Positions 1-64,000 of a DNA stretch of 64,000 bases are shown piece after piece. The notes beneath the pieces are model-generated. The model was not told the origin of the DNA and did no database searches. It saw only the letters and a list, made by a program, of their open reading frames with translations. Numbering within the stretch: the first letter of the stretch is position 1; each line of letters opens with the position of its first letter. The stretch lies in contig NZ_CP033365.1 of the NCBI RefSeq assembly GCF_013170825.1, positions 1,364,001 to 1,428,000 of the forward strand, given 5' to 3'. The translations under genes were made by a program, and so were the position numbers. The DNA comes from Mesorhizobium sp. NZP2298 (GTDB lineage Bacteria > Pseudomonadota > Alphaproteobacteria > Rhizobiales > Rhizobiaceae).

Positions 1-147
1 GCCGTTGATCAGGTTCTTCAGTTCAACCTGGTTGTAGGCGCCGCCCTTGCCGGGCTTGACGGTGTTGGTCCTGACCGCCACCCACAGGCCGCCATCGTGC
101 TCGATGACATAGCCGGGACGGATTTCGTTGCCATTGATCTTGGCCAT
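1..147 (-). CDS. efp: Elongation factor P, N-terminal part (runs off the window)
   Basis: EF-P binds ribosomes stalled at polyproline stretches and promotes peptide bond formation. The minus strand reads 49 residues from an ATG at 147, beginning [20 protein letters not shown], and continues past base 1. The KOW-like N-terminal domain contains KPGKGGAY with the lysine at residue 34, the site modified by EpmA-type enzymes in bacteria that have them. The C-terminal two thirds lie outside the window. The Sel1-repeat gene downstream on the same strand is separated by over 100 bases, so no operon is implied. Confidence 0.93.
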
Positions 148-265
148 GATGATGGGATCCGGAATGAGATTTTCGCCGGGACAAGCGATTTAGGGGCTCC
201 CAAGACCACAAATCGCCCGGAGAGGCAAGGGAGCGGGCAGGAATGGACGGTTGCACGGGCTGCCA

Positions 266-1306
266 TCAAGGCAGGCGGTTCGCCTTCTGCAGGGCCTGCT
301 TGGTCTGGTCGTCGCCCAGCCCTTGCAGGAAATCGTCCATGTCGGGGTCGATGAGACCGGCGCGGCGGGCGACGATGTACCAGGCTCCGGCGAGCACGAG
401 GTCCGGGTCGGTGCCGATGCCTTGCATATAGAGTTTCGCCAGGCGGTTCTGGGCGGCGACATTGCCGCCCTCGGCGGCCTGCTTCGTCCAGCCGAAAGCC
501 GATTTCAGATCACGGGCACCGCCGCGACCCTCGATCATCCAGGCGGCGAGATCGATCTGCGCGGTGTCATAGTTCTGTCGTGCGGCCTGCGCCAAGAAGC
601 GCCTTGCCTGCGCATCGTCGTGCGGCTTGCCGCCGACGCCATTGGCGTAGATCTGGGACATGGCGTATTGCGCGTCGGGGAGCCCGGTCGCGGCGGCGCG
701 CTCATAATAGGAGACTGCTTTGGTCAGGCCGGCGTCGCCGGGATCCTGCTGGACCAGCATCTGCGCGAAATTGAACTGCGCCAGCTGGTTGCCGGCTTCG
801 GCCGCGGCCTGCATCAGGGCATAGGCCTCCTTCGTGTCCTTCTTGACGTAACGGCCGTCGAGCAGCATCAGAGCGTATTGGAACTGTGATTCCGGCACGC
901 CCTGTTCGGCGGCGGCGGCGTACCATTTGGCCGCCTCCGCTGCGTTGAGCGGTACGCCCAGCCCGCGCGACAGGATCTCGGCCACCAATGTCTGCGCCGC
1001 CGGGTCGCCATTTTTCGCGCGGACCAGCGCAAGGTTGTAGGCCGTCTTGTAGAGCCCGCGCTGGAAGGCGCCGTAGGCCGCGTCCGCCGGCTTGGCCCCG
1101 AAGCGGTCGGGATTGATGCTGTCGGCCGAGGGCAGCGGCGCCGGCTCCGCCGTGGTGGCGGGTTGCGGCAGCTGCTTTTCGATCGGCTTGTCGGTGTGCA
1201 CGCCGATTTCGGGCTTGGGCTGCGGCAAGGGAATCGTTTCGGCGGCGGCGGCCTGGATCATGACCGCTGCAAGCAAGGCCTGAAGGGGAAGCCTCACCGG
1301 AGCCAC
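266..1306 (-). CDS. Secreted Sel1-repeat (TPR-like) protein
   Basis: This 346-residue protein has a hydrophobic N-terminal signal (LPLQALLAAVMIQAAAA) followed by a Pro-rich linker and about six Sel1-like repeats (roughly residues 75-310), recognisable from recurring A-A..W...AA..G...AQ patterns such as AAKWYAAAAEQGVPESQFQYA. Sel1 proteins are alpha-solenoids that mediate protein contacts, often in the periplasm. The GTG at 1306 was chosen because GAGGA lies five bases upstream and the codon overlaps the stop of the ThiE-like gene, implying translational coupling; a GTG at 1297 is an alternative. The exact partner is unknown. Confidence 0.8.
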   Translation of the reverse strand: MAPVRLPLQALLAAVMIQAAAAETIPLPQPKPEIGVHTDKPIEKQLPQPATTAEPAPLPSADSINPDRFGAKPADAAYGAFQRGLYKTAYNLALVRAKNGDPAAQTLVAEILSRGLGVPLNAAEAAKWYAAAAEQGVPESQFQYALMLLDGRYVKKDTKEAYALMQAAAEAGNQLAQFNFAQMLVQQDPGDAGLTKAVSYYERAAATGLPDAQYAMSQIYANGVGGKPHDDAQARRFLAQAARQNYDTAQIDLAAWMIEGRGGARDLKSAFGWTKQAAEGGNVAAQNRLAKLYMQGIGTDPDLVLAGAWYIVARRAGLIDPDMDDFLQGLGDDQTKQALQKANRLP

Positions 1307-1307
1307 A

Positions 1308-1955
1308 TCAGTCCTCGAAGCGCGGCGCGGTTTCGTCGAGCAGCGCGTTAGCCTGGGCGACGGCCGCTTGCGGATCGACGCCGTCCGCAAAAATCGCGCT
1401 CGACAGCGCGACGAACTCGGCGCCGGTGGCGGCCACTTCCTCGATGGAAGCCAGATCGGATCCGGCCATGACGATGCAGGGGATCTGGATCATGTCGGCC
1501 CACCATCGTCCCAGCGACAGGTTGCGCGGGTGCGGCTCGGGCTTGTTGTCGTAGCCGAAGCGGCCGAAGAAGATGTAGTCGGGTCTGGTCTCGCCAAGCT
1601 CAAGCGCATCGTCACGCGTCTTGGCGCCGCCGGCGCCGACCATCATCTTCGCCTGGAAATGTTCGATCGTCTCGGCGAGTTCGGCCTTGGAAACCTCGAC
1701 ATGGATGCCGTCGGCCTGGACACGGCCCGCGATGCGGGTGTCGCCGGCGATGATCACGGCCACGCCCGCAGCCTGGGCCGTCGGCACGATCTGTTCGGCA
1801 AAAGCCTGGAAGGAGGCCTCGTCCATGCCGTTCTCGGGCAGGATCAGCGAGGCGACGTCGCCGCCGTCGAATGCGTTGGCGATGCGGGCGGCCGGCACGC
1901 CGGGCGGCGCGATCAGCACGATGCGGCAACGATTTGGGGGTGTGGCGTCGTTCAT
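1308..1955 (-). CDS. Divergent thiamine-phosphate-synthase-like (ThiE-fold) protein
   Basis: The 215-residue product looks like a TIM-barrel of the ThiE/TenI family: an alternating beta/alpha pattern with VAVIIAGDTRIAGRVQADGIHVE, DYIFFGRFG and FVALSSAIFADG at the places where ThiE has its HLGQ, G-P-I-F and C-terminal phosphate loops. Canonical ThiE joins HMP-PP and HET-P to make thiamine phosphate. Here the HLGQxD motif is replaced by HVEVSK and the usual T-x-T-K loop is not seen, so a different activity is possible. The start at 1955 gives MNDATPP; an upstream start at 2018 lacks support. It overlaps the Sel1 gene by translational coupling. Confidence 0.7.
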   Translation of the reverse strand: MNDATPPNRCRIVLIAPPGVPAARIANAFDGGDVASLILPENGMDEASFQAFAEQIVPTAQAAGVAVIIAGDTRIAGRVQADGIHVEVSKAELAETIEHFQAKMMVGAGGAKTRDDALELGETRPDYIFFGRFGYDNKPEPHPRNLSLGRWWADMIQIPCIVMAGSDLASIEEVAATGAEFVALSSAIFADGVDPQAAVAQANALLDETAPRFED

Positions 1956-2056
1956 GGTTCTTGGATCCCGGGTTTCGCCTATGCCGGGCGAAGATGGTTG
2001 GATTGCGGCATAGAACAAACTGCCGGGATTGAACAGGCGTCAGCTGTCAGACGGCA

Positions 2057-2638
2057 TCAGGCGGAACGAAGAGCATTGCGGGCTTTCGTGACGATGTCGA
2101 ATACTTTCGACGGATCCTCGATGCCAAGGAATTGCGGCACGGGGTCGAGAGCCGGCGACCAGCTGCCAAAACTTTGATAGCGCGACTGAGACCAGCCGCC
2201 CGGACTTCCGAACAACGATGCCGCCGCGCCGAAGCGCAAACTGCCACGCCTTTCGCCCTCGCCGGTGAGCTGGATGTCGGGAAGACGCTCAAGATCGATC
2301 GATGTGAAGTTGGCGAAAGGAGGGGTGCGCATGATGAGGATGCGTTTGTCCGTGACCGCATAGGCGATCCGCTGTCTCAGCCACGCGTCGACAGCAAATC
2401 GGCCAAAGACGAAGAAGAGCCCGATGCAGATGAACATTGCTCCCCATGCGTCGAAGAAAAGCGGCGCGCCTTGCCTTGCCGCGGTATAGGTCCAGAAGAT
2501 TGCAAAACCACACCAGAGCAGGCTGAACGGTATTAGAAACATGTCCTTGCTGGTGAAGAACAGGCCCTGCGCGGGAAGGCCGCTCCATAGGATGTGTTCG
2601 CGGGGCAATAGCCGCCCCTGAAAAGATCCGCTCGCCAC
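2057..2638 (-). CDS. PH-domain (bPH/YdbS-like) membrane protein
   Basis: A protein of about 193 residues with two hydrophobic segments near the N-terminus (MFLIPFSLLWCGFAIFWTY and AMFICIGLFFVFGRF) followed by a beta-rich region with YAVTDKRILIMR, the typical pattern of bacterial PH domains. The C-terminus (DPVPQFLGIEDPSKVFDIVTKA) resembles the end of the same fold. Function is unknown; such proteins are often small membrane-associated modules. A GTG at 2638 was chosen; the frame stays open to a TTG at 2698, so the start is uncertain. It stands alone between two unrelated genes. Confidence 0.65.
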   Translation of the reverse strand: MASGSFQGRLLPREHILWSGLPAQGLFFTSKDMFLIPFSLLWCGFAIFWTYTAARQGAPLFFDAWGAMFICIGLFFVFGRFAVDAWLRQRIAYAVTDKRILIMRTPPFANFTSIDLERLPDIQLTGEGERRGSLRFGAAASLFGSPGGWSQSRYQSFGSWSPALDPVPQFLGIEDPSKVFDIVTKARNALRSA

Positions 2639-2772
2639 GCCTTTACCCCGTTGCTTTGTGCCCCCATCCACATCGCACGGACGGCGATCGCCGAGCAAAT
2701 CAGCAACACGTTATCCGCCCGCAAGACCATGGGTTCGAAAGTATCGCCGCCGCGATCCAACAGTCGAGAACG

Positions 2773-3657
2773 TTATGTCGGCACTTTCGACTTCCACAGC
2801 GACCAGCCGAGATTCATGCCGGCCGCCGCCGTCAGGATCAAAGCGGCGCCGGCGACCTGGCTGAGATGCAGCCGATGGCCGAAAGCCACGACGTCGACCA
2901 GGATGGCGACGACCGGATAGATGAAGGACAGCGATCCCTGCAGATGCGTCGGCAGCTTCTGGATGGCACCATACATCAGGATGTACATCAGGCCGGTGTG
3001 GACGATGCCGAGCGTCGCCAGCATGGTCCAGCTCCACGGGTCGGCGGGAAGATGCGAAAGATCAGCGAAGGGCCCCAGCATGACGACGCCGACGCAGACC
3101 TGGATCAGCGCGATCAGATGCGGTGGCGTGCCCTTGAGCTTCTTGGTGACGATGGCCGCGATGGCCCAGAAGAAGGCCGCGGCCAGCGCCATCAGGATGC
3201 CGGCAAAATAGTTGGTGCCGACATCGCCGGCGTCAGGGGCGGCCTCGAGGATGAGCACCATGCCGGCGAAGGCTATTGTCAGCCAGGTCAGCTTGGTCAG
3301 CGTCAGCCGTTCCGCGAAGAAGAGCGCGCCGAAGCCGACCAGCATGAAGGGCTGGGTGTTGTAGACGGCGGTGGCGATCGAGATCGAGGCGCGCGAGAAG
3401 GCGCTGAACAGAAGCAGCCAGTTGATGACGATGGCCGCGCCGCCAAGCGCGGCCAGGCCGATGACGCGCAGGGGCAGCCTGTCGCGCAGCAAGCCGAGCG
3501 AAGCGCAGATGACGAGCAGTGTCGCCGCACCGAACGCGCAGCGCCAGAACACGACGTCCATGATCGGTTGGCCGGACATGATGACGAACCATCCGATCGT
3601 GCCCAGGATCGTCATTGCGGCCGACATCTCGACCGTGCCGCGTACCGTATCGTTCAT
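2773..3657 (-). CDS. EamA/DMT-family exporter
   Basis: The 294-residue protein has about ten hydrophobic helices in two repeated EamA halves, with the hallmark acidic and Gly/Pro pattern (AERLTLTKLTWLTIAFAGM in the first half, YPVVAILVDVVAFGHRL in the second). Members export small metabolites such as amino acids. The ATG at 3657 (MNDTVRG) was preferred over one 30 bases upstream because it is the common form of the family N-terminus and starts before the first helix. It is transcribed divergently from an Lrp/AsnC regulator and shares a promoter region with a perfect inverted repeat, suggesting the regulator controls it. Confidence 0.88.
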   Translation of the reverse strand: MNDTVRGTVEMSAAMTILGTIGWFVIMSGQPIMDVVFWRCAFGAATLLVICASLGLLRDRLPLRVIGLAALGGAAIVINWLLLFSAFSRASISIATAVYNTQPFMLVGFGALFFAERLTLTKLTWLTIAFAGMVLILEAAPDAGDVGTNYFAGILMALAAAFFWAIAAIVTKKLKGTPPHLIALIQVCVGVVMLGPFADLSHLPADPWSWTMLATLGIVHTGLMYILMYGAIQKLPTHLQGSLSFIYPVVAILVDVVAFGHRLHLSQVAGAALILTAAAGMNLGWSLWKSKVPT

Positions 3658-3743
3658 GATAGACCTCTGTGCCCGCTGAGGCGGCATAATCTCATGCTAA
3701 GTGAGTGCTTTCTATCCGATTGAAAAGGCAGTATGGAGAGATA

Positions 3744-3760
3744 ACCTAATTATATTAGGT
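3744..3760. promoter_or_regulatory. Perfect inverted repeat, likely Lrp-type operator
   Basis: ACCTAAT, three bases, ATTAGGT forms an AT-rich 17-bp palindrome between the divergent EamA exporter and Lrp/AsnC genes. It lies 30 bases before the regulator start and 87 bases before the exporter start, so it could serve both autoregulation and exporter control. Assignment to the neighbouring regulator is inferred from position. Confidence 0.6.
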
Positions 3761-3789
3761 CTCGGCTGCGAATTTGTGAGAAATCTAAA

Positions 3790-4248
3790 ATGCTGGACGA
3801 TCTCGACCGAAATCTCCTCGAAATCCTGGTGCGGGATGCACGGACCTCGCTGAAGGAGCTGGCTGCCCAGGTCGGGCTGTCGTCGCCGAGCGTTTCGGAG
3901 CGGCTGCGGCGGCTCGAGGAGCGCGGCGTCATCCGGGCGTTCACCGTCGAGATCGATCCCCTGGCGCTCGGCTATACGCTGCAGGCGATCGTGCGCATCA
4001 AGCCTTTGCCAGGCAAGCTGCACATCGTCCAGAAATTGATCGAGGAGATCGCCGAGTTTGGCGAATGCGACAAGGTGACGGGCGACGACTGTTTCGTCGC
4101 CCGTCTGTTCGTGCGCTCGATCGGCGACCTCGACGGCATTCTCGACCGCATCGCCGACAAGGCCGAGACCAGTACCGCCATCATCAAGGCGCAGCCGATC
4201 CGGCGGCGGCCGCCACCGCTCGGGGCGCCATCGGCCTCATCGTCTTGA
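3790..4248 (+). CDS. Lrp/AsnC-family transcriptional regulator
   Basis: The 152-residue protein begins with the canonical Lrp helix-turn-helix (LDRNLLEILVRDARTSLKEL, then AAQVGLSSPSVSERLRRLEE) followed by the beta-strand linker and an AsnC ligand-binding RAM domain (about residues 65-140; YTLQAIVRIKPLPG and CDKVTGDDCFVARLFVRS). These proteins form octamers that sense amino acids. It is divergent from an EamA exporter, a frequent arrangement in which the regulator induces export of its ligand. The length is close to the family norm; the ligand cannot be told from sequence. Confidence 0.92.
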   Translation: MLDDLDRNLLEILVRDARTSLKELAAQVGLSSPSVSERLRRLEERGVIRAFTVEIDPLALGYTLQAIVRIKPLPGKLHIVQKLIEEIAEFGECDKVTGDDCFVARLFVRSIGDLDGILDRIADKAETSTAIIKAQPIRRRPPPLGAPSASSS

Positions 4249-4336
4249 CTCAGCAAGGCAGTGGTGGAAATGCGGCGCCTGTCCACCAAAAGTCGGTCTT
4301 CCACCAGACGATTGGCCGAGAGACGAGGAAGAAAAC

Positions 4337-5065
4337 ATGGCGCAAAATATCTACGACCAGCCGGAGTTCTTCGCGGGCTACAGCCGGCTTGGCCGGTCGA
4401 TCGAAGGCCTGGACGGTGCCGCGGAATGGCCGGCGCTGCGCGCGATGCTCCCTGAAGCCGGCGGCCTGCGGATCGTCGACCTCGGCTGCGGTTTCGGCTG
4501 GTTCTGCCGCTGGGCGCATGAGCACGGAGCGAGCCACGTCCTTGGGCTGGACCTGTCGGAGAAGATGCTGGCCCGGGCAAGAGCCGCCGGCCCGGACACC
4601 GGCATCACCTATGAGCGGGCCGACCTGGACCAACTCAGCCTGCCGCCAGGCGGATTCGATCTCGCCTACAGCTCGCTTGCCCTCCACTATGCCGAGGATG
4701 TCGCGCGCCTGTTCAGAACGGTGCATCAGGCCCTGTCGCCCGGCGGGCATTTCGTCTTCTCCACCGAACATCCGATCTACATGGCCCCGACCAGGCCGGG
4801 CTGGGTGGTCGACGAGAAAGGCCGCAGGACATGGCCTGTCGACCGCTATCTGGTGGAAGGTCCGCGCGAGACAGACTGGCTGGCCAAGGGCGTGGTGAAA
4901 CACCACCGCACCATCGGCACGACGCTCAACGCGCTGATCAAGTCCGGCTTCACGATCAAGCATGTCGAGGAGTTCCGCCCCACGGATGCGCAGGTCGCGG
5001 CCAAGCCCGAACTGGCCGAAGAACTCGAGCGGCCGATGTTCCTGCTGGTCTCGGCGCGTCGATAG
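4337..5065 (+). CDS. Class I SAM-dependent methyltransferase
   Basis: The 242-residue protein carries motif I at residues 46-56 (IVDLGCGFGWF), an acidic motif II (VLGLDLSEKML) and the post-I segment FDLAYSSLALHYAEDVARLF, typical of Methyltransf_11/25 enzymes. The C-terminal third (roughly 140-240) has a helical lid with TRPGWVVDEKGRRTWPVDRY. The substrate is not predictable; related proteins are generic small-molecule methylases. The start is an ATG at 4337 preceded by GAGGAAGAAA. It follows the Lrp gene by about 90 bases on the same strand. Confidence 0.88.
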   Translation: MAQNIYDQPEFFAGYSRLGRSIEGLDGAAEWPALRAMLPEAGGLRIVDLGCGFGWFCRWAHEHGASHVLGLDLSEKMLARARAAGPDTGITYERADLDQLSLPPGGFDLAYSSLALHYAEDVARLFRTVHQALSPGGHFVFSTEHPIYMAPTRPGWVVDEKGRRTWPVDRYLVEGPRETDWLAKGVVKHHRTIGTTLNALIKSGFTIKHVEEFRPTDAQVAAKPELAEELERPMFLLVSARR

Positions 5066-5187
5066 GAAAGTCGAGAGGACAGGGGCGTCATTGGCGAGAC
5101 GCGCCATGCTTGGATTTGCTGTCGCTCCGCTCAGAATTCTGGGCTATTCAGGCGGTGACGCACTTTCCCTCCAGACCAGTCCCTCCC

Positions 5188-5958
5188 ATGTCAGGCCTGC
5201 TTCTCGATCCGTGGTTCTACGCGGCCGCCGTTCCGGCGGTCATTCTGGTCGGGCTGTCCAAGGGCGGTTTCGGCGGCGCTGTCGGTTTCGTCGGCGTGCC
5301 GCTGATGGCGCTGACCATTCCGCCGGTGCAGGCGGCCGCCATCCTGCTGCCGATCCTGTGCCTGATGGACATCGTCTCGGTGTGGACATGGTGGGGCGTT
5401 TACGACCGCAAGATGCTGGCCGACATGATGCCGGGCGCCGTCATCGGCATCGGCCTCGGCTGGCTGACGGCGGCACTTGTCACCGAGGAGGCGGTGCGGC
5501 TCATTGTCGGCGCCGTCGCCATCATCTTCGTGCTGCGCTGGCTTTATCTGCAGTTCCGCCACGGCTCCGACCATGCCGCCGAACCCAATCGTGTGGCGGC
5601 CGCGATCTGGGGTACGGTCGCCGGTTTCACCAGCTTCGTCGCCCATGTCGGCGGGCCGCCTTTCCAGGTCTATGCGCTGCCGATCCGCCTCGACCCCAAG
5701 GTGCTGTCGGGCACGGCCGCGATCTTCTTTGCCGCGACCAATGCGTTGAAGCTCATCCCCTATTTCGCGCTCGGCCAGTTCGATACCGCCAATCTGACGG
5801 CGTCCGCCGTGCTGATGCCCCTGGCGCCGCTGTCGATCATCGCCGGCGCCTGGCTGGTGCGGCGCATGCGGCCGGAGATCTTTTATCCCTTCACCTACGC
5901 GACAGTGGCCGTCGTGGCGGTCAAGCTGCTGTGGGACGGCCTCGCCGGCCTGATGTAG
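5188..5958 (+). CDS. TauE/SafE (TSUP) family permease
   Basis: The 256-residue protein has seven to eight hydrophobic helices and the two family signatures: GLSKGGFGGAVGFVGVPLMA in the first half and FVAHVGGPPFQVYALPIRLD in the second. TSUP proteins move sulfite, sulfonates or related organic anions across the inner membrane. The ATG at 5188 gives the usual short periplasmic N-terminus; the reading frame is open much further upstream but overlaps the methyltransferase and is not coding there. No sulfur metabolism genes are adjacent, so the substrate is unknown. Confidence 0.85.
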   Translation: MSGLLLDPWFYAAAVPAVILVGLSKGGFGGAVGFVGVPLMALTIPPVQAAAILLPILCLMDIVSVWTWWGVYDRKMLADMMPGAVIGIGLGWLTAALVTEEAVRLIVGAVAIIFVLRWLYLQFRHGSDHAAEPNRVAAAIWGTVAGFTSFVAHVGGPPFQVYALPIRLDPKVLSGTAAIFFAATNALKLIPYFALGQFDTANLTASAVLMPLAPLSIIAGAWLVRRMRPEIFYPFTYATVAVVAVKLLWDGLAGLM

Positions 5959-5999
5959 CAGGCGAGGCGGCTGCCCAGCCGCTCTCGCCGTCAAGGGGA

Positions 6000-6548
6000 T
6001 CAGGCGGCGCTGGGCACGAGGCGGTTGCCGCCAAAGGCCAGCGTGGCGCCCATCGCTATGACCAGCGCCATGCCGGCGAGGATGCCGATGTCATGCGTGG
6101 TCGGCTTGAGCACCATGTCGGCGACGATCACCAGCATCACCGCATAGTCGAAGCGCGCCGCGCTCATCATGCGCTGGCCAATGGCAAGCACAGCCGGCGT
6201 GACGCCCTCCTTGGCGATCATCGCGCCCATGCGCTCGCCGGTCGGCTTGAAGATGAACATGCCGATCGAGAAGGTCGTGGCGTAGCCGACCAGGCCGATG
6301 ATGATCCACAGGTCGGAGAAGCCGACCCAGAAGCCACACATGATGAGGCCGAAGATCAGGGTGAGCATCGACATCGGCGCGAAGAAACACCCGCCCAACT
6401 GCCCGCTGGCGCGCATCGCCTGAAGCTTGTCCGCGATGTTGCCGGCGCGTTCGGCAAGAACGCCGAGCAGGAACAGCACGAAGCCGCCTCCGAGCCACAA
6501 AATGGCAGAGACGATATGGAGAAATTTGACGATCGAATACCAGTCCAT
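6000..6548 (-). CDS. DUF2269-type integral membrane protein
   Basis: The 182-residue protein has four hydrophobic helices and starts with WYSIVKFLHIVSAILWLGGG, matching the conserved FLHIxxAxxWxGG opening of DUF2269 and related CopD-like membrane proteins, whose His residue may bind heme or copper. The function of the family is unsettled. It converges with the TSUP permease and is separated from the next plus-strand gene by a 333-base gap. Confidence 0.75.
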   Translation of the reverse strand: MDWYSIVKFLHIVSAILWLGGGFVLFLLGVLAERAGNIADKLQAMRASGQLGGCFFAPMSMLTLIFGLIMCGFWVGFSDLWIIIGLVGYATTFSIGMFIFKPTGERMGAMIAKEGVTPAVLAIGQRMMSAARFDYAVMLVIVADMVLKPTTHDIGILAGMALVIAMGATLAFGGNRLVPSAA

Positions 6549-6881
6549 CGGTTGCTCCTGGGGTATTTCTGGTGGTTTTGCGGCGGAGCGGATATTCGCC
6601 TGCCGTCAGAGGAGCGGGCGTTTAGCGTGGCGCCTGTTTCGGAACGATGTCGCGAAAAAACAGCTTTTGTTTCGGCGGTTTTCGGCCAGCGCCGGCTCTC
6701 AGCATCCACCGATGCGCGGTTCATTTTCTGCTATCGTGAAAAGTGCGGGAGGGGGCGGCGCGACATCGTCCAGAAACATTGCCGATGCTAGTGCGCCGAG
6801 CCGGAAGCCCGGTGGCGACAGAAATCGCCTGACGATCAACCCATTCCCGAAAACGGGAAAAGGCAATTCGAGGGGACAAGC
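6549..6881. other. Intergenic gap between divergent membrane-protein genes
   Basis: No convincing coding region. The only local structure seen is a short hairpin (TTCCCG, AAAA, CGGGAA) about 20-40 bases before the plus-strand gene at 6882, followed by GAGGGGAC that can act as its ribosome binding site. Promoters for both flanking genes must lie here but no clear -35/-10 pair was identified. Confidence 0.5.
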
Positions 6882-7262
6882 ATGCAAGGGGTAGCACGGA
6901 ATTTCTTTACGCTGGCCATCATCTATTCACTGTGCGGCATGGCGCTCGGCATTCACATGGCCATCAGCGAAGACCATGGCCAGATGCCAACCCACGCCCA
7001 CACGATGGTGGCCGGCTGGCTGATGTCGGCGGTCTTTGCCTTCTTCTATCATCTGTTTCCGGCTGTCGGGCAAAAGATGATCGCCGTCGTTCACTTCTGG
7101 CTGACGGCAATCAGCGGGATCGGGCTTATGATCGGCCTCTACATCCTGCTTGCCGGCAATCCGGCAATCGAACCTCTGCTGGGGATCGCTTCGATCGGCT
7201 TCTATGCAGGCATGCTTCTGTTTGCCTTCATCTCCCTGCCGGTGGTCTGGAAGAAGGCCTGA
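6882..7262 (+). CDS. Small His-rich membrane protein resembling part of heme-copper oxidase subunit I
   Basis: A 126-residue protein with four hydrophobic helices and histidines placed at the helix ends: H25, H38, H40, H57 and H71. The stretch MPTHAHTMVAGWLMSAVFAF resembles the HAH-containing helix of CcoN/NorB-type oxidase subunits, but the protein is only about a quarter of their length, so it is not an oxidase by itself. It might bind heme or sense redox state (inference). GAGGGG at 6869-6874 is a suitable ribosome binding site. It stands alone. Confidence 0.7.
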   Translation: MQGVARNFFTLAIIYSLCGMALGIHMAISEDHGQMPTHAHTMVAGWLMSAVFAFFYHLFPAVGQKMIAVVHFWLTAISGIGLMIGLYILLAGNPAIEPLLGIASIGFYAGMLLFAFISLPVVWKKA

Positions 7263-7339
7263 GCAGGGCGGGAACTGACCTCCGGCCTGTGCTGTTACGG
7301 CACAGGAATCGGGTGTTCGATCAAAAAACTTCGGGGCTG

Positions 7340-7354
7340 TTAAAGGTTCATTAA
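7340..7354 (+). promoter_or_regulatory. CtrA-type box (TTAA-N7-TTAA) at the small RNA promoter
   Basis: TTAA at 7340-7343 and TTAA at 7351-7354 are separated by exactly seven bases, the CtrA consensus. The box overlaps the -35 position (TTCATT, 7347-7352) of the promoter whose -10 is TACTAT at 7369-7374. Binding is inferred from the match only. Confidence 0.6.
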
Positions 7355-7380
7355 GCTTTACAGGCGTTTACTATGTGCAT

Positions 7381-7476
7381 CCAGTGATCTGGATTCTTAC
7401 CGAGTGGTTGGAGCCACTTTGTTTGACGCCTCCCTGTTAAACTCCTGAGAGCCGCCTTATCCGCGGCTCTTTTTTT
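7381..7476 (+). ncRNA. Candidate trans-acting small RNA with CCTCC motif
   Basis: A promoter with -10 TACTAT (7369-7374) and weak -35 TTCATT 16 bases upstream predicts a start near 7381. The transcript would fold into a 5' hairpin (CCAG/CTGG, 7381-7392), a second hairpin (AGTGG/CCACT, 7403-7418), a single-stranded segment carrying GCCTCCC (7428-7434), and a Rho-independent terminator (8-bp perfect stem, 7448-7470, then seven T). A free anti-Shine-Dalgarno motif before a terminator is typical of alphaproteobacterial regulatory RNAs such as suhB/MmgR, EcpR1 or CcnA, but membership cannot be decided by eye. No open reading frame is supported here. Confidence 0.65.
7448..7476 (+). terminator. Rho-independent terminator of the small RNA
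   Basis: AGAGCCGC and GCGGCTCT form a perfect 8-bp stem with a seven-base loop, followed by an unbroken T run at 7470-7476. It lies far from the preceding gene's stop (7262), so it most likely ends the small RNA rather than that gene. Confidence 0.85.
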
Positions 7477-7514
7477 GTCCGCATTCCGGCGGCACCCCGC
7501 GCGGCGGATGGCTG

Positions 7515-7529
7515 TTAACCTTCTGTTAA
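7515..7529 (+). promoter_or_regulatory. CtrA-type box upstream of rcdA
   Basis: TTAA (7515-7518), seven bases, TTAA (7526-7529) exactly matches the CtrA consensus and lies 115 bases before the rcdA start codon. It would place an adaptor for CtrA proteolysis under CtrA itself, as is described for Caulobacter. Binding here is inferred. Confidence 0.65.
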
Positions 7530-7643
7530 ACATGTGCTTGCCTTCGCCCCCTGCGAAGCGCATTTTCAAGCTTCAGTTATATAGGGTGCCGGGTGTATCG
7601 GCAGTGAGCCGAATCGGCCGGTCGCAAGTGCAGGGGCGTATCA

Positions 7644-8177
7644 ATGAACGAGCCTTCGAAGGGCAGTGCGAAAACCGTGAAGCTGGCGGAACGCCGGGTT
7701 TTTTCGCACTCCTTCAAACCGCTTTACCAGGAAGGCATGGGACTGGTCGAACAGGCGGCGGAATATCTCGATGGCAAGGGCCGCGCCGAGGCCAAGAAAC
7801 TGTCGCGGCTGGCGGCCACGCTCTACGCGGCCGAATCGATGCGGCTGACCACCAGGCTGATGCAGGTTGCCTCCTGGCTGCTTTTGCAGCGCGCGGCGAA
7901 TTCGGGCGAAATGACCCGGGACCAGGTTGCGTCGGAAAAATCCAAGGTCCGCCTCGATACCGCTTCCGCGCATGACGAAGCCGCGGGCTGGGCCGAACTG
8001 CCCGAGGATTTCCTCGACCTCGTCAACCGCTCGCTTCGCCTGCAGGCACTGGTGCGTCGCATGGATGACGAAATATACGGCGACGGCTCCGTGGTCGACA
8101 TGCAGCCATTGAGCCGCCGGCCCAATCCGGTTTCGGATCAGATCAGCCTGCTCAATACGGCGTTCGCCCGCAACTAG
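7644..8177 (+). CDS. rcdA: RcdA-like regulator of CtrA degradation (DUF1465)
   Basis: The 177-residue protein matches the DUF1465/RcdA family: a three-helix bundle with FSHSFKPLYQEGMGLVEQAA near the N-terminus, a long central helix (AKKLSRLAATLYAAESMRLT, then TRLMQVASWLLLQ), and a disordered acidic-polar C-terminus. In Caulobacter RcdA joins CpdR and PopA to bring CtrA to the ClpXP protease at the pole during the G1-S transition. The disordered tail is where Caulobacter RcdA contacts partners. An exact CtrA-type box precedes the gene. It is followed by ruvCAB in the same direction after about 95 bases. Confidence 0.85.
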   Translation: MNEPSKGSAKTVKLAERRVFSHSFKPLYQEGMGLVEQAAEYLDGKGRAEAKKLSRLAATLYAAESMRLTTRLMQVASWLLLQRAANSGEMTRDQVASEKSKVRLDTASAHDEAAGWAELPEDFLDLVNRSLRLQALVRRMDDEIYGDGSVVDMQPLSRRPNPVSDQISLLNTAFARN

Positions 8178-8271
8178 GCGACTTCGGAATTTTCCGGCTC
8201 GACAGGTCACTGTTTCCGGTTTGTTCACATTTCGCTGGCATCGCTGTCCGCCCAAGGGGTAAAGTTACCGA

Positions 8272-8781
8272 ATGGGGGACGCGATTCGCATCATTGGCAT
8301 CGATCCGGGGCTCAGGCGCACCGGATGGGGCATCGTCGAGAGCCTCGGCAATTCCTTGCGCTTCGTCGCCTCCGGCACCGTGCGCTCCGAGGACAAGGCG
8401 GCGCTGGCGACGCGGCTATGCCAATTGCATGACGGGCTCGCCGAAGTCCTGCACGCGGCAATGCCGCATGAGGCTGCCGTCGAACAGACCTTCGTCAACA
8501 AGGATGCCGTGGCGACGCTGAAGCTCGGCCAGGCGCGCGGCATCGCCATGCTGGTGCCGGCGCGGGCCGGCCTCGTCGTCGCCGAATATGCGCCCAATGC
8601 TGTCAAGAAGGCGGTGATCGGCGTCGGCCATGGCGACAAGAAGCAGATCCACATGATGGTGAAGGTGCTGCTGCCGAAGGCGACCTTCGATACCGAACAT
8701 GCCGCCGACGCGCTGGCCATCGCGATTTGCCACGCGCATCACCGGCAGAGCGCCGCCTATCGGATGGCGCTTGCGTCATGA
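8272..8781 (+). CDS. ruvC: Holliday junction resolvase RuvC
   Basis: RuvC cuts Holliday junctions as a dimer after RuvAB branch migration. The 169-residue protein has the RNase H-like fold with catalytic acids visible as Asp11 in [14 protein letters not shown], Glu71 in [11 protein letters not shown] and the C-terminal pair in [17 protein letters not shown]. The length is normal. The ATG at 8272 is preceded by GGGGTAAAG. It is the first gene of a ruvC-ruvA-ruvB cluster, with 13 bases to ruvA. Confidence 0.97.
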
Positions 8782-8794
8782 GAGGCTGTTGGAA

Positions 8795-9415
8795 ATGATC
8801 GGCAAGCTCAAGGGCACGCTGGACGAGATCGACGAGGATCATTGCCTCGTCGACGTCCATGGCGTCGGCTACGTCGCCTATTGCTCGGCGCGCACGCTGG
8901 CCGCGCTGCCTTCGCCCGGCGAAGCGGTGGTGCTGTTCATCGAGACCTATGTGCGCGAGGACATGATCCGCCTTTACGGCTTCCAGTCGGCGCTCGAGCG
9001 CGAATGGTTCCGGCTGTTGATGAGCAATGTGCAGGGCGTAGGGGCCAAGGTGGCGCTGGCCATCCTGTCGACATTGGCGCCGGCCGACCTCGCCAATGCG
9101 ATCGCGCTGCGCGACATCGCCATGGTTTCCCGCGCCCCAGGCGTCGGCAAAAAGGTGGCCGAGCGCATCGTCACCGAATTGAAGAACAAGGCGCCGGCCT
9201 ATGCGGGTTCGGCCTCCGGGACCATCGGCCTGAAGCAGGAGCTCGGCGAAGGCGTGGCAGCCGCGCCGATCACCGACGCGGTTTCGGCACTGGTCAATCT
9301 CGGCTACTCGCGCGACACCGCTGCCAATGCGGTTGCCGCGGCGCTGAAGACGGCGGGCGAGGACGCGGACGCCTCGAAGCTGATCCGCTTCGGGCTGAAG
9401 GAACTGGCGCGGTGA
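8795..9415 (+). CDS. ruvA: Holliday junction branch migration protein RuvA
   Basis: RuvA forms tetramers that hold the four-way junction open and load the RuvB motors. The 206-residue product starts [20 protein letters not shown] (the OB-fold domain I), contains the helix-hairpin-helix segments [19 protein letters not shown] and [19 protein letters not shown] (domain II, about 70-135), and ends with the flexible linker and RuvB-binding domain III ([19 protein letters not shown]). ATG 8795 was chosen because it gives the family N-terminus and has GGAAA just upstream. Confidence 0.97.
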
Positions 9416-9458
9416 GGGCTCGCTTGTCCGGTCCTCTGCCTTATGCGAGGAAGGTAGC

Positions 9459-10496
9459 ATGAGCCTTTCGCCCCGTCTCATTGCTCCGGAAAAACGCGGC
9501 GAGGATGCCGACCAGACCTTGCGGCCGCAAACGCTTGCCGACTTTGTCGGCCAGGCGGCGGTGCGGGCCAATCTCAAAGTGTTCATCGAGGCCGCCAAGG
9601 GCCGCAACGAGGCGCTCGACCACGTGCTGTTCGTCGGGCCGCCGGGGCTGGGCAAGACGACGCTGGCGCAGATCATGGCGCGCGAACTTGGCGTCAATTT
9701 CCGCTCCACATCCGGTCCGGTCATCGCCAAGGCCGGCGATCTTGCCGCACTGCTTACCAATCTCGAGGAAGGCGACGTGCTGTTCATCGACGAGATCCAT
9801 CGGCTGAACCCGGCGGTGGAGGAAATCCTCTATCCGGCGATGGAGGATTTCCAGCTCGACCTGATCATCGGCGAGGGCCCGGCGGCGCGTTCGGTCAAGA
9901 TCGACCTTGCCCGTTTCACCCTGGTCGCGGCCACCACGCGGCTTGGCCTGCTCACCAATCCGCTGCGCGACCGGTTCGGCATTCCGGTGCGGCTCAACTT
10001 CTACACGGTCGAAGAGCTGGAGCAGATCGTGCGGCGCGGCGCCCGCATCCTGCAGATGCCGCTCGGCGACGATGGCGCGCTGGAGATCGCGCGGCGCGCG
10101 CGCGGCACGCCACGCATCGCCGGACGGCTGTTGCGCCGCGTGCGCGATTTCGCCTCGGTCGCCGGCGACGGTCACGTCGATCGCCTGATCGCCGACGAGG
10201 CGCTGACACGGCTGGAGGTCGACGCGCTCGGCCTCGACGCGCTCGATCGCCGCTACCTCTCCATGATCGCACGCAATTTCGGCGGCGGACCGGTCGGCAT
10301 CGAGACGATCGCGGCCGGCCTGTCGGAGCCACGTGATGCCATCGAGGACATCATCGAGCCCTATCTGATCCAGCAGGGCTTCATCCAGCGCACGCCGCGC
10401 GGCCGCATGCTGACGGCAAATGCCTGGCGCCATCTCGGCCTCGACGCGCCGAAGGACCTGGCGCAGCAGCAGATCAACCTGTTCCAGGAAGAGTAG
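9459..10496 (+). CDS. ruvB: Holliday junction helicase RuvB
   Basis: RuvB is the hexameric AAA+ motor that drives branch migration. The 345-residue protein has Walker [10 protein letters not shown] near residue 65, Walker [10 protein letters not shown], sensor [19 protein letters not shown] with the arginine finger region, and the C-terminal winged-helix domain ending in [14 protein letters not shown]. The N-terminal [11 protein letters not shown] motif is the standard family opening. It follows ruvA by 43 bases; GAGGAAGGTAGC ahead of the ATG contains the ribosome binding site. Confidence 0.97.
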
Positions 10497-10652
10497 GGAC
10501 GCAGGCGATCAGGCGCTGGTTCCCGGTCCAGCGATCAAGCATCCGTGAATGCGCGAAATCTGCTCGCCTTTGCCGATTTGCCGGCGCAATCGTGGATTTT
10601 ATCGGCGCTGTCTCGCGGCATGCCGCCGCGATCCATGTGCCGGAGCCACGGA

Positions 10653-11549
10653 ATGATAACCAGACGCGGGTTCCTGCGCTTCATCGGCGGGTCTTTCCTG
10701 ACTGCTGTCGCGCTTGGCGCCTATGCGGTCGGCATCGAGCCGATGCTGCTGGCGCATGTGAAGCGCTATGCCCTGACGCCGCCGCACTGGCCTGATGGCC
10801 TGAAGCTGCGGGTCGTGGCATTTGCCGACATCCATGCCTGCCGGCCCTGGATGACGCAGGAACGAATTGCCTCGCTCGTTGACGATGCGAACGCGTTGCA
10901 GCCCGACCTGATCGTGCTGCTTGGCGACTATACTGCGGGCATGCCCCTGGTGACGGGGCCGGTTACGCCGTCGCAATGGGCGTCCGCGCTGTCGGGCCTC
11001 AAGGCGCCGCTCGGGGTGCTGTCGATCCTTGGCAATCACGATTGGTGGAGCGATGGCTTCGCGCAGCGCGCCGGAGCCGGGCCGATCATAGCACGCAAGG
11101 CCTTGGAGAAGGTCGGCATCCCGGTGCTGGAGAACGATGTCGTGCGCCTGGAGAAGGATGGCCATGGCGTCTGGATCGCCGGCCTGGCCGACCAACTGGC
11201 GTTGCTGCCGGCCAGGAAGGGCGACCCGTGCAAGGGGCTCGACGATCTCGACGGCACGCTGGCCAAGGTCGGTGACAGCGCGCCTGTCATCCTGCTCGCC
11301 CATGAGCCGGATATTTTTCCCACCGTGCCATGGCGCGTCTCGCTGACCCTGTCGGGCCATACCCATGGCGGGCAGGTGCGGCTGTTCGGCTATTCGCCCG
11401 TCGTGCCGTCGCGCTTCGGCAATCGCTATGCCTATGGCCATGTCGTCGAGAACGACCGCAATCTGATCGTCTCGGGCGGGCTCGGCTTCAGCATCCTGCC
11501 GGTGCGTTTCGGCATGAGGCCGGAAATCCTGCAGATCGACCTCGGTTGA
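10653..11549 (+). CDS. Membrane-anchored or exported metallophosphoesterase
   Basis: The 298-residue protein has the calcineurin-like phosphoesterase motifs in order: FADIHACRPWM (DxH), LIVLLGDYTAG (GDxx), ILGNHDWWSD (GNHD), a distal ILLAHEP, and SGHTHGGQ (GHxH), which bind a two-metal centre. It resembles the YkuE/LpxH-like group that acts on phospholipids or UDP-linked substrates. The N-terminus MITRRGFLRFIGGSFLTAVA has a twin-arginine-type pattern (TRRGFLRF) before a hydrophobic stretch, suggesting Tat export. The frame is open upstream to 10545 but ATG 10653, with GGAG upstream, fits the signal peptide. Confidence 0.88.
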   Translation: MITRRGFLRFIGGSFLTAVALGAYAVGIEPMLLAHVKRYALTPPHWPDGLKLRVVAFADIHACRPWMTQERIASLVDDANALQPDLIVLLGDYTAGMPLVTGPVTPSQWASALSGLKAPLGVLSILGNHDWWSDGFAQRAGAGPIIARKALEKVGIPVLENDVVRLEKDGHGVWIAGLADQLALLPARKGDPCKGLDDLDGTLAKVGDSAPVILLAHEPDIFPTVPWRVSLTLSGHTHGGQVRLFGYSPVVPSRFGNRYAYGHVVENDRNLIVSGGLGFSILPVRFGMRPEILQIDLG

Positions 11550-11623
11550 CTTGAATACAGCGCTAACTCTTTGTTTTAACTAAATTTCCAGGGAAAGCCG
11601 TTTCGCACTTTCCCGGAATTGCC

Positions 11624-12874
11624 CTAGTGAAGTGACTGGATCACATCCATCACGTCCGGCTCGGCCTTATCGCCGTTGAAGGCATCGACGATGCCGAAGG
11701 CGCCGCCATAACTCCACACCGACCATGAGAAACCATGCGCCTCGGCCCGCGCGATCATGTCCTTGACATAGGCGGCGCGGTATTCGGCCGGCATCACATA
11801 GGCATTGCCGTATTCCTGGCGGATCATGCCGAACTCGCCCAGCGTGATGTTTTCCGGCTTGATGCCGTTGGCCTTGGCCCACGCCTCGACCTTGCTGAAG
11901 GGCGCATCCATCAGGCCAAGCAGCTTGGCGGGACTGTCCATGCTGGCGACCTGCTCGTCGAGATAGGCAAGCAGGCCGCTCTGCCGTGTCCACGGCGCCT
12001 CGGCCTTGATGCGGGCGCGGATGGTGTCCAGCGTCACGTCTAGCTGCGCCTTGGGCACTGACGTCAGCGGATAGGGCAGGCCTGTCACATAGGGAATGAA
12101 GTCGCCGGCCCAGGTCGCACCCTGGTGGGTGAGCAGGAATGGATCATAGGAATGGAAGGTCCAGATGACGTTGTCGTCGGGAATCTCCTTCGGATCGATC
12201 TTCTCCAGGGACGAGGCGGCGGAATAGCAGGCGCCGGTCAGCACCAGGGTCAGCTTCGTCGCCGACGATCGCGCCGCGGCGAACAATTTCCGCTGGCGGT
12301 CCGGCCACAGGCTGGTGCCGGCGCTGTCACAATCGACGATCGGTTCGTTCATCGGCTCGAAGGCAACCTTCTCGGGATCCTCGCCGGCCAGGGTGCGGGC
12401 CATCTTGCGTATCATGTCGACATAGCTGTCGAAGGTCCGCGGATCGTCCATCACCTCGGCCATGCCGATCTTGCGGCTGCCGCCGGCCGGGATCAGGTGC
12501 ATGTCGACGATCACCTTGAGGCCGGCGCGGTTGATCATGCGCACCGAGTCCAGCACGCCGGCATAGAGGTCGTCACTCAACGCCGTTGTCTGGTCGGACA
12601 GGAAAGGCGAGGGGTCGACCGGCATGCGCAGGAAATCGAAGCCCGCCTCCTTGAGCGCCTTGAGATCGTCCTCCTTGAGGAATTTGCGCCATTCCGGATA
12701 GGGCAGTATGGCCTTGGCATCGCTCCACTGATCCTCGCCCGGCCAGGTGACCCACTGGTCGAGATTGAGGCCGCGCTTCATAGCAAATGTCGCAGCCTGA
12801 CCGGGCACCGCCAAGGCCGCCAGCACCAGCAGCGCCGCCATCAAACTCTTGATCATCGCCGTCAACAGTGTCAT
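11624..12874 (-). CDS. Secreted glycoside hydrolase family 5 (cellulase-like)
   Basis: The 416-residue protein has a signal peptide (SLMAALLVLAALAVPGQA) and a (beta/alpha)8 GH5 domain. The acid/base glutamate lies in VAFEPMNEPIVD and the nucleophile in ITLGEFGMIRQEYG; the substrate-binding RGLNLDQW start and IWTFHSYDPFLLTHQG (HSY) are also family marks. It hydrolyses beta-1,4-linked glucans or related polymers in the periplasm or outside. Rhizobial cellulases of this kind act on plant wall or on the cell's own cellulose (known for other families). A second ATG at 12856 is an alternative start. Confidence 0.88.
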   Translation of the reverse strand: MTLLTAMIKSLMAALLVLAALAVPGQAATFAMKRGLNLDQWVTWPGEDQWSDAKAILPYPEWRKFLKEDDLKALKEAGFDFLRMPVDPSPFLSDQTTALSDDLYAGVLDSVRMINRAGLKVIVDMHLIPAGGSRKIGMAEVMDDPRTFDSYVDMIRKMARTLAGEDPEKVAFEPMNEPIVDCDSAGTSLWPDRQRKLFAAARSSATKLTLVLTGACYSAASSLEKIDPKEIPDDNVIWTFHSYDPFLLTHQGATWAGDFIPYVTGLPYPLTSVPKAQLDVTLDTIRARIKAEAPWTRQSGLLAYLDEQVASMDSPAKLLGLMDAPFSKVEAWAKANGIKPENITLGEFGMIRQEYGNAYVMPAEYRAAYVKDMIARAEAHGFSWSVWSYGGAFGIVDAFNGDKAEPDVMDVIQSLH

Positions 12875-12931
12875 CCGATGTCAGATCAGGATGACGTTTG
12901 GTTGAACCGTCTTCCTGATCTATTTCTTTCT

Positions 12932-13004
12932 GGAGCATGGTCTCTGGACAAACGGAAACCGTTTGTCCGAAAAAACCGGTTTCCACTTTTCGGGATCATG
13001 CTCT
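12932..13004. repeat. Rhizobial intergenic palindrome (GATCATGCTC type)
   Basis: The stretch begins GAGCATGGTC and ends GATCATGCTC in inverted orientation, and contains nested inverted pairs (AAACGG/CCGTTT, then AACCGG with GGAAACC-like arms, and CTTTTCGGGATCATG). This matches a palindromic repeat type that I recognise as common between genes of Mesorhizobium and relatives. It sits between the GH5 start and ybgC. Confidence 0.6.
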
Positions 13005-13053
13005 AGGTCACGCGCGGAACTGGTGCCTCGCCGCGACTGAAAAAGGAAGCGCA

Positions 13054-13524
13054 ATGGGCGATCATGGTGAATCGGCGACGCTGCTGGCCGGCCTTTCCGG
13101 CGCGCTGACGACGTTTGGCCATCGGCTGATGGCGCGGGTCTATTATGCCGACACCGATTTCTCGGGCGTCGTCTACCATGCGCGCTATCTCGAATTCCTC
13201 GAGCGCGGCCGCTCCGATTATCTCAGGCTCACCGGCGTGCATCACACCGAACTCGCCGACGGCAAGCATGGCGAGAAGATCGTCTGGGTGGTGCGCCGCA
13301 TGGAGATCGACTTCCGCATCCCCGCCCGCATCGACGACATCCTGACCGTCGACACCCGCACCGACACCATTTCCGGCGCGCGCATCTTCATGGCGCAGCA
13401 GCTCAAGCGCGGCGACGAGGTGCTGGTCGAGGCCAGGGTCGAGGCGGCGATCATTGGCGAGAATGGCCGGCCGAGACGCTTTCCCAAGGAATGGGTAGCG
13501 GCCTTCATGCCCAAGGTGGGCTGA
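13054..13524 (+). CDS. ybgC: YbgC-type acyl-CoA thioesterase of the Tol-Pal cluster
   Basis: A 156-residue hot-dog-fold thioesterase. The 4HBT signature RVYYADTDFSGVVYHARYLE contains the catalytic aspartate, followed by FLERGRSDYLR. In E. coli YbgC hydrolyses acyl-CoA and interacts with acyl carrier protein and phospholipid synthesis enzymes; it is regularly the first gene of the tol-pal cluster, as here. The ATG at 13054 is preceded by AAAAGGAAGC. A 440-base gap with a palindromic repeat separates it from tolQ, so the two may be transcribed separately. Confidence 0.92.
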   Translation: MGDHGESATLLAGLSGALTTFGHRLMARVYYADTDFSGVVYHARYLEFLERGRSDYLRLTGVHHTELADGKHGEKIVWVVRRMEIDFRIPARIDDILTVDTRTDTISGARIFMAQQLKRGDEVLVEARVEAAIIGENGRPRRFPKEWVAAFMPKVG

Positions 13525-13672
13525 TATTCAGGTGATGCCGGCCTGCAAACGACTGATACCTGCGCTTCCCCGTTCTACTGCGTCGCAGTAGAACTGAGCT
13601 TACGTACCCAAAAGTACGCTCCGCTCCGGTTCTCGGTGTCAGCCGTTTTCGACTCGGCCTGACCTGAATCTC
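13523..13672. repeat. 150-bp imperfect inverted-repeat element between ybgC and tolQ
   Basis: Outer arms pair GATATTCAGGT (13523-13533) with ACCTGAATCTC (13662-13672), and an inner arm AAACGACTGATACC (13547-13560) with GGTGTCAGCCGTTT (13635-13648; 12 of 14 match). Inside are a perfect 23-bp palindrome (GTTCTACTGCG, T, CGCAGTAGAAC; 13572-13594) and a CGTAC/GTACG hairpin (13603-13618). The element begins at the ybgC stop codon. It has no coding capacity and looks like a non-autonomous palindromic repeat. Confidence 0.65.
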
Positions 13673-13754
13673 ACCCCACCTTTGGCGGCGGATGAGTTGG
13701 CCAGGCCGGTCTCGGTGATTGATGGGCGCGGCAATGCGCCGCGCCTAATTCACT

Positions 13755-13783
13755 AACCCATCCTTAAACCCATCCTTAACCAT
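13755..13783 (+). promoter_or_regulatory. Tandem 12-bp repeat with a TTAACCAT half-site before tolQ
   Basis: AACCCATCCTTA occurs twice in tandem (13755-13766 and 13767-13778), creating two TTAA sites eight bases apart and a TTAACCAT half-site (13776-13783). It resembles a CtrA site with a spacing one base too long, so it may be a half-site only. Confidence 0.4.
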
Positions 13784-13964
13784 AACGGTTCATGAAGAGA
13801 TTGGTGAAGATTGGCGCCATCCAACGCCTTCCTTTCACCAATATTTGCCCTGAAAAGGCCGCTAACGGCACGGTTTGGGGTGTCCGGTAGCTTCGTGCGA
13901 ACCGACCACAAGGGATGCCAGGGGCCAGCCGCCAGCTTCGCCCGGAAATCTTAAGGACGTAACG

Positions 13965-14675
13965 ATGGAAAATATCGCACTCGCCGATCCGGGCGCGCAA
14001 TTGTCGATTTGGGCGCTGTTCATGCAGGCCAGCTGGGTGGTCAAGCTGGTCATGATCGGCCTGCTTTGCGCCTCGGTCTGGACCTGGGCGATCATCATCG
14101 ACAAGCTGGTTTCCTATGGCCGCATGCGGCTGGCGCTGAACCGATTCGAGCAGGTCTTCTGGTCCGGGCAGTCGCTGGAAGAACTCTACCGCACGCTCGC
14201 CGACCGCAAGACGTCAGGCATGGGCGCCATTTTCGTCGCCGCCATGCGCGAGTGGAAGAAGAGCTTCGAGAAGGGCGCCAAGACGCCGCTCGGCCTGCAG
14301 ACCCGCATCGACAAGGCGATGGACCTGGCGCTGACCCGCGAGATGGAGAAGCTGGAGGGGCGCCTCGGCTTCCTCGCCACCACCGGTTCGGCCGCCCCCT
14401 TCATCGGCCTGTTCGGTACCGTCATCGGCATCATGACCTCGTTCCAGGCCATTGCCGGCTCCAAGAACACCAGCCTCGCGGTGGTTGCGCCCGGCATCGC
14501 CGAGGCGCTGCTGGCGACGGCGATCGGCCTGCTCGCCGCCATCCCGGCGGTCATCGCCTATAACAAGCTGTCATCGGATGCGAGCAAGATCGCTGTGCGC
14601 ATGGAAGGGTTCTCCGACGAGTTCTCCGCCATACTCTCGCGCCAAATCGATGAAAAAGTCGCGCCGAAGGCCTGA
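13965..14675 (+). CDS. tolQ: Tol-Pal motor subunit TolQ
   Basis: TolQ is the MotA/TolQ/ExbB proton-channel protein that with TolR energises TolA. The 236-residue product has a first membrane helix (VVKLVMIGLLCASVWTWAII), a long cytoplasmic region, and two later helices (LGFLATTGSAAPFIGLFGTV and EALLATAIGLLAAIPAVIAY) carrying the conserved small and polar residues of the channel. ATG 13965 has AAGGA eight bases upstream; the longer open frame upstream lacks family similarity. Ten bases separate it from tolR. Confidence 0.96.
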   Translation: MENIALADPGAQLSIWALFMQASWVVKLVMIGLLCASVWTWAIIIDKLVSYGRMRLALNRFEQVFWSGQSLEELYRTLADRKTSGMGAIFVAAMREWKKSFEKGAKTPLGLQTRIDKAMDLALTREMEKLEGRLGFLATTGSAAPFIGLFGTVIGIMTSFQAIAGSKNTSLAVVAPGIAEALLATAIGLLAAIPAVIAYNKLSSDASKIAVRMEGFSDEFSAILSRQIDEKVAPKA

Positions 14676-14685
14676 GGAGTAACTG

Positions 14686-15138
14686 ATGGGTATGTCCGTA
14701 GGCATGGCGGGACGCGGCGGGCGCGGCCACAGGCGGCGCGGCCGTCACCATGGGCTGATGTCGGAGATCAACGTCACGCCGATGGTGGACGTCATGCTGG
14801 TGCTTTTGATCATCTTCATGGTCGCGGCGCCGATGCTCACGGTCGGCGTGCCGATCGACCTGCCCGACACACAGGCCAAGGCCATGAATGCCGACACGCA
14901 GCCGATCACTGTCTCGATCAATGCCGCCGGCCAGATCTATCTCCAGGAAACCGAGATCCCGATCGAGGAACTGGTGGCCAAGCTGCAGGCGATCTCCAAG
15001 ACCGGCTACGAGGAACGCATCTTCATCCGTGGCGACAAGGCCACCGACTATGGCACGGCGATGAAGGTGATGGCCCGTATTTCGGCTGCTGGCTACAAGA
15101 ATATCGGCCTGGTTTCGCTGCAGGAACAGGATCAATAG
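14686..15138 (+). CDS. tolR: Tol-Pal motor subunit TolR
   Basis: The 150-residue ExbD/TolR protein has a basic N-terminus rich in Gly/Arg, the conserved EINVTPMVDVMLVLLIIFMV helix containing the essential channel aspartate, and a periplasmic domain (about 45-150) that binds peptidoglycan in homologues. The run of RGGRGHRRRGRHH before the helix is more basic than in enterobacterial TolR. GAGGAGTAACTG precedes the ATG. It is seven bases from tolA. Confidence 0.96.
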   Translation: MGMSVGMAGRGGRGHRRRGRHHGLMSEINVTPMVDVMLVLLIIFMVAAPMLTVGVPIDLPDTQAKAMNADTQPITVSINAAGQIYLQETEIPIEELVAKLQAISKTGYEERIFIRGDKATDYGTAMKVMARISAAGYKNIGLVSLQEQDQ

Positions 15139-15145
15139 ACGCGAG

Positions 15146-16303
15146 ATGAAGACCGGCCTCACCACATCGGTGATACTGCATACGGCGGTGCTGGCCTTCG
15201 GCCTGTTCACCCTGTCGGCGCCGGCCGCGCTGCCGTCCGCCGATGTCGAGTCGGTCGCGGTCGACATCGTGCCGATGGAAGCCATTGCGCAGACCTTGCA
15301 GGGCGACAAGAAGGCCGTGATGCATGAGAAGCCGGCGCCGCTGCCGACGCAGCGTCCCGACATCGTCCCGGCCGCCCAGAAGGTTGGTGAAAACAGCGTC
15401 GACACCGACAAGCCGATAACGCCGGAGGCCAAGCCGAAGCCCGTCGACACGACCTCGGCTCCGCCGCCCGCGCCGACGCCGAAGGAAATCCCGAAGACCG
15501 AGGACGTGCCGAAGCCGCAGGAGAAGCCCAAACCCACTCCGGCGACGGAAGTGGCGCCGGCGCCGCAGCCCAAGGAAGAGGTGAAGCCCGAGCCGGTCAA
15601 GCAGACGGAGCCCAAGCCCACGCCGGCCAAGCCGGCACCGACCCCGCCGCCGCAGGACAAGACCGCCGCCATCGACCCGACGCCCGAGGTCAAGCCGGAT
15701 GCCGTCGCCGAGGCCATAGCCAAGGATCTGCCCACCGAAGAGACGCAGTTGCCGAGCTCGGCGCCGGCGCCGGAAGCACGGCCGAAGCCGCAGCCGACAC
15801 CGGCTGAAAGCGCCAAGGCGCCAGATCGCAAGAATGCCGACAAGCCGGTCAAGGAAGCCTCGTCGAAACCGAAATCAGACGAAAAGCAGTTCAACGCCAA
15901 CGAAATCTCCGCGCTGCTCGACAAGCAGAAGCCATCCGGCGGCGGCGCCAAGCGCTCGACGCAGCAGGCCTCGCTCGGCGGCGACAAGGATCAGGGCCAG
16001 AAGCTGTCGAGGTCGGAGCAGGGCGCCCTGGAAAGCCAGTTGGGCGGTTGCTGGACATTGCCGGTTGGACTGGAAGGCTCGGAGAATTTCGTCGTCGTCG
16101 TGCGCTTCAACCTGGACAACTCAGGCAAGCTCGACGGTCGCCCATCGGTCGAAAAGTCGAGCGGCAATCGGCAGTTCGATGAAAGCGCGGTTCGCGCGGT
16201 TCAGAAATGCGACGTGGCCGGCCTGCAGGTTCCCGCCGGCAAGCAAGACATCTGGAACGACATCCGCGTCACGTTCGATCCAAGAGAGATGCTGGGCCTC
16301 TAG
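15146..16303 (+). CDS. tolA: TolA-like energy transducer with Pro/Lys-rich linker
   Basis: The 385-residue protein has an N-terminal membrane helix (TSVILHTAVLAFGLFTLSAP), a long periplasmic Pro/Lys/Glu/Ala-rich linker (about residues 60-290) with repeated KP and PKP patterns, and a C-terminal TonB/TolA-like domain (SQLGGCWTLPVGLEG, then VVVVRFNLDNSGKL and the final DIRVTFDPREM segment). TolA spans the periplasm and reaches Pal/TolB, pulling on the outer membrane at the division site. Alphaproteobacterial versions diverge from the E. coli sequence, so identity rests on context, size and domain order. Confidence 0.88.
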   Translation: MKTGLTTSVILHTAVLAFGLFTLSAPAALPSADVESVAVDIVPMEAIAQTLQGDKKAVMHEKPAPLPTQRPDIVPAAQKVGENSVDTDKPITPEAKPKPVDTTSAPPPAPTPKEIPKTEDVPKPQEKPKPTPATEVAPAPQPKEEVKPEPVKQTEPKPTPAKPAPTPPPQDKTAAIDPTPEVKPDAVAEAIAKDLPTEETQLPSSAPAPEARPKPQPTPAESAKAPDRKNADKPVKEASSKPKSDEKQFNANEISALLDKQKPSGGGAKRSTQQASLGGDKDQGQKLSRSEQGALESQLGGCWTLPVGLEGSENFVVVVRFNLDNSGKLDGRPSVEKSSGNRQFDESAVRAVQKCDVAGLQVPAGKQDIWNDIRVTFDPREMLGL

Positions 16304-16345
16304 GCCCTGACATCCGAAAAAAATCAGTATGAGAAGCGAGAAGAC

Positions 16346-17656
16346 ATGAAATCAATCCTCAAGCCGCTCCTGATGATAGCAGCCATGGCCATGGGCATGA
16401 CGGCAGCCGGCACGCTACCGGCGCTGGCGCTCGTCGAGCTCAACGTCAACAAGGGCAATGTCGAGCCGCTGCCGATCGCGATCACCGATTTCCAGGGTGG
16501 CGATGCGCTTGGCGCCCAGATTTCCCAGATCGTCACCGCCGATTTGAAACGCTCCGGCCTGTTCGCGCCGATCGACAAGAGCGCCTTCATCGAGAAGATC
16601 ACCAATCCGGATGCCGCCCCCCGCTTCGACGACTGGAAGGTGATCAACGCGCAGGCGCTGGTCACCGGCAGCGTCAGCAAGGAAGCCGACGGCCGTATTC
16701 GCGCCCAGTACCGGCTTTGGGACACTTTTGCCGGCCAGCAGATGGCGGGCGAGCAGTTCTTCGCCAACGACGCCAACCAGCGGCGCGTCGCCCACATCAT
16801 AGCCGACGCCATCTACGAGCGGCTGACCGGCGAGAAAGGCTATTTCGATACGCGCGTGGTGTTCATCGACGAGTCCGGCGCCAAGAATGCGCGCAAGAAG
16901 CGCCTCGCCATCATGGACCAGGACGGCGCCAATGTCCGCTATCTCTCCGACGGCCGGTCGATCGTGCTGACACCGCGTTTCTCGCCGAACCGGCAGGAAA
17001 TCACCTATATGTCCTACGAGAGCGGCCAGCCGCGCGTCTATCTCCTGCAGATCGAAACCGGACAGCGCGAACTGGTCGGCAATTTCCCCGGCATGACGTT
17101 TGCGCCGCGCTTCTCGCCCGACGGCCAGAAGGTGATCATGAGCTTGCTGCGCGACGACGGCAATTCCAACATCTTCGCCATGGACCTGCGCAGCCGCTCG
17201 ACGACGCGGTTGACCAACTCGACCGCCATCGACACCTCACCCTCCTATTCGCCCGACGGCAGCAAGGTGGTGTTCACCTCCGACCGCGGCGGCCGCGCGC
17301 AAATCTATGTGATGGGCGCCGATGGCTCGGGCCAGACCCGCATCTCCTTCGGCGATGGCGTCTACTCGACGCCGGTGTGGTCGCCGCGCGGCGATCTCAT
17401 CGCCTTCACCAAGCAGACCGGCGGCGAATTCCAGATCGGTGTCATGAAGACCGACGGTTCGGGCGAGCGCATCCTGTCGTCCGGCTTCCAGCAGGAAGGG
17501 CCGACCTGGGCGCCGAATGGCCGCGTCTTGATGTTCTTCCGCGACGCCAATGGCGGACCGAAACTGGTTTCGGTCGATCTCACCGGCCGCAACGAACAGC
17601 CTATCCCGACCGCGAACTTCGCGTCCGACCCGGCCTGGTCGCCGCTGCTTGAGTAG
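16346..17656 (+). CDS. tolB: Tol-Pal beta-propeller protein TolB
   Basis: TolB is a periplasmic protein that competes with peptidoglycan for Pal. The 436-residue product has a signal peptide ([20 protein letters not shown]), an N-terminal domain with [20 protein letters not shown], and a six-bladed propeller with the recurring [15 protein letters not shown] type blade (for example [16 protein letters not shown] and [20 protein letters not shown]). The final DPAWSPLLE is the standard end, so the gene is complete. Its stop codon is the exact left boundary of the four-helix-bundle cassette. Confidence 0.96.
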
Positions 17657-17687
17657 GAATTGAAGAACTGAGGAACTGAGGAATGGA
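17656..17687 (+). repeat. Left 32-bp array of four 8-bp units (cassette end)
   Basis: Four consecutive 8-bp units read GGAATTGA, AGAACTGA, GGAACTGA, GGAATGGA. The first base is the last base of the tolB stop codon and the last unit contains the ATG of the four-helix-bundle gene; the GAGGA formed at the unit junction also works as its ribosome binding site. The array is the inverted partner (29 of 32 bases) of the one at 18070-18101. Confidence 0.85.
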
Positions 17688-18060
17688 GAAGCCGGGGCGC
17701 TTCGTCGAGCGCGCACGAGACTTGGAAGTCTACAAGCGCGCTTACTCAGCTTCTCTTGAGGTGCATCGAGCCACTCTTGGCTTTCCGAAAATTGAGCAAT
17801 ACGCACTGGCCGATCAGTTGCGCCGCTCGAGCAAAGCGATCTGCGCCAATCTGGCTGAAGGATTTGCCAAACAGAGCCACTCCAAAGCCGAATTTGCTCG
17901 TTTCGTTTCGATGGCGATCGGGTCATGCAGCGAAGTGGAGACGTGGATATCCTACGCGTTCGATCTTCAATACATCACGCCGTCCCAACTCCACACTTGG
18001 CGACAATCCTATGCCCAAATCCATGGGATGCTCGTGAGCCTTAGAGAGAGGCTGACCTGA
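17683..18060 (+). CDS. Four-helix bundle protein (23S rRNA intervening-sequence type)
   Basis: The 125-residue protein matches the IVP/S23-like four-helix bundle family: LEVYKRAYSASLEVHRATLG, then IEQYALADQLRRSSKAICAN, LAEGFAKQSHSKAEFARFVS and a final helix with SEVETWISYAFDL. Such proteins are encoded in rRNA intervening sequences and many intergenic cassettes; the function is unknown and homologues form pentamers resembling accessory variability proteins of diversity-generating retroelements. It interrupts the tolB-pal order and is framed by inverted 8-bp-unit arrays. Its composition is visibly more AT-rich than neighbouring tol genes, consistent with transfer. Confidence 0.85.
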   Translation: MEKPGRFVERARDLEVYKRAYSASLEVHRATLGFPKIEQYALADQLRRSSKAICANLAEGFAKQSHSKAEFARFVSMAIGSCSEVETWISYAFDLQYITPSQLHTWRQSYAQIHGMLVSLRERLT

Positions 18061-18069
18061 AGCCTTTCT

Positions 18070-18101
18070 TCAATTCCTCAGTTCTTCAGTTCCTCAATTC
18101 C
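18070..18101 (-). repeat. Right 32-bp array of four 8-bp units (cassette end)
   Basis: Read on the plus strand the units are TCAATTCC, TCAGTTCT, TCAGTTCC, TCAATTCC. In reverse complement they give GGAATTGA, GGAACTGA, AGAACTGA, GGAATTGA, aligning to the left array with three mismatches. The array starts nine bases after the gene's stop codon. A transcript through the cassette could fold the two arrays into a long stem around the gene. Confidence 0.85.
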
Positions 18102-18296
18102 CTCGTTCTTTCATGTTTTGGCCGCATTTCCGCCTAGGGTCCGCGCCAACTGTGGCCCGGATCAAAGAGGTTGCGGACGGGCAGCTAAACCAATTTTTAA
18201 CCGTGTTTCTTGAATGCCGGTTAACCCAAACGTGGTTACTGGGTGATCAACGAAATCACTCGAATACGATCACTCGCAATACGAAGGAGAGGCGGC

Positions 18297-18803
18297 ATGG
18301 GCCGTATCGCAGCACTTACCACAAACCCGGTCATGATCGCGCTGGTGGCGATGCTCGCCATCACCGGTTGCGCCTCCAAGAAGACTCCGAACAACGCCGC
18401 TGAGCTTGGCCTCAACGGCGCCGGTGCTGCAACGCCCGGTTCGGCGCAGGACTTCACCGTCAATATCGGCGACCGCATCTTCTTCGATACGGACTCGACC
18501 TCGATCAGGGCTGACGCACAGCAGACGCTTTCGCGCCAGGCGCAGTGGCTGAACCAGTACAAGCAGTATGCCATCGTCGTCGAAGGCCATGCCGACGAAC
18601 GCGGCACGCGCGAATACAATCTGGCGCTCGGTGCCCGCCGCGCCGCCGCCACCCGCGACTTCCTGGTCTCCAAGGGCGTGGCTTCCAGCCGCCTGAAGAC
18701 CATTTCCTACGGCAAGGAGCGTCCTGTCGCTGTCTGCGACGACATCTCGTGCTGGTCGCAGAATCGCCGCGCGGTCACCACGCTCAGCGGCGCCGGCTCC
18801 TGA
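18297..18803 (+). CDS. pal: Peptidoglycan-associated lipoprotein Pal
   Basis: Pal tethers the outer membrane to peptidoglycan. The 168-residue precursor has a lipobox LAITGC with the lipidated cysteine at residue 25, a short linker, and the OmpA C-terminal domain containing VEGHADERGTREYNLALGAR, the diaminopimelate-binding signature, and AVCDDISCWSQNRRAV near the end. The ATG at 18297 has AGGAGA eight bases upstream; a GTG at 18243 in frame would spoil the signal peptide. A Rho-independent terminator follows. Confidence 0.96.
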   Translation: MGRIAALTTNPVMIALVAMLAITGCASKKTPNNAAELGLNGAGAATPGSAQDFTVNIGDRIFFDTDSTSIRADAQQTLSRQAQWLNQYKQYAIVVEGHADERGTREYNLALGARRAAATRDFLVSKGVASSRLKTISYGKERPVAVCDDISCWSQNRRAVTTLSGAGS

Positions 18804-18876
18804 GTCGGATACATCCGATCGGCGCGTTGCGAGATGCGCCGCTGTCGAGCGACAAAAATACAACACACCCTTGCGA

Positions 18877-18901
18877 AAGGCGGCCCTCGGGCCGCCTTTT
18901 T
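18877..18901 (+). terminator. Rho-independent terminator after pal
   Basis: AAGGCGGCCC and GGGCCGCCTT form a ten-bp perfect inverted repeat around a two-base centre, followed by a T run. It separates pal from cpoB, which therefore needs its own promoter or readthrough. Confidence 0.85.
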
Positions 18902-19026
18902 CATATCTGGACACCTGAAACAAAATTTGGCCGAAGTCTCGGGCCCTGCTATGAGCCGAGGGCGCTTGGCTGGTCCCACTGTGGTTGGAAGGCGCGAAAA
19001 GACTAACGACACACGGCGAGAGGCAC

Positions 19027-20142
19027 ATGCATTTGAGATCGGTTCTGAGCGGCACGCTTGCGCTGCTGCTCCTATCAGGCGTCACCGCCCCGGCTAGTGG
19101 CCTGGGGGCCAGCGGCACGGGGCAATCAACCGACAGCGGCTTTTCCTTCCATCTGCCCAGCATCGAGCTGCCCAGGCTTTTCGGTGAAAAGAAGAAGCCG
19201 GATCAGGTCCAGATGGTGCAGTCCGATCCTACTGCCGTCACCAGCCTGGAAGACCAGCTGCGGCAGATGAACGGCAAGATCGAGGAACTGAATTTCCAGG
19301 TCCTGCAGATGCAGGAGCAAATCCGCAAGCAGCAGGAAGACAACGAGTTCCGCTTCCAGCAGCTGGAAGGCGGCTCGCAGGGCGGACAGGCACCGGCGGC
19401 ACCGAAGAAGAAGTCCGACGCCACCACCGACACCAACACCGACGTGGCCGCGGCCCCGGCAACCCAAGCGCCGGCTGATGCCGGCGCCGCCACCGGCAGC
19501 GATCAGTCGAGCGGCGGCAAGACGGTTGAGGATGTCATCGTCGAATCACCCGATGGCGATCCCGGCAAGGTGATCCCCGGCACGGGAGCGCCGGAAAAGA
19601 CCTTTGGTTCGATCACCGTCGACAAGAACGGCAATGTGATCGACGCCAGCGGCAACACCCAGGCAACCGCGCCGGCGCAAGACAGCGCCCCGGCCGCCGG
19701 CGCACCGGCCAAGGCCGGCAAGTCCGACGGCACGGTGGTTGCAGCACTGCCTTCCACCAACGACCCGGAAGAACTCTACCGCAATTCCTACCAGTTCATC
19801 CTGTCGGGCGACTACAGCACCGCCGAACAGGGTTTTCGCGATCATATTTCTCGCTTCCCCCGCGATGCGAAGACGGCGGACGCGCATTATTGGCTGGGTG
19901 AATCGCTGCTTGGCCAGCAGAAATACCGCGACGCGGCCGAGGTCTTCCTCGCCGCCAGCAAGGACTACCCCAAGGCCAAGAAGGCACCCGACATGCTTTT
20001 GAAGCTTGGCGTGTCACTGGTCGGCCTCAAGCAGCACGACGTCGCCTGCGCTACCTTCAGCGAGGTCGGCAAGCGCTACCCCGATATCTCCAATGCGCTC
20101 AAGGAACGGGTCAAGCAGGAGAAGGCCCTGGCTGCTTGCTGA
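19027..20142 (+). CDS. cpoB: Tol-Pal accessory protein CpoB (YbgF)
   Basis: CpoB coordinates Tol-Pal with peptidoglycan synthesis at the septum. The 371-residue protein has a signal peptide (LRSVLSGTLALLLLSGVTAP), an N-terminal coiled coil (about 70-120; LEDQLRQMNGKIEELNFQVL), a long Ala/Pro/Thr-rich linker, and C-terminal TPR repeats (about 255-371) with LYRNSYQFILSGDYSTAEQG, then AKTADAHYWLGESLLGQQKY and VACATFSEVGKRYPD. The linker is longer than in E. coli. ATG 19027 was chosen for the signal peptide. Confidence 0.92.
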   Translation: MHLRSVLSGTLALLLLSGVTAPASGLGASGTGQSTDSGFSFHLPSIELPRLFGEKKKPDQVQMVQSDPTAVTSLEDQLRQMNGKIEELNFQVLQMQEQIRKQQEDNEFRFQQLEGGSQGGQAPAAPKKKSDATTDTNTDVAAAPATQAPADAGAATGSDQSSGGKTVEDVIVESPDGDPGKVIPGTGAPEKTFGSITVDKNGNVIDASGNTQATAPAQDSAPAAGAPAKAGKSDGTVVAALPSTNDPEELYRNSYQFILSGDYSTAEQGFRDHISRFPRDAKTADAHYWLGESLLGQQKYRDAAEVFLAASKDYPKAKKAPDMLLKLGVSLVGLKQHDVACATFSEVGKRYPDISNALKERVKQEKALAAC

Positions 20143-20200
20143 TTTTTCTCCCGCATGTCCTATCCCCGGAACCGGGACCACTTTTTGGCGACACGCGTTG

Positions 20201-21574
20201 ATGCTCGAGACCGAGCCTGATCTTTCGACCAGACTTTTTTCGCATATCGATTTTACCCGCGGCGCCGTTGCGGCCGTGTCCGGCGGCAGCGACTCGACCG
20301 CCCTGCTCCTCCTCCTCAAACAGCATCTTGACCGAACCGCGCCCTCCGTGAGGCTGCTGGCCGTGACGGTCGACCATGGCCTCCGGCACGGTTCGGCGCT
20401 CGAGGCGCAAGCCGTGGCGAAGCTGTGCGCCGGGCGCGGCATTGCCCACCGCACCATGGTCTGGGTCGGAAGCAAACCATCGGCCGGCCTGCCGGCGGCG
20501 GCGCGCGAAGCGCGCTATCGGCTGCTTGCAGAGGCGGCGCGCGCGCATGGCATTGGCCTGATCGTGACCGGCCATACGGCCGATGACCAGGCCGAGACGG
20601 TGCTGATGCGGCAGGCGCGGGATGAGCCCCGGGAGTTTGCCGAAATGGCAGGCCGTGGGCTTGCCGGCATGGCACCGGGCACCCTCTATGACTGGCGCGA
20701 ATGGATCGTTCGCCCGCTGCTGGGCACGCGGCGCGAGGCGCTTCGCGATTTCCTGCGGCGTGAACATATCGGCTGGGCCGAGGACCCGACCAACATCGAC
20801 GAGGCCTTCGAGCGGCCGCGGATGCGTGCCTCGCTTGCCGGTGACAGTTTTCGGCGTATGGACGATGCGCTGGCGCTGGCCAACCAGGCGGCTGTCGAAC
20901 GCAGGCAGATTGGCGAAGGCGCCGCCGATCTGATCCATCGCTTCGCCAGCCAGCCGACCACGGGTCTCATCCGCCTCGACCCGCGCCTGCTTTCGGCCGG
21001 CGACGACCGGGCGGCCATCTACGCGTTGCGTATCTTGCTGGCCACCGCTGGAGGCGTCGCCTTTCTTCCCGACCAGGCGCGCAGCGAGGCGCTGTTCGGC
21101 CGGCTGAAGGCCGGATTCCTTTGCGCCACATTGTCGCGGACCGTGGTCGATTTCCGGCGCGCCGGCATCTTCCTGCGGCGCGAGACAAGGGGCTTGCCGC
21201 CCACCGCCACGGCCATCGGCAACACCATCTGGGATGGCCGCCGCCACATCACATTGGACGACAGTTCCGGCGCATTGTTGATCGCACCGTTGGGGAGCGC
21301 GGCGACGAGACGGCTGGCAATCGCCAAGGGAGAGACACCGCAAAGCCTGATGCGCGCCGCGTGTGCCGCTGAACCGACGTTGCGGCAAGCCGTTGAAAAC
21401 GCTGGACCGCGAGGCGACGAGCCGGTCCGCCAAGGGTTCGCGGTGCGGCCGGTCGTTGCTCCCTTTGCCCGCTTCCTGCCGTCCTTCGATCTGGCGCCGG
21501 CGCGGGCCGTTGCCGAACTGATCGGCGCGCCACCGCTTCCCGCCCCGCCTTTCAGCAGCCACAGTGCCGGCTGA
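20201..21574 (+). CDS. tilS: tRNA(Ile)-lysidine synthetase TilS
   Basis: TilS converts the wobble cytidine of the AUA-reading tRNA-Ile to lysidine, an essential step. The 457-residue protein has the N-type ATP pyrophosphatase P-loop AVSGGSDSTALLLLL near residue 25, DHGLRHGSALEAQAV, the VTGHTADDQAETVLMR helix and RPLLGTRREALRDFL, all typical of TilS. The ATG at 20201 lies in a frame open further upstream, but that part overlaps cpoB. It follows cpoB by 58 bases and precedes ftsH, an order shared with many alphaproteobacteria. Confidence 0.95.
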   Translation: MLETEPDLSTRLFSHIDFTRGAVAAVSGGSDSTALLLLLKQHLDRTAPSVRLLAVTVDHGLRHGSALEAQAVAKLCAGRGIAHRTMVWVGSKPSAGLPAAAREARYRLLAEAARAHGIGLIVTGHTADDQAETVLMRQARDEPREFAEMAGRGLAGMAPGTLYDWREWIVRPLLGTRREALRDFLRREHIGWAEDPTNIDEAFERPRMRASLAGDSFRRMDDALALANQAAVERRQIGEGAADLIHRFASQPTTGLIRLDPRLLSAGDDRAAIYALRILLATAGGVAFLPDQARSEALFGRLKAGFLCATLSRTVVDFRRAGIFLRRETRGLPPTATAIGNTIWDGRRHITLDDSSGALLIAPLGSAATRRLAIAKGETPQSLMRAACAAEPTLRQAVENAGPRGDEPVRQGFAVRPVVAPFARFLPSFDLAPARAVAELIGAPPLPAPPFSSHSAG

Positions 21575-21696
21575 TGGTGGTCGAAAGCTTAACCCAGACG
21601 TGCTGTTCTGCTTGGCAAGGGGAGGCGCTCTCCCTATGTTAGGCCCAAGTTTCCTCTCATGATGCTGTCCGTGCGCGGACACCAACGGGACAATTG

Positions 21697-23625
<1,929 letters not shown>

Positions 23626-23649
23626 GCAGAACGTTGTTGAGTTTAAGAA

Positions 23650-23675
23650 AACGCCGCGGCCTTCTCCGCGGCGTT
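23650..23675 (+). terminator. Stem-loop terminator after ftsH
   Basis: AACGCCGCGG and CCGCGGCGTT form a ten-bp perfect stem with a six-base loop. The following T run is broken (TTCTCGTTT), so termination may be partial. Confidence 0.65.
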
Positions 23676-23739
23676 CTCGTTTGTGAAGGCACCGCCGTGG
23701 TACGCCGGGACCAAGGCCGGCCAATTGTTGAAGTCGGCG

Positions 23740-23914
23740 CCGCCCCTCATTGCCCTGCCGGGCATTTCTCCCCGTATAGTGACGGGGAGAAAGTAGCTTG
23801 CCGCAACGCTGGCGCTTTTTTGCGGCGCTAGTGATTGGCGAAACTATAGATACGAGCGCCCCTCTCCCCGTCACTATACGGGGAGAGGATGCCGGCAGGC
23901 AGGTGAGGGGCAGC
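23740..23914. repeat. RIME-like palindromic intergenic repeat
   Basis: Two perfect inverted 24-bp arms (23767-23790 and 23863-23886) each contain CCCCGT/ACGGGG and are flanked by outer imperfect arms (GCCCCTCA.. with CCTGCCGG.. on the left, and the complement on the right). The layout matches Rhizobium-specific intergenic mosaic elements. A relative with the same CCTGCCGG core is found at 40699-40859. It lies downstream of ftsH. Confidence 0.75.
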
Positions 23915-23941
23915 GCAAACGCGTGTAGATCGCTCGGCAAA

Positions 23942-23978
23942 GAAAAAGCCAGCGAACCTTGCGGCTCGTGGGCCTTGT
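23942..23978 (-). terminator. Degenerate stem-loop downstream of the first Cys-repeat gene
   Basis: The segment is about 90% identical to the terminator of the neighbouring paralogue (24637-24668) but its stem has several mismatches. It lies just after the stop codon of the minus-strand gene at 23996 and probably ends its transcript weakly. Confidence 0.5.
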
Positions 23979-23995
23979 TGAGCTATTGCTGCCGA

Positions 23996-24448
23996 TCAGG
24001 TCTTCAGCTTGGCATTGCACAGGCTGTAATAGCCGCCACCCTTCTGGATCCACTTGAGGCCGCTCAACGTTCCGGCATCCTTGTTGCTATGGTAGCCTTG
24101 GAGGCAGGTCTTCATTCGCGCCTTGGCGGGTTTTTCGGCCTGAAATTCGGCCGCGAGCGTGGTCGGGAACGTCACGCCAGCCGGCGCTAAGGCGGGTGCG
24201 GTCGCCGCGCTGGCTTCCTTTTTCGGCTGTTGTGCCGCTTTGGCCGTGTTCGCCTCGGCACTTCCCGTAGCGGACGTTGCGCATTTATCCTTGCGGAAAG
24301 CGTTCCAGTCCATGCCGTTCAGGGTACCGCTTTCCTTGGCGGTCCGATAGGTCTCGCCGCATTCCTTCATCGTCATTGCGTTTCCCGGGATGGCACCCCA
24401 GGCAATAAAAGTCGTTGCAGCCAGCGCCGTCAATTTCAAGCCAGACAT
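23996..24448 (-). CDS. Secreted Cys-repeat protein of unknown function (short paralogue)
   Basis: A 150-residue protein with a signal peptide (GLKLTALAATTFIAWGAIPG) and two copies of a roughly 30-residue unit: a clear one (ECGETYRTAKESGTLNGMDW, then FRKDKC) and a degenerate C-terminal one (CLQGYHSNKDAGTLSGLKW, then YSLCNAKLK). Each unit has a Cys near its start and its end, so each could close one disulfide. I do not recognise a described family. The ATG at 24448 has GGAGG seven bases upstream. It is a paralogue of the gene at 24691. Confidence 0.7.
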   Translation of the reverse strand: MSGLKLTALAATTFIAWGAIPGNAMTMKECGETYRTAKESGTLNGMDWNAFRKDKCATSATGSAEANTAKAAQQPKKEASAATAPALAPAGVTFPTTLAAEFQAEKPAKARMKTCLQGYHSNKDAGTLSGLKWIQKGGGYYSLCNAKLKT

Positions 24449-24636
24449 CAAACCCTCCATATCGAGTACAGATTGAACATCTTTTGTATACTTTTTGTTC
24501 TTCTTATGTTCAACTGGAATCTTCTGCCTCACCCAGAAAACCTCCCGCACCCGGCTGCCGGGCGTGGGGCGACCACGCTATCGGTTCAAGGCCTTCGCGG
24601 TAGCGGAAGCAGGCCATTGAGCTTTCAACGCAACAA

Positions 24637-24668
24637 AAAGCCCGCGAACCTTGCGGTTCGCGGGCTTT
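24637..24668 (-). terminator. Strong Rho-independent terminator of the long Cys-repeat gene
   Basis: AAAGCCCGCGAACC and GGTTCGCGGGCTTT form a perfect 14-bp stem with a four-base loop; on the minus strand it ends in a T run. It follows the stop of the gene at 24691. Confidence 0.88.
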
Positions 24669-24690
24669 GTTTTTCAGATGCAGCTATCGA

Positions 24691-25533
24691 TCAGCCCTTC
24701 AGCTTGGCATTGCACAGGCTGTAGAAGCCGCCGCCCTTCTGGATCCACTTCAGGCCACCAAGCGCGTTGGCGTCCTTGAGGACATAGTATTGGTCGAGGC
24801 AGGTGTGCATGCGGCCCTTTCCCGGGGTCTCGCTGGCATATTTCGCCGAGATCGCGGACGGGAAGGTGACGCCCTTGGGGGCAACCGTCGTCGGCTTGGC
24901 CGGCTCCTTGGTGTAGCTTGCCTCGCTCGGAGCAGGCACGCTGTCGTCATCCGAGGCGGCGGCGCCGCATTCGGCCTTGCGGAAGTCGTTCCACTTCTGG
25001 CCCTTCAGCGTGTTCGCGGTCTTCGCAGCCTGATACTTGGCGCTGCACTCGGCCATGGTCAGGCCCTTGCCGCCATTGTCGGCGGCAGCCGCGGCGGCCT
25101 TGGTGGTTGCCGGCTTGGTGGTGTCGGCGGCGGCGGATGCGCCAGCGGCGCACTCGCTCTTGCGGAAGTCGTTCCACTTCTGGCCGTTCAGAGTGCCGGC
25201 GGCCTTGGCCGCCTGGTACTTGGCGCTGCATTCCTTGGCCGTCAGGCCTTTCGCGGCGCTGTTGTCAGCGGCCGCTGCCTTGGCAGCCTTGGCCGGCTTG
25301 GTCTCGGCGGCCTTCTTCGTGTCGGCCGGCTTGGTGTCCGTTGTGGCAGCCGCGTCGGTGCCGCACTGCGCCTTGCGGAACTGGTTCCAGGTCGCGCCAG
25401 CAAGTGTCCCCGCGTCCTTGGCCGCGTTATATTTCGTGCTGCACTCGGCCATCGTCAGCGCGTTGGCTGGCGCAGCCAGGAACAACGTCGCTACGGCGAG
25501 GCCGGTCAGAGTGGCAAATCGGTGGATGAGCAT
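24691..25533 (-). CDS. Secreted Cys-repeat protein of unknown function (long paralogue)
   Basis: A 280-residue protein with a signal peptide (LTGLAVATLFLAAPANA) and four copies of the same roughly 30-residue unit: residues about 28-57, 97-127, 158-188 and a degenerate C-terminal one near 240-280. The consensus is ECxxKYxAAKxAGTLxGxxW followed by NxFRKxxC. Ala/Lys/Thr-rich linkers separate the units, like beads on a string. The last 60 residues are nearly the same as in the short paralogue, so the pair arose by duplication with repeat gain or loss. Function is unknown; the composition suggests a periplasmic or exported protein. Confidence 0.72.
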   Translation of the reverse strand: MLIHRFATLTGLAVATLFLAAPANALTMAECSTKYNAAKDAGTLAGATWNQFRKAQCGTDAAATTDTKPADTKKAAETKPAKAAKAAAADNSAAKGLTAKECSAKYQAAKAAGTLNGQKWNDFRKSECAAGASAAADTTKPATTKAAAAAADNGGKGLTMAECSAKYQAAKTANTLKGQKWNDFRKAECGAAASDDDSVPAPSEASYTKEPAKPTTVAPKGVTFPSAISAKYASETPGKGRMHTCLDQYYVLKDANALGGLKWIQKGGGFYSLCNAKLKG

Positions 25534-25900
25534 AGCGTTTCTCCGTTGCTGCAGCCCATTATACGTCCCTGCAAATCAATAACGCTCAACGATCGGTTGC
25601 GCCAGATGCTAAGTGAGGTATATATCGCCGGAAGCGCGCTCCTCCCGATAAGGTGATGAAATCATTGCCCCTTGCCGGGTTGAAAACAAGATTTTCCGCG
25701 TGCACCTGCGCCGAATAGCTCGCAGAACGGTATGTTGCAGTGCTACAGTGCCATGATGTTATGCTGGGGCGTTGTTGCGTGCAGTGCACAACAAGGATTT
25801 TCTAAGGATTGGTAACATACAATCACACAATGTGATCATGGCGGACCTCCCAATTGTGGCATGAGACGCCGGCAAAGAACCGTCAGGGAATCTAACTAGC
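25534..25900. other. Intergenic gap upstream of glmM
   Basis: No coding region is supported. It holds the upstream regions of the divergent Cys-repeat gene and glmM and is AT-richer than its surroundings. ATCACA, CAA, TGTGAT (25822-25836) is a perfect six-base inverted repeat of CRP/FNR-like appearance, and GTGCAGTGCAC lies at about 25780. Neither can be tied to a regulator. Confidence 0.45.
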
Positions 25901-27253
25901 ATGGCAGGGAATTACTTCGGCACGGACGGCATTCGCGGACGCGCCAACAAGTTTCCGATGACCGCTGAAATCGCCATGCGTGTCGGCATGGCTGCCGGCC
26001 TTTCGTTCCAGCGCGGCAGCCACCGCCATCGTGTCGTTCTCGGCAAGGACACCAGGCTTTCCGGCTACATGATCGAGAATGCCATGGTCGCCGGTCTTTG
26101 CGCCGCCGGCATGGATGTGTTCCTGCTCGGCCCGATCCCCACGCCGGCTGTCGCGATGCTGGTGCGTTCACTGCGCGCCGATATCGGTGTCATGATCTCG
26201 GCATCGCACAACCCCTATTACGACAACGGCATCAAGCTCTTCGGGCCAGACGGGTACAAACTCTCCGACGAGATCGAAGAGCGCATCGAGAGCATGCTCG
26301 ACAAGGATATCGAACTCTCACTCGCCGATTCCGACGGGCTTGGCCGGGCCAAGCGCGTCGACGGCGTGCATGACCGCTACATTGAATTCGCCAAGCGCAC
26401 CTTGCCGCGCTCCATGTCGCTTTCGGGTCTGCGGATTGTCGTCGATTGCGCCAACGGCGCGGCCTACAAGGTGGCGCCCGAGGCGCTGTGGGAGCTTGGC
26501 GCCGAAGTCGTGGCCATCAACGTCGAACCCAACGGCTTCAACATCAACAAGGAATGCGGCTCGACCCATCCGGCCGGCCTGCAGAAAAAGGTGCATGAAG
26601 TGCGCGCCGATATCGGCATCGCACTCGACGGCGATGCCGACCGGGTCGTCATCGTCGACGAGAATGGCGCGATCGTCGATGGCGACCAGATCATGGCCCT
26701 GATCGCCGAGTCCTGGCACCAGAGCGGACGGCTTGCCGGTGGCGGCGTCGTGTCGACGGTGATGTCCAATCTGGGCCTCGAACGCTTCCTCGGCGACATG
26801 AAGCTGCAACTGCACCGCACCAAGGTCGGCGACCGCTATGTCGTGGAACATATGCGCGCGCATGGGCTCAATGTCGGCGGTGAACAGTCGGGCCACATCG
26901 TGCTGTCGGATTTCTCGACCACCGGTGACGGCCTCGTATCGGCGCTGCAGGTGCTGGCCTGCATCAAGCGCCAGGGCCGTCCGGTCAGCGAACTGTCGAA
27001 GAAGTTCGAGCCGGTGCCGCAACTCTTGAAGAATGTCCGTATCGCCGGCGGCAAGCCGCTCGAGGAGGCTCCGGTCAAGGCCGCGATCGAGGATGCACGC
27101 AACCGTCTCGGCAAGGCCGGGCGGCTGGTCATCCGTCCGTCCGGCACCGAGCCGCTGATCCGGGTCATGGCCGAGGGCGACGATCCGCAGTTGGTCGAGG
27201 CGGTCGTCAACGACATCGTCGAAGTCATATCGGAAACCCGCAGCGCCGCCTGA
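25901..27253 (+). CDS. glmM: Phosphoglucosamine mutase GlmM
   Basis: GlmM interconverts glucosamine-6-phosphate and glucosamine-1-phosphate for UDP-GlcNAc, feeding peptidoglycan and LPS. The 450-residue protein begins [13 protein letters not shown], has the phosphoserine loop [13 protein letters not shown] with Ser102, the metal loop [16 protein letters not shown] and the substrate loop [19 protein letters not shown], and ends with the phosphate-binding [15 protein letters not shown]. All catalytic parts are present. In many alphaproteobacteria glmM directly follows ftsH; here about 2.3 kb of extra DNA lies between them. Confidence 0.97.
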
Positions 27254-27300
27254 TTTCCGGCGCCCCCGCAGGGCGCCATAGTCGCTTCGGCTACATCCAG

Positions 27301-27325
27301 GCCCGCCCTTCCGGCGGGCTTTTTT
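27301..27325 (+). terminator. Rho-independent terminator after glmM
   Basis: GCCCGCC and GGCGGGC form a perfect seven-bp stem around a CTTCC loop, followed by six T. Confidence 0.85.
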
Positions 27326-27411
27326 GTTGGGCGGAGTGGTGCCGGTCTCCGGTTGTCGAAATTTGCTTCTGAATCCCTTGGATTTTAGCGATTCGTGGTT
27401 AATCGACAGGG

Positions 27412-27426
27412 TTAAACGCGTTTTAA
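27412..27426 (+). promoter_or_regulatory. CtrA-type box upstream of outer membrane protein gene
   Basis: TTAA, seven bases, TTAA (27412-27415 and 27423-27426), followed by C as in the extended TTAAC consensus. A further TTAA half-site lies at 27399-27402. It is 83 bases before the start codon of the beta-barrel gene. Confidence 0.6.
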
Positions 27427-27508
27427 CTTTTCCAATTCATTATCCACGCTTGAAAGCCAATCTCATTCGGACACGATCGCCGTTCCGAGGTTCCTAGGGG
27501 TGACAAGC

Positions 27509-28345
27509 ATGTTCAATACAGCAAGAAAGACACTGCTCGCGCTGCTGTTTGCGGGCTCGGCCGGACCAGTGTTCGCAGCCGACCTGCCAGAGCCGCAGGT
27601 CGAAGAAGCGCCGCCGCAGGCTGTCTACGAGCAGCCGGCAGAGGTCGGCGGCTGGTATATCCGTGGAGATCTCGACTACCACAAGTCTGATGTGCGCGGC
27701 ATCGACTACACTACCTACACCGTAGATCCCATCACCACCATCATCACGCCTGGCGACCGGAGTTTTGATTTCGGCAAGCTCAAGGGCAGTTTCTCGCTCG
27801 GAGCCGGCGTCGGCTACAAGATCAATGATCATCTGCGCGCGGATGTGACCGCCGACTACTGGTTCAAGTCTGACTTCAATGGCGGTACTTCGGATCTCCT
27901 GACGACATCGACCGAGGTGTCGAAGATGAGCGCCCTGCTGCTGTTGGCCAATGCCTATGTCGATATCGGCACCTGGCATGGCATCACGCCCTATGTCGGC
28001 GCTGGTATCGGTGGCGCGCGCGTCAAGTGGGATACCGTCTACGACCCGAATACCACCGAGACCAATCCCGGAGCATCCAACTGGCGCTTCGCTTACGCTC
28101 TGATGGCCGGTGCTTCCTACTGCCTGACCGACAAGGTCATCCTCGATGCAGGTTACCGCTTCTCCCATATCCAGGGCGGCCGCATGTTCGAATGGGATGC
28201 GAGCAGCTCCGGTCCTGGCTACGACCGCGGCTTCAACACCCACGAGGTGCGAGGCGGCCTGCGCTATCAGTTCGGCGGCAACAATGGGTGCAGTGCACCG
28301 GTGGTTGCCTACCAGCCCGAACCTGAGCCGATCTACACCAAGTAA
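27509..28345 (+). CDS. Omp25/31-type outer membrane beta-barrel protein
   Basis: The 278-residue precursor has a signal peptide ending PVFAADLPEP and alternating beta strands of an eight-stranded barrel, with GWYIRGDLDYHKSD near the mature start, repeated aromatic-ending strands and a terminal HEVRGGLRYQFGG before a cysteine-containing extension. Related proteins in Brucella and rhizobia (Omp25, Omp31, RopB-like) shape the outer membrane. Most of this family end in a C-terminal aromatic residue; here an extra 25 residues follow RYQF, which is unusual. ATG 27509 was preferred over GTG 27500 because of the AGGGG spacing. Confidence 0.85.
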   Translation: MFNTARKTLLALLFAGSAGPVFAADLPEPQVEEAPPQAVYEQPAEVGGWYIRGDLDYHKSDVRGIDYTTYTVDPITTIITPGDRSFDFGKLKGSFSLGAGVGYKINDHLRADVTADYWFKSDFNGGTSDLLTTSTEVSKMSALLLLANAYVDIGTWHGITPYVGAGIGGARVKWDTVYDPNTTETNPGASNWRFAYALMAGASYCLTDKVILDAGYRFSHIQGGRMFEWDASSSGPGYDRGFNTHEVRGGLRYQFGGNNGCSAPVVAYQPEPEPIYTK

Positions 28346-28371
28346 GAAATCCACTGCCTCGAGTATACGCG

Positions 28372-28398
28372 AACCGCCCGGCCTGGCCGGGCGGTTTT
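28372..28398 (+). terminator. Terminator after the first outer membrane protein gene
   Basis: AACCGCCCGGCC and GGCCGGGCGGTT form a perfect 12-bp inverted repeat with a one-base centre (so a four- or five-base loop in practice), followed by TTTT. Confidence 0.8.
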
Positions 28399-28491
28399 CG
28401 TTTGAGCTGCCGCCAATGAGGTGCCCAGGCAGGAGGACAATTTAGGGCGTCATGCATTAGCGAGAATGAATTCGCTAACGCTCTGTTAGCC

Positions 28492-28506
28492 TTAACCGCG
28501 ACTTAA
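28492..28506 (+). promoter_or_regulatory. CtrA-type box upstream of second outer membrane protein gene
   Basis: TTAA, seven bases, TTAA (28492-28495 and 28503-28506) followed by CC, close to the full TTAACC form. It is 81 bases before the start codon, nearly the same distance as in the paralogue at 27412. Another GGTTAAC lies at 28514-28520. Confidence 0.62.
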
Positions 28507-28586
28507 CCACTATGGTTAACAATGCTCCTTGAAACGATGGCTGCCGCTGTGATTGCAAGCGTCGCCAAATCCGGGAGTCGGGGACC

Positions 28587-29351
28587 ATGACACTCACATC
28601 GCGTATCGTGCTGGCGCTTGCCGGATTCGGGTTTTTGCCGCTGACGCCAGCATTGGCCGCCGACTATGATCCGCCGATCTATGTCGACCAGGCGCCCGAC
28701 TATGTACCGGTCGAGGTCGGCTCGGGCTGGTATCTGCGCGGCGATGTCTCGTACCTGGTGCAGAAGAGCTTCAAGAACGATGATTTCGCCTTCACGCCGG
28801 CGAGCTTCAGTGAAAAGGACGATCCGATCTTTGCGAGCATCGGCTTCGGCTACCATTTCAACGACTATCTGCGTGCCGATCTCAATCTCGGCTATCTGCC
28901 CGGCAACAAGATTGGCGTCGGCTATGACGATTCGGGGACCACGGCAGCTTACACTCAGGCGTCGGCCGCCCTGAAGAATTATGCGTACTCGCTCATGCTC
29001 AATGGCTATGTCGACCTTGGCACCTATGTCGGGATTACGCCCTATGTGGGCGGCGGCGTCGGTATCGTGCAGAGCACGAGCAAGCTTTCGGCGAGCTATT
29101 TCACCAACAATAGCGATCCTACCGACGATTTCGTCCAGAGCGATGACAGGACGAAATATTCCCTCGCCTATACGCTGAATGCGGGCCTTGCCTACCAGGT
29201 GACGAAGAACGTTTCCGTCGATCTGGGCTATCAGTATTTCTCCGCCCCGAATGCCGAGTATGTGACGGCCGAAAGCCTGACCTCCTATCCGATCAAAAAG
29301 GGGATCAGCAATCACCAGGTCAAGCTCGGGCTGCGCTACGATCTCTGGTAG
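28587..29351 (+). CDS. Omp25/31-type outer membrane beta-barrel protein (paralogue)
   Basis: A 254-residue precursor with a signal peptide (VLALAGFGFLPLTPALA) and beta-barrel strands: GSGWYLRGDVSYLVQK at the mature start, FASIGFGYHFNDYLRADLNL, VDLGTYVGITPYVGGGVGIV and a final HQVKLGLRYDLW that ends with the aromatic residue needed for BAM recognition. It shares architecture with the preceding gene and lies in the same orientation, so the two are probably an old tandem duplication. A stem-loop follows. Confidence 0.85.
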   Translation: MTLTSRIVLALAGFGFLPLTPALAADYDPPIYVDQAPDYVPVEVGSGWYLRGDVSYLVQKSFKNDDFAFTPASFSEKDDPIFASIGFGYHFNDYLRADLNLGYLPGNKIGVGYDDSGTTAAYTQASAALKNYAYSLMLNGYVDLGTYVGITPYVGGGVGIVQSTSKLSASYFTNNSDPTDDFVQSDDRTKYSLAYTLNAGLAYQVTKNVSVDLGYQYFSAPNAEYVTAESLTSYPIKKGISNHQVKLGLRYDLW

Positions 29352-29375
29352 GCCCGGGATAGATCAGCATTTTGG

Positions 29376-29400
29376 CGGCGGATCCCCGTGGTCCGCCGTT
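29376..29400 (+). terminator. Stem-loop after second outer membrane protein gene
   Basis: CGGCGGA and TCCGCCG form a seven-bp stem around a nine-base loop, followed by TTTGCGTTTG. The T run is short, so the call is moderate. Confidence 0.6.
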
Positions 29401-29500
29401 TGCGTTTGAAATCACGCAATCCTGATCGCTGATCGCCGGTATCCCGGCAGCGACAAAAACTTTCCTCTTGACGCCCGAAGCCTGAACGCATATCGCCGTC

Positions 29501-29552
29501 CGTGGGCCACCCCTCCCCAACGAGGGGCCACTATCTGGAAGGATAGACCACG
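29501..29552 (+). promoter_or_regulatory. serC-type leader RNA with its promoter
   Basis: A promoter CTTGAC (29467-29472) and CATATC (29489-29494) predicts a start near 29501, directly at a hairpin in which GTGG (29502-29505) pairs with CCAC (29528-29531) and CCCCTC (29510-29515) with GAGGGG (29522-29527). GAAGGAT follows as the ribosome binding site. Alphaproteobacteria are known to have a conserved structure of this kind (the serC motif) before serC; membership here is judged by position and shape only. Its ligand or trigger is unknown. Confidence 0.6.
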
Positions 29553-30728
29553 ATGACGACGCATACGAAGCCCGGACTCCGTCCGGCAAACCCCAATTTC
29601 TCCTCAGGTCCCTGCGCAAAACGTCCCGGCTGGTCAGTCGAGGCGCTCAAAAACGCCGCGCTCGGCCGCTCCCACCGCGCCAAGATCGGCAAGACCAAGC
29701 TCGAACAGGCGATCGAGCTGACGCGCGAAATCCTCCAGGTCCCGGCGGACTACCGCATCGGCATCGTGCCGGCGTCCGACACCGGTGCGGTCGAGATGGC
29801 ACTGTGGTCGCTGCTCGGCGAGCGCGGCGTCGACATGGTCGCCTGGGAAAGCTTTGGTTCCGGCTGGGTCACCGACGTGGTCAAGCAGTTGAAGCTGCCC
29901 GACGTGCGCAAGCTCGAGGCCGGCTACGGCGAATTGCCGGATCTCACCAAGATCGACTTCGACCGCGACGTGGTCTTCACCTGGAACGGCACGACGTCGG
30001 GCGTGCGCGTGCCGAACGGCGATTTCATTCCCGCCGATCGCAAGGGCCTGACCATTTGCGACGCGACTTCGGCCGCCTTCGCGCAGAGGCTCGATTTCGA
30101 AAAGCTCGATGTCGTCACCTTCTCCTGGCAGAAGGTGCTGGGCGGCGAGGGTGCGCATGGCATGCTGATCCTGTCGCCACGTGCGGTTGCGCGACTGGAG
30201 AGCTACAAGCCCTCATGGCCGCTGCCGAAAATCTTCCGCCTGACCTCGGGCGGCAAGCTGATCGAAGGCATTTTCAAGGGCGAGACCATCAACACGCCGT
30301 CGATGCTGTGCGTCGAGGACTATCTCGACGCACTCCTCTGGGCGAAGTCGATCGGCGGTCTTGATGCCCTGGTCGCAAGGGCGGATGCCAATGCGGCGGT
30401 TCTCGATGGCTTTGTCGGCAAATCGTCCTGGCTGGGCCATCTCGCCGCCCTGCCGGCGACGCGGTCGAATACTTCGGTCTGCCTGTCCTTCACCGATCCG
30501 GATATCGCGGCGCTCGACGCCGACGGACAGGCGGCTTTCGCCAAGGGTCTTGTCTCAGTGCTCGACAAGGAAGGGGTCGCCTACGACATCGGCTCCTACC
30601 GCGACGCGCCTCCTGGCCTTCGCATCTGGTGTGGCGCGACCGTCGAGACCTCCGATCTCGAAGCGCTGCTGCCATGGCTCGACTGGGCCTTCGCGGCACA
30701 GAAGGCTTCGCTGAAAGCGGCTGCCTGA
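29553..30728 (+). CDS. serC: Phosphoserine aminotransferase SerC
   Basis: SerC makes 3-phosphoserine from 3-phosphohydroxypyruvate with glutamate (and acts in pyridoxal phosphate synthesis). The 391-residue protein is a fold-type I aminotransferase; the PLP lysine is in [17 protein letters not shown], and [19 protein letters not shown] is the family start. It matches the longer alphaproteobacterial/archaeal-like form rather than the 360-residue E. coli form. It is followed after 64 bases by serA, with a GC-rich palindrome between. Confidence 0.96.
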
Positions 30729-30738
30729 GATTTCCGTG

Positions 30739-30756
30739 GCGGCCCGCGGGCCGCCC
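30739..30756 (+). other. Perfect GC palindrome between serC and serA
   Basis: An 18-base perfect palindrome (GGCGGCCCG and its complement) lies in the serC-serA spacer with no T run after it. It could stabilise the upstream mRNA or attenuate readthrough into serA. Confidence 0.5.
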
Positions 30757-30792
30757 ATTCCCGGATCAATCCCATTTTTCAAGGAGGTCGCC

Positions 30793-32394
30793 ATGGCGCC
30801 CCGTGTTCTCGTCTCTGACAAACTCTCTCCCACCGCCGTGCAGATATTCAAGGATCGCGGCGTCGAGGTCGACTACCTGCCCGATCTCGGCAAGGACAAG
30901 GAAAAGCTGCTCGAGGTTATCGGCCAGTATGACGGCCTCGCGATCCGCTCGGCGACCAAGGTCACCGAAAAGCTGATCAACGCCGCCACCAGGCTCAAGG
31001 TCATCGGACGCGCCGGCATCGGCGTCGACAATGTCGATATCCCGGCGGCGAGCCGCAAGGGTATCATCGTGATGAACACGCCCTTCGGCAATTCGATCAC
31101 GACGGCCGAACACGCCGTGGCGATGATCTTCGCGCTCGCCCGACAGATCCCGGAAGCCAACGCCTCGACCCATGCCGGCAAGTGGGAGAAGAACCGCTTC
31201 ATGGGCGTCGAGATCACCGGCAAGACGCTGGGCGTCATCGGCTGCGGCAACATCGGGTCGATCGTCGCCACGCGTGGCGTCGGCTTGAAGATGCATGTCG
31301 TTGCCTTCGACCCGTTCCTCTCGGACAAGCGCGCCGAGGAACTCGGCGTCGACAAGGTGGAACTCGACGAACTCTTCGCCCGCGCGGACTTCATCACGTT
31401 GCACACGCCGCTGACCGACAAGACGCGCAACATCATCGATGCCGGGGCAATCGCCAAGATGAAGAACGGCGTGCGCATCATCAATTGCGCCCGCGGCGGA
31501 CTGGTCGTCGAGGCCGATCTGATCGCGGCGCTGAAGAGCGGCAAGGTGGCGGGCGCCGGCATCGACGTGTTCGAGGTCGAACCGGCAGAGCAGAACCCCC
31601 TGTTCGGCATGGAAAACGTGGTGGCCACGCCGCATCTCGGTGCCTCGACGGCGGAAGCGCAGGAGAACGTCGCGCTGCAGGTCGCCGAACAGATGTCGGA
31701 TTACCTGATCAAGGGCGCCGTCTCCAATGCCATCAACATGCCTTCGATCACGGCGGAAGAAGCGCCGCGGCTGAAGCCGTTCGTCAAGCTCGCCGAAGTG
31801 CTCGGCGCCTTTGTCGGCCAGGTCACCGAGGATCCGATCAAGGAGGTCGAGATCCTGTTCGACGGCTCGACCGCGACGATGAACACGCGCGCACTGATCA
31901 GTGCCGCCCTTGCCGGGCTGATCCGGCCGCAGGTCGCCGACGTCAACATGGTTTCAGCGCCGATCATGGTGAAGGAGCGCGGCATCATCGTCGCCGAGGT
32001 CAAGCGGGACAAGTCGGGCGTATTCGACGGGTACATCAAGCTCACCGTCAAGACCGAGCACATGACGCGCTCGATCGCCGGCACCTGCTTCTCCGACGGC
32101 AAGCCGCGCTTCATCCAGATCAAGGGCATCAACCTCGACGCCGAGGTCGGCCAGCACATGCTCTACACGACCAATGCCGACGCGCCAGGCATCATCGGCC
32201 TGCTCGGCACGGTGTGTGGCGAGAATGGCGTCAACATCGCCAACTTCCAGCTTGGCCGTAACCGGCCGGGCGGCGACGCCATCGCGCTGCTCTATCTCGA
32301 TGCGCCGTTCCCGGAGAAGGTGCTGGAGCAGGTGCGGGCGCACAAGTCGATCGACTCGGCCAAGCGGCTGCAGTTCGACGTGGGCGGGATCTGA
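30793..32394 (+). CDS. serA: D-3-phosphoglycerate dehydrogenase SerA
   Basis: SerA performs the first step of serine synthesis. The 533-residue protein is the long form: a catalytic domain with VIGRAGIGVDNVDI, the Rossmann motif LGVIGCGNIGS, catalytic Arg in NCARGGLVVEADL and His in VATPHLGASTAEA, then an allosteric substrate-binding domain (about 315-450) and a C-terminal ACT domain (HMLYTTNADAPGIIGLLGTV) that senses serine. ATG 30793 has AAGGAGG six bases upstream; the frame is open further but not conserved. Confidence 0.97.
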   Translation: MAPRVLVSDKLSPTAVQIFKDRGVEVDYLPDLGKDKEKLLEVIGQYDGLAIRSATKVTEKLINAATRLKVIGRAGIGVDNVDIPAASRKGIIVMNTPFGNSITTAEHAVAMIFALARQIPEANASTHAGKWEKNRFMGVEITGKTLGVIGCGNIGSIVATRGVGLKMHVVAFDPFLSDKRAEELGVDKVELDELFARADFITLHTPLTDKTRNIIDAGAIAKMKNGVRIINCARGGLVVEADLIAALKSGKVAGAGIDVFEVEPAEQNPLFGMENVVATPHLGASTAEAQENVALQVAEQMSDYLIKGAVSNAINMPSITAEEAPRLKPFVKLAEVLGAFVGQVTEDPIKEVEILFDGSTATMNTRALISAALAGLIRPQVADVNMVSAPIMVKERGIIVAEVKRDKSGVFDGYIKLTVKTEHMTRSIAGTCFSDGKPRFIQIKGINLDAEVGQHMLYTTNADAPGIIGLLGTVCGENGVNIANFQLGRNRPGGDAIALLYLDAPFPEKVLEQVRAHKSIDSAKRLQFDVGGI

Positions 32395-32417
32395 CCCCCG
32401 CCTTTCCCAGAGATCGG

Positions 32418-32441
32418 AAGGCGCGGCCTATGTCGCGCCTT
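32418..32441. terminator. Bidirectional stem-loop at the serA/EamA convergence
   Basis: AAGGCGCG and CGCGCCTT form an eight-bp perfect stem with an eight-base loop. The stop codon of the minus-strand EamA gene lies in the loop, so the same hairpin can serve both converging genes. Confidence 0.65.
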
Positions 32442-33360
32442 CTTGCTGCTCGGCACGCCTTGGCGGCGGGATCATCGCCATCTTGCGCCCGCTGTATTCG
32501 GCAAGCGCGATGCCGCCCAGCACGAGGACCAGCGCCAGTGCCTGATAGAGCTGAAACGTCTCGCCGACGATCAGCACCGAAAGCAGCGTGCCGAAGATCG
32601 GCACCAGGTTGATGAACAGGCCGGCGCGGTTGGCGCCGATCAACTCGTTGCCCCTGATGTAGGTTACCTGCGAAATGACCGAGGCGCCGATCGCGGTATA
32701 GACGATCACGGTCCAGCCGCGCGCGTCGGGCACGATGGCCTTGCCGGCGGCGACCTCCCACAGGAGGAAGGGCAGAGAGGTGACGAGCGCGGCGACCGAC
32801 ATGGCCAACATCAGGCTCTGCCAGTGCATCACCGGTTTCAGCCGCAAGCCGACCGTATAGCCGCTGTAGAGGACGACCGCGACCAGCATGATGGCGTCGC
32901 CGAAATTGAGTTCCAGCGTCAGCAGTCGGCGCGGGTCGCCGTGGCAGGCGGTCAGGATCACGCCGGCAATGGTCAGCACGACGCCGGCAATCTGCGCCCA
33001 ACTCACACGCAGGCGGAAGAAGATGAAGTTGGCGACGATGATCAGCACCGGCATCGCCGCCTGTTCGATCGAGACGTTGATGGCTGTCGTGTAGTTGAGC
33101 GCCGTATAGAAGATGGTGTTGAACAGGGTGAAGCCGCTGGCCCCAAGTGCCACCAGCACGAACCAGTGCCGGCGCACCACCGGCCAATCCTGCTGGATCG
33201 TGCGCCAGCCGATCGGCAGCAGGATCGCGACCGCCAGCACCCAGCGCAGGAAGACCAACGTCATCGGCGAGACATGATCGACCGCCAGCTTGCCTGCCAC
33301 CGAATTGCCTCCCCACAGCAAGGTGGTGAGCAGCAGGAATATGTAGGCGCTTCGATGCAT
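32428..33360 (-). CDS. EamA/DMT-family exporter
   Basis: The 310-residue protein has ten hydrophobic helices in two EamA repeats, opening with SAYIFLLLTTLLWGGNSVAG and including INVSIEQAAMPVLIIVANFI and the second-half motif NLVPIFGTLLSVLIVGETF. It exports unknown small molecules. It converges with serA, and a regulator is not adjacent. It is not closely related to the EamA protein at 2773 beyond the family pattern. The C-terminus is basic and Pro-rich, ending after the last helix. Confidence 0.88.
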   Translation of the reverse strand: MHRSAYIFLLLTTLLWGGNSVAGKLAVDHVSPMTLVFLRWVLAVAILLPIGWRTIQQDWPVVRRHWFVLVALGASGFTLFNTIFYTALNYTTAINVSIEQAAMPVLIIVANFIFFRLRVSWAQIAGVVLTIAGVILTACHGDPRRLLTLELNFGDAIMLVAVVLYSGYTVGLRLKPVMHWQSLMLAMSVAALVTSLPFLLWEVAAGKAIVPDARGWTVIVYTAIGASVISQVTYIRGNELIGANRAGLFINLVPIFGTLLSVLIVGETFQLYQALALVLVLGGIALAEYSGRKMAMIPPPRRAEQQEGAT

Positions 33361-33573
33361 CGCGGGATTCCAGCTGCGGCGGGCGCGCCGGGGTGTTTGC
33401 CGGCCTACTGCGCCGGCGAGCCCAAGTAAATGATGTCAAAGCCGAAAATTGTTGTGCCTCAGGGCATTTTCGGCGGCAAAGAAAGGTCGCACTCGCGAGG
33501 TCTTGACGCTATAGAGGCCTGTCGTTTCGAACCATATCCAGGCCGCTCGGCGGCATCTCAAGGGAAAAGAAAC

Positions 33574-34872
33574 ATGGCCAATGTGGTGGTCGTCGGCTCG
33601 CAGTGGGGTGACGAAGGCAAGGGCAAGATCGTCGACTGGCTGTCGGAGCGCGCCGATGTCGTGGTGCGTTTCCAGGGTGGCCACAATGCCGGCCACACGC
33701 TGGTCGTCGACGGCAAGGTCTACAAACTGTCGCTGTTGCCGTCCGGTGTCGTGCGGCAGGGCAAGCTGTCCATCATCGGCAATGGCGTGGTCTTCGACCC
33801 GCATGCTTTCGTGGCCGAAGTGGCGAAACTCAAGGCGCAGGGCGTCGAAGTGACGCCAGATCGCCTGAAAATAGCCGAAAACACAGCGCTTATCCTGTCG
33901 GTGCACCGGGAGCTGGACGGATTCCGCGAGGACGCCGCCTCAAATTCCGGAACGAAGATTGGCACGACCCGCCGGGGTATCGGTCCGGCCTATGAGGACA
34001 AGGTGGGTCGGCGCGCGGTGCGGGTGATGGATCTGGCGGATTTGGACACGCTTCCCCTGAAGGTCGACAGGTTGCTGACGCATCACAATGCGCTGCGCCG
34101 TGGGCTTGGCCACGCGGAAGTCACGCATGACGCGATCATGGCGGAGTTGACGTCGGTCGCGGATGAGATCCTGCCCTATATGGACCGTGTCTGGAAAATC
34201 CTCGACGACAAGCGCCGCGCCGGCGAGCGCATCCTGTTCGAGGGCGCGCAAGGCACGCTGCTCGATATCGATCACGGCACTTATCCCTTCGTCACCTCAT
34301 CCAACACGGTGGCCGGACAGGCCGCCGCCGGCTCCGGTGTCGGTCCGGGCGCCATCGGCTACGTGCTCGGCATCACCAAGGCCTACACGACGCGCGTTGG
34401 CGAAGGTCCGTTCCCAACCGAACAGAAGAACGAGATCGGCGAATTCCTCGGCACGCGCGGTCATGAGTTCGGCGTCGTCACCGGGCGCAAGCGCCGCTGC
34501 GGCTGGTTCGACGCGGTGCTGGTGCGCCAGGCCGTCGCCGTCAACGGCATCAAGGGCATCGCGCTGACCAAGCTCGACGTGCTCGATGGGCTGGACGAGA
34601 TCAAGGTCTGCACCGGCTACCGTCTCGATGGCGAGACGATCGACTACCTGCCGGCGAGCCAGGGCGCGCAGGCCCGTGTCGAGCCGGTCTACGAGACGCT
34701 GGAGGGGTGGAAAGGCACCACTGCCGGCGCGCGCAGCTGGAACGACCTGCCGGCCCAGGCGGTCAAATATGTCCGCTACATCGAGGAGTTGATCGGCGCG
34801 CCGGTAGCACTCCTCTCCACCAGCCCGGAACGGGATGACACGATACTTGTGACCGATCCGTTTCAAGACTAG
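33574..34872 (+). CDS. purA: Adenylosuccinate synthetase PurA
   Basis: PurA makes adenylosuccinate from IMP, aspartate and GTP. The 432-residue protein begins [20 protein letters not shown] with the GTP loop and the catalytic Asp/His pair ([15 protein letters not shown]), contains [18 protein letters not shown] for IMP binding, and [20 protein letters not shown], then the C-terminal base-recognition [18 protein letters not shown]. The start at 33574 was chosen because it gives the family N-terminus; the frame is open 144 bases further up. GGGAAAAGAAAC precedes it. Confidence 0.97.
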
Positions 34873-34947
34873 TTTCTGAAGCCTTTCCGGGCATCGCGGC
34901 TGATTTGCGGGGGCCGGCGCGGGCGCAAAATACAGGTCGACTGAAGC

Positions 34948-36600
34948 ATGGCAGATTTCGTTGCTATTCTGAAAAAGGCGCTCGACAAGCACGGCGACGA
35001 GACGCCCGAGAAGCGTACGCGCATCTATGACAGCGTTCGAACCATGCTGGCGAAGAAGCTTGCGGAATATTCGCCGCCGCCGGCTCCCGAAGCCATAAAC
35101 ACGCAGAAGCGCTCGCTGGAAGACGCCATCGTGGTCGTCGAGCGGGACTATGCCAAGAGCGTGCCGGAAACAGACCCGCTCGCCGAGCTGGAGCACATTT
35201 TTTCCTCCATCGACCGCAACAAGAACCAGCCGAGCCACACGCGCCAGCCGGCGAAGGCCGAGCCGGCGTGGCCGACGCCGCCAGCCGCCAAGCCGGAACC
35301 CTACCGGCCGGCGCCACCGCCCGCCGCCAAGGCCGAGCCGAGCTGGCAGAAGCCCACGCCGGTGCAACCGGCGGCTCCGAACCTTGCCGACCATGCCTTG
35401 CCGGGCATGGATGCGGACCAGGACGATGACCGGGCCGATGTCTTCCCGAATGACGAAGAGCCGGAGGCGGCCGATACATTCCAGCGCTTGCGTCCGGCCG
35501 AACGCAAGCGCAGCTATGGCGGGCTGATCGCCGCCGTTGCCGCCTTGCTGGTCGTTGCCGGCGGCGGCTATGGCATCTGGCTGAACAAGGACGCCTTCAG
35601 CAGGATGCTGGGCCTGGACGGCGGCAAGGTTGTTGCCAAGACCGAGCCGGTGAAACCGGCGCCGGCCAAGCCGGCTACCGACGCTCCGGCGACGCCACCG
35701 GTGCCGGCAGCCGGCGCCGAAGGAACCAAATTCACGCAGCGCCTGACGCCTGAAGGCGGCGAAACCGATCCCGGCCCGGCCGGGGGACAAAGCGGCATAG
35801 GCGAGGGTGAATCCGTCGCCGCGCTGACGACGCCACCTTCGGCGACCAACGCCCCGGCCACTCCGCCACCAGTCACCGGCGCGCCTGCCGCGACCACGCC
35901 TGCGCCGGGTGCCGCACCCGCGACACCGCCCGCCAACGGAACCGCACCCGCGGCACCGGCCGATGCCGCCGCCACACCGTCGCCCGCGCCGGCGGGCGCC
36001 TCGCCCGCGGCGCCGGCGGCCGCTCCGGCGACGGAAGCTTCGGTGCCGGTTGGCCAGAAGGCGATCTTCTATGAGGAGCGCACCAGCACGGCACAGGGGT
36101 CGGCCGAGCCCGGCAGCATCGTCTGGTCCCTGGTGCAGGAATCGCCAGGTGGCGACCTGCCGCCCGAGCCGGCGATCCGTGCCGAGGCGACCATCCCCGG
36201 CAAGGATATCCAGTTGCGCATGACCATCCGCCGCAACACCGACCAGACGCTGCCGGCCAGCCATATCATCGAGATGATCTTTCTGACGCCCGACGGTTTC
36301 GAAGGCGGCGGTGTCGACAACATCCTGCGCGTCGCCATGAAGAGCTCCGAACAGGATGCCGGCAGCCCACTGATCGGCATTCCGGCCAAGATCGCCGACG
36401 GCTTCTTCCTCGTCGCGCTCAACGACACCAAGGCCGACGAGGACGCCAACATGACCCTGTTGCGCGGCCAGGACTGGATCGACGTACCGGTGGTCTACAA
36501 GACCGGACGGCGGGCGCTGCTGACCATGGAAAAAGGTATTCCCGGCGAGAAGGTGTTCGACGAGGCGATCAAGGCCTGGCAGGCGAAGACGGCAGGCTGA
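34948..36600 (+). CDS. Single-pass membrane protein with Ala/Pro-rich periplasmic region, unknown function
   Basis: The 550-residue protein has a cytoplasmic N-terminal helical part (ADFVAILKKALDKHGDETPE, about 1-80), a Pro/Ala-rich linker, one membrane helix at about residues 190-213 (GGLIAAVAALLVVAGGGYGI), a very Ala/Pro-rich stretch (about 235-365) and a C-terminal globular domain (about 370-550; AIFYEERTSTAQGSAEPGSI and IEMIFLTPDGFEGGGVDNIL). I do not recognise a named family, but the gene follows purA in rhizobia (from memory). The domain order suggests a signal relay across the inner membrane. Confidence 0.75.
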   Translation: MADFVAILKKALDKHGDETPEKRTRIYDSVRTMLAKKLAEYSPPPAPEAINTQKRSLEDAIVVVERDYAKSVPETDPLAELEHIFSSIDRNKNQPSHTRQPAKAEPAWPTPPAAKPEPYRPAPPPAAKAEPSWQKPTPVQPAAPNLADHALPGMDADQDDDRADVFPNDEEPEAADTFQRLRPAERKRSYGGLIAAVAALLVVAGGGYGIWLNKDAFSRMLGLDGGKVVAKTEPVKPAPAKPATDAPATPPVPAAGAEGTKFTQRLTPEGGETDPGPAGGQSGIGEGESVAALTTPPSATNAPATPPPVTGAPAATTPAPGAAPATPPANGTAPAAPADAAATPSPAPAGASPAAPAAAPATEASVPVGQKAIFYEERTSTAQGSAEPGSIVWSLVQESPGGDLPPEPAIRAEATIPGKDIQLRMTIRRNTDQTLPASHIIEMIFLTPDGFEGGGVDNILRVAMKSSEQDAGSPLIGIPAKIADGFFLVALNDTKADEDANMTLLRGQDWIDVPVVYKTGRRALLTMEKGIPGEKVFDEAIKAWQAKTAG

Positions 36601-36642
36601 GAGAGCGGCCGTTTCAAGAGCAGTATGGCTATAGTCACGGGG

Positions 36643-36885
36643 TCAAAACGGCCGATACTTGGCTAAGGGCAGTCCGTTGCGCCTGACATAATCGTTCCAG
36701 CCTTCGATGGCTTGCTTGTTCTCTTCCTGCCATCGGCGCGTCTTTTCCGCTGCAATCACCTTGGCGATACCGGTCTCCGCGGCACGAGAGATGTCGATGC
36801 CTAATCCCTTGGCGTCTTCGAGCAGCTGCAAGCTGATCGATATCTTGACGGATTTTCGCTGAAGTTTGCGTTTCGATTGAAGCAT
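36643..36885 (-). CDS. CcdA-like antitoxin without an adjacent CcdB
   Basis: An 80-residue protein with a ribbon-helix-helix-like N-terminus (VKISISLQLLEDAKGLGIDI) and the CcdA C-terminal pattern WQEENKQAIEGWNDYVRRNG, which in CcdA wraps around the toxin. CcdB normally lies immediately downstream; here the next bases on the minus strand hold only a 42-base gap and then the end of the membrane protein gene. The ATG at 36885 is preceded by GAGGGCAACCCC. It may be a solitary antitoxin or a DNA-binding regulator. Confidence 0.72.
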   Translation of the reverse strand: MLQSKRKLQRKSVKISISLQLLEDAKGLGIDISRAAETGIAKVIAAEKTRRWQEENKQAIEGWNDYVRRNGLPLAKYRPF

Positions 36886-36937
36886 GGGGTTGCCCTCTAT
36901 GCGTCCAACATAGACGCATAACCTCGCAGGCACCCAA

Positions 36938-38758
36938 CTACCCCTCCATCTCCTCGCGCAGCATCTCCAGCTCCAGCCATTCTTCCTCGAGCGCGGCCAG
37001 CGTCGCGCGTTCCTTGTCGAGGGCGGCGATGGTCTTCTGGAACGAGGCCGGATCGCGCTCGTAATAGGCCGGGTCGGCGATGTTGTTCTCCAGCCGCGAG
37101 ATCGATGCGGTCACCGCCTCGATTTTCTTCGGGAGCGATTCCAGGGCGAATTTCTGCTTGAACGACAGTTTTTTCGCGGGCCCTTTTGGGGCTGCCGGTT
37201 CGCTTTTGCCTGCCGCTGGCGCATCGGCGGCTTCCGCCTTGGCACGCGCCTTGCGGTCGTCGAGCCTGGTGCCGCCGCGCTGCGCCAGCATGTCGGAATA
37301 GCCGCCGGCATATTCGACCCAGCGGCCGCCGCCGTCCGGCGCGATGATGCTGGTCACGGTGCGGTCGAGGAAATCACGGTCGTGGCTGACCAGGATGACG
37401 GTGCCGGCAAAACCAGCGACCAGTTCCTGCAGCAGTTCCAGCGTCTCCATGTCGAGATCGTTGGTCGGCTCATCGAGCACCAGCAGGTTTGCCGGCCGCG
37501 CCAGCACGCGCGCCAGGATCAGCCGCGCCCGCTCGCCGCCGGACAGTTCGCGCACCGGCGTGCGCGCCTGCTCCGGCTTGAACAGGAAATCCTTCATGTA
37601 GGAGACGACATGGCGCTGCTCGCCGTTGATGACGAGGTTCTCGCCGCGCCCGTCGGTGAGGTATTGCGCCAGCGTCTCCTGCGGGTCGACCGCCTCGCGC
37701 TTCTGGTCGAGCGTGGCGATTTCCAGATTGGTGCCGAGACGCACCGAGCCGGCATCCGGCGCCAATTCGCCGGTCAGCATCTTCAACAACGTCGTCTTGC
37801 CAGCGCCGTTCGGCCCGACGAGGCCAACACGGTCGCCACGCTGGATGCGGGTCGAGAACCCCTTGACCACGGTAAGGTCGCCAAAGCTCTTCTCGATGTT
37901 CTTCGCCTCGATCACCAGCTTGCCGGATTCGGCGGCATCGCTCGCCACCATGGTAGCGTTGCCTTCGGCGCCGCGATGGCCGCGGAAGCGCTGGCGCATG
38001 GTCTGCAGCTCGCCGAGGCGGCGCATGTTGCGCTTGCGCCGCGCCGTCACGCCATAGCGCAGCCAATGCTCCTCGCGCACGATCTGGCGGCCAAGCTTGT
38101 GTTGCTCGCGCTCTTCCTCCTCCAGGATGAGATCGCGCCATTCCTCGAAATGGCCGAAACCCTTGTCCAGCCTGCGGGTCTGGCCACGGTCGAGCCAGAC
38201 AGTGGCGCGCGACACGCGTTCGAGAAAGCGGCGGTCGTGCGAGATGACGATGAGCGCCGAAGAGGTGCGGACGAGCTCTTCTTCGAGCCATTCGATGACC
38301 GACAGGTCAAGATGGTTGGTCGGCTCGTCAAGCAGCAGAATGTCGGGTTCCGGCGCCATGACGCGGGCCAGGGCGGCGCGCCTGGCCTCGCCACCTGAGA
38401 GATCGCCCGGCCGCTCTTCGCCCGACAAGCCAAGATGCTCCATCAGATAGGAGGCGCGGTACGGATCGTCGGCGGGCCCGAGCCCCGCCTCGACATAGGC
38501 GCGCACGGTGGCGAAACCTTCCATGTCGGGCATCTGCGGCAGATAGCGGACGGTCGCGGAAGGTTGGCGGAAGACTTCGCCGTCCTGCGGCTCGATCAGG
38601 CCGGCGGCGATCTTCAGCAGCGTCGACTTGCCGGAGCCATTGCGGCCGACCAGCGCGATCTTGTCGCCGGCCGAAGCGGTCAAGGCGGCGCCGTCGAGCA
38701 GCGGCGTGCCGCCGAAGGTCAGTTTTATCCCATCGAGATTGAGAAGAGGCGGGGCCAT
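36938..38758 (-). CDS. ABC-F ATPase, Uup-like
   Basis: A 606-residue soluble protein with two ABC domains: Walker [13 protein letters not shown] and signature LSGGEARRAALARV with DEPTNHLD in the first, GPNGAGKTTLLK, LSGGERARLILARV and DEPTNDLD in the second. The linker between them (LILEEEEREQHKLGRQIVRE) and the C-terminal coiled coil (about 540-606; LPKKIEAVTASISRLENNIA) fit Uup, an ABC-F protein linked to ribosome or DNA-repair functions. No membrane domain is present. It is one base from the TPK gene, so they are coupled. Confidence 0.9.
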   Translation of the reverse strand: MAPPLLNLDGIKLTFGGTPLLDGAALTASAGDKIALVGRNGSGKSTLLKIAAGLIEPQDGEVFRQPSATVRYLPQMPDMEGFATVRAYVEAGLGPADDPYRASYLMEHLGLSGEERPGDLSGGEARRAALARVMAPEPDILLLDEPTNHLDLSVIEWLEEELVRTSSALIVISHDRRFLERVSRATVWLDRGQTRRLDKGFGHFEEWRDLILEEEEREQHKLGRQIVREEHWLRYGVTARRKRNMRRLGELQTMRQRFRGHRGAEGNATMVASDAAESGKLVIEAKNIEKSFGDLTVVKGFSTRIQRGDRVGLVGPNGAGKTTLLKMLTGELAPDAGSVRLGTNLEIATLDQKREAVDPQETLAQYLTDGRGENLVINGEQRHVVSYMKDFLFKPEQARTPVRELSGGERARLILARVLARPANLLVLDEPTNDLDMETLELLQELVAGFAGTVILVSHDRDFLDRTVTSIIAPDGGGRWVEYAGGYSDMLAQRGGTRLDDRKARAKAEAADAPAAGKSEPAAPKGPAKKLSFKQKFALESLPKKIEAVTASISRLENNIADPAYYERDPASFQKTIAALDKERATLAALEEEWLELEMLREEMEG

Positions 38759-38759
38759 G

Positions 38760-39419
38760 TCAGCTTTCGGGCAAAGGATAGGGATGGGCGAGCAGCAGCG
38801 CGCGGCCATGGCCGAGCGCGATGTCGAGGCGCCCTCCGGTTTCATCTAACTTGACCTCGTTGGAGATGGTCAGTGATGAGCCGAAGGCCACCTCGACCTG
38901 GTTCAGCGGCCATTTGGCTCCAGTGACGGTCAGGCCGGCAAGTTCCGAAAAGCCGAGGATCGAAAACAGCGTGCCGTCGGTATAGTCGAAGCCGGCCTTT
39001 CCCAACAGCAGGGGCACGCCTTCCTGGGCGCCGCTGGTCAGCAGCACCTCGGTTCCGGCCTCGGCCAGGCGCAGGGCGAGCGCCAGATGCAGAAAGGCAT
39101 GGTCGGCACGCTTGCCGCCGAACGCGCCCGCCAGCACAAGGCGGGTCGCTCCGCGCTCGAGTGCGGCGGCGATGGCAAGTTCGCCATCGGTCTTGTCTTT
39201 TTCCGCCGGGAAGGTCTGGCGAGGCACCGCGGCGAGGTCGTCCGGCAGATCGGCCGGCACTGAATCGAAATCACCCACCCACAGTTCCGGTACAAGGCCG
39301 AGCAGCCTGGCATGTCCGATACCGGCATCGGCGGCGATCACGCGCGAGCCCTCGATCTGGCGGTCGAGCCGGGGCGTGCGGATGAGATCGCCGCCAAGCA
39401 GGATGGTGAATGTGCTCAT
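38760..39419 (-). CDS. Thiamine pyrophosphokinase
   Basis: This enzyme transfers pyrophosphate from ATP to thiamine, giving TPP directly. The 219-residue protein has the TPK pattern: [29 protein letters not shown] with the metal acids, [16 protein letters not shown] and [20 protein letters not shown], then the C-terminal thiamine-binding beta domain ([14 protein letters not shown]). It is transcribed divergently from the riboswitch-controlled thiBPQ uptake operon, so imported thiamine can be activated at once. ATG 39419 was chosen over 39473 by family length. A gene symbol is not given because naming varies (thiN/tenA-linked names). Confidence 0.92.
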
Positions 39420-39503
39420 ATCTGGTGGCCTGTACCAGCCTGGCAGCGGAAACGGAAGGCGGCAAACTCCCACTTGCGCGGTTCCTCGGCCGGGCCTATG
39501 TGT

Positions 39504-39617
39504 CGAAACGCTCTAACGGGGTGCCGGACGCGATCTTTCGCGGACCGGCTGAGAGGCAGTCTCGCCAACCCGCTGAACCTGATCCGGTTTGTACCGGCGG
39601 AGGGATTAGACGTTTCG
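39504..39617 (+). promoter_or_regulatory. TPP riboswitch (THI element)
   Basis: The conserved parts are in the right order: closing stem CGAAACG (39504-39510) with CGTTTCG (39611-39617), ACGGGGTGC, the CTGAGAGG pyrimidine-sensor segment (39549-39556) and CTGAACCTGATCCGG with ACCGGCGGAGGGATT on the diphosphate side. It lies 48 bases before the thiB start, whose AAGGAGG (39654-39660) can be masked, so control of translation or of early termination is likely. Confidence 0.93.
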
Positions 39618-39665
39618 GACGGTCCGACGCCTCAATTCCTTGTCACGCGAACGAAGGAGGCGCCG

Positions 39666-40664
39666 ATGCGCACGCTCTTATACTCTCTAGTCTCAGCCGT
39701 GGTTGTTGCGTTGTCGGGGCCGGCCTTGGCCAAGGACAAGCTCACCGTCTACACCTATGAAAGCTTTACCGCCGACTGGGGTCCAGGTCCCGTGGTGAAG
39801 AAGGAATTCGAGGCCGAATGCGGCTGCGATGTCGAGTTCGTCTCGGTTGCCGATGGCGTGGCGCTGCTCAACCGCGTCAAGCTCGAAGGCGCGTCGACCA
39901 AGGCCGATATCGTGCTCGGCCTCGACACCAATCTAACCGCCGATGCCAAGGCCAGCGGGTTGTTCGCGCCGCACGGCGCGGTGAGCGACGTCAACGTGCC
40001 GGGCGGCTGGAGCGACGATACTTTCGTTCCATTCGACTACGGGTATTTCGCTGTCGTCTACGATACCGAGAAGCTGAAGAGCCCGCCCAAGAGCCTGAAG
40101 GACCTGGTCGAAGGCAGCGCCGACGACAAGATCGTCATCCAGGATCCGCGCACCTCGACGCCGGGCCTGGGCCTGTTGTTGTGGGTGAAGTCGGTCTATG
40201 GCGACAAGGCGCCGGAGGCCTGGGCCAAGCTCAAGGCCAAGGTGCTGACCGTGACGCCCGGCTGGAGCGAGGCCTATGGCCTGTTCACCAAGGGCGAAGC
40301 GCCGATGGTGCTGTCCTACACGACGTCGCCGGCCTATCACATGGTCGCCGAGAATACGCAGCGCTACCAGGCGGCTTCCTTTGAAGAGGGCGAATACCTG
40401 CAGATCGAGGTCGCCGGCATCACCACGACCGGAGCCAAGAACCCGCTGGCGGCAAAGTTCATCGCCTTCATGACCGGACCGAAATTCCAGGACGCCATCC
40501 CCGAGACCAACTGGATGTTCCCGGCCGGCAAGACCGACAAGCCGCTCAACCCGGCCTTCGACAAGCTTGTCAAGCCGACCAAGACCTTGCTGTTCAGCCC
40601 GGAGGAGGTCGCGGCCAACCGCAAGGCCTGGGTCGATGAATGGCTGGCGGTGATGAGCAAGTAG
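39666..40664 (+). CDS. thiB: Thiamine ABC transporter substrate-binding protein ThiB
   Basis: A 332-residue periplasmic binding protein with a signal peptide ([19 protein letters not shown]) and the ThiB pattern: [57 protein letters not shown] and [20 protein letters not shown]. In family structures the tyrosine/tryptophan residues stack on the thiamine ring. It belongs to an operon with thiP and thiQ, although a palindromic repeat of about 160 bases lies between thiB and thiP. TPP feedback comes from the leader riboswitch. Confidence 0.95.
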
Positions 40665-40698
40665 ATTGGCCGTATGATCGAAAGATGATTGCTCTACG

Positions 40699-40859
40699 GC
40701 GCCCCCCTCTGTCCTGCCGGACATCTCCCCCACAAGGGGGGAGATCGGATGCCATCGGTGATTTCGCCAATCGCCGACGCAGCGGGTATGAGCGGGGCGC
40801 GGAAACTGCCAAACTCCCCCCTCGTGAGGGAGTTGTCCGGCAGGACAGAGGGGGGCGCG
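40699..40859. repeat. RIME-like palindromic repeat inside the thiBPQ operon
   Basis: Inverted arms of nearly 48 bp: on the left GGCGCCCCCCTCTGTCCTGC followed by CGG ACATCTCCC, and on the right the reverse complement with few mismatches; the arm inner parts can also fold (CTCCCCC/GGGGGAG). The CCTGCCGG core is shared with the element at 23740-23914. It separates thiB from thiP by 237 bases and may lower expression of the permease genes. Confidence 0.75.
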
Positions 40860-40901
40860 AAGGAACGCGACGCTCGCTAGAGGCCTTCTTGGTGGTCCAG
40901 C

Positions 40902-42518
40902 GTGCAGCGCGCTGACTCCCGCATCACGGCCGGCATTGCCGCACTCGTCGCGATCACATTGCTGATCGGCGGAGCGTTTGCCGGCCTGCTCGTTGAAGGC
41001 GCTCATGACTTCTCGGGCGCATGGGCAGCCTTCGATTTTTACCTCTTGCGCGTTGTCCGCTTCACGCTCTGGCAGGCAATCCTTTCGACGCTGCTTTCGG
41101 TTATCCCGGCACTCTTCGTTGCACGCGCCCTGTCGCGGCATCCGCGCTTCTTCGGCCGCGCCTTCATCCTGCAGCTCTTTGCCGTGCCACTGGCGCTGCC
41201 GGCGATCGTCGCGGCGCTCGGCATCCTGGCGCTCTACGGTCGCGCCGGCTACCTCGCCGGGCTGTTCAGCGCGATTGGCGGCCGAGGCTGGCCTGGTATT
41301 TACGGCCTGTCCGGCATTCTCGTTGCCCATGTCTTCTTCAATCTACCGCTTAGTGTGCGACTGTTGCTCGAGGCGCTGCAGACCATTCCCGCCGACCAGT
41401 GGCGGCTGGCGAGCCAGCTCGGCATGGGTGCGCGGCCGGCGTTCCGGCTGATCGAATGGCCGACGCTGCGCGCCGCTCTGCCCGGCGTCGCCGGGCTGGT
41501 CTTCATGCTCTGCATCACCTCCTTCACCATCGTGCTGACACTTGGCGGTGGGCCGGCCGCGACGACGCTGGAGGTCGGCATCTATCAGGCGCTGCGCTTC
41601 GATTTCGATCCCGCGCGCGCGGTCGCCCTGACATTGCTGCAGATCGCCCTGACCTTTGTCGTGGTGCTGGCGCTGACTCGACTTGGCGGAAATGTCGTCG
41701 GCGACACCAACCTGCCCGTCGCGCCGCGCCGCTATCTCTCCATCAACGGGACGGAGGCGTCGCTCAACGCCGTGCTCATCGTGTTGGCACTGCTGTTCGT
41801 TGTCGGGCCGATGGCCGCGACCGTGGTCGCCGGTTTGGGCGCCGATCTCAGCCGGCTGGCAGGCGAGGCCACGGTCCGGCAAGCGACACTGACCAGCGCG
41901 GTGCTCGCTTTCCTGTCGGCGCTGCTTTCGGTGATGCTGTCGCTGGCGCTCACCATGGCGCGGCGAGCGCTGGCGCTGAGCCGCCGCGCCGGGCCAAGGA
42001 CATTGCTTGAGCATGCAACCGACACTGGGGCGGGGTTTGTACTGGTCGTGCCACCCATCGTCATCGGCGCCGGCTGGTTCCTGTTGCTGCGCCGTGCCGG
42101 CGATGTCTTCGCCATTGCCCCGGTGATGGTTGTCACCGTCAATGCCGTCATGGCGATGCCGTTCGCGCTGCGCGCCGTCCGCCCCGCCTATGACGCGGCG
42201 AGCGAGCGTCACGAACGGCTCTGCGCGCAGCTCGGCATTGCCGGCTGGGCGAGGCTGCGGCTGGTCGACTGGCCATCACTGCGGCGTCCGCTCGCCACCG
42301 CTTTTGCTTTCGCCATGGCACTTTCGCTCGGCGATCTCGGCGTGATCGCGCTGTTCGGCAGTGATTCCGTGCAGACCTTGCCCTACCTTCTCCTGGCGCG
42401 CATGGGCAGCTACCGCACCGAGGACGCCGCCGGCCTGGCGCTGTTGCTTGGCTTCGTCTGCCTCGCATTGGTGCTGGCCGCGGATTGGCTCGGCAGGGAA
42501 AAGGTCGGCAATGTCTGA
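40902..42518 (+). CDS. thiP: Thiamine ABC transporter permease ThiP
   Basis: The 538-residue protein has two fused permease halves with about twelve helices; each half has an EAA loop for the ATPase ([20 protein letters not shown] in the first, [20 protein letters not shown] in the second). It is the membrane channel for thiamine entering via ThiB. The start is a GTG at 40902, with no close Shine-Dalgarno motif seen, so the start is less certain. It overlaps thiQ by eight bases. Confidence 0.93.
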
Positions 42519-43287
42519 TGGGGCAATGGACAGGAAGGGCGTTCCGGTGTGGCTAGACAAGGTTTCGTTCAGCTATGGCGAGGCCCCGCTCGCCTTCGAT
42601 GTCGCGTTCGCCGCAGCGGAAATCACCGCCATCATGGGGCCGAGTGGTTCGGGCAAGTCGACGCTGCTCAACCTCATCGCCGGGTTCGAGACGCCGTTGT
42701 CCGGCCGCGTGCTGATCGGCGGGGCCGATGTCGGCGCCGCGCCACCGGCCGAACGGCCAGTGTCGATGGTGTTCCAGGAAAACAACCTTTTCGCCCATCT
42801 TTCCGTCGAGCAGAATGTCGGGCTGGGTCGCTCGCCGTCGCTGCGGCTGACCGAAGCGGACCGCGCCGATATCGCCGGGGCGCTTGCCCGCACAGGTCTT
42901 GGCGGCAAGGAAAAACGCTTGCCGCGCGAACTCTCCGGCGGCGAGCGCCAGCGTGTTGCCCTGGCCCGCGTGCTGGTGCGCGATCGCCCAGTGCTTTTGC
43001 TAGACGAGCCCTTCGCTTCGCTCGGGCCGGCCTTGCGCGACGACATGCTCGATCTGGTCGCCGGTGTGCATGCGGAGCGCGGCATGACGGTGCTGTTCGT
43101 CACGCACCAGCCGGAGGACGCCCGTCGCATCGGCCAGAATGTGGTGTTTCTGGACAATGGCATTGTGGCGGCCACCGGCAGCGCGGGCGATTTCTTTGCC
43201 GGGGCTGGTCCCGACGCCTTTCGGCGCTATATCGGTGCCAGTGCCGGGAATGCCGTATCACGAGATATTGCCCGGAAGCGGACATAA
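42511..43287 (+). CDS. thiQ: Thiamine ABC transporter ATPase ThiQ
   Basis: The 258-residue ATPase has Walker [13 protein letters not shown]-loop [12 protein letters not shown], signature [14 protein letters not shown], Walker [12 protein letters not shown] and the switch His in [10 protein letters not shown]. It powers the ThiBP importer. ATG 42511 overlaps the end of thiP (stop at 42518), a sign of coupling; ATG 42526 is an alternative. A strong stem-loop lies about 100 bases after its stop. Confidence 0.95.
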
Positions 43288-43389
43288 TTTACGGTCAAAC
43301 CGGCATCAGGCGATGGGGCGCTTGCTTGCCATGGCAGAAGTAGTGTGGCTAGGTCCGCCCTACTTGTCCGGCACAAGCCGTGATTTGCC

Positions 43390-43448
43390 TACAGCATCCG
43401 CCACACGTCCGGAGGGACGCGTGGCGGATGCTGTAGAAGTTTGTTTTT
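43390..43448 (+). terminator. Very long stem-loop downstream of thiQ
   Basis: TACAGCATCCGCCAC (43390-43404) and its exact complement (43421-43435) pair over 15 bp, and the interior CGTCC/GGACG continues the stem to a four-base loop. A T-rich tract (GTTTGTTTTT) follows. It is the likely end of the thiBPQ transcript, although the stem is much longer than usual. Confidence 0.6.
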
Positions 43449-43449
43449 G

Positions 43450-43497
43450 CGCATGACAGGTTCCGAAGATCGCCCCCGATTTTCGTGATCATGCGCC
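43450..43497. repeat. GATCATGCGC-type palindrome before the M48 protease gene
   Basis: GCGCATGA (43450-43457) and TCATGCGC (43490-43497) are perfect inverted ends, with GATTTTCGTGATCATGC resembling the inner part of the repeat at 12932-13004. It is only 49 bases before the protease start and could sit in its leader. Confidence 0.5.
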
Positions 43498-43545
43498 GGG
43501 ACCTGAAAGGAAGCCGTTCTGGCGATCGGCGTTGACAAGCTGCGA

Positions 43546-45015
43546 ATGAATCCGCTGGCGCGCTTTGTGGCGCTGGCCGGCTTTGCCGTGGCGCTTGCAA
43601 GCTGCCAGATGTTCACGCCTCCGGAAGTCCAGGAATCCGGCTTCCAGCCGTCCGACAAGCCGATCACGGTCGACAATGTCGCCGCCAACAACAAACTCGC
43701 GGAACTCGCCAAGGCGCAGCATCCGCGCATTCTGGCCACCTATGGCGGCGAGTATTCCGATCCCAAGCTCGAGCGCATGGTCGCCAAGGTGGTCGGCAAT
43801 CTGACCGTTGTGTCGGCGAACCCGACCCAGACCTACCGCATCACCATCCTCAACTCGCCCAACGTCAACGCCTTCGCGCTGCCGGGCGGCTATCTCTACA
43901 TCACGCGCGGGCTGCTGGCGCTGGCCAATGATTCGTCCGAGCTCGCCGCCGTCATCGCGCATGAGATGGGTCACGTCACCGCCAATCACGGCCTGCAGCG
44001 CCAGCAGCTCGAGGCCGAGGAAGGCCTGGCGACCAAGGTGGTCTCGGATGTGCTGGGTGACAGCCCGACCGCCAAGGCGGCACTGATCCGTGGCAAGCTC
44101 AGGCTTGCTCAGTTCTCGCGTAACCAGGAGCTGGAGGCCGACGCCATCGGCATCAAGTCGATCGGCGAAGCCGGCTACGATCCCTATGCCGCCGGCCGCT
44201 TCCTGCAGTCGATGTCGGCCTATACCGATTTCCGGTCGATCAGCGGTGCCACCGATGCCAGCCTCGACTTCCTGGCCACGCATCCCAACACGCCGCAGCG
44301 CATCGACCTGGCGCAGCGCCATGCCCGCCAGTTCGGCGCACCCGGCGTCGGCACGCGCGACCGCGATTCCTTCCTCGCCGGCATCGACGGCCTGCTCTAC
44401 GGCGATACGCCGGAGGAAGGCTATGTTCGCGGCGAGACCTTCCTGCATCCGGGGCTTGGCGTGTCGTTCACGGTACCGGACGGCTTCATCATCGACAATT
44501 CGGCGGCAGCGGTGACGGCGACCGGACCGGGCGACATCGCGATCCGCTTCGACGGCGTTTCGATCGACAAGAACCGCGCCTTGACCGACTATATCAGAAG
44601 CGGCTGGGTGGCTGGCCTCGACGACAGCACGGTCAAGCAGGAAACCATCAACGGCAACGAGGCGGCGACCGCGCATGCCGGCGCCGAAGGCTGGCAGTTC
44701 GACATCGCGGTGATCCGCGCCGGCGGCCAGGTCTACCGGCTGCTGACCGCGGCACCCTCGGCCAGCACCTCGCTGGATTCTGTCGCGCGCTCGGTCAGCG
44801 GCTCGTTCCGTATCCTGAGCGCCGCGGAGAAGGCAGCCTTGAAACCGCTGCATATCCGCGTGCTCACCGTGCAGCCGGGCCAGACCATGGGCACGCTCGC
44901 CGCGCAGATGGTCGGCGTCGACCGCAAGCTCGACCTGTTCCGGGTGCTCAATGCGCTGTCGCCGGGGGCCGCGGTTTCGGCCGGCGACAAGGTCAAGATC
45001 GTCACCGACAAATAA
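43546..45015 (+). CDS. M48-family metalloprotease lipoprotein (BepA/YfgC-like)
   Basis: The 489-residue precursor has a lipobox (VALASCQ, Cys20) and the M48 zinc motif HEMGH at about residues 139-143 in VIAHEMGHVTANHG, with the downstream glutamate in NQELEADAIGIKSIGEAGYD. BepA-type proteins check assembly of outer membrane proteins such as LptD and cut misfolded ones. The C-terminal part (about 250-489) has an extra domain ending in a LysM-like segment (VQPGQTMGTLAAQMVGVDRK), which may bind peptidoglycan. No TPRs were recognised, unlike BepA. Confidence 0.85.
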   Translation: MNPLARFVALAGFAVALASCQMFTPPEVQESGFQPSDKPITVDNVAANNKLAELAKAQHPRILATYGGEYSDPKLERMVAKVVGNLTVVSANPTQTYRITILNSPNVNAFALPGGYLYITRGLLALANDSSELAAVIAHEMGHVTANHGLQRQQLEAEEGLATKVVSDVLGDSPTAKAALIRGKLRLAQFSRNQELEADAIGIKSIGEAGYDPYAAGRFLQSMSAYTDFRSISGATDASLDFLATHPNTPQRIDLAQRHARQFGAPGVGTRDRDSFLAGIDGLLYGDTPEEGYVRGETFLHPGLGVSFTVPDGFIIDNSAAAVTATGPGDIAIRFDGVSIDKNRALTDYIRSGWVAGLDDSTVKQETINGNEAATAHAGAEGWQFDIAVIRAGGQVYRLLTAAPSASTSLDSVARSVSGSFRILSAAEKAALKPLHIRVLTVQPGQTMGTLAAQMVGVDRKLDLFRVLNALSPGAAVSAGDKVKIVTDK

Positions 45016-45030
45016 GCCGGTCGCGCGGGA

Positions 45031-45894
45031 TCAGGCGGCTGTCGCCAGAAACTCCGGATTCTGCTTCACCAGCGCGACCTTGAGCTTTTCCATGGCGCGC
45101 GCCTCGATCTGGCGGACGCGTTCCTTGGAAATGCCAAGCGTCTCGCCAAGCGCCTCGAGCGTGGCGCCCTCGTCGTTCAGCCGGCGCTCCTCGATGATCC
45201 TCAGTTCGCGTGCGTTGAGCGCGCGCAGTGCCTCTCGCAGCCAGAGCGAGCGGCGCGCGACGTCGATCTTGTCGCCAACGATCTCGTCGGGCAGCGGATC
45301 CTCCGACACCAGGAAGTCCATGCGCTCGGTGCCGCCCGAATCGTCGGCTAGCGGCATGTTGAGCGAGGAGTCGGGTGCCGACAGCCGCGAATCCATCATC
45401 GCCACATCAGCCTCGGAAACGCCAAGTGCAACCGAAACTTCGCGGTAGAGAGTTGTGTTGGAGAGTGGCTCCGCGCCGTTCGCCAGCCGGGCGCGCAGGC
45501 GCCGCAGGTTGAAGAACAAGGCCTTTTGCGCCGAGCTGGTGCCGCCGCGCACGATCGACCAGTTGCGCAGGATGTAGTCCTGCATCGAGGCGCGGATCCA
45601 CCACGTCGCATAGGTCGAAAACCGCACTTCGCGTTCCGGCTCGAAGCGGGCGGCGGCCTCGAGCAGGCCGACATGGCCTTCCTGGATCAGGTCGCCGAGC
45701 GGCAGGCCGTAGTGGCGGAATTTCGAGGCCATGGAAATGACCAGCCGCATGTGGGCGACGGTGATGCAGTGCAACGCGTTCTGGTCGCTGTCTTCCTTCC
45801 AGAGCAAGGCCAGCCGATGTTCCTCATCCCGCTCGAGATAGGGGGCCTTCATCGCCGCGCGGACCATGATCCGTCCTGCCGTGTCTTCCATCAT
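45031..45894 (-). CDS. rpoH: RNA polymerase sigma factor RpoH (sigma-32 family)
   Basis: The 287-residue sigma factor has region 2 (LVISMASKFRHYGLPLGDLI, then FSTYATWWIRASMQDYILRN), and region 4 (ALRALNARELRIIEERRL, then ISKERVRQIEARAMEKLKVAL) for -10 and -35 recognition, and lacks the long region 1.1 and non-conserved parts of RpoD. Rhizobia typically carry two RpoH copies; this one resembles the RpoH2 kind by eye (QDYILRNWSIVRGG) but the assignment is uncertain. It directs heat-shock or oxidative-stress genes. The ATG at 45894 or the next codon both fit. Confidence 0.9.
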   Translation of the reverse strand: MMEDTAGRIMVRAAMKAPYLERDEEHRLALLWKEDSDQNALHCITVAHMRLVISMASKFRHYGLPLGDLIQEGHVGLLEAAARFEPEREVRFSTYATWWIRASMQDYILRNWSIVRGGTSSAQKALFFNLRRLRARLANGAEPLSNTTLYREVSVALGVSEADVAMMDSRLSAPDSSLNMPLADDSGGTERMDFLVSEDPLPDEIVGDKIDVARRSLWLREALRALNARELRIIEERRLNDEGATLEALGETLGISKERVRQIEARAMEKLKVALVKQNPEFLATAA

Positions 45895-46215
45895 GAGGCG
45901 CTCCCTGGTTCAGGCGATACGACTTGCGAACTTGGCAGGGCACCGGTTGAAATCGCGGCGTCGCGCCCTAGAACAGCCAAAACTGCCATGCGCGAGAAAG
46001 GTTCCGCCCGCGCGGGCGGGGGAGTGACGCTGCCGAGGCGATTTTTAAACCGTCACCAGGAAGCCTTGGTTCCTGCAAAAAATCCCCTTTTGAGCATGAG
46101 GTTTCGGAGATTCTTTGTTTTTGAAATTTTGTTCCTTATTCTTTCTGTCTGCATCTGTCATTTTCCAACCCACACAACAGGCCGGATTTCAGGCCAAGGA
46201 CGGGATCACAAAAAG
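45895..46215. other. Intergenic gap between rpoH and the ABC transporter genes
   Basis: No gene is supported. It contains the leaders of both divergent genes, an AT-rich tract (about 46070-46160) and one modest stem (CAGGAA/TTCCTG near 46060). No specific operator or riboswitch was recognised. Confidence 0.45.
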
Positions 46216-46989
46216 ATGAAATGGCTCAAGTCGCTTATCGTCGCCGGAACGCTGCAGGCCCTGGCGGTCACTTCAGGCCATGCGGGCGCCAATCTCGATC
46301 AGATCAAGCAGGCCGGCGTCATCAAGGTCGGCACGGAAGGCACCTACGCCCCCTTCACCTATCATGACGCTTCGGGCGCGCTGGTTGGCTTCGACGTCGA
46401 GATCGCCAAGGCGATCGCCGACAAGCTGGGTGTCAAGGTCGAGTTCCTCGAAGGCAAGTGGGATGGGCTGATCGCCGGTCTCGACGTCAGCCGCTATGAC
46501 GCCGTCATCAACGAAGTCGGCATCACCGACGCGCGCAAGGCCAAGTATGATTTCTCCGATCCCTACATCGCCTCCAAGGCGGTGCTGATCGTGCGCGGCG
46601 ACAACACCGACATCAAGACTTTCGCCGACCTCAAGGGCAAGAAGTCGGCGCAGTCGCTGACCTCGAATTTCGGCAAGCTGGCCGAGAGCAACGGCGCCGA
46701 GCTGGTCGGCACCGATGGCTTCGACCAGTCGATCCAGCTTCTGCTGACCGGCCGTGCCGACGCCACGATCAATGACAGCCTGTCGTTCCTCGACTTCAAG
46801 AAGCACAAGCCCGACGCCAATGTGAAGATCGCCGCGCAGGAAGAAAACGCCGATTATTCCGGCGTCATCGTGCGCAAGGGCGATCCGGAGCTGGTCGCGG
46901 CCATCAACAAGGCGCTGGCCGACATCAAGGCCGACGGCACCTACAAGAAGATCGCCGACACCTATTTCGGCCAGGACGTGTCGAAATAG
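46216..46989 (+). CDS. Polar amino-acid ABC transporter binding protein (cystine-like)
   Basis: A 257-residue periplasmic binding protein with a signal peptide (LKSLIVAGTLQALAVTSGHA) and the SBP_bac_3 pattern: IKVGTEGTYAPFTYHDASGA, LVGFDVEIAKAIADKLGVKV, KWDGLIAGLDVSRYDAVINE and ADYSGVIVRKGDPELVAAIN. The YDAVINEVGITDARKAKYDF stretch resembles cystine-binding FliY/TcyA. It starts a binding protein-permease-ATPase cluster. ATG 46216 gives the signal peptide; the frame is open upstream but non-coding there. Confidence 0.92.
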   Translation: MKWLKSLIVAGTLQALAVTSGHAGANLDQIKQAGVIKVGTEGTYAPFTYHDASGALVGFDVEIAKAIADKLGVKVEFLEGKWDGLIAGLDVSRYDAVINEVGITDARKAKYDFSDPYIASKAVLIVRGDNTDIKTFADLKGKKSAQSLTSNFGKLAESNGAELVGTDGFDQSIQLLLTGRADATINDSLSFLDFKKHKPDANVKIAAQEENADYSGVIVRKGDPELVAAINKALADIKADGTYKKIADTYFGQDVSK

Positions 46990-47126
46990 TTGATTGTCGA
47001 GGCCGGTTTTCGGCCTTGCAACATGCCCAGCGGCGAGCCGTTTTTGACGGCCCGCCGCTTTTGTCGTGATATGGCGCCTGCATTCGTATTTCGATAACGC
47101 CGCCGCGATCATTCTGGGGGTCTTTC

Positions 47127-47807
47127 GTGCCGCACTGGCTGCAACTGATGCTGGAGTCGCTGCCTTCGCTGCTCTGGGCCGCTCTCATCTTCACCGTGCC
47201 GTTGACGCTGTTGTCGTTCGTGCTTGGCCTGACGGTTGGTCTCGGCGCAGCGCTTGGCCGGTTGTTCGGACCAAAGCCGCTGGTTGCGGTCGTGCGCTTC
47301 TATGTCTGGATCTTCCGCGGCACGCCGCTCCTGGTGCAGCTGTTCCTGATCTTCTACGGCCTGCCGTCGGTCGGCATCCTGCTCGACGCCTTCACGGCAG
47401 CGTTGATCGGCTTCACACTCAATATCGGCGCCTACACGTCGGAGATCATCCGCGCGGCAATCGGCTCCGTGCCGAAAGGCCAGTGGGAAGCCGCCTATTC
47501 GATCGGCATGACCTGGAGCCAGGCGATGCGCCGCACCATCCTGCCGCAAGCCGGTCGCGTCGCGGTGCCGCCGCTTTCCAACACCTTCATCTCACTGGTC
47601 AAGGACACATCGCTGGCCGCCGCCATCACCGTGCCGGAGATGTTCCAGGCGGCGCAGCGCATCGTCGCCACGAGCTATGAGCCGCTGATCCTTTATGTCG
47701 AGGCGGCGATCCTCTATCTGGCGATGAGCTCGGTGCTATCGGCACTGCAGACGCGGCTGGAGGAGCGGCTCAATCGCTATGGCGGCTTCCTGGAGGCGCG
47801 CTCATGA
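47127..47807 (+). CDS. Amino-acid ABC transporter permease
   Basis: The 226-residue protein is a single-domain His/Glu/Gln/Arg-type permease with five helices (LLWAALIFTVPLTLLSFVLG first) and the EAA loop AAYSIGMTWSQAMRRTILPQ followed by AGRVAVPPLSNTFISLVKDT. It likely works as a homodimer. The start is GTG 47127 with GGGGG upstream. It overlaps the ATPase gene by four bases. Substrate follows from the binding protein, probably cystine or another polar amino acid. Confidence 0.92.
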   Translation: MPHWLQLMLESLPSLLWAALIFTVPLTLLSFVLGLTVGLGAALGRLFGPKPLVAVVRFYVWIFRGTPLLVQLFLIFYGLPSVGILLDAFTAALIGFTLNIGAYTSEIIRAAIGSVPKGQWEAAYSIGMTWSQAMRRTILPQAGRVAVPPLSNTFISLVKDTSLAAAITVPEMFQAAQRIVATSYEPLILYVEAAILYLAMSSVLSALQTRLEERLNRYGGFLEARS

Positions 47808-48571
47808 TCGGCCTCACCAATATCGAAAAGCGCTTCGGCGACAATCTGGTGCTGAAGGGCGTGACCGTCGCCATTGCGGAAGGCAGCGTCACCGCGCTGG
47901 TCGGCCCTTCGGGCGGCGGCAAGAGCACGCTGTTGCGTTGCATCAACCTGCTGGAAATCCCGACTTCGGGCACGGTGCGCATAGGTGACGAGACGCTCGA
48001 GTTCCGTCCGGGCGTCAAGGTGCCGGCGAGCGACATCAGGCGGTTGCGCCTGCAGACCGGCATGGTGTTCCAAAATTTCCAGTTGTTCCCGCATCGCACC
48101 GCGATCGAGAATGTCATGGAAGGCTTGGTCACGGTGTTGAAATGGTCGCCCGAGAAGGCCCGCGAGCGGGCGCTCGCCTTGCTGGAAAAGGTCGGGATGG
48201 CGCACAAGGCCGACGCCTGGCCGGCGACGCTGTCGGGTGGCCAGCAGCAGCGCGTGGCGATTGCCCGTGCTCTGGCGCCATCACCGAAGGTGCTGCTGTG
48301 CGATGAGCCGACATCAGCGCTTGATCCTGAATTGGCGCAAGAGGTGGTCGATGTGCTTGGCAAGCTCGCCAGCGAAGGCACGACCATGGTGATGGCGACG
48401 CATGACCTGCGGCTTGCCTCCAAGATCGCCCAGGAAGCGGTGTTCCTCGATGCCGGCGTCATCGTCGAGAAGGGGCCGTCCGCAGTGCTGTTCGGCAACC
48501 CGGAGCGCGAGCGGACGAAGCGGTTCATCGCGACGCTGAAGCAGGAGGCGGAGAGGGAAGGCGGCAACTGA
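47804..48571 (+). CDS. Amino-acid ABC transporter ATPase
   Basis: The 255-residue ATPase has Walker A GPSGGGKSTLLR, Q-loop MVFQNFQLFPH, signature LSGGQQQRVAIARAL, Walker B VLLCDEPTSALDPEL and switch His in MATHDLRLASK. These are typical of the GlnQ/TcyC-type subunits. Its start overlaps the permease stop (ATGA), a clear coupling signal. A bidirectional terminator follows. Confidence 0.94.
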   Translation: MIGLTNIEKRFGDNLVLKGVTVAIAEGSVTALVGPSGGGKSTLLRCINLLEIPTSGTVRIGDETLEFRPGVKVPASDIRRLRLQTGMVFQNFQLFPHRTAIENVMEGLVTVLKWSPEKARERALALLEKVGMAHKADAWPATLSGGQQQRVAIARALAPSPKVLLCDEPTSALDPELAQEVVDVLGKLASEGTTMVMATHDLRLASKIAQEAVFLDAGVIVEKGPSAVLFGNPERERTKRFIATLKQEAEREGGN

Positions 48572-48611
48572 GCTCTCCACGTCACTTGTGGGGAGGGCAA
48601 GTCAAAAAACA

Positions 48612-48638
48612 AAAAACCCGGCGCGAGGCCGGGTTTTT
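48612..48638. terminator. Bidirectional Rho-independent terminator
   Basis: AAAAACCCGGC and GCCGGGTTTTT form an 11-bp perfect stem with a five-base loop; T runs exist on both strands, serving the ABC operon (plus) and carD (minus). Confidence 0.92.
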
Positions 48639-48660
48639 CAAATTCGAAGGCCAAAGAGCC

Positions 48661-49242
48661 TCAGGCAGCTTCTTCCTGCTCGGCTTCCTCATTGTCAGCC
48701 TTGGCACCGCGCTTAGGGCCCTTGTTGAGGTTCACCTCGATCAGGCGCACGGCTTCGGTTTCCGACATGCGGTTGACGGCCGCGATCTCGCGGGCCATGC
48801 GGTCGAGCGCGGCTTCATAGAGCTGGCGTTCGGAATAGGACTGCTCCGGCTGGTTGTCGGCGCGGTAGAGGTCGCGCACGACTTCCGAGATCGAGATCAG
48901 GTCACCCGAATTGATCTTGGCATCATATTCCTGGGCGCGGCGCGACCACATGGTGCGCTTGACGCGGGCGCGGCCCTGAACGACCTTGAGCGCGCGCTCG
49001 ACATAATCCTCTTCCGACAGCTTGCGCATGCCGATGGAGGTCGCCTTGGCGACCGGCACCTTCAGGCGCATCTTGTCCTTCTGGAAGTCGATGACGAACA
49101 GTTCCAGCTTGTGACCCGCCACTTCCTGCTCGTCGATCGACACGATTTGGCCGACGCCGTGCGCCGGATAGACGATGTACTCACCAGTCTTGAAACCGTG
49201 ACGCGCTCCGGTGGACTTCTTCTGCGGGGTGATCGTTGCCAT
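48661..49242 (-). CDS. CarD-family transcriptional regulator
   Basis: The 193-residue protein begins with the RNA-polymerase-interacting domain (YIVYPAHGVGQIVSIDEQEV, then LFVIDFQKDKMRLKVPVAKA) and follows with the helical DNA-binding part (about 75-180; RRAQEYDAKINSGDLISISE). CarD binds the RNAP beta subunit and stabilises open complexes at rRNA and other promoters. The ATG at 49242 starts MATITPQKK. A near-perfect inverted pair (TTGTGTCAC and GTAACACAA) lies about 210 bases upstream at roughly 49460-49495. Confidence 0.92.
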   Translation of the reverse strand: MATITPQKKSTGARHGFKTGEYIVYPAHGVGQIVSIDEQEVAGHKLELFVIDFQKDKMRLKVPVAKATSIGMRKLSEEDYVERALKVVQGRARVKRTMWSRRAQEYDAKINSGDLISISEVVRDLYRADNQPEQSYSERQLYEAALDRMAREIAAVNRMSETEAVRLIEVNLNKGPKRGAKADNEEAEQEEAA

Positions 49243-49613
49243 TACGCCCTGAACTCCTTGTTGTGGTACCGGCGTCCTGCCGGCCCGAACTCGTGCGACC
49301 GGGGAAACCGATCGTTAGCCGCACAACGGGTGAACCCATCGGAAAGGCTGGGACCGGCAAACCGCATGGATTGCGACCGCCTGGCCCAGATCGCTCTGGT
49401 CCGGAATGGGATTTTTCACCTTTCAGTGATTTGGGGCGTCTGCGCCATAAATCGACGTTGTGTCACCGGCATGTTTCGCTGATGTAACACAAAAAGTCGG
49501 AAGAATCAAGGTTTTGCTGCGTTCGCGAAGGCCACAGGTTCGCGCCGCCTGTCAAGGCGGTTTATGTGACTTGTCTCTTACGCTGCGTAATACCGACCTT
49601 TACGGCCGCATTG
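49243..49613. other. Intergenic gap between fdxA and carD
   Basis: No coding region is supported. It holds an imperfect inverted repeat (TTGTGTCAC ... GTAACACAA, 8 of 9 bases, about 49460-49495) and presumably the carD promoter. No clear terminator for fdxA was found. Confidence 0.45.
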
Positions 49614-49952
<339 letters not shown>

Positions 49953-50201
49953 CGGTCGGCTCCGGGACGCCCCAGCTTTAATGGGCCAGTTTTGTTGGGC
50001 TTTTTCCGTGAGGTAACGCCTTTGTCCGTCGCTTGCAAGGGCGGCCATGCGCGGCGGCATCGTCGTTTCCGGAATGGAATTCCAGACGGCGGGCACGGCG
50101 GAAGCCTGTCATGTCCTCGTGAGGGTCTTGTTTGCCGGGTTCGGCCTTGCCCCAAGCCGCGTCATTGCCGTAAAGCCCTATGCGGTGTTGAGCGACAGGG
50201 A

Positions 50202-50588
50202 TCACTCTTCGCCAAGCAAGCGGTCGGTCTGTCGGCGTTCTCTCTTGGTCGGGCGGCCGCTGCCGGCCTCGCGCAGCGCCGGAATCGCATCGGGAAGGGC
50301 CTCACCCTTCGGTGCGGGTGGCGGCGACATGTCCTCATAGAGGGTGCGGGCTTCCTCCGCCGGGCCGCGCCGTACGCCAGCGCCGATCACCTTCCAGACG
50401 AAAATGCGCCGGTCCAGCGTGATGGTCAGCACGTCGCCCAGCTTGACCAGATCGGATGCCTGCGCTGCTTTGTCGCGATTGATGCGCACGCGCCCGGCGA
50501 CGACGAGCTTCGCCGCCAGCGAGCGCGATTTGACCGCGCGCGAGAAGAACAGCCATTTGTCGATGCGCTGGCGGCCTTCGGCAACCAT
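50202..50588 (-). CDS. S4-domain RNA-binding protein (Hsp15-like)
   Basis: The 128-residue protein has an S4 RNA-binding domain at residues about 5-65 (RIDKWLFFSRAVKSRSLAAK, then VVAGRVRINRDKAAQASDLV) and a basic tail. Hsp15 binds the large ribosomal subunit carrying a stalled nascent chain and helps recycle it. It begins 15 bases downstream of the helicase gene, so the two RNA-related genes are one transcription unit. The C-terminus (RRQTDRLLGEE) is charged. Confidence 0.88.
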   Translation of the reverse strand: MVAEGRQRIDKWLFFSRAVKSRSLAAKLVVAGRVRINRDKAAQASDLVKLGDVLTITLDRRIFVWKVIGAGVRRGPAEEARTLYEDMSPPPAPKGEALPDAIPALREAGSGRPTKRERRQTDRLLGEE

Positions 50589-50603
50589 CGAACCCTACCG
50601 AGC

Positions 50604-53600
50604 CTACTTCTTCAGCTGGTCGCGCAAGGCGGCGAGCTTGGCGAAGGGCGAGTCCGGATCGAAGCGCACCGGGCGTTCCTCGCGCGGCTTCGGCTGGAAG
50701 GCCGGCTTTGCGCCCCCCTTGCCACGATCGGGGCCACCCTTGCCCTCGGGCCGGCCACCCTTCCAGTCGGGGCGGCCTTCGCGGCGCTCGGGACGATCGC
50801 CCTGGGGGCGACCGTCACGGCGCTGTTCACCTTCACCCTGCGGCTTGGGCTTGAACTTCGACCGGTCGAAGCGCGGCTTGCCGGCGCCGTCACGCCGCCC
50901 TTCATGGGCGGGGCGTTCTCCGGGAGCAGCCGTGGCCGGTGCGCCGCCGGCGTCGGCCGGTGCATTGCCGCGGCCGCGCGCTTGTCCGTTGCGCTGGCGG
51001 TTGCTGCGGCCTTCGTGATGACGTGGGCGCTGCTCGAAACGGCCCTGGCGCCAGAGCAGGATCGGCTTGGGCGCTTCGGCTTCTGGAGCGGGCTCGCCGG
51101 GGGTCGCCTCGGCCACCACGGCAGGCACGTCCGAAACCGCTTCCGTCGCGGGTGCAGCTTCGGGAACTGGCTCCACCGTGGCTTCGACAGATTCAGCTTC
51201 CGCCTCTGGCTCGGCAGCAGGTTCAGCAGCTGCTTCGGCGACAGCCTCGGGCTCATCCGTGACTTCGGCCGGAGCTTCGGTTGGCTCTTCCGCGACTGGC
51301 TCTGCTGCGGCTTCCGCGATGACCTCGGCCGAAGCTTCGACAGCAGCCGGTTCCGAACCCTCGATCGCCGCTTCCGTGGCGGCGTCCGTTGCGACGGCTT
51401 CGGCCGCCTTGGCCTGCTCGGCGCGCGCGGCTTCTTCCGCCGCGAGCTTGGCCGCGGCGGCTTCCCGCGCGGCGGTGTCCTGCGCCTCGAGCCGTGCCTT
51501 GACCTCTGCCGCCGGCTTCGGCTCGGCGCGGTAGCCCAGGCCCTTCAGGATCTCTTCCATGTCGTCGGCGGTGGCGCCGAGGATCGACATCATCGGCGGC
51601 GTCACCATGAAGGACTGGCCGTCATAGGCGCCGTCCGGACGCTGGCCGAGGCCAGGCTTCCAGTTGGTCGCCGGACGGATCAGGTCGGCCAGCCGCTCCA
51701 ATATGTCGATGCGCACGGCGCGGCGGCCGAGATTGCGGTAGCCGGCGAGCTTGTAGAAGGCCTTGTCGAAGGCCGGATCGATGACCACCGAGGTGCGGCC
51801 GGACGCCAGCGCGTGGACCACGTCGCCAAAGCCGGGCTTGTCCTTGCCGTCATTCTTCAGCGCCCAGAGCAAGGTCACCAGTCCGGCGGGTGCCGGCTTG
51901 ATCAGCGCCGGGACGAAGACATGGTAGGCGCCGAAGCGCACGCCAAGCCGGCGAAGTGCCGCGCGACCTTCCTGGTCGAGCGATTTCATCTCCTCGGCGA
52001 TGTCGCGGCGGTTGATGAGGCCGAAATTCTCGACCAGCTGGAAGGCGATACCACGGCCGATGCCGGAAATCTGGTCGGCGTTCTTCAGGTCGACCAGTGG
52101 CTTCAGCAGCGACTCGATCTGGAAATTGACGAAACGTTCGGCGCGCGCGGCGACCTTGTCGCGCGCCGGGCCGGTCAGCTGTTCGTCGGCCAGCAGCACG
52201 AGGCGCGGCTTCAGCGCGTCTTCGCCGGAGACCAGCGTGCCGATCGGCGCGCCGATCCAGCGCAGCGTGCCGTCCGAGCCAAGTGCCAGGTCGCCATTGG
52301 CGCAGGCGCCAAAACGGTCGGCGCGCGCCTCGAACTCGGCAGCCAGCGCCTTTTGCGCTGCGGTGCGCACGGCCTTGGCGTCTTCGCCGCCGGCGGTCTG
52401 GTCGGCGGTGAAGCGGAACCCTTGCAACTCGCCGACATGATGGCCTTCGACAAGGACGGTTCCGGTAGGGCTTATTTCGGCTTCAGGCATGGTATTTTCT
52501 CTAAGGCGCCGCATGAGGACGGAAGTCCTGCGGTCTACGAAGCGTTTCGTCAACCGCTCATGCAGCGCATCCGACAATCTGTCTTCGATTTCGCGCGTCT
52601 TTTCCTGCCAGTGTGCCTGATCGGCCAGCCAGCCGGGCCGGTTCGACACGAATGTCCAGGTGCGGATCTGGGCAATGCGGTGCGACAGCGTGTCGATGTC
52701 GCCCTCGGTGGTGTCGGCGCGGCGCACCTGCTCGGCCATGTAATTCTCGTCGACATGGCCTCGCTTGGCGAGGTCCATATAGATCGACGCGATGAGGTCG
52801 GCATGTTGCGCCGGGGCGATCTTGCGGTAATCGGGCAGCGCGCAGGCTTCCCACAGCAGCGCCACGCGTTTGGCGTCGGTAGCCAGCGCGCGGATATCCT
52901 CGTCGCGGGAAAGATATTCGAGCGCCTGCGCGTCAACCGCCGGCAGCGCCCGGGTCAGGCCCTCCACCGGAGCGTTGGTCTCGATCGAGCGCTTCAGCGC
53001 GTCGAGACTGGCGAAGTCGAAATGCGCGGTGCGCCACTGCAGCACCTTCACCGGATCGAAGTCATGGCCTTCGATCTTCTTGACCAGTTCCTCGTCGAGC
53101 GGATCGACCTGGCCGGTGACGCCGAAAGTGCCGTCGCGCAGATGCCGTCCGGCACGGCCGGCGATCTGGCCGAGCTCGGCCGCCGTCAGGTTGCGGTACT
53201 GGTATCCGTCGAACTTGCGGTTCTGGGCGAAGGCGACATGGTCGAGATCGAGATTGAGGCCCATGCCGATGGCATCGGTGGCGACGAGATAGTCGACATC
53301 GCCCGATTGGAACAATGCCACCTGGGCGTTGCGGGTCCGCGGCGAGAGCGCGCCGAGCACGACGGCGGCACCACCTTGCTGGCGGCGGATCAGCTCGGCG
53401 ATGGCATAGACCTCGTCGGCGGAGAAGGCGACGATGGCGGTGCGGCGCGGCAGGCGCGTCAGCTTCTTCGAGCCCGCATAGGCAAGATGCGACAGCCGGG
53501 GCCGCGTCACCACCGAGACGCCCTTCAGCAGGCGCTGCAGGATGCCATGCATGGTGGCGGCACCGAGCAGCAGCGTTTCCTGGCGGCCGCGAAGATGCAG

Positions 53601-53969
53601 GATGCGGTCGGTGAAGATGTGGCCGCGCTCGAGGTCGCCGGCGAGCTGCACCTCGTCGATGGCGACGAAGGCGGCGTCGGTCTCGCGCGGCATGGCCTCG
53701 ACCGTACAGACCGAATATCTGGCGCCTGGCGGCTGGATCTTCTCCTCGCCAGTGATCAGAGCGACCTTATGAGCGCCGACCTTTTCGCAGACGCGCGTGT
53801 AGACTTCCCGCGCCAGCAATCTGAGCGGCAGCCCGATGACACCGGTTTCATGCGCCACCATGCGCTCGATGGCGAGGTGGGTCTTGCCGGTGTTCGTCGG
53901 ACCAAGAACGGCGGTCACGTCGCGGCCCGACAGGATCAGCGGCTCGGTATGTTTCGGCTGGATGTTCAT
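50604..53969 (-). CDS. SUV3-like DEAD/DExH helicase with a long Ala/Glu then RGG-like tail
   Basis: A 1121-residue protein. The N-terminal helicase core (about 10-500) has Walker A LGPTNTGKTHLA, motif II-like VAIDEVQLAGD, and VATDAIGMGLNLDLDHVAFA with QIAGRAGRH of motifs V and VI; these order and spacings match SUV3, the mitochondrial RNA degradosome helicase. A middle domain follows (about 520-810), then a low-complexity tail: Ala/Glu-rich (about 815-970) and Gly/Arg/Lys/Pro-rich (about 980-1110) with repeats like GRPEGKGGPDRGKGG. The tail is typical of RNA-binding and protein-recruiting regions in bacterial degradosome proteins. It is coupled to an S4 protein gene. Confidence 0.88.
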   Translation of the reverse strand: MNIQPKHTEPLILSGRDVTAVLGPTNTGKTHLAIERMVAHETGVIGLPLRLLAREVYTRVCEKVGAHKVALITGEEKIQPPGARYSVCTVEAMPRETDAAFVAIDEVQLAGDLERGHIFTDRILHLRGRQETLLLGAATMHGILQRLLKGVSVVTRPRLSHLAYAGSKKLTRLPRRTAIVAFSADEVYAIAELIRRQQGGAAVVLGALSPRTRNAQVALFQSGDVDYLVATDAIGMGLNLDLDHVAFAQNRKFDGYQYRNLTAAELGQIAGRAGRHLRDGTFGVTGQVDPLDEELVKKIEGHDFDPVKVLQWRTAHFDFASLDALKRSIETNAPVEGLTRALPAVDAQALEYLSRDEDIRALATDAKRVALLWEACALPDYRKIAPAQHADLIASIYMDLAKRGHVDENYMAEQVRRADTTEGDIDTLSHRIAQIRTWTFVSNRPGWLADQAHWQEKTREIEDRLSDALHERLTKRFVDRRTSVLMRRLRENTMPEAEISPTGTVLVEGHHVGELQGFRFTADQTAGGEDAKAVRTAAQKALAAEFEARADRFGACANGDLALGSDGTLRWIGAPIGTLVSGEDALKPRLVLLADEQLTGPARDKVAARAERFVNFQIESLLKPLVDLKNADQISGIGRGIAFQLVENFGLINRRDIAEEMKSLDQEGRAALRRLGVRFGAYHVFVPALIKPAPAGLVTLLWALKNDGKDKPGFGDVVHALASGRTSVVIDPAFDKAFYKLAGYRNLGRRAVRIDILERLADLIRPATNWKPGLGQRPDGAYDGQSFMVTPPMMSILGATADDMEEILKGLGYRAEPKPAAEVKARLEAQDTAAREAAAAKLAAEEAARAEQAKAAEAVATDAATEAAIEGSEPAAVEASAEVIAEAAAEPVAEEPTEAPAEVTDEPEAVAEAAAEPAAEPEAEAESVEATVEPVPEAAPATEAVSDVPAVVAEATPGEPAPEAEAPKPILLWRQGRFEQRPRHHEGRSNRQRNGQARGRGNAPADAGGAPATAAPGERPAHEGRRDGAGKPRFDRSKFKPKPQGEGEQRRDGRPQGDRPERREGRPDWKGGRPEGKGGPDRGKGGAKPAFQPKPREERPVRFDPDSPFAKLAALRDQLKK

Positions 53970-54951
53970 CGGCTCGGAAATAAGGCTTTCTGGCCTCTCA
54001 TTGTCGGGAGCGTGCCTCAACTGGCGCGTATGACAGGCGACACATAGGGATTTCGGGCGCGAAGCGAAAGCGGAATGTTCCGTAGGCGGCTCGAAGGCCT
54101 CTTTGTCCAGCGCTAAATTGGCTGCCGCTTAACTGATGGAACGAGTCTGGAACGAATCAGCGACGAATCAGTGACTCGACCAGATTCAGCTTTTGTTCAC
54201 GGCTATATGTGGATTTCGTGACCGTGACTCTCACCACATGCTGAATCCCTGAACTGGCCCGTTTTATGCTAGGCGAACTCAACGGTTAAGCTTTGCCGGG
54301 AAACGACGACGCCGGCACGATACCCATTACTCAAGATTATGAAATTGTTAATCTTTCTGAATTTGGTGTTAAGGATTTGCAGGCGATTCCGGCCTATTAA
54401 CGTTAACTTGCGCTCAAAGCCGGAACAAATCGGCTACAAATCAGCGCCGGCGACGTTTTCCCTTTTTGTTCCCCCAATATCTTGTGTTGTGAACAGCTTA
54501 TCCACCGGCAATCCACAGGCTTGGCCACAGGGTTCCGCACAGGCGGCGTCCGGCCTGACCAGTCTATTGGCGTGGCGGCAATCACACCAAGGTAAGTGTC
54601 CATCTATTTCGCTAATGGACACTCATTAATGTCGGTTGATGAGGATGTTGTTCTGTCGGTTCGTAAGACCCGACGTGTGCGGGACAAGGAAGAGAACAGC
54701 CGGATCGGGGCGGCACTCTGCTGCGGGTGCATCGGTTTCCGAGGTTGGGCGCCGGCACGATGTGGACACAACGTGGTATTCACTTGGCGTCGTGGAGCCA
54801 GACAGGGACAGCTGCCCGCTGTCACCCGATAAACCGGATCGATGAGTTATTGCCATGGAATTGGTCCAAACGCCTATTTGCTCGAAGAGACAGCCCCTCC
54901 GTCAGGCGCTAATTGGTAACGGCAGGGCCGCAATTAGGTGCAAAGAGCCAT
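53970..54951. other. 980-base AT-richer non-coding stretch
   Basis: No supported gene. Composition is clearly more AT-rich than the helicase gene. Local features: direct repeats ACGAATCAG at 54152-54160 and 54163-54171, a GAAC-N7-GAAC pair at 54139-54153, one DnaA-box-like TTATCCACC (54498-54506) with nearby CCACAGG copies, and an inverted pair CTAATTG/CAATTAG (54909-54937) next to the serine hydrolase end. None is decisive. It may be remnant DNA of an insertion. Confidence 0.5.
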
Positions 54952-55959
54952 TCAGGGCGAAGCCGAGGTGATCTCTTTCAGCACCTCAATGAACGTGCTT
55001 GTCCTAACGCCCTTCGGATTGTGTTTCGGATCGACAGTTTGAACCACGACCAACCGTTTTGAAGAGACAACGGCAATGACCTGACCACCGTAGCCCGACG
55101 CATAGAAGGCATTTGGACCCCAAGTGTCAGCAGGGAGCGTCCACCACATATAACCATAGCCCTGCCGTATTCGCTTGGCGAAGGAATAAGGGGTCGTCGA
55201 TTCCTTGACCCACGATGCGGGCACAACCTGCTCGTCGCCCCAGCGCCCGCCGTTCAGGAACAATTGGCCGAAACGCGCTGCGTCTCGGGCGCTTAGGTTG
55301 AAGGGATAGGCAGGGTGCTCGGAGAACTTCTCGGTAAAGTAGCGGCCATCCTTTGCTGAGAAGTCCTCCATACCGAGCGGCTCGGCAATTCTGCGGTTGA
55401 AGCTCTGGAAGATGTCCTCGCCCGTCTGATGCCGGTAGATCGTTCCCAACGTGTTGAAGTCCCAGTTGTTGTAAAACCAGAAAGATCCGGGCGGATGGCT
55501 GCCACGCTGAGGCCGTTTGCGCTTGATGTCCCCAGTCTCATAGGCAGCAGGATGATAGATGCCAGAGCGCGCCATCAAGAGGTCGCGGACAGTTGCCGTC
55601 TTCTCGCTTGCTGTCAAACTAGGCGCATTGTCGTCAATGCCAAGATCGGCGAGGCTGCTCGAAAGGTCAATCCGTCCCTCGGAAACGGCAATGCCATAAA
55701 GGGCACTAAGAAGGCTTTTTCGGACGGAAGCAACATTTACCTTATGGGATGTATTACCCCAGCTGGCAACGACCCTGCCGTCCTGCACGATCATTACGGC
55801 TGTCGGTTTGAGCGCCGTCGAATGTTGCTTGGCGACTTTCAGCTTGTCCGCAGACCAACCTACCGTCGTCGGGTCGACCTCCTGCCACGCTTGGGCATTC
55901 GCGGTTCCGGTGAGCAGGGCTCCGATGATCAATAATAATGCGAGCCGAATTCTGAACAT
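54952..55959 (-). CDS. Exported serine hydrolase, beta-lactamase-like (class C / esterase type)
   Basis: The 335-residue precursor has a signal peptide (RLALLLIIGALLTGTANA) and a class C-like serine hydrolase domain: SVRK at residues 78-81 (SxxK) and YNN at 163-165 (YxN position), then GYMWWTLPADTWGPNAFYAS and SGYGGQ near the third motif site (HxG or KTG replaced by GYG). Such proteins are often esterases or peptidases rather than antibiotic-resistance enzymes. The start at 55959 gives the signal peptide. Its base composition is lower in GC than neighbouring genes, so it may have arrived by transfer. Confidence 0.82.
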   Translation of the reverse strand: MFRIRLALLLIIGALLTGTANAQAWQEVDPTTVGWSADKLKVAKQHSTALKPTAVMIVQDGRVVASWGNTSHKVNVASVRKSLLSALYGIAVSEGRIDLSSSLADLGIDDNAPSLTASEKTATVRDLLMARSGIYHPAAYETGDIKRKRPQRGSHPPGSFWFYNNWDFNTLGTIYRHQTGEDIFQSFNRRIAEPLGMEDFSAKDGRYFTEKFSEHPAYPFNLSARDAARFGQLFLNGGRWGDEQVVPASWVKESTTPYSFAKRIRQGYGYMWWTLPADTWGPNAFYASGYGGQVIAVVSSKRLVVVQTVDPKHNPKGVRTSTFIEVLKEITSASP

Positions 55960-56187
55960 ACAGCTTCTCCGCAATGTGGTGCGAAGGAACAGGGGCAAAA
56001 CGGCGGTTTTCGGGCGCGCGTCTCCTGAGGGCGGGAACCTCCGATTGGAGATCAGGATCCCCGCAGGCACGCCTCAGGCCGGACGCTACTCCGCAAAGGC
56101 GGTGCTGCCGCCATTAACCCTGCATGCCGGATTGGAGGCATTGCGCCGCGGCGGGGGCTCTTTCGCCTCCAAGGGTATCAACGGAAA

Positions 56188-56207
56188 CGGACCGGTTTCC
56201 CGGTCCG
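56188..56207 (-). terminator. Stem-loop after phbB
   Basis: CGGACCGG and CCGGTCCG form an eight-bp perfect stem with a TTTC loop, located 29 bases past the phbB stop on the minus strand. The following T run is short. Confidence 0.6.
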
Positions 56208-56236
56208 CTGGTTACAGTCTGAAGCCGTTGGACGTC

Positions 56237-56962
56237 TCAGGCGACGTACTGGCCGCCATTGGCGGTGAGGGTCGAGCCGGTGATGAAACCGGCATCCTCG
56301 GAAGCGAGGAAAACGACGCAGCGCGCGATCTCTTCCGGCTCGCCGAGGCGGCCGACCGGGATCTGCGGCAGGATGCGCTCGTTGAGCACCTTCTCATCGA
56401 TTGCCTTGACCATCTCGGTGGCGATGTAGCCGGGACAGATGACGTTGACGGTGATGCCGGCGCGAGCGCCTTCCTGGGCGAGGGCCTTGGTGAAGCCGAT
56501 GTCGCCGGCCTTGGCGGCGGAATAGTTGACCTGGCCGGCCTGACCCTTCTGGCCGTTGATCGAGGAGATGGTGATGACGCGGCCGAACTTGCGGTCGCGC
56601 ATGCCGCCCCACAGCGGGTGCGTCATGTTGAAGACGCCGGAAAGATTGGTGTCGATGACCTCTTTCCACTGCTCACGGGTCAATTTGTGGAACATGGCGT
56701 CGCGGGTGATGCCGGCATTGTTGACCAGCACCGAAACCGGGCCGAGGTCGGCCTCGACTCGGCTGATGCCGGCGGCGCAAGCGTCATAGTCGGCGACCGA
56801 CCATTTGTAGACCGGAATGCCGGTCTCGGCCCTGAATTTCGTTGCCGCCTCGTCGTTGCCGGCATAGTTGGCCGCGACCGAATAGCCGGCGTTCTTCAAG
56901 GCGATCGAGATCGCCGCGCCGATGCCGCGCGATCCGCCCGTGACGATTGCAACCTTGGTCAT
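56237..56962 (-). CDS. phbB: Acetoacetyl-CoA reductase PhbB
   Basis: PhbB reduces acetoacetyl-CoA to (R)-3-hydroxybutyryl-CoA with NADPH, the second step of PHB synthesis. The 241-residue protein is a classical SDR: TGGSRGIGAAISIAL at the N-terminus, NNAGITRDAMFHKL, catalytic Ser in VITISSINGQKGQAG, Tyr/Lys in VNYSAAKAG, and PGYIATEMVKAIDEKVL. Its end SEDAGFITGSTLTANGGQYV is typical of the PhaB group. It is 91 bases after phbA in the same transcription unit. Confidence 0.94.
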   Translation of the reverse strand: MTKVAIVTGGSRGIGAAISIALKNAGYSVAANYAGNDEAATKFRAETGIPVYKWSVADYDACAAGISRVEADLGPVSVLVNNAGITRDAMFHKLTREQWKEVIDTNLSGVFNMTHPLWGGMRDRKFGRVITISSINGQKGQAGQVNYSAAKAGDIGFTKALAQEGARAGITVNVICPGYIATEMVKAIDEKVLNERILPQIPVGRLGEPEEIARCVVFLASEDAGFITGSTLTANGGQYVA

Positions 56963-57053
56963 GCATTTCCCCTTTTTGATATCGCCCTGTTGTCGGGCTT
57001 GGCAGGCACTGGATATGAAACGGGCGGCCTGCGCCGCCCGTTCAGTATTTTCT

Positions 57054-58232
57054 TCAGAGGGCTTCCACGCACATGGCGACGCCCATGCCACCGCCAATGC
57101 ACAGGGTGGCGAGGCCCTTCTTGGCGCCGCGACGGCGCATCTCGTAGACCAGCGTGTTGAAGATGCGGGCGCCCGAGGCGCCGATCGGGTGGCCGATGGC
57201 AATGGCGCCGCCGTTGACGTTGACGATCGAGGGATCCCAGCCCATGTCCTTGTTGACGGCACAGGCCTGCGCGGCGAAAGCCTCGTTGGCCTCGACCAGG
57301 TCGAGATCGCCGACCGACCAGCCGGCCTTCTCCAGCGCCTTGCGCGAGGCGGGAATGGGCCCGGTGCCCATGATCGCCGGATCGACGCCTGCGGTCGCCC
57401 AGGAGGCGATGCGCGCCAGCGGGGTGATGCCGCGCCGTGCGGCTTCCGCTTCGCTCATCAGCAGCGCACCGGCCGCACCATCATTGATGCCGGAGGCGTT
57501 GGCGGCGGTCACGGTGCCATCCTTGTCGAAGGCCGGCTTCAGCTTGGTCATGGCGTCCAGCGTCGCGCCATGGCGGATGTATTCGTCCTGGTCGACGATG
57601 GTGTCGCCCTTCTTGCCCTTGATGGTGAAGGCGACGATCTCGTCCTTGAACTTGCCCGCCTTCTGCGCCGCCTCGGCGTTGTTCTGCGAGGCCAGCGCGA
57701 ACTGGTCCTGGTCGTCACGGGTGATCTGGAACTGGCGGGCGACGTTCTCGGCGGTGTTGCCCATGTGATAGCCGTTGAAGGCATCCCACAAGCCGTCCTT
57801 GATCATGGTGTCGATCATCTTGTAGTCGCCCATCTTGACGCCGGCGCGCAGATGCTGCGCGTGCGGCGACAGAGACATCGATTCCTGGCCGCCGGCGATG
57901 ATCACCTTGGCGTCACCGGTGGCGATCTGCTGCATGCCGAGTGCAATGGCGCGCAGGCCCGAACCGCAAACCTGGTTGAGGCCCCAGGCGGTGGTCTCCT
58001 TGGGCAGGCCGGCAATAATCGAGGCCTGGCGGGCCGGGTTCTGGCCCTGGGCCGCGGTCAGCACCTGGCCGAGGATAACCTCGTCGATCTCCGCCGCTTC
58101 GACCCCGGCGCGCGACAAAAGTTCCTTGATGACGACGGCGCCGAGCTCATGCGCCGGCGTGGCGGCGAACGCGCCGTTGAAGGAGCCGACGGCCGTGCGC
58201 GCGGCGCTGGCGATGACGATGGAATCGGACAT
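57054..58232 (-). CDS. phbA: Acetyl-CoA acetyltransferase (beta-ketothiolase) PhbA
   Basis: PhbA condenses two acetyl-CoA into acetoacetyl-CoA, the entry step to PHB. The 392-residue thiolase has the active-site Cys in [32 protein letters not shown] with the catalytic His, and the second Cys in [15 protein letters not shown]. The N-terminus [17 protein letters not shown] is the family form. It starts a phbA-phbB unit divergent from phaR; the region between carries two CTGC-N3-GCAG repeats likely recognised by PhaR. Confidence 0.95.
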
Positions 58233-58373
58233 TTTCTTCTCCAGACTTCAAGGATGTTGTTCTGTCGTTGAGGACTTTTCTTGCCCTTTCCCAACCCCAA
58301 GTCAAACCGGAAATCGGCATGGCGCCCATGCACGCCAAGCAGGTCACGCACCGCCATGCCTGCGGGCTGGCCG

Positions 58374-58384
58374 CTGCTGCGCAG
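58374..58384. promoter_or_regulatory. PhaR-type operator 1 (CTGC-N3-GCAG)
   Basis: CTGC, TGC, GCAG matches the TGC-rich operator described for PhaR in Paracoccus and Rhodobacter. It lies 142 bases before phbA and 145 before phaR. The second copy is 21 bases away, two turns of the helix. Confidence 0.65.
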
Positions 58385-58394
58385 CATATTTTGC

Positions 58395-58405
58395 CTGCTA
58401 TGCAG
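58395..58405. promoter_or_regulatory. PhaR-type operator 2 (CTGC-N3-GCAG)
   Basis: CTGC, TAT, GCAG, the same pattern as operator 1 and on the same helix face (21-bp offset). The pair suggests cooperative PhaR binding between phaR and phbA. Confidence 0.65.
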
Positions 58406-58528
58406 CATTATATGATCCCGCACTGCACAAACTGCTTGGAATTATAAGGCTTTTGCGCATATCCTCAAAAAGGGCGCAATCGTTACCGGCCGCTTACTCA
58501 GGCGCGCCGGTGTCCGGGGAGGATGCAG

Positions 58529-59140
58529 ATGGCCGCAAAAGACGACCCGATCATTATCAAGAAATACGCCAATCGCCGCCTCTATAATACGGGGACGAGC
58601 ACCTATGTGACGCTCGAGGATCTGGCCGAGATGGTCAAGAAGGGCGAGGAGTTCACCGTCCAGGACGCCAAGACCGGCGACGACATCACGCATCCGGTAC
58701 TGACCCAGATCATCTTCGAACTGGAGAACAAGGACGGGCAGAACATGCTGCCGATCCCGTTCCTGCGCCAGCTGATCGCCTTCTACGGCGACCAGATGCA
58801 GATGATCGTGCCAAGCTTCCTCGAGCAGTCGATGATCGCCTTCTCCAAGGAGCAGGAGCGCTTTCGCGAGCAGATGAAGGGCACGATCGGCAAGTCGCCG
58901 CTGGATGTGATGAAGATGGCGACGCCGATGAAGGCGCTGGAAGAACAGACGCGCCGCAACATGGAGATGTTCCAGAACGCGATGCGGCTGTTCACGCCTT
59001 TTCCGCCCGCGGGCTCGGCGCCAGCCGCAGCCCCCGCCGAGCCGGCCAGAAAGGACGCGCCGGCGGAGAAGTCCGACGATCTACAGCAACTGAAGGATCA
59101 GATCGCGGCCATGCAGCGCAAGCTCGATACGATGTCGTAG
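58529..59140 (+). CDS. phaR: Polyhydroxyalkanoate synthesis repressor PhaR
   Basis: PhaR represses phasin and PHB genes until it is titrated by nascent granules. The 203-residue protein has the N-terminal PHB_acc domain (IIIKKYANRRLYNTGTSTYV and TLEDLAEMVKKGEEFTVQDA), then the PHB-binding middle region (QIIFELENKDGQNMLPIPFL and IVPSFLEQSMIAFSKEQERF), and a Pro/Ala-rich tail ending in a short coiled coil. ATG 58529 was chosen because GGGGAGG lies six bases before it; the in-frame ATG at 58523 is directly adjacent to that motif and too close. Confidence 0.94.
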   Translation: MAAKDDPIIIKKYANRRLYNTGTSTYVTLEDLAEMVKKGEEFTVQDAKTGDDITHPVLTQIIFELENKDGQNMLPIPFLRQLIAFYGDQMQMIVPSFLEQSMIAFSKEQERFREQMKGTIGKSPLDVMKMATPMKALEEQTRRNMEMFQNAMRLFTPFPPAGSAPAAAPAEPARKDAPAEKSDDLQQLKDQIAAMQRKLDTMS

Positions 59141-59179
59141 GCCGGCAGCCGGTCGGACGCAGCCCAACCCTGCCGTGCC

Positions 59180-59662
59180 TTATCCATCGACGGTCAGCTT
59201 CCACAATTCCCAGGTGTCGTCGGCCCGCCCGTCAAGCGAGCGATAGAAAGCCTTGGCGCGCATGTTGGATTGCAGCACCGTCCACTTGATGGCGGATGCA
59301 CCGATGCTGGTGGCATGGTCTCGGAGCCGTTCCACAAGGACGTGGCCGACCGACATGCCGCGCGCCGCTTCAGCCACGTAAAGTTCCTTCAGCACCACGA
59401 CCGGCTTCAGATCGTAGGTCCAGGGGATGAGATAATGGACGGCGATGCCGACGATTACATCTTCAACTTCCGCCACGAACACGCCGAAGCGGGGCGATGG
59501 CCCCAGCCCATGGTCGACGATGTCGGTCTCGGTGACGCGGAATTTGTCGTCATAGCCCTCGAAGACGGCGAGCGCCCGCATAAGGACGAGCACCTTGCCG
59601 ACATCCCGCCGCTCGAACGGACGGACGACCGCTTTGCGCGCTGGGCTCGGAGTTGGGGTCAT
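59180..59662 (-). CDS. GNAT-family N-acetyltransferase
   Basis: The 160-residue protein has the GNAT pattern: VRPFERRDVGKVLVLMRALA at the start, the acceptor strand PVVVLKELYVAEAARGMSVG with the acetyl-CoA loop (ARGMSVGH in the place of Q/RxxGxG/A), and the final AKAFYRSLDGRADDTWEL motif. It resembles diamine/spermidine acetyltransferases of the thialysine group by eye (VLKELYV), but the substrate is not certain. The ATG overlaps the rhodanese stop (TGA within ATGA), so the two are translated together. Confidence 0.88.
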   Translation of the reverse strand: MTPTPSPARKAVVRPFERRDVGKVLVLMRALAVFEGYDDKFRVTETDIVDHGLGPSPRFGVFVAEVEDVIVGIAVHYLIPWTYDLKPVVVLKELYVAEAARGMSVGHVLVERLRDHATSIGASAIKWTVLQSNMRAKAFYRSLDGRADDTWELWKLTVDG

Positions 59663-60078
59663 GACCACAGAGTGCCAGGCGCCTTGCCCGAGGCGAAAGG
59701 AAACTCTTCATCCTGCCAACCTGTCATGCCACCGATCATGATCTTGACCGGCAGGCCGAGGCTGGCCAGTTTGAAGGCCGCCCGGTCCGCGCCATTGCAA
59801 TGCGGCCCGGCGCAATAGACGACGAACAGCGTGCCTGCCGGCCATTCCGCCATACGTTCCGCCGAGATCTCGCGGTGCGGCAAGTGTAGCGAGCCCGGCA
59901 CATGGCGGCGCTCATAGGCTTGCGGCGAACCGACCACATGCAGAAGGACAAAGTCCGGCTCACCGGCGCGCAGTGTCGCGGCGACGTCGGAACAGTCGGT
60001 CTCGACCGAAAGTCGACGCAGGAAATGGTCGCGCGCAATCTCCGGCGATGCCACCGGAATGTCTGTCACCAGGCTCAT
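59659..60078 (-). CDS. Rhodanese-domain sulfurtransferase
   Basis: A 139-residue single rhodanese domain. The active-site loop is YCAGPHCNGADRAA with the catalytic Cys followed by a second Cys, an unusual CAGPHCNG loop of the type associated with FtrA-linked rhodaneses (from memory). HVPGSLHLPHREIS is the conserved strand-helix before it. It is divergent from the FtrA-like regulator and precedes the GNAT gene in a two-gene unit. The frame is open three bases further (TTG), but ATG 60078 is used. Confidence 0.9.
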   Translation of the reverse strand: MSLVTDIPVASPEIARDHFLRRLSVETDCSDVAATLRAGEPDFVLLHVVGSPQAYERRHVPGSLHLPHREISAERMAEWPAGTLFVVYCAGPHCNGADRAAFKLASLGLPVKIMIGGMTGWQDEEFPFASGKAPGTLWS

Positions 60079-60086
60079 CAAGGGTC

Positions 60087-60126
60087 TCCATCACTGATGG
60101 AGCTGGTCTCCATCACTTTTGATGGA
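60087..60126. promoter_or_regulatory. Twin TCCATCA inverted-repeat operators
   Basis: TCCATCA, C, TGATGGA (60087-60101) and TCCATCA, CTTT, TGATGGA (60109-60126) share identical half-sites with different spacers, in the gap between the divergent rhodanese and FtrA-like genes. The half-site arrangement strongly suggests a dimeric regulator; FtrA is the obvious candidate by position, though AraC proteins usually bind direct repeats. Confidence 0.6.
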
Positions 60127-60188
60127 ACCGAGGTAGCGCAACGGGCCAGCGATTGCAGCTGGCAGCTTTGCCATATATCGTCAAGATC

Positions 60189-61172
60189 ATGCCAAATCCG
60201 CCTCTTGCCAATCCATTGGTCGTTGCCATTGCCTATGACGGGCTGTGCACGTTCGAGTTCGGCGTGGCGGCCGAAATGTTCGCCTTGCCCAGGCCGGAGA
60301 TGGGCGCGGATTGGTATCGTTTTGCCGTCGCCGGCATTGATGCCGGCGAAATGCGCGCGATGGGCGGCGTGCGCCTCGTCGCCGATGGCGGGCCCGATCT
60401 GATCGGCGAGGCCGGCACGGTGATCGTGCCGGGATGGCGCGGTGCGGAGTGTCCGGTGCCGCCCTTGCTGATCGAGGCGCTCCGGGCGGCCAATGAGCGG
60501 GGCGCACGCATCCTGTCCATCTGCTCGGGCGTCTTCGTGCTCGCCGCGGCCGGCCTGCTGTCGGGCAAAAAGGCAACCACGCATTGGCGCTACAGCAAGA
60601 GACTGAGGGAGATGTATCCTGACATCACGGTGGTTCCTGACGTCTTGTACATCGATGAGGGGAATGTCCTGACATCGGCCGGTAGCGCGGCTGGTATCGA
60701 CCTGTGCCTGCATCTGGTTAGGCGCGACTTCGGCACCAAGGCCGCCAACATGGTGGCGCGACGGCTGGTCGTGCCGCCGCATCGCGACGGCGGCCAGGCA
60801 CAATATGTCGAGAGCTCGGTTCCCGAGCCTCATGAACGCAGCCGGCTCGGACCGTTGATCGACAGGATGCGCGCGGATATTTCCGCCGACTATCCCATTG
60901 CCACCCTCGCCAACCTGGCCGGAATGAGCGAGCGGACATTCTTGCGCCGGTTCGCGGCCGCTACTGGTGTCACGCCGGCGCGCTGGCTGCTTTCGGAACG
61001 GCTATCGCGGGCGCGCACATTGCTGGAAGACACCGCTATGCCGATCGAGCGGATTGCCGAGACCGCCGGATTTGGCGCGGCGGCGACGTTGCGGCATCAT
61101 TTCCGTCAGCAATTCGCAACGACGCCCGCCGCGTACCGTGCGCGGTTCGGGACCAGTGCCAACCCCGCCTGA
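60189..61172 (+). CDS. FtrA-like GATase1-AraC transcriptional regulator
   Basis: The 327-residue protein has an N-terminal DJ-1/GATase1-like domain (about 1-170; ILSICSGVFVLAAAGLLSGK with the nucleophile-elbow Cys) and a C-terminal AraC DNA-binding domain (about 220-327; IATLANLAGMSERTFLRRFA and ATPAAYRARFG-type helix-turn-helix). It fits the FtrA group that controls a neighbouring rhodanese, here divergent. The Cys elbow may sense an aldehyde or sulfur species (inference). ATG 60189 was chosen over 60153 by family alignment. Confidence 0.85.
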   Translation: MPNPPLANPLVVAIAYDGLCTFEFGVAAEMFALPRPEMGADWYRFAVAGIDAGEMRAMGGVRLVADGGPDLIGEAGTVIVPGWRGAECPVPPLLIEALRAANERGARILSICSGVFVLAAAGLLSGKKATTHWRYSKRLREMYPDITVVPDVLYIDEGNVLTSAGSAAGIDLCLHLVRRDFGTKAANMVARRLVVPPHRDGGQAQYVESSVPEPHERSRLGPLIDRMRADISADYPIATLANLAGMSERTFLRRFAAATGVTPARWLLSERLSRARTLLEDTAMPIERIAETAGFGAAATLRHHFRQQFATTPAAYRARFGTSANPA

Positions 61173-61194
61173 TGGCAGACGACTTCCTGAGCTG

Positions 61195-62337
61195 TCAGGG
61201 CAATAATCCCTCATAGCGGCCGCGCGGCCGGATGATGCTGCCGCTCACGATCTGCTCGACCATATGCGCGGCCCAGCCGACGCTGCGCCCAAGTGCGAAC
61301 AGATGGAACGGTGCATCGCGCGGCAGGCCGAGGCTGCGCGTCAGCACCGCCAGGGCAAAATCGATGTTCGGCTGAGCGCCGGTCGCGGCAATAGCGGCGG
61401 TTTCCAGCGACCACAATGTCTCGTCGGTGTTGCCGATGGCGGCCAGAAGCGCCGTGGCCCGGGGATCGCCTTCGGGGTAGAGTTGATGGCCGAAACCCGG
61501 CAATGGCCGGTCATGGCCGAGCCAGCGTCGGATCGTTGCATCGGCGCCGTGCCGTGCCGCATCTTCGGCGAGATGCATCACCGCCTCGCCGGCGCCACCG
61601 TGCCGCGGGCCGGACAGCGTCGTCAGTCCCGCCAGTAGGCAAGCGGCGGGTGAAGCTCCCGTGGAGGCGGCAACGCGAGCCGCGAAGGTCGATGCATTGA
61701 GTTCGTGATCGGCGAGCAGCACGAGGGCGCGCCGGATCGCTTCGGCGCCGTTCTCATCGACCGACCAGCCCTGCGCCAGTCGCCGATGCACCGGATCCGG
61801 CCCCGCCTCGGCACCGAGGGCGCCGGCCAGCACGCCGATCGCGCGCGCCGCGTCGGCGCATAGCGAGGCGGCGCTGCGTCCAAGCGAGGGCCGCGCCTGG
61901 CCGGCAAGCAAGGCGAGTTGCGCGAAGGCCGGGCCTCGGCCCGGTTGGCGCGGCGCATCTGGCGACGGCGCCTCGAAGCGGACCGGTTCAGGCAGTGCCC
62001 AAAGCACGGTGGCGGTTTCTTCCAGCGTCGCATGGTCGGACAGCGCAACGGCATCCCGGCCCCGATAGATGAGATGACCGTGCCAGACGGTCGAAATCGC
62101 CGTTGCGATCGACGGTTCGCCCCAGGCGATGGCGCTTTCGGCGATGGCAGAGGGGCTGCGCCCGCGTGCCCTTCGCGTTGCCAGCGCGGCGATGTCGTCG
62201 GCGCGATATTCGCTGCAGCGCGGGTCGGCACGGTCTGGACGCATGCCGATGCGACCGCGGCTGACATAGGCGTAGAGCGTCTGCGGTCTCACCCGCAGCT
62301 TTTCCAGCGCCTCTTCCCGCGACAACCATTCGGACAT
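61195..62337 (-). CDS. Citrate-synthase-like protein with N-terminal helix-turn-helix domain
   Basis: The 380-residue protein fuses a MerR/excisionase-like HTH (SEWLSREEALEKLRVRPQTL, YAYVSRGRIGMRPDRADPRC, residues 1-60) to a citrate synthase domain. The catalytic positions look intact: His in ADHELNASTFAARV, His in PGFGHQLYPEG and Asp in PNIDFALAVLTRSLGLP, with GPRHGGAGEAV before. Citrate synthases with such an N-terminus are annotated in many proteobacteria, but their role is not established; the HTH could bind DNA or only act in oligomerisation. It is divergent from a second citrate-synthase-like gene. Confidence 0.85.
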   Translation of the reverse strand: MSEWLSREEALEKLRVRPQTLYAYVSRGRIGMRPDRADPRCSEYRADDIAALATRRARGRSPSAIAESAIAWGEPSIATAISTVWHGHLIYRGRDAVALSDHATLEETATVLWALPEPVRFEAPSPDAPRQPGRGPAFAQLALLAGQARPSLGRSAASLCADAARAIGVLAGALGAEAGPDPVHRRLAQGWSVDENGAEAIRRALVLLADHELNASTFAARVAASTGASPAACLLAGLTTLSGPRHGGAGEAVMHLAEDAARHGADATIRRWLGHDRPLPGFGHQLYPEGDPRATALLAAIGNTDETLWSLETAAIAATGAQPNIDFALAVLTRSLGLPRDAPFHLFALGRSVGWAAHMVEQIVSGSIIRPRGRYEGLLP

Positions 62338-62350
62338 GGCGAGCCCTTAT

Positions 62351-62375
62351 ATTGATTCTATTGATCAAGATTGAT
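62351..62375. promoter_or_regulatory. Three helically phased ATTGAT repeats between citrate-synthase-like genes
   Basis: ATTGAT occurs at 62351-62356, 62360-62365 and 62370-62375, with starts nine and ten bases apart, that is about one helical turn; TTGATCAA (62361-62368) forms a palindrome inside. It lies in the 93-base gap shared by the divergent HTH-fusion and second citrate-synthase-like genes, a natural target for autoregulation by the HTH domain. Confidence 0.5.
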
Positions 62376-62430
62376 GGTGATCCGACCTACCCTTATCTCC
62401 CACATGGAAAAGCTTCAAGGAGACAAGGCC

Positions 62431-63519
62431 ATGGCGAATGGGCTCGATGATGTGGTGGCGGCCGAAACCGTGCTGTCCGATGTGGATGGTCTGGGTGGCC
62501 GGCTGACGATCCGTGGCTATTCGCTGTCGGAACTGGCCGGACGATGGAGCTACCCGCAGGTCGTCCGCCTGCTGCTGGATGGCTTCTTCGACGATCTGCC
62601 TGGCGATGCCGAACTGGCGGCGAGACTGGGTGGGGCCCGCGTCGAGGTGTTCGAGCGGCTCCTGCCTTCGCTGCCCTTGCTGGCGCCGCTCGAGATCTAC
62701 AGCGCCATGCGCGCCGGCATGGCCCTGCTGCCGGATGGCGAGACGCTGGCGGATGCCTTGCGGCTGATTGCGGCGCCCGCCGTACTGACGCCGGCCTTGT
62801 TGCGCCTGCAGCGCGGCGAGCAGCCGGTCGCGCCGGACGGCAAGGCCGGTCATGCCGCCGACATGCTGAGGATGCTCAATGGCGTCGCGGCATCGCCGGC
62901 ATTGGCAAAAGCGCTCGACACCTATCTGGTGACCGTCTGCGACCACGGCCTGAATGCCTCGACCTTCGCCACCCGTGTCGTCGCCTCGACATTGGCCGGC
63001 CTGACCTCGTCGGTGCTGGCCGGGCTCGGCGCGCTCAAGGGGCCGCTGCATGGTGGCGCGCCCGGACCGGTGATCGAGATGCTGGATGCGATCGAGGCGC
63101 ATGGCGACGCGGCCGGCTGGCTGCGCGACGAAATCGCCCATGGCAAGCGCATCATGGGTTTCGGCCACCGCATCTACCGCGTACGCGATCCGCGTGCCGA
63201 TGTGCTCAAGGCCGTGGTGCGGCAGCTTGGCGGCGAAGACGAAACCGGCCGCCGGCTGGCCTTCGCGGAAACGGTCGAGCAAACCGCGCTCGAAGTGCTG
63301 CGGATCGCCAAACCGCAGCGCTCGCTGCAGACCAATGTCGAGTTCTATACCGCACTGGTGCTGGAAGCGGCGGGTTTCCCGCCGCGGGCTTTCAGCAATG
63401 TCTTCGCCGCGGGCCGTGTTGCCGGCTGGATCGCGCATGCGCGCGAACAGCAGACCACCGGGCGGCTGATCCGCCCGCAATCGCGCTATGTCGGCCCGGT
63501 GCCGGACCTCGTCGCCTAG
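62431..63519 (+). CDS. Citrate/methylcitrate-synthase-like protein
   Basis: The 362-residue protein is a short citrate synthase-family enzyme: RGYSLSELAGRWSYPQVVRL, catalytic His in CDHGLNASTFATRVVAST, GALKGPLHGGAPGPV with the second loop His, IMGFGHRIYRVRDPRADVLK and the last catalytic position in NVEFYTALVLEAAG. In citrate synthases that last acid is normally Asp (NVDFY); here it is Glu, which may lower or change activity. ATG 62431 has AGGAG nine bases upstream; an upstream ATG at 62404 lacks one. It is divergent from the HTH fusion and may pair with it. Confidence 0.85.
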   Translation: MANGLDDVVAAETVLSDVDGLGGRLTIRGYSLSELAGRWSYPQVVRLLLDGFFDDLPGDAELAARLGGARVEVFERLLPSLPLLAPLEIYSAMRAGMALLPDGETLADALRLIAAPAVLTPALLRLQRGEQPVAPDGKAGHAADMLRMLNGVAASPALAKALDTYLVTVCDHGLNASTFATRVVASTLAGLTSSVLAGLGALKGPLHGGAPGPVIEMLDAIEAHGDAAGWLRDEIAHGKRIMGFGHRIYRVRDPRADVLKAVVRQLGGEDETGRRLAFAETVEQTALEVLRIAKPQRSLQTNVEFYTALVLEAAGFPPRAFSNVFAAGRVAGWIAHAREQQTTGRLIRPQSRYVGPVPDLVA

Positions 63520-63629
63520 CCCATCAAAGGCACGACCTCTCCGCGTCGAAGCGGAGGGCTTTCGGCATGAAGAAATTTCACGTGATCACGCGACCGTGTT
63601 CGTGTCTTGCCATGGTCCATCCTTATATG

Positions 63630-63640
63630 CTGCACTGCAA
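63630..63640 (+). promoter_or_regulatory. PhaR-like site upstream of the patatin-like gene
   Basis: CTGC, ACT, GCAA matches the PhaR operator with one mismatch and lies within a 17-base dyad (ATGCTGC ... GCAACAT). It is about 72 bases before the patatin-like start and similar to the operators at 58374 and 58395. Confidence 0.45.
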
Positions 63641-63711
63641 CATAGAGCGATAGTGGCTGCTCTCTCCATTGACGTTGGGGCAGGCTGACGCATCAGGATG
63701 ACAGGAACGCC

Positions 63712-64000
63712 ATGACGAAGAACGGCAAGGCGGAGGACAAGAAGAAGATCAACATCGCCCTTCAGGGAGGCGGCTCGCACGGCGCCTTTTCCTGGGGTGT
63801 GCTCGACCGCCTGCTGGAGGACGGCAGGCTGGAAATATCAGCCGTTTCCGGTACCAGCGCCGGCGCCATGAACGCGGTGGCGCTGGCCGACGGTTTTGTC
63901 CGCGGCGGGGTCGAGGGCGCGCGCAGGAAGCTTGATGATTTCTGGCATGCCGTCGCGGCGAAGGGCCGGTTCAGTCCGGTGCAGCGCTTGCCGTGGGACG
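63712..64000 (+). CDS. Patatin-like phospholipase/esterase, N-terminal part (runs off the window)
   Basis: The first 96 residues show both patatin signatures: the oxyanion loop IALQGGGSHGAFSWGVLDRL and the nucleophile elbow AVSGTSAGAMNAVALADGFV (Ser in GTSAG), after a Lys-rich start (TKNGKAEDKKKINIALQG). The catalytic Asp lies beyond the window. The family includes lipases and PHB-linked enzymes; a PhaR-type site upstream and synteny I recall with 3-hydroxybutyrate dehydrogenase genes suggest a role in PHB or lipid turnover (inference). Several residues of the C-terminal half cannot be assessed. Confidence 0.85.
   Translation, partial: MTKNGKAEDKKKINIALQGGGSHGAFSWGVLDRLLEDGRLEISAVSGTSAGAMNAVALADGFVRGGVEGARRKLDDFWHAVAAKGRFSPVQRLPWD

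Follow-up and report, generated by a model that had tools for sequence, protein, structure and literature searches.

The 125-residue gene located between tolB and pal in Mesorhizobium sp. NZP2298 is flanked by two mutually complementary arrays of 8-bp units. The arrangement probably represents an IVS-type mobile cassette that lives in an mRNA operon instead of 23S rRNA, with the arrays pairing as a processable RNA stem (probability of roughly 0.6). The same junctions occur empty, full, decayed or filled by forms that lack the gene, and from this distribution we infer that the cassette is mobile. The original prediction of a small mobile or RNA-based element is therefore supported, both by arrays at unrelated junctions and by the empty and full sites, with the processing of the RNA being predicted. 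The cassette appears to be part of a widespread, largely overlooked mobile family that includes the known inserts in rRNA genes.

The whole unit, consisting of octamers, gene and inverted octamers, spans 446 bp (Table 1). The units of the left array are, in order, GGAATTGA, AGAACTGA, GGAACTGA and GGAATGGA. The two arms are 91% complementary and are separated by 382 nt. The inverted flank-versus-flank score of the gene is 24.5, as compared to a mean of 8.45 and a maximum of 13 for 50 other scored ORFs of the window (the whole 64-kb stretch of DNA that was analyzed). The predicted layout, with inverted octamer arrays around the gene, a left array that begins on the last base of the tolB stop codon, and a final left unit that supplies the ATG, is confirmed in each of these points. 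The gene is also more AT-rich than its neighbors, as had been noted, with a GC content of 0.548 versus 0.638 for tolB and 0.647 for pal.

Table 1. Positions of the tolB-pal cassette and its neighbors in the window.
Feature	Positions	Strand	Remarks
tolB, 436 aa	16346..17656	+	upstream gene; TAG stop at 17654-17656, final base common to the left array
Left array, four phased 8-bp units	17656..17687	+	purine-rich; includes a putative Shine-Dalgarno sequence (17671-17682) and, in its last unit, the start codon of the gene (ATG at 17683)
Four-helix-bundle IVP gene, 125 aa	17683..18060	+	PF05635 / TIGR02436; intact ORF
Right array, inverted copy of the left array	18070..18101	+	pyrimidine-rich on the coding strand; 29/32 complementary
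Junction with the native tolB-pal spacer	18102..18130	+	T-rich stretch resumes (by eye)
pal	18297..18803	+	downstream gene

The RNA from 17645 to 18125 has a predicted folding energy of -186.2 kcal/mol (z -5.3), and none of 100 shuffled sequences is as good. In the predicted fold the two arrays are paired with each other and the start region is inside the stem, in keeping with the proposal that the transcript could fold into a stem embracing the coding region. The ORF folded alone has an unremarkable structure (z -1.0). No integrase, reverse transcriptase or transposase gene is found within the cassette. There is no Rfam match to rRNA in the window, and the cassette is located outside rRNA genes. 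Rfam matches in the window include a TPP riboswitch (39507-39622), a serC leader (29500-29551) and the alphaproteobacterial sRNA BjrC1505 (7333-7476). Elsewhere in the window, long direct repeats of two families, one of 204 nt present twice and one of 114 nt present four times (61-78% alike), occupy positions 23975-25465, downstream of an ORF that we take to be ftsH-like.

The protein matches the PF05635 (23S_rRNA_IVP) profile with 108.4 bits (cut-off 33.8) and the TIGR02436 (four helix bundle protein) profile with 104.8 bits (cut-off 24), and it is assigned to the four-helix bundles of the 2gsc type. The NCBIfam Avd equivalog gives 22.2 bits, below its cut-off of 80. Genome searches find only this one IVP gene in NZP2298.

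A search with the IVP protein over 150 genomes, NZP2298 included, gives matches in 80. The 30 best-matching loci, from NZP2298 and 29 relatives, are all at tolB-pal; 21 of them have a single intact frame, and in the other 9 the gene is split over frames. The arrays are kept in these carriers, but the number and the sequence of their units vary. Own partner arms pair better than permuted ones at this site (p 0.0012, 29 of 30 loci, phylogeny not removed). Together with 30 tolB loci, the carriers allow the state of the site to be scored in 47 genomes (one more, where pal was not found, was left out): 30 have the gene, 3 have a short two-array remnant, and 14 are empty. A comparison of close relatives for empty sites had been proposed as a check. 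The opposite outcome, a gene in all relatives with arrays diverged or absent, did not occur, as the arrays are kept and many relatives are empty. Two of the loci (L013 in genome G083 and L015 in G008) have an additional, incomplete IVP copy after the intact one, in a spacer of 821 nt.

A terminator-like hairpin can be recognized by eye in the tolB-pal gap of the 14 empty relatives, and it is not seen, also by eye, in the full loci examined. The cassette therefore seems to have replaced spacer sequence besides inserting. The position between tolB and pal stands as originally described, whereas the insertion seems not to be a pure one. In a comparison of 4 full with 7 empty loci, TolB has identical C-terminal residues.

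The IVP protein evolves under purifying selection, with a dN/dS of 0.084 among the 21 intact copies. The same copies have a median dS of 1.28, versus 0.47 for tolB and 0.41 for pal, a rise that may come in part from saturation or from a difference in codon bias. The rank correlation of dS is 0.53 between tolB and pal and only 0.21 between tolB and the IVP gene, to which saturation and codon bias may also contribute. On the tolB tree, the state of the site requires 15 changes, as compared to a mean of 14.1 for shuffled labels; the distribution is as patchy as that of shuffled labels.

These data bear on the alternative that the gene and its arrays are a vertically inherited regulatory unit domesticated for tolB-pal, in which the arrays are conserved for attenuation or processing. 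The identical position in every carrier scored, the purifying selection and the retained arrays would fit such a role. The scattered state on the tolB tree, the split frames, the remnants and empty sites, the poor agreement of the IVP history with those of tolB and pal, and the same architecture at unrelated junctions (see below) make it improbable, however. Purifying selection combined with scattered presence and decay instead suggests that the IVP protein is maintained while individual copies come, decay and go.

More distant IVP genes of Mesorhizobium occupy other gaps, flanked by arrays of other units. At nuoC-nuoD (best-matching 30 loci from 61 genomes searched), the distance between the nuoC stop and nuoD is 2-12 nt in 20 empty loci and 456-481 nt in 10 full ones, whose IVP cassettes belong mainly to two unit families. 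In the full loci, the left array begins at the nuoC stop. The 10 full loci encode a NuoC that ends in EKAKQ or EKANQ, and 6 of the 20 empty ones a NuoC that ends in EKAKQ; in the other 14 it is one residue longer than in the full loci, possibly reflecting a one-codon shift of the stop. Between an acyl-CoA dehydrogenase gene and mmsB (acd-mmsB, 30 loci), 16 loci are empty (23-29 nt), 10 are full, 3 are intermediate (73-84 nt) and 1 has arrays only. In this last locus (L303), GTAGTGA units directly abut CTACTGA units, with no gene. Upstream of an alpha-E-like gene (48 loci located of 50 given), 9 are empty (24 nt), 32 have short gene-less forms and 7 are full. About 9 of the 32 short forms, 91-97 nt in length, retain the right array only (by eye), among them that of NZP2298 (94 nt). 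Own arm partners in the short forms again pair better than permuted ones (p 0.007, with 12 of the 32 sharing core sequence and phylogeny not removed).

Presence and absence at orthologous sites, as known for transposons and MITEs, are thus seen at nuoC-nuoD and tolB-pal. The sequence of the array unit differs even between copies at one junction (nuoC-nuoD, acd-mmsB and alpha-E upstream). No consistent target duplication is apparent by eye across tolB-pal, nuoC-nuoD and acd-mmsB; a repeat at nuoC-nuoD could comprise no more than two nucleotides (GA), and at other sites the spacer is replaced. Homologous recombination of the flanks could cause the spread within the genus at one site.

To compare IVP genes across bacteria, 191 loci were pooled, of which 189 were located, 185 had 95-170 codons, 109 remained below 70% mutual identity, and 107 had enough flank. 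One of the locus sets comprises the best 80 of more, picked by conserved peptide patterns, and neighboring genes were called from open frames. The inverted flank score is at least 14 in 77 of these 107 non-redundant genes from several phyla, versus 1 of 198 neighboring ORFs and 2.7% of 1059 cross-paired flanks. The remaining 30 score below 14, and some of them have no visible arrays. When tandem periods from 4 to 12 are compared, 90 loci score best with 7, 10 with 8, and 3 with a multiple of 3. Arrays at both ends of homologues elsewhere, within unrelated flanks, had been named as support for a mobile cassette, and the 77 strongly inverted cases agree with this; a general lack of arrays around such homologues, which would have spoken against a cassette, is not observed, arrays being present at most other sites. 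The expectation of GGAAYTGA-type arrays proved too narrow, since the unit differs between elements and most units are 7-mers.

Arrays are found on both sides in 62 loci, and the 55 heptameric ones among these comprise 48 distinct unit classes; a conserved terminal sequence, as in transposons or MITEs, is therefore not present in this set. The left and right units of one element nevertheless agree at 5.9 of 7 positions, versus 3.8 for mismatched partners. The unit sequence is free while the two arms match, as a base-paired stem demands. In minimum free energy folds, the left flank pairs with its own right flank in 76% of cases and with that of another element in 50%, as compared to 24% for control ORFs. 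The value for foreign flanks makes RNA folding by itself weak evidence. It is very improbable that the arrays are neutral microsatellites, grown by polymerase slippage near AT-richer foreign genes. The number of units does vary strongly between relatives, and slippage is the cause to which the heptamer excess of bacteria has been ascribed (PMC4692102, in the sections considered here). Slippage, however, makes no inverted partner array of the same unit across a gene, and the near absence of inverted arrays around neighboring ORFs likewise largely contradicts this explanation.

In 66 loci the left array can be scored and the upstream ORF runs in the same direction. There the left array starts at a median of 1 nt from the upstream stop codon, and within 10 nt in 45 of the 66. 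Stop codons are frequent inside the arrays, which could produce such a short gap by ending the upstream frame themselves. Of the 15 arrays that have no stop codon at all, 12 still begin at most 10 nt from the upstream stop. In 38 of the 66 loci the entire stop precedes the array, with a gap of no more than 10 nt in 27; in the other 28, some of the arrays may themselves provide the stop and not have inserted after it. The right array ends at a median of 14 nt before the next ATG (56 loci). Junctions supported by best NCBIfam matches, in different phyla, include dnaK-dnaJ, fabH-fabD, pgk-tpiA, pyrH-frr and fabI-aroC, based on 150-residue fragments of the neighbors that mostly score below the whole-protein cut-offs. 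Further neighbors, as read from the sequence, are presumably lysS, argH-thiL, frr-uppS, nuoC-nuoD, mmsB, alpha-E, yebC-ruvC and accB. Two related cassettes in alphaproteobacterial MAGs (L158 and L164) occupy the adjacent junctions frr-uppS and pyrH-frr, possibly through a short-range shift of site.

Gene-less copies are also present away from IVP genes. NZP2298 has the octamer pair pattern at three more sites, where the two arms converge around a short loop. These miniatures have stable predicted hairpins (-35 to -80 kcal/mol) and lie between apparent convergent gene ends. The pattern is found in 60 of 88 members of the genus, and its reversed control in none of them. Among the places listed for 15 Mesorhizobium genomes, the clusters away from IVP genes are convergent in 23 cases, divergent or mixed in none, and on one strand in 16 (exact match). 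At two loci of NZP2298 (L399 and L400), array units enter the 3′ end of open frames, which are closed by the TGA of the unit (with tails like EELKN or EELRN); insertion may thereby recode C-termini.

The dispersal of such pairs, and their position where a shared sense transcript is not needed, favor an element that acts as DNA. The inverted arrays would then serve as terminal repeats or as a single-stranded DNA hairpin for a recombinase of the host or supplied in trans, in the manner of REP/RAYT, IS200/605 or MITEs, and the RNA stem would be incidental. We consider this unlikely. Units differ between elements, and even at a single junction, which makes a sequence-specific transposase unlikely; moreover, the cassette lacks a transposase gene and, by eye, a consistent target duplication.

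The IVP proteins at tolB-pal appear, from their sequences, to group with those borne by rRNA. The tree has 113 rows and few alignment columns, and its bootstrap values have not settled. A clade of 19 rows (support 100/94) contains 8 rRNA rows, 6 from tolB-pal and 5 others, and the surrounding group of 24 (96/79) contains all 10 rRNA-associated rows, two of which are identical and from one genome; one locus (L169) was scored as rRNA-associated from a 16S match on one side only. The other 97 of the 113 rows are at neither rRNA nor tolB-pal (BLAST with one 23S/16S probe). All six rRNA-borne loci checked (L131, L154 and L159-L162) lie inside 23S rRNA by Rfam and have inverted 7-mer arrays. Two proteins from MAGs labeled Rickettsiales (P0086 and P0104) share 76% and 70% identity with the tolB-pal IVP, which equals the closeness of some copies from Mesorhizobium, indicating either recent transfer or mis-binning.

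A link to abundant heptamer repeats is seen in the family of genome G364, where 35 of 79 genomes have an IVP gene. GGGANT units are present on both arms in 12 of 30 IVP loci, and about half of the 30 are in accB-accC (by eye). At least 5 matches of three GGGANTC units occur in 23 of the 35 genomes with an IVP gene versus 4 of the 44 without (Fisher p 1.5e-7, with relatedness not removed and overlapping matches included); G413, one of these 23 genomes, has more matches to the reversed control than to the pattern. The crystallized protein Xcc0516 (2gsc) is a close relative of the IVP proteins of this family.

The preferred reading, an IVS-type cassette in an mRNA operon, can be outlined as a series of steps. 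In the co-transcript the arrays would form a long stem by pairing, with the ORF enclosed and its start concealed. By analogy with rRNA IVSs, RNase III would cut this stem, and the cut may free the IVP message and separate the messages of the neighboring genes, making the insertion tolerable. The IVP protein, presumably an Avd-like oligomer, may bind the RNA of the element or its single-stranded DNA, and could help it to enter new sites at stop codons or between cistrons, acting in trans where a copy has no gene. Slippage of the repeats, constrained by pairing, would alter the unit while the stem is kept.

A broader proposal is attractive but should be regarded as tentative, with the odds slightly against it. 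IVP cassettes might form a distinct, bacteria-wide selfish class that inserts into rRNA helices and, within operons, at the stop codons of the genes, is defined by the Avd-like four-helix protein and by a stem of sequence-free, pairing 7/8-nt arrays, and mobilizes gene-less hairpins in trans. The classical 23S IVSs would be one branch of it, and a good part of the unexplained heptamer excess, such as GGGAATC in Xanthomonas, would be its footprint. Most sampled IVP genes are outside rRNA, many of them in tight junctions of core operons, which provides many tractable loci for tests. Arrays that are free in sequence and mutually complementary predict a common processing step at the RNA level, and the cassettes could be where heptamer repeat arrays of bacteria originate. 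They also point to a mechanism of mobility that needs no recognizable transposase inside the element. For annotation, genes for a 'four helix bundle protein' within operons are likely to be mobile passengers.

Several known systems can be compared with the cassette. MITEs and REP-RAYT elements are short non-coding hairpin derivatives scattered between genes, with a coding parent beside them. The dispersed hairpins beside a coding parent are alike here, but the IVP cassette has no transposase, fixed terminal sequence or consistent target duplication. Avd of the diversity-generating retroelements is another close system; the tolB-pal protein falls below the Avd equivalog cut-off, and its observed neighbors are tolB and pal.

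Two Xanthomonas genomes contain 186 and 183 GGGAATC repeats (Rehm et al. 2015, PMC4692102), and their convergent inverted pairs number 70 and 75. These are similar in being intergenic heptamer arrays with convergent inverted pairs close behind ORFs, but they are treated as G-quadruplex repeats, and an IVP gene is not mentioned in the sections of that paper considered here. The TAACTGA heptamers of Beggiatoaceae are 7-nt direct repeats in intergenic gaps just before start codons (MacGregor 2015, PMC4679880, in part). They differ in being almost all direct rather than inverted, and a term search of the main text finds no match to 'four helix', 'S23' or 'intervening'.

The closest resemblance is to the 23S rRNA IVSs with an S23/IVP ORF in Coxiella, Leptospira, Salmonella and others. 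The Coxiella IVS has a length of 428-444 nt and terminal inverted repeats that form a stem of about 28 bp, which is cut by RNase III in vitro, and heptameric direct repeats (GACAGAT) of strain-variable number are located upstream of its S23p ORF (PMC4990558). In the portions of that paper considered here, these repeats are not generalized to other elements, and the function and origin of IVS/IVP are called unclear. IVP ORFs are also described within 16S and 23S insertions of CPR bacteria (PMC11270868, in part). The tolB-pal cassette differs from the rRNA inserts in its location at a stop codon in an mRNA operon junction, its octamer unit and its gene-less derivatives. It shares with them the protein family, the size class and the terminal inverted repeats, and the rRNA-borne loci, with whose proteins those of tolB-pal appear to group, have inverted arrays as well.
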